Source: Phycisphaerae bacterium
GTDB lineage: Bacteria > Planctomycetota > Phycisphaerae > UBA1845
Direction of reading: 5' to 3'
DNA length: 35,290 nucleotides
Assembly (NCBI GenBank): GCA_013360585.1
Contig: JABWBH010000047.1
Coordinates: forward strand, 1 to 35,290
In this document: positions 1-35,290 of the stretch, piece after piece
Layout of the letters: each line of letters opens with the position of its first letter
How positions within the stretch are numbered: position 1 is the stretch's first letter
Notes under the pieces: model-generated
What the model was told of the DNA's origin: nothing
Seen by the model: only the letters and a program-made list of their open reading frames with translations
Databases searched by the model: none
Made by a program: the position numbers and the translations under genes

Positions 1-108
1 GCCGTCTATCGCCAGACGACGGAAGAGTTCATCCGCTGCCTGGAGAACGCCTTCCGGCACTTCGGCGGTGTGCCCCGGACGCTGGTCATCGACAACCTGG
101 TCGCGGCG
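1..108 (+). pseudogene. IS21-family transposase IstA, internal fragment
   Basis: The first 36 codons, open from the window edge, read as the part of an IS21-type IstA transposase just around the second catalytic aspartate: a TTEEFIRCLENAF stretch, then FGGVPRTLVIDNL. In the family this GGVP..L..DNLKAAV segment carries a DDE-domain Asp. The similarity stops abruptly after codon 36, where the family would continue with the rest of the catalytic domain; instead the frame runs into unrelated sequence. No IstB ATPase gene follows, so this is a broken end of an insertion sequence. The upstream part lies outside the window and could be intact. Confidence 0.6.
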
Positions 109-393
109 CATCTGGACGGAACTGCCCTGGACATCAAAGTCCACAGCGACGACGGCACGACCGACGTGGCGCCCGTGGATTCCACCATCGATGCGGTGGA
201 CGACACGTTCTTCGAGCTGTGGATCGACTGCCGCAATCCCGCGGACGTGCAGGTGTACGTGAATGGCGTGGATGCGGTACCCGCGGGCACGACGTTGACC
301 CTGGCCGCGGCGACCAACGCGCTCAAAGCCATCGCGCACATGGAGAAGACCAACGACGATACCGTGGCCGACCTGCGGATACACGAGCAGCGC
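109..393 (+). pseudogene. fragment resembling a phage structural protein
   Basis: The reading frame continues without a stop from the IstA fragment into about 95 residues of different composition. They are rich in Asp, Val and Ala, and include DDTFFELWIDC, DVQVYVNG and LKAIAHMEKT. Short beta-strand-rich stretches of this kind are seen in head or decoration proteins of phages from planctomycetes, but I recognise it only by style, not by a named family. After codon 131 (ADLRIHEQ) the similarity style ends. The frame stays open to 555 through sequence that looks non-coding and overlaps the 3' end of the thioredoxin-like gene on the other strand. I infer a remnant captured by IS21-mediated rearrangement. 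Confidence 0.35.
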
Positions 394-459
394 AATCCTT
401 GGGTTTGCATGTCCTGTCTGATCCGATGCCGGCAGAACACGTTCCGCATCGCGAACCGC

Positions 460-1542
460 TCATGGGATCGTCGCACCCTCGAATTTTCGTTGAATGACTT
501 CGTTTATCGCTTTTTGAACGAATGGGTCTTTCTCCCGTCTCTGAAGCTCCTTTAACAGGTCATGAACGTCGACGTCGGACGACTCGCACACATACAGAAA
601 AAAGCGAACGATCCGATAGCGCGCGTACCGATCGGGATCGTCTGCTTTGACCCGGCGAATCGCTTCCTGACGAAGGCATCTAACCAGATCAGGGTGATCG
701 CGCACCGAATCGAGAACCGGCTTCAGCGCCAACGTTGCTTCATGCCGGATCTCGGCGCCCGCGTCTTCTGTAGTGCTCTCTGAAGGAAAATTTGCCCAGT
801 AAAATCGAAACAGGGATTCCAGAAATGTTCCGTCGGCTCCCATATCCCCGCTATCCAAGTTGCGAACGAGCGCCCAGAGGTGATAGGCGTCAAGCTCCCG
901 GTTGGCACTAAGGCTTGGTATTTGGCCGACAACGACCCCTTCCCGGAAGAGACTCTCTCCAGGACGTGCGAGCGCCGATCCTCTAGATAGAAGCAGTTTA
1001 ATAGCAGCTAAGGCAACCTCCCCCTGACCATCCCAAGCAGTCGTCCCGTCAGGCTGCACAAGACGGTAGTGCGGGTACGCCGCGACGCCGAAGGCTTCAG
1101 GCGAAGCACCGGCGCCGACTACGTACTGGACCTTGCGATCATTGACGAATGAGTTTACGAGTTCAGGGGATTCGCCCGTGAGCGCGAGCACGGTCAACCC
1201 CATAGACTTGTAGTGTGCTTGAAGGTCGTTGAGTTCATCGACGGCCTTCATACAGGGCGCACACCACGTGCCGAACCATACCCAGAGAACCGCTCGGTTC
1301 CTAAGCGACTCCTGAGTAATCTCTCGATCAGAATTGAACCATGTGACAGCAAGGCTGCCGGGCGACGAAGAGCCGCGAACTGACCAGCGATGATCCCACA
1401 CCACAAAGAGTGCTGCGCCGATGACGACGAGCGCAATCGCGACCGCGATCAGCAATCCGGGCAATCGGGTCCTGGTCTGGAGAAGATGAGGAATCCTCAC
1501 GTTACCCTGAGTGGCGCGATTCGCCTTGAAGAACCCGCTCAC
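460..1542 (-). CDS. membrane-anchored thioredoxin-like (TlpA/ResA-type) protein
   Basis: A 360-residue protein with one N-terminal membrane segment (about residues 29-49) followed by an extracytoplasmic thioredoxin fold. The active site WCAPC is at residues 93-97, preceded by the usual VLWVWFGTWC strand. A cis-Pro-like AAYPHYRLVQPDG segment comes later, so this is a TlpA/ResA-type thiol-disulfide oxidoreductase. The C-terminal 180 residues are not part of the thioredoxin fold; they look helical and I do not recognise them. I chose the GTG at 1542 because AAGGGAG lies 6-7 bases upstream. A TTG at 1599 would extend the protein by 19 residues. The gene lies 117 bases downstream of the Cys-rich lipoprotein gene on the same strand, so the two may be co-transcribed. 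A role in disulfide handling of that lipoprotein is only a guess from context. Confidence 0.75.
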   Translation of the reverse strand: MSGFFKANRATQGNVRIPHLLQTRTRLPGLLIAVAIALVVIGAALFVVWDHRWSVRGSSSPGSLAVTWFNSDREITQESLRNRAVLWVWFGTWCAPCMKAVDELNDLQAHYKSMGLTVLALTGESPELVNSFVNDRKVQYVVGAGASPEAFGVAAYPHYRLVQPDGTTAWDGQGEVALAAIKLLLSRGSALARPGESLFREGVVVGQIPSLSANRELDAYHLWALVRNLDSGDMGADGTFLESLFRFYWANFPSESTTEDAGAEIRHEATLALKPVLDSVRDHPDLVRCLRQEAIRRVKADDPDRYARYRIVRFFLYVCESSDVDVHDLLKELQRREKDPFVQKAINEVIQRKFEGATIP

Positions 1543-1659
1543 AAACGGCTCCCTTCGCACCAAGCAGGCGGTGTAGCCCTCGCGAACCGTCAAAATCAAG
1601 CCACGAGATTGAACCGTGCCGCCCAGAAACGCTAAATCGCGATACTGGTAGCCATACGA

Positions 1660-2241
1660 TCAATTCGCGTGGTAGGTCTCGAACCACCACACGCGTACGA
1701 TCGCATTAAACTGCACCTTGTATGCGCACAGCCCAGACTCGCCCAGTTCATCCAAGGTATCCTCCGCCTCCTCCTGGGCGTACAGCAAATATTCGTCGAA
1801 GTTCTCCTCAGTGAGTTCAGCAAGATGGTCAAGTGCATCACTCTGGATATCGCTGAGCAACAAGGACTGCTCCTCGACAGAAAGAGAGCACACAAACTGC
1901 TGGAGATCGGGATCTGCAAAGTACGATGGCAGCGCCGCAAAAATTTCATCGTAGTACTCCGTCTGGCACGCTGTCGTCGGGGAACAACTGGTCTGAGAAG
2001 GATCTTCTTCCGAGTTGGCGTATTGATCATCACACCCGTCCAGACAAGCTGTCTTTGCCGGAGAGTTATTCTTTCCATGCTTCCGGGTACAGCAATCGTA
2101 ACAGCCCGTTTTGCTGTGACAAATACCCGGCTCCGAGCAGTTTGTCGTCGAAGTGGGGTCTTCGCAGTAGTTGGGGCATCCTACGATGAACGGCATTACC
2201 GTCGCACAACATGAGGCCAACAGCCAAGAGCGCCGCAACAT
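1660..2241 (-). CDS. Cys-rich lipoprotein, function unknown
   Basis: A 193-residue protein with a typical lipoprotein leader: MLRRSW, a hydrophobic stretch, and the lipobox IVGC with the acylated Cys at residue 22. The mature N-terminal half is packed with cysteines, including CYDCC, CLDGCDD and SCSPTTAC, suggesting disulfides or metal binding. The C-terminal half is acidic and helical (SVEEQSLLLSDIQSD and a Glu/Asp-rich stretch). No known domain is recognised. The ATG has GAGAAG about 8 bases upstream. Its leader region contains a (TTCCC)n tract 20 bases before the start codon, which makes length-dependent expression possible. The next gene downstream on the same strand is a thioredoxin-like protein. 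Confidence 0.65.
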   Translation of the reverse strand: MLRRSWLLASCCATVMPFIVGCPNYCEDPTSTTNCSEPGICHSKTGCYDCCTRKHGKNNSPAKTACLDGCDDQYANSEEDPSQTSCSPTTACQTEYYDEIFAALPSYFADPDLQQFVCSLSVEEQSLLLSDIQSDALDHLAELTEENFDEYLLYAQEEAEDTLDELGESGLCAYKVQFNAIVRVWWFETYHAN

Positions 2242-2260
2242 GATCGAACTTCTCGATGAA

Positions 2261-2294
2261 GGGAAGGGAAGGGAAGGGAAGGGAAGGGAAGGGA
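2261..2294. repeat. pentanucleotide tandem repeat (GGGAA)n
   Basis: Six full GGGAA units plus GGGA run without interruption for 34 bases. The tract lies 20 bases upstream of the lipoprotein start codon (2241, minus strand), probably within the 5' untranslated region, where the RNA would read (UUCCC)n. Seven GGG runs separated by AA also fit the G3N2 pattern of a parallel G-quadruplex on the plus strand, which is the template strand for the lipoprotein gene. Such tracts change length by replication slippage. Confidence 0.9.
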
Positions 2295-2338
2295 CCCACG
2301 GGGTGCCTCCCGCCCTGCCCGAATCTCATCTTCGTCTT

Positions 2339-2366
2339 ACAGTATTGCGCAGTATCGGACCGTCAA
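2339..2366 (-). promoter_or_regulatory. candidate sigma70-type promoter for the Cys-rich lipoprotein gene
   Basis: Read on the minus strand, TTGACG (2366-2361) is followed after 16 bases by TACTGT (2344-2339). An AT-rich stretch (AATATATTAATTATCTAGA) lies just upstream, an UP-element-like context that stands out in this GC-rich DNA. Transcription would start near 2332 and include the pentanucleotide repeat in the leader. The -10 box is imperfect. Confidence 0.35.
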
Positions 2367-2446
2367 GCGAAATCTAGATAATTAATATATTTTCACCCCG
2401 ATGCCGCTTTCGCACTCCCGTCCCGGCCTGGGCCACCGGAATTCCA

Positions 2447-3853
2447 TCACAGCTCCTCGAACCGCGCCGTGAAGTGTCGCAGGACCGGAGGTTCATAGGT
2501 AAAGCGAAGTCCGCGCAACGCCTGGCGGCGCTGGTGGACTTCGGTGACGGCCTCGATGACGTAGTCCACGTGGCTTTGCGTGTACACCCGCCGCGGCATC
2601 GCCAGGCGCACCAGTTCCAGGCGCGGCGGCGACGCTCCCGCGCCGCCCGGCGCGGCGACCGCAGCGTTGGATGACGCTGTTTTGGTACTTCCGCCGAACA
2701 TCACGGATCCGATCTCGACGGCGCGGATGCCGGCGTGGCGATACAAGGCGCAGACAAGGGCCTGTCCGGGAAACTGCGCTGCGGGAATGTGCGGGCAGAA
2801 GGCGGCCGCGTCGAGGTACACGGCGTGCCCACCGGGCGGTTCGAGAATCGGCACGCCCGCAGACAGCAACCGTTCTCCCAGATATTCAACGCTGCGGATG
2901 CGGTAGGTGAGATAGTCTTCGTGAATGACTTCCTCAAAGCCCTGGGCCATCGCCTCCAGATCGCGCCCTGCAAGCCCGCCGTAGGTGACGAATCCCTCGG
3001 TGAGAATGAGCAGGCTGCTGGCCCGCTGAAAGAGCAACTCATCGCGCAGGAGCAAAAGCCCTCCGATGTTCACCAGCCCGTCCTTCTTGGCGGAGATCGT
3101 CGCGCCGTCCGCCAGCTCGAACATCTCGTGAACGATGTCGGCGACGGGCTTGTGATCGCAGCCGGGCTCGCGGCGCTTGATGAAGAAGGCGTTCTCGGCG
3201 AAGCGGCAGGCGTCCAGGAAGAGCGGCAGTCCGTGCCGGTCGCAGACGGCGCGGACGGCGCGGAGGTTCTCCAGGCTGACGGGCTGACCGCCGCCGCTGT
3301 TGTTGGTGATCGTGACCATCACGAGCGGGATGCGTTCCGGACCGACGCGCTGAATGAGGCGCTCCAGTTCGGCGACGTTCATGTTGCCTTTGAAGGGATG
3401 TCGGTTGCGCGGGTCGCGGGCCTCGGGAATCGGCAGATCGACGGCTTCGGCGCCGGAGTGCTCGACGTTGGCGCGGGTGGTGTCAAAGTGGGCGTTGTTG
3501 GGGACGACCTTGCCGGGACCGCCGACGAGTTCAAAAAGAATGCGCTCGCTCGCCCGGCCCTGGTGCGTGGGCAGGACGTGCTCGAAGCCGGTGAGTTCGC
3601 GGATGCGGTCCTGGAAACGGTAGAAACTCTTCGCACCGGCGTAGGACTCATCGCCGCGCATGATGCCCGCCCACTGCTCGGATGACATCGCCCCGGTCCC
3701 GCTGTCGGTAAGCAGGTCGATGAGCACGTCCTCGGCCTTGAGCAGGAAGACGTTGAACCCGGCCTCGCGCAGGAGGCGCTCGCGCTGCGGGGCGGTGGTC
3801 ATGCGGATCGGTTCGACAACTTTGATGCGGAACGGTTCGATGATGGTCTTCAT
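2447..3853 (-). CDS. tnaA: tryptophanase (PLP-dependent beta-eliminating lyase)
   Basis: A 468-residue cytoplasmic PLP enzyme of the tryptophanase/tyrosine phenol-lyase family, cleaving L-tryptophan to indole, pyruvate and ammonia. Family marks are IDLLTDSGTGAMS, PTHQGR (95-100), D214 and R217 in FLDACRFAENA, the Schiff-base lysine in SAKKD (K257), and the C-terminal TYEPPVLRHFTARF. Two specificity positions point to tryptophanase: FDTT has Asp where tyrosine phenol-lyase has Thr (TPL Thr124), and EIGS has Ile where TPL has Arg381. Elsewhere the sequence is closer to TPL (SSEQWAGIM, IVHEMFELADG, GLAGRDLEAMA). The start at 3853 matches the family N-terminus (IIEPFRIKVVEP) and has GGAGA 7 bases upstream; the frame stays open further upstream but that part is not coding. 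No tnaB permease is adjacent and I see no tnaC-like leader peptide. Confidence 0.9.
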   Translation of the reverse strand: MKTIIEPFRIKVVEPIRMTTAPQRERLLREAGFNVFLLKAEDVLIDLLTDSGTGAMSSEQWAGIMRGDESYAGAKSFYRFQDRIRELTGFEHVLPTHQGRASERILFELVGGPGKVVPNNAHFDTTRANVEHSGAEAVDLPIPEARDPRNRHPFKGNMNVAELERLIQRVGPERIPLVMVTITNNSGGGQPVSLENLRAVRAVCDRHGLPLFLDACRFAENAFFIKRREPGCDHKPVADIVHEMFELADGATISAKKDGLVNIGGLLLLRDELLFQRASSLLILTEGFVTYGGLAGRDLEAMAQGFEEVIHEDYLTYRIRSVEYLGERLLSAGVPILEPPGGHAVYLDAAAFCPHIPAAQFPGQALVCALYRHAGIRAVEIGSVMFGGSTKTASSNAAVAAPGGAGASPPRLELVRLAMPRRVYTQSHVDYVIEAVTEVHQRRQALRGLRFTYEPPVLRHFTARFEEL

Positions 3854-3960
3854 GCCGGGTCTCCGTGCTACGAGAAAGAGTGACCGGCAAGTGCCGTGCC
3901 GTAAAGCACAGCCGAGCGCGACTCGGTCAGGTGACGGGCGTCGTAGGCCGCGGGTGGGGG

Positions 3961-4641
3961 CTAGGAGGTCTTGATGATGCGGACTTTCGGGGCGCGGAGG
4001 AGGCGCGTTGCGCCGCCACGGTCGCGGACCTCGATGATGACGTCCACCTCCTCGCCCGGTTCCCAGAGCGGTCCGTCGCGGAAGACTTTCTCCTTCATGC
4101 CCGGCTCGTCGGGACGTTCCTCGACGAGGAACTTCCCGGTCCAGATCTCCTCGCCTCTGACCAGCCAGACCCGCCCGGCGTCCACGCCGTCGGGGAACGA
4201 TTTCGCCCCCGCGTCGGCGACGAGCAGTTTGATTGACGCCATCAAAGGCTTGCCGCCCGGCGGGCTGATCGGCATGTAATCGCGCCACAGGAACGCCTCG
4301 AGTCGAAGCGTCACGCCTTCAACAACAACAGACAGCGGTGCAGCGAGCAACGCCCCGCGCGTCGACTCGGGCGCGGGTCGTAAGGATCCGTCAGGCTTCG
4401 GTTCGGCGCTGGAATCAGCCGGTGCGGAGTTCGGCGAAGACGGGGGGACGGGTGGGGACGGAGCGTCGGGGTTAGCGGAGGCTTCGTCTGTCCCGGCGCC
4501 GGGAGCGACATCAGCGGGCGGCAACACGTGCGGGGCCTCTGAGGGCGCAGAGTCGGAGGCTTTTCGACACGAGACCGACAACGCGGCAATTGTCAGGATC
4601 ACGAGCAGAATCTCTCGAGCGTGGATCGCATCTTGCATCAT
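3961..4641 (-). CDS. lipoprotein, function unknown
   Basis: A 226-residue exported protein. The leader ends in the lipobox LSVSC with the acylated Cys at residue 25. A long Pro/Ala/Ser/Glu-rich linker follows (about residues 27-95), then a compact beta-rich C-terminal domain with VTLRLEAFLWRDYMP, RVWLVRGEEIWTGKF and EVDVIIEVRD. This is the layout of a surface- or periplasm-exposed tethered domain; I do not recognise the family. The first of two adjacent ATGs (4641) has GAGGGG about 7 bases upstream, so it is preferred over an upstream ATG at 4689. It lies 107 bases upstream of the tryptophanase start on the same strand, so co-transcription is possible. Confidence 0.65.
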   Translation of the reverse strand: MMQDAIHAREILLVILTIAALSVSCRKASDSAPSEAPHVLPPADVAPGAGTDEASANPDAPSPPVPPSSPNSAPADSSAEPKPDGSLRPAPESTRGALLAAPLSVVVEGVTLRLEAFLWRDYMPISPPGGKPLMASIKLLVADAGAKSFPDGVDAGRVWLVRGEEIWTGKFLVEERPDEPGMKEKVFRDGPLWEPGEEVDVIIEVRDRGGATRLLRAPKVRIIKTS

Positions 4642-4888
4642 CTTCAGACCCCTCTGAGAGTCCGCCTCGACATCAGGGACGCTCGTCACGACGCCTACCC
4701 AGAACCCCGGACGCGAACCCCCTCGCCCCTCCGTCGCCTCGAGTTCACCGTCGAGTCCGGCGCAGGGTTCTGACGCACATCATATGAAGAAGTTTCCGAT
4801 CCGGCAGGAGCCGTGACATCGAAAACACCTGGCGCCGGCGTGAAGAGCAAGGGAACGCCCTCTCGCGCCGTTACGGTGCATATCAGGC

Positions 4889-4917
4889 TTGTGAAGATTT
4901 TGCGGTGGTCTTAACAT
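4889..4917 (+). promoter_or_regulatory. candidate promoter for dxr-rseP
   Basis: TTGTGA (4889-4894) and TAACAT (4912-4917) are separated by 17 bases. Transcription would begin near 4924, after the in-frame ATG at 4916, which favours the ATG at 4970 as the dxr start and gives a leader of about 45 bases. The remaining 4642-4888 stretch between the divergent genes shows nothing else that I can support. Confidence 0.4.
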
Positions 4918-4969
4918 GCTTGGGGCATCATCAGCGCCACTGCATTTTACTTATTCTCAATCGTTCTCA

Positions 4970-6127
4970 ATGAAGAAAAAGGTCATTGTTCTCGGCTGCG
5001 CCGGCTCGATCGGGCGAAGCAGCCTTGATGTCCTGGCGAATCTGTCCGACGACTGGGAGGTGGTCGGGCTGGCGACCGGGTCGCGGGTTGACGTCCTGCT
5101 GGAGCAGGCGGCACGTTTCAATTCGTGCGCGGTGGCGATCGCGGACGAGGCCCGTGCGGGCGCGGCCCGTCGCGGGGCGACCGGGATTTCGCGCGTGTTT
5201 GCCGGACCGGCGGCGACGGTCGAACTGCTGGATGCGGTCGAGTGTGATTGTGTGATCGCTGCGATCTCGGGAGCGGCTTCGCTTCACGCAACGTTGCGCG
5301 CCGTCGAACTCGGTCGGCGGGTGGCGCTGGCCAACAAGGAGGCGCTGGTCGTGGCGGGGGGAGTGCTGACCGCCCTGGCCCAGCGCACCGGGGCGGAGAT
5401 CATCCCGGTGGACAGCGAGCACTCCGCGGTGTTTCAGGCGGTGCATGCCGGTCGCCCGGAAGACGTGCTGCGCATCATCCTCACCGCTTCGGGCGGACCC
5501 TTTCGGACCTGGTCCGCCGAGAGGATGCAGCGGATCACGCCTCAGGACGCGCTGGAACATCCCACGTGGCGGATGGGTCCGAAGATCACGATCGACTCGG
5601 CGACGATGATGAACAAGGCCCTGGAGGTGATCGAGGCACACTGGCTTTTCAACATGCCCGCGGACCGGATCGAAGTGGCCGTCCACCCGGAGTCGATCGT
5701 TCACTCGCTGGTCGAATTCAAGGACGGGTCGATGATGGCGCAACTCGGGACGCCGGACATGCGTACGCCGATCCAGTACGCTCTGACGTATCCGGCCCGT
5801 CGCGCGTGCCCGTCGAAGCGCCTGGACCTGACAGCGGTCGGCACGCTGACGTTTGAGGCGCCGGACCTCGACCGGTTTCCCGCGTTGCACCTCGGGTTTG
5901 AGGCGGCGCGGCGCGGCGGGACGGCGGGTGCAGCGTTGAATGCGGCGAACGAGGCCGCGGTTGAGTTGTTTCGGGAGGGGCGGATCGGGTTCGCGGACAT
6001 CGCGGGACTGACCGGACGGGTGATGGATGCGCACGCCTGGGAGGCGTCGCCGGCGCTGGAGACGTTGCTGGCGGTCGATGCCTGGGCGCGGGACGAGGTA
6101 AGGAAATGCACGACTTCTCTGCGGTGA
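4970..6127 (+). CDS. dxr: 1-deoxy-D-xylulose 5-phosphate reductoisomerase
   Basis: A 385-residue enzyme of the non-mevalonate isoprenoid pathway. It rearranges and reduces 1-deoxy-D-xylulose 5-phosphate to 2-C-methyl-D-erythritol 4-phosphate using NADPH and a divalent metal. The N-terminal nucleotide-binding loop GCAGSIG is at residues 9-15. ANKEALVVAG, the metal ligands in VDSEHSAVFQ, the substrate loop LTASGGPFRTW, and MGPKITIDSATMMNKALEV are all present. The length matches the family (about 390-400). The start at 4970 is chosen because MKKKVIVLGCAGSIG aligns with known N-termini; no clear Shine-Dalgarno precedes it. The 3' end overlaps the start of rseP, a neighbour of dxr in many bacteria. 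Confidence 0.95.
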   Translation: MKKKVIVLGCAGSIGRSSLDVLANLSDDWEVVGLATGSRVDVLLEQAARFNSCAVAIADEARAGAARRGATGISRVFAGPAATVELLDAVECDCVIAAISGAASLHATLRAVELGRRVALANKEALVVAGGVLTALAQRTGAEIIPVDSEHSAVFQAVHAGRPEDVLRIILTASGGPFRTWSAERMQRITPQDALEHPTWRMGPKITIDSATMMNKALEVIEAHWLFNMPADRIEVAVHPESIVHSLVEFKDGSMMAQLGTPDMRTPIQYALTYPARRACPSKRLDLTAVGTLTFEAPDLDRFPALHLGFEAARRGGTAGAALNAANEAAVELFREGRIGFADIAGLTGRVMDAHAWEASPALETLLAVDAWARDEVRKCTTSLR

Positions 6128-8580
6128 TGAGCGTTTTCGATGTCGAAGGGTTGCTGCTCGGGCAGAGCATCCTCGCCCTGGTCTGGGACAAGGTCTGGCC
6201 CGTGCTGGCGATTTTCCTGGGCTTCTCGGTCATCATCTTTGTTCACGAGCTGGGGCACTTCGCGGTGGCGAAGTGGTGCGACGTGCGCGTCGAGAAATTC
6301 GCGATCGGTTTCGGGCGAGAGATCTGGGGCTTCACGCGCGGCGAGACGCGGTATTCGTTCAACCTCCTTCCGATGGGCGGGTACGTGAAGATGCTCGGGC
6401 AGGAGGACTTCGACGACAAGACGCTCGAACTGAAGGCGAAGAACGACCCTCGCTCCTTCGCCAACAAGTCCGTCGGGCAGCGCGCCGCCGTCGTCTCCGC
6501 CGGCGTGATCATGAATCTCATCTTCGCGTTCATTCTCTTCATGATCGTCTTTCTGGTGGGCATCGAGGCGAAGGTGCCGCGCATCGGACTGGTCATGCCC
6601 GACAGCCCCGCCGACCGCGCCGGGCTCCGCGCCGGCGACCTCGTCCGCGAAGTCAACGGCGCCGACATCCGCGACTGGATCGAAGTCGCCACCGGCGTCG
6701 CCCTCGCCCCGCCCTTCGAGCCGGTCGAGTTCTACGTCGACCGCGCGGGCGAACGCTTCGGACCGATCCTCGCCACGCCGGAGGACAACCCCCTGGTCGG
6801 ATATCAGACGATCGGCATCCAGCCGCCGATGATCCGCAGGATCACTCAGGTTCCGCGAGAGTTTGACGCCGCCGACGAGTCGCTGCCGCGGATCGGCGAC
6901 GAGCTGGTCGAGGTGGACGGCCAGCCCGTCACGCCCGCCAACGTCAACGAGATGTTCGCCCTGCTGGCGCTGCGCGACTCGTTCGTGGTTGAACGCCGCG
7001 ATCCGAAGAACCCTTCCGCGCCCGCGACGCGCGTCCCCGTGCGGATCGAACCGCAGATCCAGTTCATCTCCGGCGACCCGGGCGACCGCTACCTCGGCAA
7101 TCTCCTCGGACTGATGCCGCTCGTGCGCCTCGATAACGTCATGCCGAAGCAGCGCGCGGCGATCGCCGGGCTGGATGAGGGCGACACGATCCTCATGTGG
7201 GATGACATTCAGCATCCGACGCAGCGACAGGTCATGCGTTCCACTCTGGATAACCCCGACCGGGACATCGCCTTTATCGTTCGCACTGCCGAAGGTCGCA
7301 CGCGCCACGGCTTCGTTCGTCCGGCGCCCGTGTCGAAAACCCGCGGGACGATCCAGGCGTGGGCGGAACCGACGCCGCAATCCGGCGAGGACACGCCGAA
7401 GGCGCGCCTTGTGGACGTGCGTCCGAAAGGCGCAGCGGCGCGGGCGGGGCTGGCGGAAGGCGATCTCGTCGTCGCCTGGAACGACGAGCGCCTGCCCACC
7501 GCCTACGACATCAACCGCGACATCGAGTTCCGCCGCACCGACGCCGTTGAATTGACGGTGCGCAAGCCGGACGGACGGGAAGTCACGGTGCGGATTCCGG
7601 TCGCGATGGGCGGTATGATCCAGGCCCTTCCGCAGTTGATCGCCCACGACAACCTTACCGTCGCCGGTGTCCTGCTCACGCTGGACGGGCGGCCTTCCCC
7701 TGCCGCCGTGGCGGGCATTCCCGCGGGCGCCGTATTGAAGAGCGTCGCCGGCCGGCCGGTCGTCACCTGGCGTCAGGTCATTCTCGCGTTCCGCGAGCAC
7801 GCGGGGCGCACGGTCGACGTCGAGTACGCGGTGAACGACCAGCGGCACACCGCCGCATTGGCGATCCCCCCGACCTTGCGCACCGTGCTTGCCCTCGGTC
7901 TGGAGGCGAATTTCGTATCCGTCGCCGGCGAGTCGTGGGCCGCCGTCACCTCCGTCAAAGGCACGCAGGACTACGCCGTCTCGCACGCCGAGGGTCTGGC
8001 GGCGCTGCTGCGTGAAAACGTCAACCGCGAAGTCGAAGTGCGCTTCCGCCGCACGCCCACCGCCCCTGTCGAGTCCGCCAACGTGACGATCACGCCCGAC
8101 ATGATCGACCCGTGGGACAGCCGGATCGCCTTCAAGGGCGAAATTTACGGCGACCTCGAGACGTTCATTCTCCGCGAGAGCAACCCGATCTCCGCGATCG
8201 AGCTGGGCGTCCGCAAGACGCACGAGATGGTCATGCAGGTCTATCAGACGATCGACCGGATGGCCTTCTCGCGCAGCATCAGCGCCGACTCGATCTCCGG
8301 ACCGGTGGGCATCGTCTCCCTCGGAGGGAACGTCGCCCGCCGAGGGACGATGCAGCTCCTTTTCTTCCTCGCGGTGCTCTCCGCCAACCTCGCGGTGATC
8401 AACTTCCTTCCGCTCCCGATCGTGGACGGCGGTCTGATGGTTTTCCTCCTCATCGAAAAGATCAAGGGAAGCCCCGTCAACATGAAGGTCCAGGTCATCA
8501 CCCAGACCGTCGGCATCATCCTCATCGTCACCGCCTTCCTCTACGTCACGTTCAACGACGTGGTGAGGTTGTTCAACTGA
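6106..8580 (+). CDS. rseP: site-2 zinc metalloprotease RseP with expanded PDZ region
   Basis: An intramembrane M50 protease that cuts transmembrane anti-sigma factors or similar substrates. The zinc motif HELGH is at residues 47-51 in the first membrane helix. A second helix starts near residue 128 (AAVVSAGVIMNLIFAF). The C-terminal part has the second active-site motif NFLPLPIVDGG and closing helices. At 824 residues it is almost twice the usual 450. The extra length is periplasmic: I count four or five PDZ-like units, around MPDSPADRAGLRAGDLV, LPRIGDELVEVDGQPV, AIAGLDEGDTILMWDD, AARAGLAEGDLVVAWND and GIPAGAVLKSVAGRPV. The ATG at 6106 overlaps dxr by 22 bases and follows GAGGTAAGGAA. A second in-frame ATG at 6127 forms a TGATG junction with the dxr stop; either could be used. 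Confidence 0.93.
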   Translation: MHDFSAVMSVFDVEGLLLGQSILALVWDKVWPVLAIFLGFSVIIFVHELGHFAVAKWCDVRVEKFAIGFGREIWGFTRGETRYSFNLLPMGGYVKMLGQEDFDDKTLELKAKNDPRSFANKSVGQRAAVVSAGVIMNLIFAFILFMIVFLVGIEAKVPRIGLVMPDSPADRAGLRAGDLVREVNGADIRDWIEVATGVALAPPFEPVEFYVDRAGERFGPILATPEDNPLVGYQTIGIQPPMIRRITQVPREFDAADESLPRIGDELVEVDGQPVTPANVNEMFALLALRDSFVVERRDPKNPSAPATRVPVRIEPQIQFISGDPGDRYLGNLLGLMPLVRLDNVMPKQRAAIAGLDEGDTILMWDDIQHPTQRQVMRSTLDNPDRDIAFIVRTAEGRTRHGFVRPAPVSKTRGTIQAWAEPTPQSGEDTPKARLVDVRPKGAAARAGLAEGDLVVAWNDERLPTAYDINRDIEFRRTDAVELTVRKPDGREVTVRIPVAMGGMIQALPQLIAHDNLTVAGVLLTLDGRPSPAAVAGIPAGAVLKSVAGRPVVTWRQVILAFREHAGRTVDVEYAVNDQRHTAALAIPPTLRTVLALGLEANFVSVAGESWAAVTSVKGTQDYAVSHAEGLAALLRENVNREVEVRFRRTPTAPVESANVTITPDMIDPWDSRIAFKGEIYGDLETFILRESNPISAIELGVRKTHEMVMQVYQTIDRMAFSRSISADSISGPVGIVSLGGNVARRGTMQLLFFLAVLSANLAVINFLPLPIVDGGLMVFLLIEKIKGSPVNMKVQVITQTVGIILIVTAFLYVTFNDVVRLFN

Positions 8581-8634
8581 ACGCGAGGATTCGGGGGATT
8601 CCGGCAATTCCGACTTCGACAGATCGTTCATCCT

Positions 8635-8647
8635 CCCCCCAAGGGGG
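8635..8647. terminator. short G/C hairpin between convergent rseP and ligA
   Basis: Five C and five G residues flank a CAA loop in the 84-base gap between the convergent rseP and ligA genes. There is no T-run on either side, so it is only a weak candidate for a shared transcription end. Confidence 0.2.
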
Positions 8648-8664
8648 CGCCGAGGCTCCGTCGA

Positions 8665-11149
<2,485 letters not shown>

Positions 11150-12365
11150 CGCCATCTCCTTTTTCTTGTTGATTGTTCTGCGACAGGGCTGATGTTCTTT
11201 CCAACGTACTCGGGGTTTCCTTTAACCGTCGCATCTCATAAATGACAAACGCGCTGCGCATCGCCAGGTACGCGAGCACCAGCAGGAGGGCCGTCCGATG
11301 CCGCCACGCAAACCGCTCCACCTGCTCAACCAGCGACTCCCGATGCGCCGACACGCGCTGTCCGAGCAGATACCTCCCCAGGTCGTCGTGCATCGCCCGC
11401 GCGGAAGCGTAACGTCGCTGAGGGTCCGCCTCGAGCGCCCGAAGGCACACGGACTCCAGCGCCCGGGCGATCGACCGGTCGCGGACGCGCGGCGGGACGA
11501 TCGCCCCCGCCGATCCGCCGTCGGCATGAGGGGCGCGCCCCGTCAGCAGGTAATAAAGAACGCCTCCCAGCCCGTAAACATCGGAACGTTCGTCCAGCCG
11601 TGCCGCCTCGCCGCGCGACTGCTCGGGCGACATGTACGCCGTCGTCCCGATGATCGCTCCGCAGGCTGTCGCCACCGACGATCCGGACCCCGACTCGGGG
11701 GTGTATTGCGAATCCGCAGCGAGAGAAGACACCTCCGGTCCGCCGGGCAGCGCCGACGCCTTGGCGACGCCCCAGTCCAGCACGAGCACTTCTCCGAACT
11801 CGCCCACCATCACGTTTTCGGGTTTCAGATCCCGGTGCAGCACGCCCTGCGAGTGCGCGAACGCCACGGTTTCGCACACGCGCATGAGGATTCGGACCCG
11901 ATCGGTCACCGGAAGGGCGTCGCCCCCCAGCGTGTCGAGGCGACGACCCTCGACGAGCTTCATCATGCAGTACAGACGCCCGTCCGGAAGCCGCCCGGCG
12001 TCATGAATCGGCACGATTCCCGGGTGCTCAAGACGCGCGAGAATCCGCGCCTCCCGCAGCATCCGCTCCGCCACATCCGGCGGCAGCGCGTCGTGGACCA
12101 CCTTCAACGCGACCTGCCGACCCAGCAGCCGGTCCTCGACGCGGTACACGCCGCCCATCCCGCCTCGTCCGAGACGTTCCAGCACCTCATATCGCGGATC
12201 GCCGAGGTCGGGGACGTCGGCGACCGCGCGAAGATGCGTCAAGGTGGCGTCGTTGATGAAAGACATGACATTGAGGGCGTTCCGTCGGAAGGCGACGGGA
12301 ACGCGCCGAACCTTCCGGAAACCGACTCGGTTTCGCAGTCTCCGCGGTCCCGGTCCGAGGCTGCG

Positions 12366-14840
12366 TCAATGATTGAAGATGAACTCGGTCGAGTTGAGGA
12401 TCGCCCAGTACAGATCCTCCAGCGCCTGCCGCTTGTCCGGCGCGGCGTCGTACGCGGATCGCAGCGCCGCGCGCTCCGCGTCCGTCGGACGCCGGCATAG
12501 CGCCGACAGATAGACCTCGTCCAGCACCGCGTCAAACGGAGTTCCCGCCGTCGCATGTTGGGCGACCCGCCCGCCCGGATCGGCCAGCTTCGACGTCAGC
12601 GTCGCCCCGTTGATCAGGTGCAGCGCCTGCGACAGCGTCGGCTCGTCGCGCCGCTCGCAGGTGCAGGCCGACAACCGCGCCGGCCTGCCGAACACGCTCA
12701 GGAAGAAACTCCCCGACTGCGCGTCCGCCACCTGAGTCGCTCTCGACCCGGACGGAAGTCCCGCGAACTTCTCCGGAACCTGCGTCACCTTGCAGACCGC
12801 GTCCAGCAACACCTCCGCCGGAAGCCGCCGCGCCGCCGCGTGCGAGAAATTCCGCTCATCCGCCGCGTTCGTTGCGTTCGCCTCCGATGACGCCTGATAC
12901 GTCGCCGACGTGCAGATCAGACGGACCAGTCCGCGCAGATCATACCCCGACTCGACGAAGCGCCTCGCCAGGTCCGCGCGAAGCTGAGGATGCGACGGCG
13001 GGTTGCTCACCCGGACGTCGTCCGGCGGGTCCACCAGCCCGCGCCCGAAGAAATGCGCCCAGACCCGGTCCACGAAACACGACGCGAAGTAAGGGTTGTC
13101 CGGCGCCGTCAGCCACTCCGCCAGCACCACCCGCCGGTCTCGCCCCGCGACCTCCGGCGTCTGCCCGCCCAGAACCCGCGGACGCATCGGCTGACCGGTG
13201 CGCACATGCGCGACCTCGCCCCCGCCCGTGTTGTACACGACCGTCTCGCGCGGGTCGTCCGGGCTTTTACGACCGACCTGGGCGAAGAACGCCGCGAACC
13301 CGTAATAATCGTCCTGCGTCCAGCGCTCGAAGGGGTGGTTATGACATTGCGCGCACTGGATCCGGATCCCCGCGAAAACCTGCGCCACGTGCTCCGCCAT
13401 CTGCGTCGGGCTGGTCTCCACGAGGTAGAAATTCGCCGCCGGGTTGCTGAAATTGCCCCCCTCCGCCGTCAGCAGCTCACGCACCAGCCGGTCGATCGGA
13501 ACGTTGTCGCGCAGCGCCTTGCGAAGCCAGTCATTGTACGAATGCATCGCCTTGAAGCTCAGACGCTTCGACCCCGACTCGATCCGCAGCAGTTCCGCCC
13601 ACTTCATCGCCCACAAATCGACGAATTCCGGACGCGTCAGCAGACGGTCGATCAGGTCCGCACGCTTCGTCGGCGACGCATCCGCCAGGAACGCGGTCGT
13701 TTCCTCGGCGCTCGGCAGCACCCCCAGCACATCGAGATACGCTCTCCGCACGAACGTCTCATCCGACGCCGGTCCCGACGGCAGGATCTGCATCGTCCGA
13801 AGCTTCGCGTAAATCGCCGCGTCCACCGGGTGAGACGTCGGCGGCACGGTCCACTCGAATCCCGACCCCTCGCCCAGCACCAGCAACTGCGTCACCACCG
13901 CGAACGCCCCGAACCGGGCCATCACGTAGGCCTCGCCTTTCTGCCCGGAAAGCACCCGCCCCTGCGCCGACACCGTTGCCGAAAGCGGGTCCGACGAGTC
14001 GTAGACTGCCAGCGACGTCACATCCCGGTCCGATCCGTCCGAGTACGTCGCCCGCACGATCAGTTGCTGCGGAACCCCCGCCCCGACGAGCACGCAACGC
14101 GACGGCATGAGTTCAACGCCTGTCAACGTCGGGGTGTCCGCGGGGTCATCCGGCGCACGCTCCTCGATCCAGCGCTGAATTGTCACGGACAGCTCGCTTT
14201 CCGGCGCAAGCCGCTGCCCTCCCCCGTGCTCCGCTTCTCCCAGCGGTTTCCGCAGCAACAGACTCTCCCGAGGATGAGCCAGTTCAATGCGGCGGATACT
14301 CATGTCCCGCGTCAGGCTGACGTAGTCCTTCTCCGGCTCGAATCCGAAAAGGGAGAGTCGGAACCCCTCCTTGCCCTCCGCGCTGCCGTGACACCCGCCG
14401 GTGTTGCATCCGGCTTTCATGAACACCGGGAGCACATCGTTGCGGAAACTCGTCCGGGGGCGGACCGCCGCGTTGCTTACCCGGATCGGAACGGCGACGG
14501 TCTGCCCCGCGCCTTCGATGTGCAGCGTCCCCTCGCCGTCGGACATCGGCTCGACCCGTGGCGCCTCGACGCCCGCCGGATCTATCACAATCCGCGCAAG
14601 ACCCGGCGGCTCGACCCGCATCGCTGACGTCGCGGACACGTCCGCCGTCCGCCCGTCCGGATGCTCGGCCACTAACACGATCCGCTGCACGTCAGCCGCA
14701 TGTTCGAGCCGGACCGCCGGCGGATAAACCACGACGCGCACCCCGTCCTGATGACCGGCGCCTCCCGCTCCGAACCGCGCCGCCTCCGTGCCGGGATACG
14801 CCGACAAGGCCCACGCAATGACAATCGCGGCGACTCGCAT
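12366..14840 (-). CDS. DUF1549/DUF1553 (PSCyt-PSD1) secreted protein with heme-like motifs
   Basis: An 824-residue exported protein of the architecture typical of planctomycetes. After a signal peptide (MRVAAIVIAWALSAYPGTEA) comes an Ig-like region and a cytochrome-like module with the C-x4-CH motif CNTGGCH (C145-H151). A second bacterial Ig2-like domain follows (LTGVELMPSRC, YSDGSDRDVTS). DUF1549 contains a classical CxxCH motif (QCAQCHNHPFERW), and DUF1553 follows (WLTAPDNPYFASCFVDRVWAHFFGRGL). The function is not established; the family is commonly linked to DUF1501 proteins. Here the DUF1501 gene is about 17 kb away. The ATG at 14840 is chosen because it starts the signal peptide; an open frame continues upstream to 14909. 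It heads a minus-strand series with the kinase, a membrane protein and ligA. Confidence 0.9.
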   Translation of the reverse strand: MRVAAIVIAWALSAYPGTEAARFGAGGAGHQDGVRVVVYPPAVRLEHAADVQRIVLVAEHPDGRTADVSATSAMRVEPPGLARIVIDPAGVEAPRVEPMSDGEGTLHIEGAGQTVAVPIRVSNAAVRPRTSFRNDVLPVFMKAGCNTGGCHGSAEGKEGFRLSLFGFEPEKDYVSLTRDMSIRRIELAHPRESLLLRKPLGEAEHGGGQRLAPESELSVTIQRWIEERAPDDPADTPTLTGVELMPSRCVLVGAGVPQQLIVRATYSDGSDRDVTSLAVYDSSDPLSATVSAQGRVLSGQKGEAYVMARFGAFAVVTQLLVLGEGSGFEWTVPPTSHPVDAAIYAKLRTMQILPSGPASDETFVRRAYLDVLGVLPSAEETTAFLADASPTKRADLIDRLLTRPEFVDLWAMKWAELLRIESGSKRLSFKAMHSYNDWLRKALRDNVPIDRLVRELLTAEGGNFSNPAANFYLVETSPTQMAEHVAQVFAGIRIQCAQCHNHPFERWTQDDYYGFAAFFAQVGRKSPDDPRETVVYNTGGGEVAHVRTGQPMRPRVLGGQTPEVAGRDRRVVLAEWLTAPDNPYFASCFVDRVWAHFFGRGLVDPPDDVRVSNPPSHPQLRADLARRFVESGYDLRGLVRLICTSATYQASSEANATNAADERNFSHAAARRLPAEVLLDAVCKVTQVPEKFAGLPSGSRATQVADAQSGSFFLSVFGRPARLSACTCERRDEPTLSQALHLINGATLTSKLADPGGRVAQHATAGTPFDAVLDEVYLSALCRRPTDAERAALRSAYDAAPDKRQALEDLYWAILNSTEFIFNH

Positions 14841-14979
14841 TCGTGATTTTCGCTGTCCGTATCTCACTTCGAGGTCAGTATAACCACCCCACCCGCCTCG
14901 CCGAACCACCTTCCACCGCTTTTCGCCAGACCGATCCTTCCCGAACCCGCGCGTCCACCTTCATCGAGTCTGACACTCC

Positions 14980-15008
14980 TTGACAAACCCCCCTGGGGTC
15001 ACAAAGAT
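14980..15008 (+). promoter_or_regulatory. weak promoter candidate in the 14841-15179 intergenic region
   Basis: TTGACA (14980-14985) is a perfect -35 hexamer. It is followed after 17 bases by AAAGAT (15003-15008), a poor -10. The spacer contains CCCCCTGGGG, which can form a small hairpin or be a binding site. The start would lie about 165 bases before the coiled-coil gene. The remainder of this 339-base gap between divergent genes shows no gene or RNA that I can support. Confidence 0.25.
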
Positions 15009-15179
15009 CGCGCTTTTCATTCATTCTGGACTGCCTGCTCAGAAACGGGGAGCGGCAGGGCGGCGGCGGGACGGGTGACGTAAGCAAAGGCGACTGCGGA
15101 TGAATGCGACAACGGCGCAGGGTCCAACGTACCTCCCCACGTTCCCGGTGATGATCTTACGAAGCGGAGGCCTTGGACG

Positions 15180-16595
15180 ATGGCAAGAGCGCAACAGCGC
15201 GGCGTGAGCGGGGTGACGATCGGGTTGATCGTTTTTGCGGCATTGTTCCTCACCTCGACCGTGTTCCTCGTCATCCTTTATACGGATCAGGAGAAGCTCC
15301 GGCAGGAGGCTGACAGCCTCCGCGATCGAAAAGAGCGGGCCGTTTCGGCGGCGGAGGAGAACTCGCTCGCCCTCCTTCGCAGCGCCAAGACCGACGGACC
15401 GACGATGGTCGGTCTGATGGAGGAGGCCCGCTCGACGACCGCTCGTCTCGCCGCGGGAGCGCCGGAGGACGATCCGGCGGCGATCCAGACCAAGATTACC
15501 GCGTTCATGAAGCGCCTCCAGGCCGACCAGGTCGTCGCCGACCCGGCGCAGTTCGCTGACCTGTCCCTCTTGGCGTCCCTCGAGCGCATGTACGAACTCT
15601 ACCGCACCGAAAGCAGCCTTCGCGCCGAAGCGGAGAAACGCGCAGCCGATCTCAGCGCTCGCGTCGACTCCGCCATCGCGGAGAACACGTCGCACAAGAC
15701 CGGATTTGACGATCAGGTCAAGGCCCTCGAGGCGAAGCTGGCCGACTGTCAGTCCTCCCGTGATTCCCTCGATTCCGCGCATCGCGCCAAGATCGCCGAT
15801 TTCGAGCAGAGCCTCACGAAGCTCCGCGCCGACATGAACGCCGCCGTCGCCGACGAACGACAGCAGAAATCCGGCTGGCAGCAGCGCTACGCCGAACTGA
15901 TCAGCCGCTACACCGAGCTTCAGACCCGTCTGGGATCACTTCAGGTCTCGCCGGGTGAGAACGTCACCGCCCGACAGCCCGACGGCCGTGTGCTCAAGGC
16001 CGTCGTCGGTGACGATGCCGTCTACGTCAATCTGGGTGCGAAAGACGCCCTTGTCCTCGGGATGGAGTTCGCCGTGTACCCCGCCAGCGGCGGAATTCCC
16101 GCGGACGGTCGCGCCAAGGCGCGCATTCGCGTCGAAGCGATTCATGAGTCCTCCGCAGAATGCCGGGTTATGCAGGTCGCACGCAACGAGACGATCAACG
16201 AGGGCGACCTCATCGCCAACCCGATCTTCGATCGCAATCGCCCGCTCAGCTTCGTTGTTGTCGGCGATTTTGACATCGACCGCAACGGCGAAACCGACGG
16301 CGGAGGCGAGTTCCCCGTCGAAGCGCTGGTCAAAGACTGGGGCGGAACCGTCACCACCGAGCTTACCGCCCTGACGGACTTCGTGATTGTCGGACTCGCG
16401 CCGCGGGTTCCGCCGGCTGCCGGTTCCGCGGACGCGGCAGACCGCGCCAAGGCTGCTCAACTCCGCCGCGACCGGTATGACAAGATGATCGAAAGCGCGA
16501 AAACGCTTTCGGTTCCGGTTCTCACGCAGGATGTCTTCCTGCACTTCCTCGGCTACGCCGGGAGGAGCGGCGGTCCGCAGCTCGCGGCCCAGTAG
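15180..16595 (+). CDS. membrane-anchored coiled-coil protein with BRCT-like C-terminal domain
   Basis: A 471-residue protein with one N-terminal membrane helix (about residues 11-33). Long heptad-type helical stretches follow (about 36-70 and 140-255, with EKLRQEADSLRDRKERAV and KALEAKLADCQSSRDSL). Next is a small beta domain (VLKAVVGDDAVYVNLGAKD). The last 130 residues look like a BRCT fold: FVVVGDFDID, a helix, then DWGGTVTTELTALTDFVIVG, and finally LSVPVLTQDVFLHFLGY. The GG and T-DFV-G pattern and the closing helix fit BRCT, but the aromatic residue of the last helix is atypical. GCGGAGG lies about 10 bases before the ATG. The family seems to be a structural or scaffold protein; its role is unknown. 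Confidence 0.75.
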   Translation: MARAQQRGVSGVTIGLIVFAALFLTSTVFLVILYTDQEKLRQEADSLRDRKERAVSAAEENSLALLRSAKTDGPTMVGLMEEARSTTARLAAGAPEDDPAAIQTKITAFMKRLQADQVVADPAQFADLSLLASLERMYELYRTESSLRAEAEKRAADLSARVDSAIAENTSHKTGFDDQVKALEAKLADCQSSRDSLDSAHRAKIADFEQSLTKLRADMNAAVADERQQKSGWQQRYAELISRYTELQTRLGSLQVSPGENVTARQPDGRVLKAVVGDDAVYVNLGAKDALVLGMEFAVYPASGGIPADGRAKARIRVEAIHESSAECRVMQVARNETINEGDLIANPIFDRNRPLSFVVVGDFDIDRNGETDGGGEFPVEALVKDWGGTVTTELTALTDFVIVGLAPRVPPAAGSADAADRAKAAQLRRDRYDKMIESAKTLSVPVLTQDVFLHFLGYAGRSGGPQLAAQ

Positions 16596-16735
16596 ACCGG
16601 CGGGCTTCGGGCGCCGACCCGCGGACGGATAAAGCGGAGGTCTTTCGTGCGGCTCGTACCGCGCGGGCGTGGACGGGTGGCACCTCCACGCCGGGTTTCG
16701 CGCAACCGCTGGCCGAACCGTCAGAAAGGGGAACA

Positions 16736-17062
16736 ATGTCCGGCTGGCTCGACAACTGGCGGAGGCGTCATCGCCACCCCGTGTCGCTCGGGCTGCACCT
16801 GCTGGCGATTCCGATGCTCCCGGTTGCCGGCGTCCTTGTCATTGTGCAGTTAATCGACGGGGCGTGGGCGCTGTGGTGGAGGCCCGCCGGGTTGTTCGCG
16901 CTGAGCTACCTCTTGCAGTGCATCGGTCACCGCCTCGAAGGCAACGACATGGGCGAGGTCATTCTGATCAAGAAGTTCCTCGGCCGCCCTTATGTCGCCG
17001 TCTCGCCGCGTTTTTCGGATGTAAATGCAGAGCGTCGCTCGGACGGCGCTTTGACCCCGTAA
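16736..17062 (+). CDS. Mpo1/DUF962-like small membrane protein
   Basis: A 108-residue protein resembling the DUF962/Mpo1 family (yeast Ygl010w), whose yeast member is an iron-dependent dioxygenase that shortens 2-hydroxy fatty acids. Visible marks are RHRHPVSLGLHLLAIPML at the N-terminus, two hydrophobic segments, and YLLQCIGHRLEGN followed by FLGRPYVAVSPRF. The conserved histidines (RHP, LHL, GHR) are the expected metal-ligand positions. GGGG lies a few bases before the ATG. The last 24 codons overlap the 3' end of the convergent phage-like gene by 73 bases, and the tail after SPRF does not look like the family. The original C-terminus may therefore have been replaced by inserted DNA. Enzymatic activity is an inference from the family. 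Confidence 0.7.
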   Translation: MSGWLDNWRRRHRHPVSLGLHLLAIPMLPVAGVLVIVQLIDGAWALWWRPAGLFALSYLLQCIGHRLEGNDMGEVILIKKFLGRPYVAVSPRFSDVNAERRSDGALTP

Positions 17063-17460
17063 ATATCCCGGATCATGCGGGCAAACCGCGCCTGCCGCCC
17101 GGTCTCATCCGCCGCGCGCGATCCGCGCTTCGATCCGCCTCCGGCGTTCCGGTGCGACGTTCCGCGCTGACTTCGTTCCCGCTCCGCCAGCGCCTTGGCC
17201 AGGGCGACAACTTCCGCCGTGGTCAGCGACTCCTGATCCACCGCCAGCCGCTCGTAGATCAGTCCCGCCAGCATCCAGTACGCCCGCCGCGACCACGCCG
17301 AGGGACGGCACTGGTCCAGTCCCCCGAAACCCTCCTCCAGGATCCGCGCCACGCACACCTGTCGCGTCCGCCGGTCCCGAGCCGCCGCCGCTTTCCCCGC
17401 CAGCGTCGCGGATGTGCGACCCTCGCCTGCCTTCTCGCACTTGTGTTTCCGCCGCGTCAT
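16990..17460 (-). CDS. phage Mu gp27-like (DUF3486-type) protein, tentative
   Basis: A 156-residue basic protein. The N-terminus is Lys/Arg-rich (MTRRKHKCEKAG). A helical middle includes LAGLIYERLAVDQ and LTTAEVVALAKALAE, and ARMIRDIYGVKAP lies near the end. It starts with ATGA overlapping the stop of the upstream winged-helix gene by four bases. Its position directly after a TM/coiled-coil gene and a gp26-like gene matches the gp25-gp26-gp27 order of Mu-like phages, where gp27 is a small terminase-associated protein. The sequence alone is only weakly suggestive. The expected next genes, the large terminase and the portal, are missing; the gene instead runs 73 bases into the convergent Mpo1-like gene. 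Confidence 0.5.
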   Translation of the reverse strand: MTRRKHKCEKAGEGRTSATLAGKAAAARDRRTRQVCVARILEEGFGGLDQCRPSAWSRRAYWMLAGLIYERLAVDQESLTTAEVVALAKALAERERSQRGTSHRNAGGGSKRGSRAADETGRQARFARMIRDIYGVKAPSERRSAFTSEKRGETAT

Positions 17461-17780
17461 GAGCCTTCATCCAGCGCCGGATCGGTGATGCAGTGATCCG
17501 CGACTTCGATCCCCTGCGTCGTCAGCCGGAACCACCGCCGGCGGCACGGCGTCAATCGCGCGTCGCTCTCCGTGTCCGCCACCACCCGCGCCAGGTATCC
17601 CTTCTCCGCTAGGTAGTGCAGGTCTCGCTTCAGGTGATCGAACTCCAGCGACGGAAACACCGCCAGCAGGCTCCGCAGCACCTGTTCCGCCTGCATCGCC
17701 GCCGGATACACCATCTTCAGCGCCACGAGGATCTCGTTGCGAATCTGCTTGATTTCCCGCGGTGTCCGCCCGTTAGCCAT
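17457..17780 (-). CDS. winged-helix phage protein, Mu gp26-like (VpaChn25_0724-type)
   Basis: A 107-residue protein with a single winged-helix layout. Helices are IRNEILVALKMVYPAAM and AEQVLRSLLAVF, a recognition-helix region follows (LEFDHLKRDLHYLAEKGYL), and the wing runs up to WFRLTTQGIEVADH. The pattern of a helical start, 'L..DL.YL...GYL' and a C-terminal 'LT..G...A' matches the small protein found upstream of terminase genes in Mu-like phages. I chose the ATG at 17780 because GGGAG lies upstream and it starts 16 bases after the preceding gene ends. A longer frame back to 17876 would overlap that gene and is Arg-rich, so it was rejected. It is tightly packed between two other small phage-type genes. 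Confidence 0.6.
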   Translation of the reverse strand: MANGRTPREIKQIRNEILVALKMVYPAAMQAEQVLRSLLAVFPSLEFDHLKRDLHYLAEKGYLARVVADTESDARLTPCRRRWFRLTTQGIEVADHCITDPALDEGS

Positions 17781-17796
17781 CGCCCTGCTCCCGTCC

Positions 17797-18180
17797 TCAT
17801 GCGCCCGCCGCCCGTCCCGCGCCGCGACCCTCGCCGCACGAACCCTTCCCCCGCGTCCGCACCGCGATCGTCGCACGAAGATGCAAGACGTCGCTCTGGA
17901 TGCCTTCCACCCGGCGTCGCACCGACATCGACTCCCGCAGCCACTCCTCTTTCGTCGCGTACGTGCGCTCGATCTCCCGTGCCGTCCTCGCCAGCCTCCG
18001 GACTTCCTGCTCGAGCAGGTCGATCCGCCGCAGCGCCTCGGCGTGCTGCTGAAGCTGGTGCTCCCGCAAGGAACGCAGGTAGAACACGATGACGCTCATC
18101 AGCGCCGCGGCCACCGGAGTCACCACGCTGGTTACGCTTTCGCTCAACGTCGACTTCTCAGGAGACTTTCCTGATCGCAT
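17797..18180 (-). CDS. membrane/coiled-coil phage protein, Mu gp25-like (DUF2730-type)
   Basis: A 127-residue protein with one membrane segment (about residues 17-35, VTSVVTPVAAALMSVIVFYL) followed by a heptad-rich helix (about 36-90, including EALRRIDLLEQEVRRLARTA). The tail is basic and Gly/Arg-rich. This is the layout of the DUF2730 proteins encoded just upstream of the head-packaging genes in Mu-like phages. It is the first of three minus-strand genes with almost no spacing. A TTG a few codons in (TTGAGC, after GAGAAG) is an alternative start. It lies just upstream of, and divergent from, the UvrD-type helicase, so both promoters must fit in about 150 bases. Confidence 0.55.
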   Translation of the reverse strand: MRSGKSPEKSTLSESVTSVVTPVAAALMSVIVFYLRSLREHQLQQHAEALRRIDLLEQEVRRLARTAREIERTYATKEEWLRESMSVRRRVEGIQSDVLHLRATIAVRTRGKGSCGEGRGAGRAAGA

Positions 18181-18328
18181 CCGTTTCCGGTGCGGAGATC
18201 CTCGCCTCCGTCGCCCTCACAACGCGCGGCGCGATCCGACGACCCTCTGTGATCCCGGTCCCTGCCGATCCCTCACGAAAGACGAACCTCGCTGGACGCC
18301 CGTCGCCCCCGGCGGTATACCCCCGCGC

Positions 18329-20521
18329 ATGAACGATTCCGCGACTCGCGTTCCCGCCACCCTGATCGAAGGTCTCACCGCGCCGCAGCGGGAGGCCGTC
18401 CTTCACCGCGACGGTCCGCTGCTCGTTCTCGCCGCCGCCGGAAGCGGAAAAACCCGTGTCATCACCCGGCGTGCCGCTGCCCTCGTTCTCGCCGCCGATG
18501 CCCCGATCGAAGTGCTCGCGATGACGTTCACCAACAAGGCCGCCGACGAGATGTCGCAGCGCCTCGCCGCCCTCGGCGTCGACGCCTCCGTCACCGCCTG
18601 CACCTTTCACAGCTTCGGCGCCCGCCTTCTGCGCGTGTACGCCGCCGCCGCCGGGCTCGAACCCAACTTCACGATCCTCGACCGCGACGACCGTCGGAAA
18701 ACCGTCGCCGACGCCGTCGAGTCCGCCGGACTGTCGCTCACGCACCTGCCCGCCGCCGCCGTCGAGCAGCACATCAGCCGCGCCAAGAACGCGATGATCG
18801 GCGTCGACGCCTTCGCCGCTTCCGCCGGCGACTTCCAGCATGACCAGATCGCCCGCGTCTACCGCGTCTACGAGGCGCGCCTCGCCGAGTGCAACGCCCT
18901 CGACTTTGACGACCTGCTCCTTCGCGTGGCCCGCCTTCTCGACGAAGACCACGGCCTGCGCGACCGCCTCGAACGCCGCTATCCTTACGTCCTCGTCGAC
19001 GAGTATCAGGACACCAACGCCGCTCAGTACCGCATCGCCCGGCTGCTTACGCGCTCCCGCCGCAACCTCTGCGCCACCGGCGACCCCGATCAGTCGATCT
19101 ACGCCTGGCGCGGTGCGGACCTCGGCAACATCCTCTCGTTTGAACGCGACTTCCCTGACGCCCGCGTCGTCCGCCTCGAGCAGAATTACCGCTCCTCGAA
19201 GCGGATTCTTGCCGCCGCCGCCGCCGTCATCGCCGCCAGCCGCGCCCGCCCCGACAAGGCGCTCTGGACGCACAATTCCGACGGGGATCCCGTCCGCGTC
19301 GTTGAACATGACGACGCCTCGGACGAGGCGGACTGGATCGCCGAGGACGTCGCGGCGCGCGTCGCCGCTGACGCACGCCCCTGCGACATCGCGATCCTCT
19401 ACCGCATGAACGCGCAAAGCCGGGCGATCGAGGAGGCCCTGCTCCGTGCGGGCGTCGCCTACCAGATCGCCCGCGGCGTCGAGTTCTACGCCCGCAAGGA
19501 GATCAAGGACGTCCTCGCCTACCTGCGTCTCCTGCTGAACCTTCGCGACGAGCAGGCTTTGCTTCGCGCGATCAACACCCCCGCGCGCGGCATCGGCGGC
19601 ACGACCCTCCAGCGCCTCGAAGTCGAGGCCCGCGCCCGCGGGGTGTCGCTCGCCGCGTTTGTCCTCGCCGAGGACTCTGATTTCACACCCGTCGGGCGCG
19701 CTGCCGCGCGCGTTCGTGACTTCGCCGCGTTAATGCGATCCCTCTCGGACCTCGCCGACGCCTCCCCCAGCCACGGCGTCGATCAGGTGCTGCGGCGCAC
19801 CGGGCTGGCGGCGCTTTATCTAGGCGAGGATCGTGAGGACGCCTCCGCCGCCGACAATGTCCGCGAACTGCAAAGCGCCGCCGCGGATTTCGAACGCCGC
19901 AGACCCGCCGCCACCCTCCGGGACTGGCTTGAGTACGCCAGCCTCGTCGGCGACGTGGATGCTCTCCGCGACGAAGCCGGATGCGTGACTTTGATGACCC
20001 TCCACGCCGTCAAGGGGCTTGAGTTCCCGGAAGTCTACATCGCCGGGCTGGAGGACGGCGTCCTTCCGCTCCGTCGTGAAACGCCCGGTTCATTTCAGAC
20101 GGACGAGGAGGAGGAACGTCGCCTTTTCTTCGTTGGCATGACCCGCGCGATGCAGCGTCTGACGATCACCTGGGCGAAGCATCGCATGTTGCAGGGACGC
20201 TCCGAACGCCGCAACCGCTCGCCTTTCCTCGCCGACCTGCCGCGAGATCGCGCGGACTGGATTCGCGTCGCTGCCGCCGACGCCGGCTCGCGACCGGATT
20301 TCGGGAATCTGCCGCCGGACGTTGCGCACTGGTCCGTCGGGACGATCGTCCGCGAGCCGCGCCTCGGGCTAGGACGCATCGACGCCCTTGCCCGTTTCGG
20401 TCGGCACACCAACGTGACCGTCACTTTCCGTGACGGCGTTCGACGAACGCTCATCCTTGAGTTCGCTGACCTGACCCGGGTCGATCCGTATGATCTCGGC
20501 GACGCAGGCTACGAAGAATGA
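18329..20521 (+). CDS. UvrD/PcrA-type superfamily 1A DNA helicase
   Basis: A 730-residue 3'-5' DNA helicase used in repair and replication restart. Motifs in order: LTAPQREAV (Q-motif), Walker A AAAGSGKT at residues 35-42, AMTFTNKAADEM (Ia), VDEYQDTNAAQY (Walker B), GDPDQSIYAWRGA (III), LEQNYRSSKRIL (IV), LMTLHAVKGLEFPEV (V) and FFVGMTRAMQRL (VI). The C-terminus has a small Tudor-like segment (LGLGRIDALARFGRHTNV ... LRV-type end) as in UvrD/PcrA. The start at 18329 is set by the Q-motif distance; the frame is open further upstream to 18089 but overlaps the divergent phage-like gene. Whether the cell uses it as UvrD, PcrA or Rep cannot be told from sequence. Confidence 0.93.
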   Translation: MNDSATRVPATLIEGLTAPQREAVLHRDGPLLVLAAAGSGKTRVITRRAAALVLAADAPIEVLAMTFTNKAADEMSQRLAALGVDASVTACTFHSFGARLLRVYAAAAGLEPNFTILDRDDRRKTVADAVESAGLSLTHLPAAAVEQHISRAKNAMIGVDAFAASAGDFQHDQIARVYRVYEARLAECNALDFDDLLLRVARLLDEDHGLRDRLERRYPYVLVDEYQDTNAAQYRIARLLTRSRRNLCATGDPDQSIYAWRGADLGNILSFERDFPDARVVRLEQNYRSSKRILAAAAAVIAASRARPDKALWTHNSDGDPVRVVEHDDASDEADWIAEDVAARVAADARPCDIAILYRMNAQSRAIEEALLRAGVAYQIARGVEFYARKEIKDVLAYLRLLLNLRDEQALLRAINTPARGIGGTTLQRLEVEARARGVSLAAFVLAEDSDFTPVGRAAARVRDFAALMRSLSDLADASPSHGVDQVLRRTGLAALYLGEDREDASAADNVRELQSAAADFERRRPAATLRDWLEYASLVGDVDALRDEAGCVTLMTLHAVKGLEFPEVYIAGLEDGVLPLRRETPGSFQTDEEEERRLFFVGMTRAMQRLTITWAKHRMLQGRSERRNRSPFLADLPRDRADWIRVAAADAGSRPDFGNLPPDVAHWSVGTIVREPRLGLGRIDALARFGRHTNVTVTFRDGVRRTLILEFADLTRVDPYDLGDAGYEE

Positions 20522-20545
20522 CGCCTAAGACTTCGGGCAACCGCC

Positions 20546-22021
20546 TCACAACAGCTCCCGCAGACGCCGCTTCAGGATTTTCCCCGTCGGACCGACCGGC
20601 AACTCGTGCGAAATGCGAATCTGCCGCGGAACCTTGAACCCCCCCAGCGACTGCCGCGCGAAATTGCGAAGCTCCGTCTCCGTCGGCGCCTTCCCCTCGG
20701 CGCAAAGGACGAACGCCGCCGGAACCTCCCCGCGCGATTCATCCGGCACGCCGATCACCGCCGCCTGAAGCACCGCCGGATGCTGCTCCAGCACCGCCTC
20801 GATCTCCCGCGGGTACACGTTCTCGCCGCTGACGATCAGCATCTCTTTCAGCCGGCCCGTGATCGTCAGGTACCCGTCTTCGTCGAGGCGACCCATGTCC
20901 CCCGTGTGAAACCAGCCTTCCTTGTCGATCACCCGCGACGTTTCTTCCGGATTCCGGAAATACCCCTTCATCACCCCCGGACCGCGCACCAGAATCTCTC
21001 CGTCCGCTCCCGCGCCCAGCGCCGCTCCGTCCGAACCCGCGATCCGAACCTCCACGTTCGGAATCGGACGACCCACCGTTCCGTCCTTCGTCGCCTCCAG
21101 GGTGCATACCGAGAGCACCGGCGACGTCTCCGTCAGCCCGTATCCCTGGCGGATCTTCACTCCAAAGCGATCCTCGAATCCGCGCGCGACGGCTTCCGGC
21201 AGCGGTTCCCCGCCGCTCATCGCGATCCGCACCGTCTTGAACGTCTCGCGCGACACGCTTTTGAGCTTCAGGATCGCCGCGTACATGCTCGGGATCGCCA
21301 CCATCAACGTGACCCCCTTCGCCGCGATCGTCTTCACCACCTCCACCGCATGAAACCGCGGCAGCGCGTATACCGTCGCCTTCAGGAACACCGGCAGCAG
21401 CACGCATGCCGTCAGTCCGAACACATGAAACGGAGGCAGCACGTTCAGGAAGCGGTTCTCCCCGTCCAGCGCCGACGCCAGCGCCTGCTGCGCATCCAGG
21501 CAATTGCTCACCAGGTTTCCGTAAGTGAGCTGCACGCCTTTCGGTTTCGCCGTCGTCCCTGACGTGTAAAGGATGACCGCGACGTCGTCCGCCTGCGTCG
21601 CCGGCGCCTTTGCGGGCCGCCCCAGCAGCTTGAACAGCGCCCGCCGCCGCAACGACAGGTCTTCCAGGAAAAGCGGCTTCGCCGAAATCTCCCCGGCGGT
21701 CTTCTCGAAATGCCGGATCGTCAGCACCGACTCGATCCCCGCATCCGCGATGATCGTCTGAAGCTCCTCCGCGTTCAGCAGCAGATTCAGCGGGATCGGA
21801 ACCCGTCCCGCCCACTGCGCCCCGAAGAACGTCGCCGCAAACGCGCCGCTCGCCGGCAGCAGGATCCCCACCCGGTCCCCGGTCGTCCGGCGATCAATGA
21901 CGTCGCGCATCACCCCCGCCAGCGCCGTCACCTGCTTGTACGTCAGCGACCGGAACGTATCATCGACGGCCGTGACGTGCCCGGCATGTTCGTACGCTTC
22001 AAGCAGTCGGTTGACCAGCAT
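20546..22021 (-). CDS. long-chain fatty acid-CoA ligase (AMP-forming)
   Basis: A 491-residue member of the ANL adenylating superfamily that activates a carboxylic acid with ATP and transfers it to CoA. The phosphate-binding loop YTSGTTAKPKG is at residues 152-162. MSGGEPLP, the adenine motif GYGLTETSP, the GWFHTGDMGRLDEDGY core, the hinge ITGRLKEMLIVSGENVYP, and the C-terminal catalytic lysine in PTGKILKR are all present. The overall form matches FadD-like enzymes of about 500 residues, so a fatty acid is the likely substrate. An acyl-ACP or aryl substrate cannot be excluded. No Shine-Dalgarno is visible at 22021. It converges with the helicase gene across 24 bases and is divergent from the SPOR lipoprotein gene. 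Confidence 0.88.
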   Translation of the reverse strand: MLVNRLLEAYEHAGHVTAVDDTFRSLTYKQVTALAGVMRDVIDRRTTGDRVGILLPASGAFAATFFGAQWAGRVPIPLNLLLNAEELQTIIADAGIESVLTIRHFEKTAGEISAKPLFLEDLSLRRRALFKLLGRPAKAPATQADDVAVILYTSGTTAKPKGVQLTYGNLVSNCLDAQQALASALDGENRFLNVLPPFHVFGLTACVLLPVFLKATVYALPRFHAVEVVKTIAAKGVTLMVAIPSMYAAILKLKSVSRETFKTVRIAMSGGEPLPEAVARGFEDRFGVKIRQGYGLTETSPVLSVCTLEATKDGTVGRPIPNVEVRIAGSDGAALGAGADGEILVRGPGVMKGYFRNPEETSRVIDKEGWFHTGDMGRLDEDGYLTITGRLKEMLIVSGENVYPREIEAVLEQHPAVLQAAVIGVPDESRGEVPAAFVLCAEGKAPTETELRNFARQSLGGFKVPRQIRISHELPVGPTGKILKRRLRELL

Positions 22022-22082
22022 CGGAGGTCACATTCTGAACCTGAGATCAACAAGTCGCCCGCAAACGCACCGCCCGAGATCC

Positions 22083-22901
22083 TTGCGGCGCTGCAGCCTT
22101 CCTCTCGCCGTCAACGATGCCCCTTTCTCGCTGACGCGCGTTCCGACCGCCTTCACGCTGATGCTCGCCGTCGTCCCGCTGATCGGTTGCCGAGGGACCG
22201 CTGACGGCGCGCTCAGCCGAGCGACCGCCGCCCTGCGCCGTCAGGATTCCGCCTCCGCATCCCGGGAGGTCGAATCCGCTCTCGCCGGCGCACGCAGCGC
22301 GGACGACCGTGCCTCCGCTTACTATCTTCGGGCGCAGATCGCGTTGCAACAGGGTCGGCAGAATGACGCCCGCGTCGATCTGCACGCCGCCCTCCTGGAG
22401 CGACCGTCCAAGGCGCTGGCCGCACGAATTCGCGTTCAGATCGCCAACCTCGACTTCGATGCCGGCGCCTACGCCTCCGCCGCCCAGCGCTACGAGGAAG
22501 GGCTTGACGCCTTTCCGAAGGCTCCGCCGAAGGATCGCGTCCTCCTGCAATACGCCGCCTCCCTCCAGCGCAGCGGGCGCTTCCGCGACGGCGAGAACGT
22601 CCTCCGCACGGTCGTCATCGAGTATCCCGGAACACCTTCCGCCGCGCAGGCCGCCCGCAAGCTCGACTGGCGCCTCTCCACCTTCACCGTCCAGTGCGGC
22701 GCCTTCCGCGACGAACGCTCCGCCCGCGCCCAGGTCTCGGACCTGCGGAACAAGGGGTTTCCCGCCCGCGCCGTCCGCGCGCCCTCCGCCTCCGCTCTGC
22801 CCTGGGTCGTGCATTGCGGGCAGTTCCCCCGCTTCGCCGACGCCCAGCGATGCCTCGCCGACGTCCGGCGCCTTCACGCCGACGCCTTCATCGTTCCCTG
22901 A
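22083..22901 (+). CDS. TPR-like lipoprotein with C-terminal SPOR domain
   Basis: A protein of about 272 residues. A leader ends in the lipobox LIGC. A helical tetratricopeptide-like region follows (ALSRATAALRRQDSASASRE, AYYLRAQIALQQGRQ, RYEEGLDAFPKAPPKDR, RFRDGENVLRTVVIEYPGTP). A C-terminal SPOR domain closes the protein (FTVQCGAFRDERSARAQVSD ... WVVHCGQFPRFADAQRCL), with the two repeated V-CG-F strands typical of the fold. SPOR domains bind denuded peptidoglycan glycans, so an envelope role is inferred. This is notable because planctomycete division lacks FtsZ. The start is uncertain: TTG at 22083 gives a normal basic leader, while ATG at 22161 leaves only ten residues before the lipobox Cys. 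Confidence 0.75.
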   Translation: MRRCSLPLAVNDAPFSLTRVPTAFTLMLAVVPLIGCRGTADGALSRATAALRRQDSASASREVESALAGARSADDRASAYYLRAQIALQQGRQNDARVDLHAALLERPSKALAARIRVQIANLDFDAGAYASAAQRYEEGLDAFPKAPPKDRVLLQYAASLQRSGRFRDGENVLRTVVIEYPGTPSAAQAARKLDWRLSTFTVQCGAFRDERSARAQVSDLRNKGFPARAVRAPSASALPWVVHCGQFPRFADAQRCLADVRRLHADAFIVP

Positions 22902-23045
22902 GCACACGGCAACCCCGTCTTTCGGCGGCGATGAGCGGTAGGCGTGAACTTCACGGGCGCAAGAGACGGGAATCAAGGAGAAACACCCACCGGACCGGCA
23001 GTTCTCAGGACCGGAAGACGCCCTTTGTGTCGGCGTCGCCGTGCA

Positions 23046-23954
23046 TCACGGGTTGGTGGTCTTCGCAGCCGGATTCTCCGCCGCCGGTTTTGCGCGATGA
23101 GCCGCCAGAAACTCGCGGACCGCGCTGAGAAAATCCGGGTGAAACATCGCCTGCCCGTGATCCGCGTTCGGAATCGTGACGACCTTGAGACCGGGCATCG
23201 CCGCGGCGAGGCGGTCCACGTCCACTTTCAACGGATCATTCCCGCCGATGATCGACAGCACAGGAACCTGGTTCGCCCGCACAAGCTTTTCGTCAACATC
23301 CAGTCCCTTGAAACCCCGGATGACCGCGGCAAGCGCCTTCGCGTCATTTGACGACAGGACCATCGTGTTGACCGCCGCGACCTGCTCAGCGGTCATCGGC
23401 GGCTGGTCCGCCGGTTGAAGCGCCTCCAGCAGCGGTCCGACGCCCTGACCCGCCTCCAACGACGCCGCCAGCGCTTCAAGAAAGTCCTTTCCCGCGGGCT
23501 TCCCGTCCGCCGGCCAGCCGTAGCCCGCGGGGATCGCGCTGATGACGCGCTGCGGATACGTGAGCGCGATCTTGAGCGTAATCAGGCCGCCCATCGAATA
23601 CCCGACGAGGTGCGCCTTTTCGATTTTCAGGTGGTCCAGCAGACGGACGATGTCTTCGGCCATCTTCGCGCCGTAAGCCTGCGGATCATGCGGCTTGTCG
23701 CTGCGCCCGTGACCACGACAGTCGAGCGCGATGACGCGGTACTCCAGCGACAGCGTCGGGAGAACGCGGTTGAGCGTCCACCCGATGTCGGCGTTTCCGG
23801 TGAATCCGTGAATCAAGACGACGGGTTCGCCCTGGCCCTGATCGAGGTAGCGGATCCTCACTCCGTCGGAATCAAAGAACCGATCTTCAGCCCGCGCGCA
23901 GAACGTAAGCGCCGCCGACACCGCTACCGCCGCAATCCACGGAATCCGGAACAC
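23046..23954 (-). CDS. secreted alpha/beta hydrolase
   Basis: A 302-residue exported alpha/beta-hydrolase-fold protein. The signal peptide (VFRIPWIAAVAVSAAL, then CARA-E) precedes LIHGFTGNADIGW, which holds the oxyanion region. The nucleophile elbow is GYSMGG with Ser120, the acid is the Asp in GGNDPLK, and the His is in NADHGQAM. This is a complete catalytic triad of an esterase/lipase or C-C hydrolase type; the substrate is unknown. GTG at 23954 is chosen because AAAGGGGGA lies about 5 bases upstream. A start at 23993 would place 13 charged residues before the signal peptide. It follows the minus-strand lipoprotein gene by 57 bases, so the two may form an operon. Confidence 0.85.
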   Translation of the reverse strand: MFRIPWIAAVAVSAALTFCARAEDRFFDSDGVRIRYLDQGQGEPVVLIHGFTGNADIGWTLNRVLPTLSLEYRVIALDCRGHGRSDKPHDPQAYGAKMAEDIVRLLDHLKIEKAHLVGYSMGGLITLKIALTYPQRVISAIPAGYGWPADGKPAGKDFLEALAASLEAGQGVGPLLEALQPADQPPMTAEQVAAVNTMVLSSNDAKALAAVIRGFKGLDVDEKLVRANQVPVLSIIGGNDPLKVDVDRLAAAMPGLKVVTIPNADHGQAMFHPDFLSAVREFLAAHRAKPAAENPAAKTTNP

Positions 23955-24011
23955 GCAATCCCCCTTTCTTTCCGGCGTCTCGCCGTCAGTCATCCCTCCG
24001 GACGCCTACCC

Positions 24012-24584
24012 TCAAGGCACACGCATCAGGAAAAGCCCCTCGTGTCCCTTCCGAGGCTCCTCCCCCTTACGGACCGCCTCACGGAACGCGTCCAGCTCTT
24101 CCGTGGAGATCAGATAATGTCGCCCGCCCGCCGTCATCGGGGAGAACTCGCCCGCAAGGATGATGTGCCCGGGCGAAAGCTCCAGCGCCAGGCGGATGCG
24201 CCCTTGCCCGGTCATCACGATCTCGCCGTCCACCGCCTCGCGCGCGCCCGGACAGTCCGCGGCGCACTTCGGACCGCTCTCCGCATCCTTGCAGCAGGAT
24301 CCCGCCTTGCCCGAGATCAGCACGTACCCGGATCGCGGGGCGAGAATCAGCCGATCGGAATCCGGCCGCGCGGACAACACGTAGTGTCCCGCCCACGTAT
24401 GTCCGGGGTTTTTCCCGATCTCCTCCTCGATCCGGGCGAGCCGCGCGCCGACGGTCGGATCGGCGACGCGCCACAGCGAAGCCGGCGCCGGCGTCTGCTC
24501 AACTCCGCGCGAAGCGCCCTGCTGACAGCCCGCGATCAGCCCGAGCACACAACCGGCCGCCAGCAGTCTTTCACGCGACGACAT
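24012..24584 (-). CDS. lipoprotein, function unknown
   Basis: A 190-residue protein with a lipoprotein leader (MSSRERLLAAGCVLGLIAGC, acylated Cys at residue 20). The mature part contains a Cys cluster (SCCKDAESGPKCAADC) that may form disulfides, and beta-rich stretches such as SGYVLISG, GEIVMTGQG and SPGHIILAGEFSP. The C-terminus is a helical ISTEELDAFREAVRKG. No family is recognised. The ATG at 24584 has AGGGGGC about 7 bases upstream; a longer frame from 24677 would bury the leader. It is probably co-transcribed with the downstream hydrolase gene. Confidence 0.65.
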   Translation of the reverse strand: MSSRERLLAAGCVLGLIAGCQQGASRGVEQTPAPASLWRVADPTVGARLARIEEEIGKNPGHTWAGHYVLSARPDSDRLILAPRSGYVLISGKAGSCCKDAESGPKCAADCPGAREAVDGEIVMTGQGRIRLALELSPGHIILAGEFSPMTAGGRHYLISTEELDAFREAVRKGEEPRKGHEGLFLMRVP

Positions 24585-24681
24585 TTCGGCGCCCCCTGTT
24601 GAAACCCCTTGAACTTCCCGCCCGCACCGTAACACCAGGAGGTGACCCCGACAAGCCGCTTCGGATCCGCGGTGCAACCGT

Positions 24682-24687
24682 TATAAT
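24682..24687 (+). promoter_or_regulatory. perfect -10 box (TATAAT) before the beta-propeller-like gene
   Basis: TATAAT occurs at 24682-24687 in otherwise GC-rich DNA; the hexamer at the -35 position is poor (CTTCGG). Transcription would start near 24694, which excludes the in-frame ATG at 24686 and supports the GTG at 24755, giving a leader of about 60 bases. Confidence 0.4.
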
Positions 24688-24754
24688 GCGTGTCTCGCGG
24701 CATGTTCGCGAGAGGGGCGGATCAAAGGTCGTCGCGACGCGGAGGGATGAGAAC

Positions 24755-26977
24755 GTGGATGATCTATCTCGCAGAGGTTGTCGGGGGGTCGTGGTCGCGC
24801 TGGGGTTTTGCGTGGCGCCGGCGTCGCTGGCTCAGGAGTTCCGCTCGGACAAGGTCGAGCTGTTTGCTCGAGTTTCGCTGGCGCAGTTCGGCTCCCAGCA
24901 CGAAAACGGCAACGGTTGCTGGGGATACGTCGCCCCGTCAGGTCGGGAATACGCCTTGATGGGCGTCTCCGGTGCGATCGCCGTCGTCGAGATTACGAAT
25001 CCGACGGCACCGGTCATCGTCGGCCAGATCGCGCACTATGACAGTCTCTGGGCCGACGTGAAGGTCTACCGCTCCTACGCTTATGCCGTCAACGAAAGCG
25101 GAAACGGCGTGCAGGTCATCGACCTCACCCGGGTGGACGACGGTGTCGTCTCGCTCGTCCGAGAGGTGCGCAGCAACGGGTTGTGGACCAGCCACAACAT
25201 CGCCCTCGACCCGGTCAGCGGGTTCGCCTATCCGGTCGGCTCCAACATCGCCAACGGCGGACTCATCATGCTCAACCTGTCCAACCCCTCCAACCCGCAG
25301 TGGGCCGGCGCGTGGACGGACAATTACGTTCACGATGCGCAGGTGGTGACGTACGAATCCGGGCGCTACGCCGGGCGCCAGGTCGCCTTCTGCTGCATCG
25401 GAGGCGGGCTGAAGATCGTCGACGTGACCGACAAGGCGCGCCCGATCACGCTTTCACACTTCACCTATCCGAATCAGCGCTACACCCACCAGGGCTGGCT
25501 TACTGAAGACCGGACGCACTTCCTGATCGACGACGAACTCGACGAACTTCGCGGTCAGCCTTTTACTCGGACGATCATCGTCAACGTTGAGGATCTGGCC
25601 AACCCTCGACTCGCCGCGGAATACACCAACGGGGTCCGTGCGACGGATCACAACCTCTACATACACGGTCTTTTCGCATACGAAGCCAACTACAAGAGCG
25701 GCTTGCGCGTTCTCGACGTTTCTGATCCGACCGCGCCGTTTGAGGTTGGGTTCTTCGACACGTTTCCCGACGAAGACGCCTCGCCGGAACTCGGCTTTAA
25801 CGGCGCGTGGAGCACGTTCCCGTTTTTCCCCAGCGGAACCGTCATCGTCAGCGACATGCAATACGGATTGTTCGTTCTGGACGCGCGGCAGGCCAGGTCG
25901 GGCCTGAATTTCTCTTATCCGCAAGGGCGTCCGGACGCCGTTTCGACCGCCGGCGGGACCGTCGTTCGCGTCGAAGTCGCCGCCCGCCACGCCGAACCGG
26001 AACCGGCGACGGGCAAACTGCACGTCGACTACGGCGCGGGGGTTCAAACCGTTGCGATGACGCCGGTCTCCGAGCACGTGTATGACGCGCATTTCCCCGC
26101 GACCACCTGCGGCCAGTTCGTGCGCTACGCTTTCTCGGTGGAGTCCACCGACGGCATCGAAGTGCAGGATCCCTTCAGCACGTCCGCGTCCTTTTATGAG
26201 GCGTTCGCCGGCGACGCGCCGACCCTCCTCATTGCCGACGACTTCGAGACGGACGCCGGGTGGACCGTCACGCATGACAAGGACTGGACCGACGGCGCCT
26301 GGGCCCGGGCGACGCCCCCGACTTCCGACCGCGGGAACCCCTCGGCGGATTTCGACGGTTCGGGCCGCTGCTTCCTGACCGGCGGGTCGGACGTGCAGCG
26401 CGACGTGGACGGCGGAGCGACCGTCCTGACCTCGCCGAAACTGGACCTCGCCGCAACGCTGCCCGTCGTTCGCTACGCACGCTGGTTCTACAACGATGAT
26501 GACGACGAGGATCGTCTGATCGTCGAGGTCTCCGGCGATGACGGCGAAACCTGGGTTGAAGTGGAAAGCACCCGGCAGGCGGGCGGGTGGCGCACGCATC
26601 AGTTCCGTCTCGCGGATTACGTCGTGCCCAGCGCCGAAGTGCGTATGCGCTTCACGGTCGCCGATCGCAGCCCGGGATCGACGACCGAAGCCGCCGTCGA
26701 TGCGTTCCAGGTTCTGGATCCGGGATGCGACTTCCCGTGTGATGTGGTTTTGCGGTTTGCCGCGTCGTGCTCCTCTCGCGGAAAAGTGAAGGCGACGGTG
26801 AAGTCGGGATTGCCCGCCGGCGCCGTGATGCACGCCACGATCGACGGATCGGAACCGCGCCTCGTGACGATCAACGCCCGCGGCAAGGGCAAGACCGCGT
26901 GGAACGGACGTTTCGGTTCCGTGCAGGTCTGCCTGCTGGAGTGCCCCGGTCTGTGCGACACGGCGGAGTGTCCCTGA
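24755..26977 (+). CDS. secreted choice-of-anchor B / LVIVD-repeat protein
   Basis: A 740-residue exported protein. After a signal peptide (VVVALGFCVAPASLAQ) comes a region of about 370 residues with LVIVD-type repeats that form a beta-propeller: GAIAVVEITNPTAPVIVG, GVQVIDLTRVDD, GLKIVDVTDKARP and GLRVLDVSDPTAPFEVGFF. HENGNGCWGYVAP near the start is characteristic of the choice-of-anchor B domain. Two beta-sandwich regions follow, the second a MAM/immune-inhibitor-like segment (DDFETDAGWTV ... WARATPP ... RYARWFYND). The C-terminus is Cys-rich (LLECPGLCDTAECP). GTG at 24755 follows GGAGGGATGAGAAC and directly starts the signal peptide. The stop overlaps the hutI start (TGATG). It is probably a surface or extracellular protein; no catalytic site is seen. 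Confidence 0.85.
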   Translation: MDDLSRRGCRGVVVALGFCVAPASLAQEFRSDKVELFARVSLAQFGSQHENGNGCWGYVAPSGREYALMGVSGAIAVVEITNPTAPVIVGQIAHYDSLWADVKVYRSYAYAVNESGNGVQVIDLTRVDDGVVSLVREVRSNGLWTSHNIALDPVSGFAYPVGSNIANGGLIMLNLSNPSNPQWAGAWTDNYVHDAQVVTYESGRYAGRQVAFCCIGGGLKIVDVTDKARPITLSHFTYPNQRYTHQGWLTEDRTHFLIDDELDELRGQPFTRTIIVNVEDLANPRLAAEYTNGVRATDHNLYIHGLFAYEANYKSGLRVLDVSDPTAPFEVGFFDTFPDEDASPELGFNGAWSTFPFFPSGTVIVSDMQYGLFVLDARQARSGLNFSYPQGRPDAVSTAGGTVVRVEVAARHAEPEPATGKLHVDYGAGVQTVAMTPVSEHVYDAHFPATTCGQFVRYAFSVESTDGIEVQDPFSTSASFYEAFAGDAPTLLIADDFETDAGWTVTHDKDWTDGAWARATPPTSDRGNPSADFDGSGRCFLTGGSDVQRDVDGGATVLTSPKLDLAATLPVVRYARWFYNDDDDEDRLIVEVSGDDGETWVEVESTRQAGGWRTHQFRLADYVVPSAEVRMRFTVADRSPGSTTEAAVDAFQVLDPGCDFPCDVVLRFAASCSSRGKVKATVKSGLPAGAVMHATIDGSEPRLVTINARGKGKTAWNGRFGSVQVCLLECPGLCDTAECP

Positions 26978-28209
26978 TGCTGGCGATCCGGAATATCGGC
27001 GCACTGCCGCTGGTGCCCCCGGGTCCGGTTCCGGGGCGCCGGATGCGCGAGGTTGAAATCCTCCGCGACGCGGCATTGTTGACGCGGGACGGACGGACGA
27101 CGTGGATCGGTTCGGACCGCGATCTGGTTCTGCCGCCGGCCTGTCCGGTGCTCGATGCCGCCGGCGGATGCGTCATTCCGGGGCTGATTGATTGTCACAC
27201 GCACGTCGTTTTCGCGGGGACGCGCGAGCACGAGTTCGTCATGCGCATCGAAGGCCGGTCCTACGCCCAGATCGCGGAGTCCGGCGGCGGCATCCGCGTG
27301 ACGGTCGACGCGGTGCGCCAGGCGACGGAGGACCAGCTTGTCGAACTCTCCCGACCGCGCCTTCGCCGAATGCTTGGTCACGGTGTGACGACGGTCGAGA
27401 TCAAGAGCGGTTACGGACTGACCGTCGAAGATGAGCTGAAGATGCTCCGAGCGGCGCAACGCCTCGGCACAGAACTCCCGACCGAGATCGTCACGACCTA
27501 CCTCGCGGCGCATACGACGCCGCGCGAGTTCGCCGACCGCCCCGACGCTTACCTCGACGCGGTGCTGGCCGACGACGTCCTGGCGACGATCCGGGACGAA
27601 CGCCTCGCCGAATTCTGCGACGTCTTCTGCGAGCGAACTGCCTTCGATCTTCCGCGAAGCCGGCGTGTGCTGGAGACGGGAAAGCGCTACGGGCTTCGGC
27701 CGAAGCTGCACGCGGATCAGATCACCCAGATGGGCGCGACGCGCCTCGCGGCCGAGGTCGGCGCGATCTCCGCCGATCACCTTGAACATGTCGATGACGA
27801 AGCCCTCGCGCTGATGCACCGCGCGGGCGTCATCGCCGTGCTCCTGCCGGCCTGCTCGTTCTTCCTCGGCGTGCCGCAGGCGCCTGCCCGCAGGATTCTC
27901 GATGCGGATGTCCCCGTCGCGCTGGCGACCGACTGCAACCCCGGCTCGTCGATGGTCGAGTCCCTCCCGCTGACGCTGACGATCGCCTGCACGCAGATGC
28001 GCATGACGCCCGTCGAAGCTCTGGTCGCCGCCACCGCCAACGCCGCCGCCGCCCTCGGGCGACAGGATCGCCTCGGCGCGATGCGCATCGGAATGCAAGC
28101 CGATCTGGTTCTCCTCGACGTTCCCAGCGTCGAACGCTGGCTGTATGAACCGGGGCGCAGCGCCGTCCGCGCCCTCATCAAGTCGGGCGAGATCGTCGCC
28201 GGCGCTTGA
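26977..28209 (+). CDS. hutI: imidazolonepropionase
   Basis: A 410-residue amidohydrolase-superfamily enzyme that hydrolyses 4-imidazolone-5-propanoate to N-formimidoyl-L-glutamate in histidine breakdown. The metal-binding HTH motif is in IDCHTHVVFAGTRE (H74, H76). Further family marks are ESGGGIRVTVDAVR, TTVEIKSGYGL, the third ligand in LHADQ, SADHLEHVDD, and the Asp ligand in ALATDCNPGSS. The length matches the family. The start codon shares one base with the stop of the preceding gene (TGATG), so translation is coupled to an unrelated secreted protein. No hutH, hutU or hutG lies in the window, so the rest of the pathway must be elsewhere. Confidence 0.94.
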   Translation: MLAIRNIGALPLVPPGPVPGRRMREVEILRDAALLTRDGRTTWIGSDRDLVLPPACPVLDAAGGCVIPGLIDCHTHVVFAGTREHEFVMRIEGRSYAQIAESGGGIRVTVDAVRQATEDQLVELSRPRLRRMLGHGVTTVEIKSGYGLTVEDELKMLRAAQRLGTELPTEIVTTYLAAHTTPREFADRPDAYLDAVLADDVLATIRDERLAEFCDVFCERTAFDLPRSRRVLETGKRYGLRPKLHADQITQMGATRLAAEVGAISADHLEHVDDEALALMHRAGVIAVLLPACSFFLGVPQAPARRILDADVPVALATDCNPGSSMVESLPLTLTIACTQMRMTPVEALVAATANAAAALGRQDRLGAMRIGMQADLVLLDVPSVERWLYEPGRSAVRALIKSGEIVAGA

Positions 28210-28332
28210 TCGACAACCTGTCACCCGACCCTACGACGCGCGACGCCACAGCGCATGACGACGCCTTTTGAATTCGATGCGGCTTCTTTCGCTCCGTTTC
28301 CCGGGAGGCGCCCGAGGAGGAGGGGCTGACAG

Positions 28333-28361
28333 CCGAGGTATTCCTTTTCGGAGAACCTCGG
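28333..28361. other. hairpin downstream of hutI, abutting the SRP RNA promoter
   Basis: CCGAGGT (28333-28339) pairs exactly with ACCTCGG (28355-28361), and the inner TTCC/GGAG can extend the stem over a T-rich loop. It lies about 120 bases after hutI and touches the SRP RNA -10 box. It may end hutI transcription or be an operator-like site. There is no 3' T-run. The 28210-28332 stretch shows nothing else. Confidence 0.35.
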
Positions 28362-28362
28362 A

Positions 28363-28368
28363 TATGAT
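28363..28368 (+). promoter_or_regulatory. -10 box for the SRP RNA gene
   Basis: TATGAT lies 12 bases before the predicted 5' end of the SRP RNA at 28381, a normal -10 to start distance allowing for a few extra 5' bases. The -35 region (around 28340) falls in the adjacent hairpin and is a weak match. Confidence 0.5.
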
Positions 28369-28380
28369 CCCCGGTTCGCG

Positions 28381-28507
28381 GTCGGTCTCCTCTGACGGCC
28401 AGGTCCCATGCAGTGGGTTGCGTGGGCAACGGGTCAGGCTGGAAACAGAGCAGCCCATCCATTCGGCTCAGGTGCCGTGGTCAACCTGGTCGTCAGAGGG
28501 GGCCGAC
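28381..28507 (+). ncRNA. ffs: signal recognition particle RNA (4.5S-type)
   Basis: Bases 28381-28404 pair with 28484-28507 over 24 consecutive positions with only three G-U pairs, forming the long rod. The tip carries the Ffh-binding helix 8: GTCAGG, then CTG, a GAAA tetraloop (28442-28445), CAG and AGCAGC. In E. coli the same place reads GTCAGG, TCC, GGAA, GGA, AGCAGC, so the apical stem has changed on both sides while keeping its pairing and a GNRA loop. Its position immediately upstream of dnaX-ybaB-recR matches scr-dnaX-yaaK-recR in Bacillus subtilis. At about 127 bases it is the short form without an Alu domain. The exact ends are inferred from the pairing. Confidence 0.93.
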
Positions 28508-28674
28508 TGCGGCCCGGACGAGGGGGGAAACCGGCGGCGCGCATCGCGGGGCGCCAAGACGGAAGAAGCGCTCCGGCGCCGTTGTCAGGCCGACAGCGAC
28601 GGGCGCAGGAAACCGTGCTCCCTCGCAGTCGCGGCTTGGTTGGACCATCACAAATCAAGGGTCGGGTCACGGCG

Positions 28675-30372
28675 ATGTCATACCAGGTGCTCGCACGCAA
28701 ATACCGCAGCGCGACCTTTGAGCAGCTCATCGGTCAGGAGGCAATCGCCGCGACGCTGGTCAACGCGATCCGCACGGGCCGTGTGCACCACGGCTACCTT
28801 TTCACGGGCACGCGCGGGGTGGGGAAGACGTCGGCGGCGCGGATTCTCGCCAAGGCGCTGAACTGTCTGTCGTCGGACGGACCGACCGCGACGCCCTGCT
28901 GCGCCTGCGACGCCTGCTCGCTGATCGCGGAGGGCGAGGACATTGATGTGGTCGAGATCGACGCGGCGAGCAACACGGGGGTGGACAACATCCGCGAGCT
29001 GCGTAACAACACGGCGTTCCGCCCGACGCGGTCGCGATTCAAGATCTACATCATCGATGAAGTGCATATGCTCAGCACCGGGGCGTTCAACGCCCTGCTC
29101 AAGACGCTGGAGGAGCCCCCCGAGCACGTCAAGTTCATCCTTGCCACGACGGAGCTTCAGAAAGTTCCGGCGACGATCCAGAGCCGGTGTCAGCGATTTG
29201 ACTTCCGTCCGATCCCGCAGGCGCGGATCGGCGAGCAGTTGCGGCGCATTCTGGACGCGGAGAAGGTCGGCGCGGAGGACGACGTGATCCGCCGGGTCGC
29301 ACGGCTGGCGGCGGGTTCGATGCGTGACGCGCTGTCGCTGCTGGACAAGGTCTTGTCGTTTTCGACGGGCGACCTGACGTCGGCGGCGCTGGACGAACTG
29401 CTGCCCCCGGCGCTTGACGAGTTCTCGTATGCGCTGGTTGCGGAGCTGGCGGCGGGGGACGCGGGGGCGGCGCTGCGGCGGCTGGACGACGCTCTGTCCG
29501 GCGGCGAAACGCTGGAGCGGACGTGCGAGCTGCTGCTGGATCACGTGCGGAAGCTGATGCTGGTGCGGGTGTGCGGCGCGGATACGGACCTGCTGGACGT
29601 GTCCGAGGCGCTGAGGCCGCGGTTCGTCGAGCAGGCGGCGGCGTATGAGCCTCCGGTGTACGTCTACATGCTGACGCTGCTGGAGGATCTGCGGCGGGCG
29701 GTGCGGTCGAGCGGGTCGGGTCGGGCGCTGGCGGAGGCGGCGCTGGTTCGCCTGGCGATGGCGGCGCAGTTCACGGACATACGCGCGCTGCTTTCCGGGC
29801 AGGTCCGGGTCGAGAGCGCGGCGGAGAGCGCATCCGCATCCGGGCGCGTGCTGGCGTCCGCGGAAAAAAAAAATCCCGCTGACGTGCGTATTTCGGGCGG
29901 CGGCGCCTCGGCGCCCGTCCGATCGAGCGAGGGCGCGGCGTCGGCGAGTCAGGTCGCCGTCCCTCAGCCGGCGCGGACGCCGTCACCGGCGCCGGTTGCG
30001 AATCCTCCGGCGGGATCCGGCTTGACGGCGGGAGCCTCCGGTCACGTCTCCGACATCATCCCGCGTGCGACGACGCGTCCGCCGGCGGTGAATCCCGGCG
30101 GAAGCGCCAGGCGAACACCGGGGCCGGGTGCTGTTCCGGCGGCGCCCCCGGCCGCGCCCCCGGCCGCGCAGGAGCATTGGCGCGACCGCGTGCTGAAAGA
30201 CGATCTCGTCCGCGAAACGATGGCCCGGTTCGAGGCGCACGTCAGTGACATCATGCTGGCATCCGAAACCGGCGCCGCCGGAACCGTCGAGCCTCCGCCG
30301 GACCCCGTTTCGCCGACGGAGGAGGGCGCTCCGCTGTTTGATCTGAGTCACGATGTCGAGGAGCAGGATTAA
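28675..30372 (+). CDS. dnaX: DNA polymerase III subunits tau/gamma
   Basis: The clamp-loader ATPase of the replicative polymerase; 565 residues as the full-length tau form. Walker A GTRGVGKT is at residues 45-52. The zinc module is C64, C75, C78 and C81. YIIDEVHMLS is the Walker B region, LLKTLEEPPEHVKFILATTE the sensor I region and SRCQRFDFRPI follows; the SRC motif is the arginine finger. Domain III follows, then a Pro/Ala-rich linker (about 400-505) and a short C-terminal domain. An A10 run at 29864-29873 within codons E397-N400 can shift to the -1 frame and stop at 29880-29882, giving gamma of 402 residues. The ATG at 28675 is fixed by MSYQVLARKYRS. The 28508-28674 leader shows nothing I can name. 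The stop abuts the ybaB ATG. Confidence 0.96.
   Translation: MSYQVLARKYRSATFEQLIGQEAIAATLVNAIRTGRVHHGYLFTGTRGVGKTSAARILAKALNCLSSDGPTATPCCACDACSLIAEGEDIDVVEIDAASNTGVDNIRELRNNTAFRPTRSRFKIYIIDEVHMLSTGAFNALLKTLEEPPEHVKFILATTELQKVPATIQSRCQRFDFRPIPQARIGEQLRRILDAEKVGAEDDVIRRVARLAAGSMRDALSLLDKVLSFSTGDLTSAALDELLPPALDEFSYALVAELAAGDAGAALRRLDDALSGGETLERTCELLLDHVRKLMLVRVCGADTDLLDVSEALRPRFVEQAAAYEPPVYVYMLTLLEDLRRAVRSSGSGRALAEAALVRLAMAAQFTDIRALLSGQVRVESAAESASASGRVLASAEKKNPADVRISGGGASAPVRSSEGAASASQVAVPQPARTPSPAPVANPPAGSGLTAGASGHVSDIIPRATTRPPAVNPGGSARRTPGPGAVPAAPPAAPPAAQEHWRDRVLKDDLVRETMARFEAHVSDIMLASETGAAGTVEPPPDPVSPTEEGAPLFDLSHDVEEQD
29864..29882 (+). promoter_or_regulatory. programmed slippage site in dnaX (gamma-subunit stop)
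   Basis: Ten consecutive A residues (29864-29873) span codons GAA AAA AAA AAT. A -1 ribosomal shift, or one extra A in the transcript, gives AAA TCC CGC TGA and ends translation at 29882. A possible downstream stem (CGGGCG at 29894-29899 with CGCCCG at 29912-29917) starts 20 bases after the run. That is far for a ribosomal frameshift element, so transcriptional slippage as known for Thermus dnaX is at least as likely. Confidence 0.75.
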
Positions 30373-30720
30373 ATGTTCGGGAATCTCGGAAATCTGACGG
30401 GTCTGCTGAAGTCGGCCAGGGAGCTTCAGGGGAACATGGCGCGGATGCAGGAGGCGCTGCTGGCGCAGCGGCATACCGGGGAGTCCGGAGGCGGCCAGGT
30501 GCGGGCGACGGTTGACGGGCGGGGGCGCCTCGTGGACATCAAGATCGAGCCTGCCGCGACCGCGGACGTGGAGCTTCTGGAAGACCTGGTGAAAAGCGCC
30601 GTGGGCGTGGCGTCCCGCAACGCCGAGGAAGCCGCGAAGCAGGAGATGTCGCGGCTGACCGGGGGGATGAATCTTCCGCCGGGTCTGATGGACGCGCTCG
30701 GGGGGGGCGGACGGGCGTGA
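30373..30720 (+). CDS. ybaB: YbaB/EbfC nucleoid-associated protein
   Basis: A 115-residue member of the YbaB/EbfC family, small DNA-binding proteins that form tweezer-like dimers. It has the typical N-terminus (MFGNLGNLTGLLKSARELQGN), a central beta sheet (GGQVRATVDGRGRLVDIKIEP, broken here by the family's G-G turn), and a helical C-terminus (LEDLVKSAVGVASRNAEEAA) ending in a flexible Gly-rich tail. The ATG directly follows the dnaX stop (TAAATG), and its own stop overlaps recR. This is the usual dnaX-ybaB-recR operon. Confidence 0.94.
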   Translation: MFGNLGNLTGLLKSARELQGNMARMQEALLAQRHTGESGGGQVRATVDGRGRLVDIKIEPAATADVELLEDLVKSAVGVASRNAEEAAKQEMSRLTGGMNLPPGLMDALGGGGRA

Positions 30721-31322
30721 GCGGTCGCGGACACATCGAGTCGCTCGAGCGCCTGAAGGAGCTGCTGAAGCGTCTCCCCGGGATCGGGGCGCGCAGCGCG
30801 GAGCGGATCGCGTTTCACATCCTGCGGTCCTCGCGCGAAGACGCCGAAGCGCTCGCCTCCGGTATTCTTGACGTGAAAACAAGAGTCCTGCACTGCTCGC
30901 GCTGCTTCAACCTGACGGAGACGGATCCCTGCGCGATCTGCGCGGACCCGCGGCGCGACGCTTCGGAAATCTGGGTCGTCGAGCAGCCTCACGACGTGCT
31001 CGCGCTGGAAAGCACCGGGCTGGTGCGCGGCGTCTACCACGTCCTGCTGGGTCACATCTCGGCGATGGACCGCATCGAACCGGGCGACCTGACGCTGGAG
31101 GCGCTGGTGCGCCGCGTCAAGGACGGGGGCGTCCGCGAAGTCGTCCTCGCGCTGAACCCGACGCTCGAAGGCGACGGAACGGCGCTGTATATCCAGAGCC
31201 TGCTTTCCTCGTCGCCGGTGACGCTCTCGCGACCTGCGCGGGGACTCGCCGTCGGATCGCAGATCGAGTACGCCACCGGGGGCATGCTCGAGGCGGCGAT
31301 CAAAGGGCGGACGCGCTGCTGA
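30717..31322 (+). CDS. recR: recombination mediator protein RecR
   Basis: A 201-residue recombination protein that works with RecF/RecO to load RecA at gaps. An N-terminal helix-hairpin-helix covers LKELLKRLPGIGARSAER. The four-Cys zinc finger is C60, C63, C72 and C75. The Toprim domain starts at IWVVEQPHDVLALE, with the acidic residue in NPTLEGDGTALYI. The C-terminal Walker-like strand region is LAVGSQIEYATGGML. The length is standard. It starts with GTG, sharing four bases (GTGA) with the ybaB stop, which indicates translational coupling. It is the last gene of the SRP RNA-dnaX-ybaB-recR unit. Confidence 0.95.
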   Translation: MSGRGHIESLERLKELLKRLPGIGARSAERIAFHILRSSREDAEALASGILDVKTRVLHCSRCFNLTETDPCAICADPRRDASEIWVVEQPHDVLALESTGLVRGVYHVLLGHISAMDRIEPGDLTLEALVRRVKDGGVREVVLALNPTLEGDGTALYIQSLLSSSPVTLSRPARGLAVGSQIEYATGGMLEAAIKGRTRC

Positions 31323-31343
31323 GCCTCGTTCGCGACCCGAGGC
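31323..31343 (+). terminator. hairpin directly after recR
   Basis: GCCTCG (31323-31328) pairs with CGAGGC (31338-31343) immediately after the recR stop codon. No T-run follows, so intrinsic termination is uncertain. The convergent DUF1501 gene ends 72 bases later. Confidence 0.3.
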
Positions 31344-31414
31344 GGTGACGCGCTCGCTTGCGTGGCGGGATGCACTCGCTCCGGGGAGGCCCGCGGCGAA
31401 CGATGCGCGGCGCG

Positions 31415-32701
31415 TCAGGAGAACAACGCGTCGATCGGGTGCAGGTTGATGTCCTGGACGATGCGGATCGGCCGGCCGTCGGGGGCGGTGTTCTGCGCCG
31501 TCGGGTCGATGCCGAGCGCTTTGCAGACGGTCGCGTGCAATTGTCCGATCTGCACCGGATCCTTCGCGACCTCGTGCCCGCCCGGCGTGCTTTCGCCGTG
31601 GACGCGGCCTCCGACGATTCCGCCGCCGGCGAGCATCGCGCTCCAGACCCGAGGCCAGTGATCACGTCCCTCGTTCCCGTTGATCTCGGGGGTGCGTCCG
31701 AACTCGCTGGCGAGCACGACGAGCGTGCGCTCCAGCAGCGATTTCGCCCGCAGGTCGGCGATCAGGGCGCTGACGGCTTGATCGAGCGTGGCGGAAAGTT
31801 CGGCGACGCGGTCGAAGTTCTGCTGATGCGTGTCCCAGCCCCCGAAGCTGACTTCGATGAAGCGTACGCCGGCCTGCACGAGGCGCCGGGCGAGCAGGCA
31901 GCCCTGTCCGAAGTAGGTCTCGCCGTAGCGCTGGCGGATCGGCGCAGGTTCGCCGGACAGGTCGAACGCGGCGACGCTGCGGCTCTTCATCAATTTGTAC
32001 GCAGCCTTGTAATGATTCGCGTAGGCTTCGATGACTTCCGCTCCGCGATGCTCGGCGGCGAACTTCCGGTCGAACTCATTGAGCAGCTTGAGACGGGCCT
32101 GAAAGTGCTTGTCGTCGACGGAGCCGTGGTATTCGAGGTTCTGCGCCGGGCGGTCGGGGTTTTCGATCTGGAAGGCGGCGTAGTTGGACCCGAGGAAACC
32201 CGCGGGCCAGGTCTCGCGCCCGATGCTGATGTAGGCGGGCAGATCCGGGTTCTTCTGCCCGAGCATTTTCCACGTCACGGAACCGAGCGTGCTGTGCTGA
32301 AAGCTGGAGATCGGCATGTACCCGGTGTGCATCATGTAGGTGGCGCGTTCGTGCGACCCTTCCTTCGAGGTGAGCGACCGGATCAGCGAAAGATCCTTGA
32401 ACTCCTTCGCCAGCCGTGGGAGCTTCTCGCTGATGCGGATGTCCTTGACCGCGGTGGAGATCGCTTCGAAGGGACCGCCGGTCGGCGTGCCGGGCTTCGG
32501 ATCGAGCGTGTCGAGGTGGCTCATTCCGCCGCCCATCCAGAGCAGAATGACGCTGTCGGCCTTGCGGTTCTTCGAGGGCTGAGCAAAGAGCACTTCCGGT
32601 CGAAGCAGTCCGAGGAACGATCCCGCGCCCGCACCGATTGCGCCGTTCAGGAACCGTCGCCGCGTGAAGCGGATGTGCTCATTGCATCCGAAGCAATTCA
32701 T
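31415..32701 (-). CDS. DUF1501 family protein with Tat-type leader
   Basis: A 428-residue exported protein of the DUF1501 family, sulfatase-like in fold and abundant in planctomycetes. The N-terminus has MNCFGCNEHIRFTRRRF followed by a hydrophobic stretch (NGAIGAGAGSFLGLL), a twin-arginine leader. Family marks are SVILLWMGGGMSHLDTLDPKPG, HERATYMMHTGYMP, GVRFIEVSFGGWDTHQQNF, VLASEFGRTPEIN and the conserved GRDHWPRVWS. The ATG at 32701 has GGAG 8 bases upstream; the frame upstream of it is not coding. DUF1501 genes usually sit beside DUF1549/DUF1553 genes, but the only one here is about 17 kb away. The role is unknown. Confidence 0.92.
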   Translation of the reverse strand: MNCFGCNEHIRFTRRRFLNGAIGAGAGSFLGLLRPEVLFAQPSKNRKADSVILLWMGGGMSHLDTLDPKPGTPTGGPFEAISTAVKDIRISEKLPRLAKEFKDLSLIRSLTSKEGSHERATYMMHTGYMPISSFQHSTLGSVTWKMLGQKNPDLPAYISIGRETWPAGFLGSNYAAFQIENPDRPAQNLEYHGSVDDKHFQARLKLLNEFDRKFAAEHRGAEVIEAYANHYKAAYKLMKSRSVAAFDLSGEPAPIRQRYGETYFGQGCLLARRLVQAGVRFIEVSFGGWDTHQQNFDRVAELSATLDQAVSALIADLRAKSLLERTLVVLASEFGRTPEINGNEGRDHWPRVWSAMLAGGGIVGGRVHGESTPGGHEVAKDPVQIGQLHATVCKALGIDPTAQNTAPDGRPIRIVQDINLHPIDALFS

Positions 32702-32820
32702 GCCCGCATCTCCGAGAGATCGCCGCCTCGCCGCAACGGTCGGCCGCATCCGTGCGCTGCACCCGCCCATCAACGCGTTGGTGGAACCGGGCAAACCGGA
32801 ACTCGTTGCGCTTCGTGTCA

Positions 32821-32826
32821 ATTATA
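32821..32826 (-). promoter_or_regulatory. perfect -10 box upstream of the DUF1501 gene
   Basis: Minus-strand TATAAT lies about 120 bases before the DUF1501 start, with no good -35 match. The rest of 32702-33168 holds no gene I can support; it includes a degenerate GCAGGGCACACAGA-type repeat near 32958-32982. Confidence 0.3.
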
Positions 32827-33168
32827 TCGGCCAGGCAGGGTTCGGACGAGTCTGATTGCGCGGGGTTGGACCGGAAATCGGTTCTCAAACCGGCCGGTTG
32901 GGGCGCGGGAGTGCGACGCGGCGGACGACGCTGACGACACGGGTTTATTGAACCCCTGAGCGAGGCGCAGGGCACACAGAAAGAGGCGCGGGTGACGCGG
33001 AGAGGTGTGCAGGAAGGCCAGAAAGGGGGTTGAACGGGGATAGGGCGGGCGATAGACTGCGGGTCCGCCGACGGCACGCATCATCAGCGGGGGGGCCTTA
33101 CGCGTTCGCGCGTTTGCCGCTGCGATCTGCCGTCGGCCTTTTTCATGCGCGAAGCGGAAAAGGGATTG

Positions 33169-33201
33169 AACCACACAGGACGCAGAGGGCGCAGAGAAAC
33201 G
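33169..33201. repeat. GCAGAG-type dispersed repeat, copy 1
   Basis: The element contains AGGACGCAGAGGGCGCAGAG after an ACCACAC lead. Related short elements built of GCAGAG/ACGCAG units are scattered between genes of many environmental bacteria and often give spurious short proteins with LCALCVLCG on the opposite strand, as happens here. A second copy is at 34835-34865. Confidence 0.7.
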
Positions 33202-33250
33202 AGCGGGAGAGGCTCGCCCTGGTGCGCCAACCACGGATCCAGAGCACTCG

Positions 33251-33406
33251 CACCGGCTTGCGGGCGATCTCCTCGTGAAGAATCTCGCGGACGCTCAGGG
33301 GGACGATGACTTTGCCGCTCCTGCGGAAGAAGGCGTCGATTTTTCGGGGGGCGTCGGTGCTGAAATCGAAGGCGACGAAGAATCCTTTGGCGCGGTTTTC
33401 GCGCAT
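33251..33406 (-). pseudogene. C-terminal remnant of a possible DNA methyltransferase/restriction-type protein
   Basis: About 50 codons on the minus strand look coding. KGFFVAFDFSTDAP, then KIDAFFRRSGKVIVPLSV and REILHEEIARK resemble the extreme C-terminus of certain site-specific DNA methyltransferase or Mrr-like proteins; I give this assignment only tentatively. The similarity ends at IARK, after which the reading frame runs into non-coding sequence and a GCAGAG repeat. There is no intact upstream part of such a gene. The last 41 bases closely match the fragment at the window's right edge (37 of 41 identical), so the two are copies of one gene end. This copy is clearly the broken one. Confidence 0.45.
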
Positions 33407-33703
33407 CGTCCGGCTCCGACCGTATTCCCGGGTTACCAGTAGATGCTCCACATGTCGATCGGCGCGGACGGGCGGTTTGATTCTCTGCCCGACCGGATTG
33501 CCGTGCCCCTCGCTTCGCATGCGTCCCTGATCTTCAGAGCACGAGGCGAGAAAACTATCGTCGCGCGGCGTGGCGTTCGATCGGCGCGCGGACCGTGCGC
33601 GGGCGCGGCGCGCGCGGGGCGTGTTATGCGGGTGCGGGCGCCGGAGGTGGGGATTCGAGAGCGTGGTTCTCGATTCCGCGTCGCGTCAGGAGACGAGCAT
33701 TCG

Positions 33704-33721
33704 CGCGGGCTGAAGCCCGCG
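33704..33721. repeat. REP-like hairpin
   Basis: CGCGGGC and GCCCGCG form a perfect 7-base-pair stem around a TGAA loop. The GCGGGCTGAAGCCCGC element is common between genes in many bacteria and yields spurious SRGLKPA peptides. The surrounding stretch 33407-33818 has no gene that I can support. Confidence 0.6.
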
Positions 33722-33742
33722 GCTCGGGGCAAGCCACTTACG

Positions 33743-33756
33743 TGAATCATGATTCA
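33743..33756. promoter_or_regulatory. 14-base perfect palindrome upstream of the portal gene
   Basis: TGAATCATGATTCA is its own reverse complement and lies 63 bases before the portal start codon. It is AT-rich against a very GC-rich background, so it may be an operator or a relic phage site. No protein is known to bind it. Confidence 0.35.
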
Positions 33757-33818
33757 GGTTGGTGAGGTCGGGGCGCGGTGTGTGAGGCGGGTGAGAGGGG
33801 CGTCGGACGGAGAGGCGC

Positions 33819-34809
33819 ATGAGCGTTCTGCGTGAGATGGTGAAAGCGGCGCGGGGTGCGGTGCGGCGGGGGGCGGCGCTGTGGGATTCCGGTGCGGAGC
33901 GGTCTGAGGCGGGGCGCGTGGCGCTGCGGGATACGGGTGCGGAGCGGCCTGCGGCGGGGCGGGTGATTCTGCCTCGGCGCGAGGACTCGGTGCGTGATTA
34001 CCCGTCGGTGGGGCTGACGCCGTCGAAGCTGGCGGGGATTCTGCGGGAGGCGGACGAGGGGTCGCTCGAGTCGGCGATGCACCTCTTCGAGCAGATGGAG
34101 GAGAAGGACGCGCACCTTTACTCGGTGGCGAACACGCGGAGGCTGGCGCTGACGGGGCTGGAGTGGACGATCGTCGCGGACGTCGGGCGCGGCGCGGGGG
34201 ATCAGCGACGAGGAAACGTGAAGCTCGCGGAAGCGGCGGCGGCGTACTGCCGGGAGGCGCTGGCGCGGATCGAGGGGTTCGACGACGCGCTTCAGCATCT
34301 TTCGCTGGCGACGGGGCGGAATATCGCGATCTGCGAGCTTGTGTGGGAGGCCGGCGCGGAGGGGCTGCGGCTGGCGGACGTGGCGCCGGTGGACTTCACG
34401 CGGATCGTGTTCGACGCGCTGGACGCGCCGCGGATTCTGACGGAGGAGGCGCCGCGGGAGGGGATCGAGGCGGCGCGCGGGAAGTTCGTCGTTCACACGC
34501 TGCAGAACAAGTCGGGGCATCCGCAGCGCGAGGGTCTGCTGCGGGTGTCGGCGCTGGTGTACTTGGCGAAGCAACTGGCACTGAAGGACTGGATGGTGTT
34601 CGCGGAGGTGTTCGGCATGCCGGTGCGCATCGCGCGGTACGAGCCGAGCGCGACGGCGGAGGAGAAGCGCGAGCTGCTGCACATGCTGGAGGCGCTGGCG
34701 AGCCACGCGGCGGGGATCTTCAGCCGGGGGGTGGAGCTGCCGCGGGACGATCGGTCCGCCGTTCGAGCGGTTCATCGACTTTCTGAACCGCGAGATGAGC
34801 AAGGCGTGA
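33819..34809 (+). pseudogene. Mu gp29-like phage portal protein (DUF935), frameshifted and truncated
   Basis: About 310 residues match the N-terminal part of Mu gp29-type portal proteins, which form the DNA entry ring of the capsid. Visible marks are LTPSKLAGILREADEGSLES, HLFEQMEEKDAHLYSV, TRRLALTGLEWTIV, KFVVHTLQNKSGHPQREGLL, LAKQLALKDWMVFAEVFGMP and AAGIFSRGVEL. Near 34740-34755 the frame breaks. The family continuation, PPFERFIDFLNREMSKA, is in another frame and hits a TGA at 34807-34809. The normal protein is about 500 residues, so the remaining third (starting with the usual VLGQTLT) is gone. The original frame stays open to 35222 but only through antisense sequence. GGAG precedes the ATG. 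Adjacent terminase genes are absent. Confidence 0.85.
33876..33965 (+). repeat. two-copy 45-base tandem repeat in the portal gene
   Basis: Two adjoining 45-base units encode ALWDSGAERSEAGRV and ALRDTGAERPAAGRV. They keep the reading frame and lie in the disordered N-terminus of the portal protein, before the conserved ILPRREDSVRDYPS region. Confidence 0.8.
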
Positions 34810-34834
34810 TTGAAAGACGCCGAAAACGAATGCA

Positions 34835-34865
34835 CTCAGCCGCAGAGGACGCAGAGAGCACAGAC
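34835..34865. repeat. GCAGAG-type dispersed repeat, copy 2
   Basis: It contains GAGGACGCAGAGAGCACAGA and shares the AGGACGCAGAG core with the copy at 33169-33201. It begins 26 bases after the premature stop of the portal pseudogene, so the truncation junction lies close to the repeat. Confidence 0.65.
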
Positions 34866-34958
34866 AATGCTGTGAATGGCTGGCGTGTGCGGCTAGAGTT
34901 CGAATGGCTAACGACGCGCTTCGAAGGGCAAAGTGACCACACGTTCGCACGGCATCGC

Positions 34959-35201
34959 TCAGAAGTCTGTCGTGATGTCGATCAGTACGTGAGGCTGGGA
35001 AAGATCGGTCTTACCGAGTTTGAGAGAAGCTATTCCGTCAGATCCTCTTCGCTTTTCGGCATCCGTCAACTCGACGCTCTGAATCTCGAAAACTCGGAAA
35101 AGTTCGTTCGGTCGCTGCAAGCTCTCGTCTTCGGACGAACACAAAACGTCAACATCCTGATCGAACGATTGGAGTTTCTTCACCAAATCTCTAACCTTCA
35201 T
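34959..35201 (-). CDS. small conserved hypothetical protein
   Basis: An 80-residue protein: MKVRDLVKKLQSFDQDVDVL, then CSSEDESL, LFRVFEIQSVEL and PHVLIDITTDF at the end. The 'KV-DL---L-FD-D--VL---ED' start and 'HVLI--TSDF'-like end recall a small accessory family found in genomic islands; no function is known to me. The ATG at 35201 is preferred to the TTG at 35210; AAAGGAA lies about 10 bases upstream. It follows, by 33 bases, the end of the methyltransferase-like gene cut by the window edge, so the two are probably one unit. Confidence 0.65.
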   Translation of the reverse strand: MKVRDLVKKLQSFDQDVDVLCSSEDESLQRPNELFRVFEIQSVELTDAEKRRGSDGIASLKLGKTDLSQPHVLIDITTDF

Positions 35202-35234
35202 AGCTATCAATTCCTTTCTTGATACGCCGTGCGA

Positions 35235-35290
35235 TCACGCCAGCTTCTTGGCGATCTCCTCGTCGAGAATCTCGCGGACGGTCAGGGCGA
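35235..35290 (-). CDS. C-terminal end of a possible DNA methyltransferase/restriction-type protein (partial)
   Basis: The last 17 codons before a stop at 35235-35237 read ALTVREILDEEIAKKLA. This matches the VPLSVREILHEEIARK fragment encoded at 33251-33406, and the DNA is 37 of 41 identical. The stop codon here is at a natural position, so this copy may belong to an intact gene continuing beyond the window. The family assignment rests on the longer fragment and is tentative. Confidence 0.5.
   Translation of the reverse strand, partial: ALTVREILDEEIAKKLA

Follow-up and report, generated by a model that had tools for sequence, protein, structure and literature searches.

Can a single dnaX gene supply two clamp-loader proteins, full-length tau and truncated gamma, from one run of adenines? 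The question is raised by a 35,290-nt stretch of DNA from a Phycisphaerae bacterium (contig JABWBH010000047.1), hereafter the window, in which a first-pass annotation had pointed to ten A's inside the dnaX coding sequence. The importance of gamma has long been disputed, and the routes by which it is made differ between bacteria. At the -1 site of Escherichia coli dnaX, a Shine-Dalgarno sequence and a stem-loop act as stimulators. The E. coli site itself is A_AAA_AAG, at which the ribosome shifts frame (PMC1088944, PMC5009743), and the A9 run of Thermus thermophilus dnaX is the type case of transcriptional slippage (Larsen et al. 2000, as cited in PMC1088944 and PMC5009743).

The A10 tract of dnaX and its predicted products

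The gene at 28675..30372 (+ strand) encodes the clamp-loader subunit of DNA polymerase III and is a clear dnaX orthologue (TIGR02397 dnaX_nterm, 407 bits; Pfam DNA_pol3_delta2, DNAX_ATPase_lid, and DNA_pol3_gamma3). Its zero frame specifies a tau protein of 565 aa. Downstream on the same strand are ybaB/ebfC (30373..30720; PF02575, 87 bits) and recR (30717..31322; RecR_HhH, RecR_ZnF, and Toprim), which together with dnaX form the usual dnaX-ybaB-recR cluster. A profile built from 75 tau-specific parts located a conserved C-terminal motif, RVLKDDLVRETMARFEAHVSDI (30187..30252, + strand; consensus DPLVxxxxxxFDGxxxxV), that is contained in tau and missing from gamma.

The A10 tract occupies 29864..29873 (+ strand; aa 397-400), about 70% of the way along the gene. 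It lies just C-terminal of domain III, whose Pfam match ends at aa 368, and so belongs among A runs of nine or more in dnaX downstream of that domain. The zero-frame codons across the tract are GCG GAA AAA AAA AAT CCC GCT GAC, and with one base added (A11) the reading becomes GAA AAA AAA AAA TCC CGC TGA. This TGA (29880..29882, + strand), in the -1 frame and 6 nt past the tract, would end a gamma protein of 402 aa in A11 or A8 transcripts; tract and near stop are identical in two further species of the window's genus (L005 and L006). A second TGA (30023..30025, + strand), in the +1 frame and 149 nt past the tract, would end a 449-aa product in A9 or A12 transcripts. The tract, its shifted reading AAA TCC CGC TGA, and the lengths of 565 and 402 aa had all been put forward in the first-pass annotation, and the frames confirm them.

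Very probably, in our view, this tract serves for programmed transcriptional realignment (slippage) as in T. thermophilus. RNA polymerase would slip on the A tract and release dnaX mRNAs with varied numbers of A's. Transcripts with 10 or 10+3n A's would encode tau. On those with one extra A, translation would run for two sense codons beyond the tract and then stop, giving a gamma that consists of the AAA+ domains I to III without the polymerase/helicase-binding C-terminus. Third-frame transcripts would yield the gamma-like product of 449 aa. The assignment of a candidate slippage site draws on the sequence and how widely it is conserved, on where the stops fall, on the lack of a phase lock and of an enriched stem or Shine-Dalgarno sequence, and on polarity reversals; from these we infer polymerase slippage itself, the tau:gamma ratio, and the use of gamma.

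Conservation of the tract in planctomycete dnaX genes

Is the tract more than a chance homopolymer? Our genome-wide statistics are pattern counts, and by such a count the 4.24-Mb genome holds three A10/T10 runs. The dnaX tract is the only one inside a convincing gene; the other two lie outside any. Given the codon use of the window's own dnaX, the probability that E-K-K-N would be spelled as A10 is ∼2e-3. A9 is sparse in 40 relatives, with between a few and some tens of occurrences in each genome. Runs of nine or more A's are absent from the first 1040 nt of all 207 planctomycete dnaX genes surveyed (215 kb in total), versus 106 such runs at the homologous place.

The window's genome falls in a planctomycete order rich in G+C, and two "Phycisphaerae" MAGs (L034 and L035) are named relatives with the same arrangement. 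A scan of named genomes, which spanned several phyla but not the window's near relatives, put further names to carriers, among them Aporhodopirellula aestuarii (A10, L048) and Gemmata sp. IIL30 (A9, L037). The 207 genes came from 98 genomes of the window's order, 38 of other orders of its class, and 71 of other classes. A9 or A10 was carried by 68/98, 24/38, and 14/71 of them, respectively, at aa ∼355-435, just past domain III. The site was A10 in 76 genes, A9 in 30, and A8 in 3, and a run of A11 or longer was found there in none of the 207. On this comparative evidence, the tract is maintained by selection in many planctomycetes, and strongly so in most of one class.

Alignment of related dnaX genes had been suggested in the first-pass annotation, and it recovered A9/A10 in 106 of the 207 together with stops in both other frames. 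The annotation had also held that absence of the run from close relatives would speak against the idea; here the outcome was divided, with the run carried by 68 of the 98 genomes of the order and missing from 29. The tree suggests that these absences are mostly repeated losses, a direction that the rooting cannot prove. Since 29 members of the order do without the tract, gamma made by the tract route would be dispensable there. The tau C-terminus was kept in 26/26 run-less dnaX genes of the order. Among the order members without a dnaX A run are seven loci of family f8 (L168, L173, L019, L020, L142, L146, and L148) and most of family f5, in which near out-of-frame stops are missing too. From their sequences, gamma by recoding has apparently been lost in these run-less members.

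Could the run simply reflect selection on the protein? In most genes the tract codes for EKKN, EKKK, AKKK, and similar peptides, as expected if the protein conserves a lysine-rich linker and the homopolymer is incidental. However, relatives without the tract do not have a lysine patch (KK in 1/28, KKK in 0/28). Moreover, outside the tract 67% of lysine codons in these genes are AAG, yet the run is pure A in 106/106, and an excess of out-of-frame stops is not what selection on the protein would produce. Because the tract-less relatives lack the lysines, we rejected the protein-selected linker, which we regard as highly improbable.

Stop codons, codon phase, and stimulatory signals

Programmed -1 ribosomal frameshifting of the E. 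coli type would also produce gamma from this gene: tRNA-Lys would slip back on an embedded A_AAA_AAA, and translation would stop at the TGA. An in-frame A_AAA_AAA is present within the run, and the -1 stop is very near to it. We scored stops in the 95 A9/A10 dnaX genes that hold tau in the zero frame, using other positions in the same genes as controls. A stop within less than 30 nt was found in the -1 frame in 76/95 genes (controls, 23-28%) and in the +1 frame in 78/95 (controls, 26-33%). Stops at this distance in both other frames occurred in 62/95 genes (65%), compared with 7-8% at control positions. The median distances to the out-of-frame stops were 212 and 187 nt in genes without the tract versus 18 and 14 nt in genes with it. 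The +1 stops, enriched as much as the -1 stops, would be useless to a ribosomal -1 shift, but a polymerase adding or dropping A's would need stops in both frames, which favors slippage. In the window the +1 stop is far from the tract, so the pattern of stops in both frames holds only in part there.

Codon phase also argues against the ribosomal reading. The A9/A10 tracts start in codon phases 0, 1, and 2 in 6, 51, and 49 genes, respectively, and the phase changed at least 17 times on the dnaX tree, an approximate count because this is a quick tree with many weakly supported forks. The tract is thus kept irrespective of codon phase in the 106 of 207 genes that have it, and its length, A9 or A10, is conserved rather than the phase of a heptamer. 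Nor did we find an excess of the signals expected to assist a shifting ribosome. A stem-loop 5-8 nt downstream was not significant in the window and not enriched in the A9/A10 group, stem stability at A9/A10 sites averaged z = -0.07 versus -0.10 at controls, and Shine-Dalgarno-like sequences upstream of A9/A10 were not in excess (20% with at least four matching bases versus 22% of controls).

The first-pass annotation had noted a candidate stem ∼20 nt downstream and had used its distance as an argument for slippage. Compared with shuffles, this stem had no advantage (z = -0.28, -0.72, and +0.37), nor did folds in this G+C-rich sequence at A9/A10 sites in general, and we gave up using a downstream stem to tell the mechanisms apart. 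What weakens the argument is the lack of any significant stem, not a stem that stands too far away. The preference for slippage during transcription over a ribosomal shift, voiced in the same annotation, is nevertheless supported by the both-frame stops, the free phase, the missing stimulators, and the reversals described below. Ribosomal frameshifting as the explanation of the tract seems unlikely to us; because A_AAA_AAA heptamers lie inside the tract, -1 shifting by ribosomes could add to slippage.

Slippage in Thermus has been related to its two lysine tRNAs (PMC5009743). We surveyed tRNA-Lys genes by a pattern search in 80 genomes and with ARAGORN on 31 loci. The window's genome has two tRNA-Lys genes, compared with one in E. 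coli, and the presence of both tRNA-Lys(UUU) and tRNA-Lys(CUU) counts against E. coli-type frameshifting. Genomes of the slippage type and of the frameshift type share the two tRNAs, so having both is not enough to set the mode; the tRNA-Lys set was dropped as a discriminator. None of the ribosomal sites found in the class ends in AAG.

Reversed polarity among A9/A10 genes

Eleven A10 genomes have the reversed arrangement, with gamma in the zero frame and tau in the -1 frame. One of them (G002, locus L007) is a fourth species of the window's genus: its A10 is followed 31 nt later by a zero-frame TAG, and the tau domain is in the -1 frame, a polarity opposite to that of G000, G001, and G003 in the same genus. 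Detection of the tau motif was confined to the -1 frame in 7 of the 11 reversed genes (six clear, E <1e-9; G376 weak). Polarity changed at least eight times among A9/A10 dnaX genes on the same approximate tree. A slipping polymerase would supply both frames whichever of them the DNA holds, so polarity reversals are expected under slippage. In genome annotations, genes of this polarity probably appear as a truncated dnaX or as two broken pieces.

A one-base change in DNA would account for the polarity of G002 relative to G000, G001, and G003, as expected if the run were a tract of replicational slippage (phase variation) or a homopolymer assembly error. Against this stand the fixed length of the tract, which is A9 or A10 in 106 genomes and never reaches A11, and the A10 and stop shared by three species of the genus. 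Drift at the DNA level would also fit transcriptional slippage, which would buffer it in an essential gene. We give replicational slippage or assembly error very little credence.

Ribosomal-type sites in relatives

Neighboring families carry real-looking ribosomal sites in dnaX, a point in favor of the ribosomal reading of the window. These are phase-locked A_AAA_AAA or G_GGA_AAA sites with stems, which by their sequence are of the ribosomal frameshifting type. The X_XXY_YYZ phase was found at 8/8 A7 and 5/5 GGGAAAA sites of the class, and their phase differs from that of A9/A10 tracts (Fisher p ∼1e-4, uncorrected for relatedness). Mean stem z was -1.16 for A7 and -2.31 for GGGAAAA versus -0.53, with stems beginning a few nt downstream, and Shine-Dalgarno-like matches were commoner at these sites; both groups are small. 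The genomes G302 (A7, reversed, with a stem) and G284 (A10) are well-supported sisters. Over the class dnaX tree, the site type (A9/A10 of either polarity, A_AAA_AAA or G_GGA_AAA, or no site) changed at least 22 times, again an approximate figure.

Several individual arrangements were recorded in this survey. In five loci (L219, L212, L230, L227, and L238, from G115, G145, G195, G262, and G366), the zero frame closes at gamma length with G_GGA_AAA GCN TGA, a stem lies a few nt farther downstream, and the -1 frame stays open over a long distance, which is the ribosomal-type arrangement in which tau comes from the frameshift. In Phycisphaerales and related MAGs (L039, L040, and L042), an A7 in the ribosomal phase is followed by a zero-frame stop 3 nt on and a long open -1 frame, and their dnaX genes are probably shown as truncated in public annotation.

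Family f23, of another class (L355-L358, L361, and L363-L368), differs again: the zero frame ends at aa 385-397, in 11/11 genomes it is the -1 frame that encodes the tau C-terminal domain, and an X_XXY_YYZ heptamer was absent from all 11 sampled dnaX genes. A C_CCN codon stands near the zero-frame stop (TAG, TAA, or TGA), and most of these genes have a strong hairpin that starts at the stop (e.g., GGCCGG...CCGGCC). This may be an undescribed type of -1 frameshift site. In G169 (L297/L359, family f58), AAG CGG TAA closes the zero frame at aa 376, and the +1 frame holds a tau-like C-terminus; in this single genome, a +1 shift or a sequence error could be responsible.

We lean toward the view that dnaX of Planctomycetota forms a natural series of interconvertible modes of tau/gamma recoding. 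The series would comprise A9/A10 slippage giving gamma, the reversed polarity giving tau, phase-locked A_AAA_AAA or G_GGA_AAA sites of ribosomal -1 shifting mostly giving tau, and the f23 -1 shift giving tau without a canonical heptamer.

Discussion

The window's gene resembles T. thermophilus dnaX in its long A run and in having tau in one open frame, and gamma would likewise come from mRNAs with A's added or lost, a phase-specific heptamer being unneeded. RNA and protein evidence are those of Thermus, whereas the case for the window is comparative. The two also differ in tract length (A10 in the window versus A9), in the distant +1 stop of the window, and in tract position, which PMC1088944 puts seven-eighths through the Thermus gene. 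With E. coli the window shares the gene and a truncated gamma, here predicted, beside tau, but it lacks an A_AAA_AAG-type signal with a stem and Shine-Dalgarno sequence.

Two-ORF dnaX genes in which tau is recoded were reported from GeneTack predictions, nine with 10 A's, Chlorobi among them, and the authors take the A10 cases as transcriptional realignment (Antonov et al. 2013, PMC3711429). As described there, these genes match the reversed genes found here (G002, G018, G026, G043, G089, and family f12) and are opposite in polarity to the window, in which tau is in frame and gamma is shifted. The first-pass annotation had been aware of no planctomycete dnaX described in this way. We likewise found no paper on planctomycete dnaX recoding in the open-access literature, and the main text of PMC3711429 discusses none; A10 dnaX genes are, however, already on record from other bacteria (PMC3711429). 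As read from these genomes, what is new is the phylum-wide record of repeated polarity and mechanism switching in one essential gene.

Planctomycete dnaX offers a test of the idea that a second lysine tRNA accompanies slippage and not frameshifting (PMC5009743). The tract appears to be under strong selection in most of one class. Several lineages appear to have lost it, its polarity has flipped eight times or more, and in some relatives ribosomal sites have taken its place. This history makes the question of gamma testable by comparison. What seems to be conserved is the supply of tau and gamma, not the mechanism that provides it. The series of switches would thereby bear on why gamma exists and why there are many routes to it.
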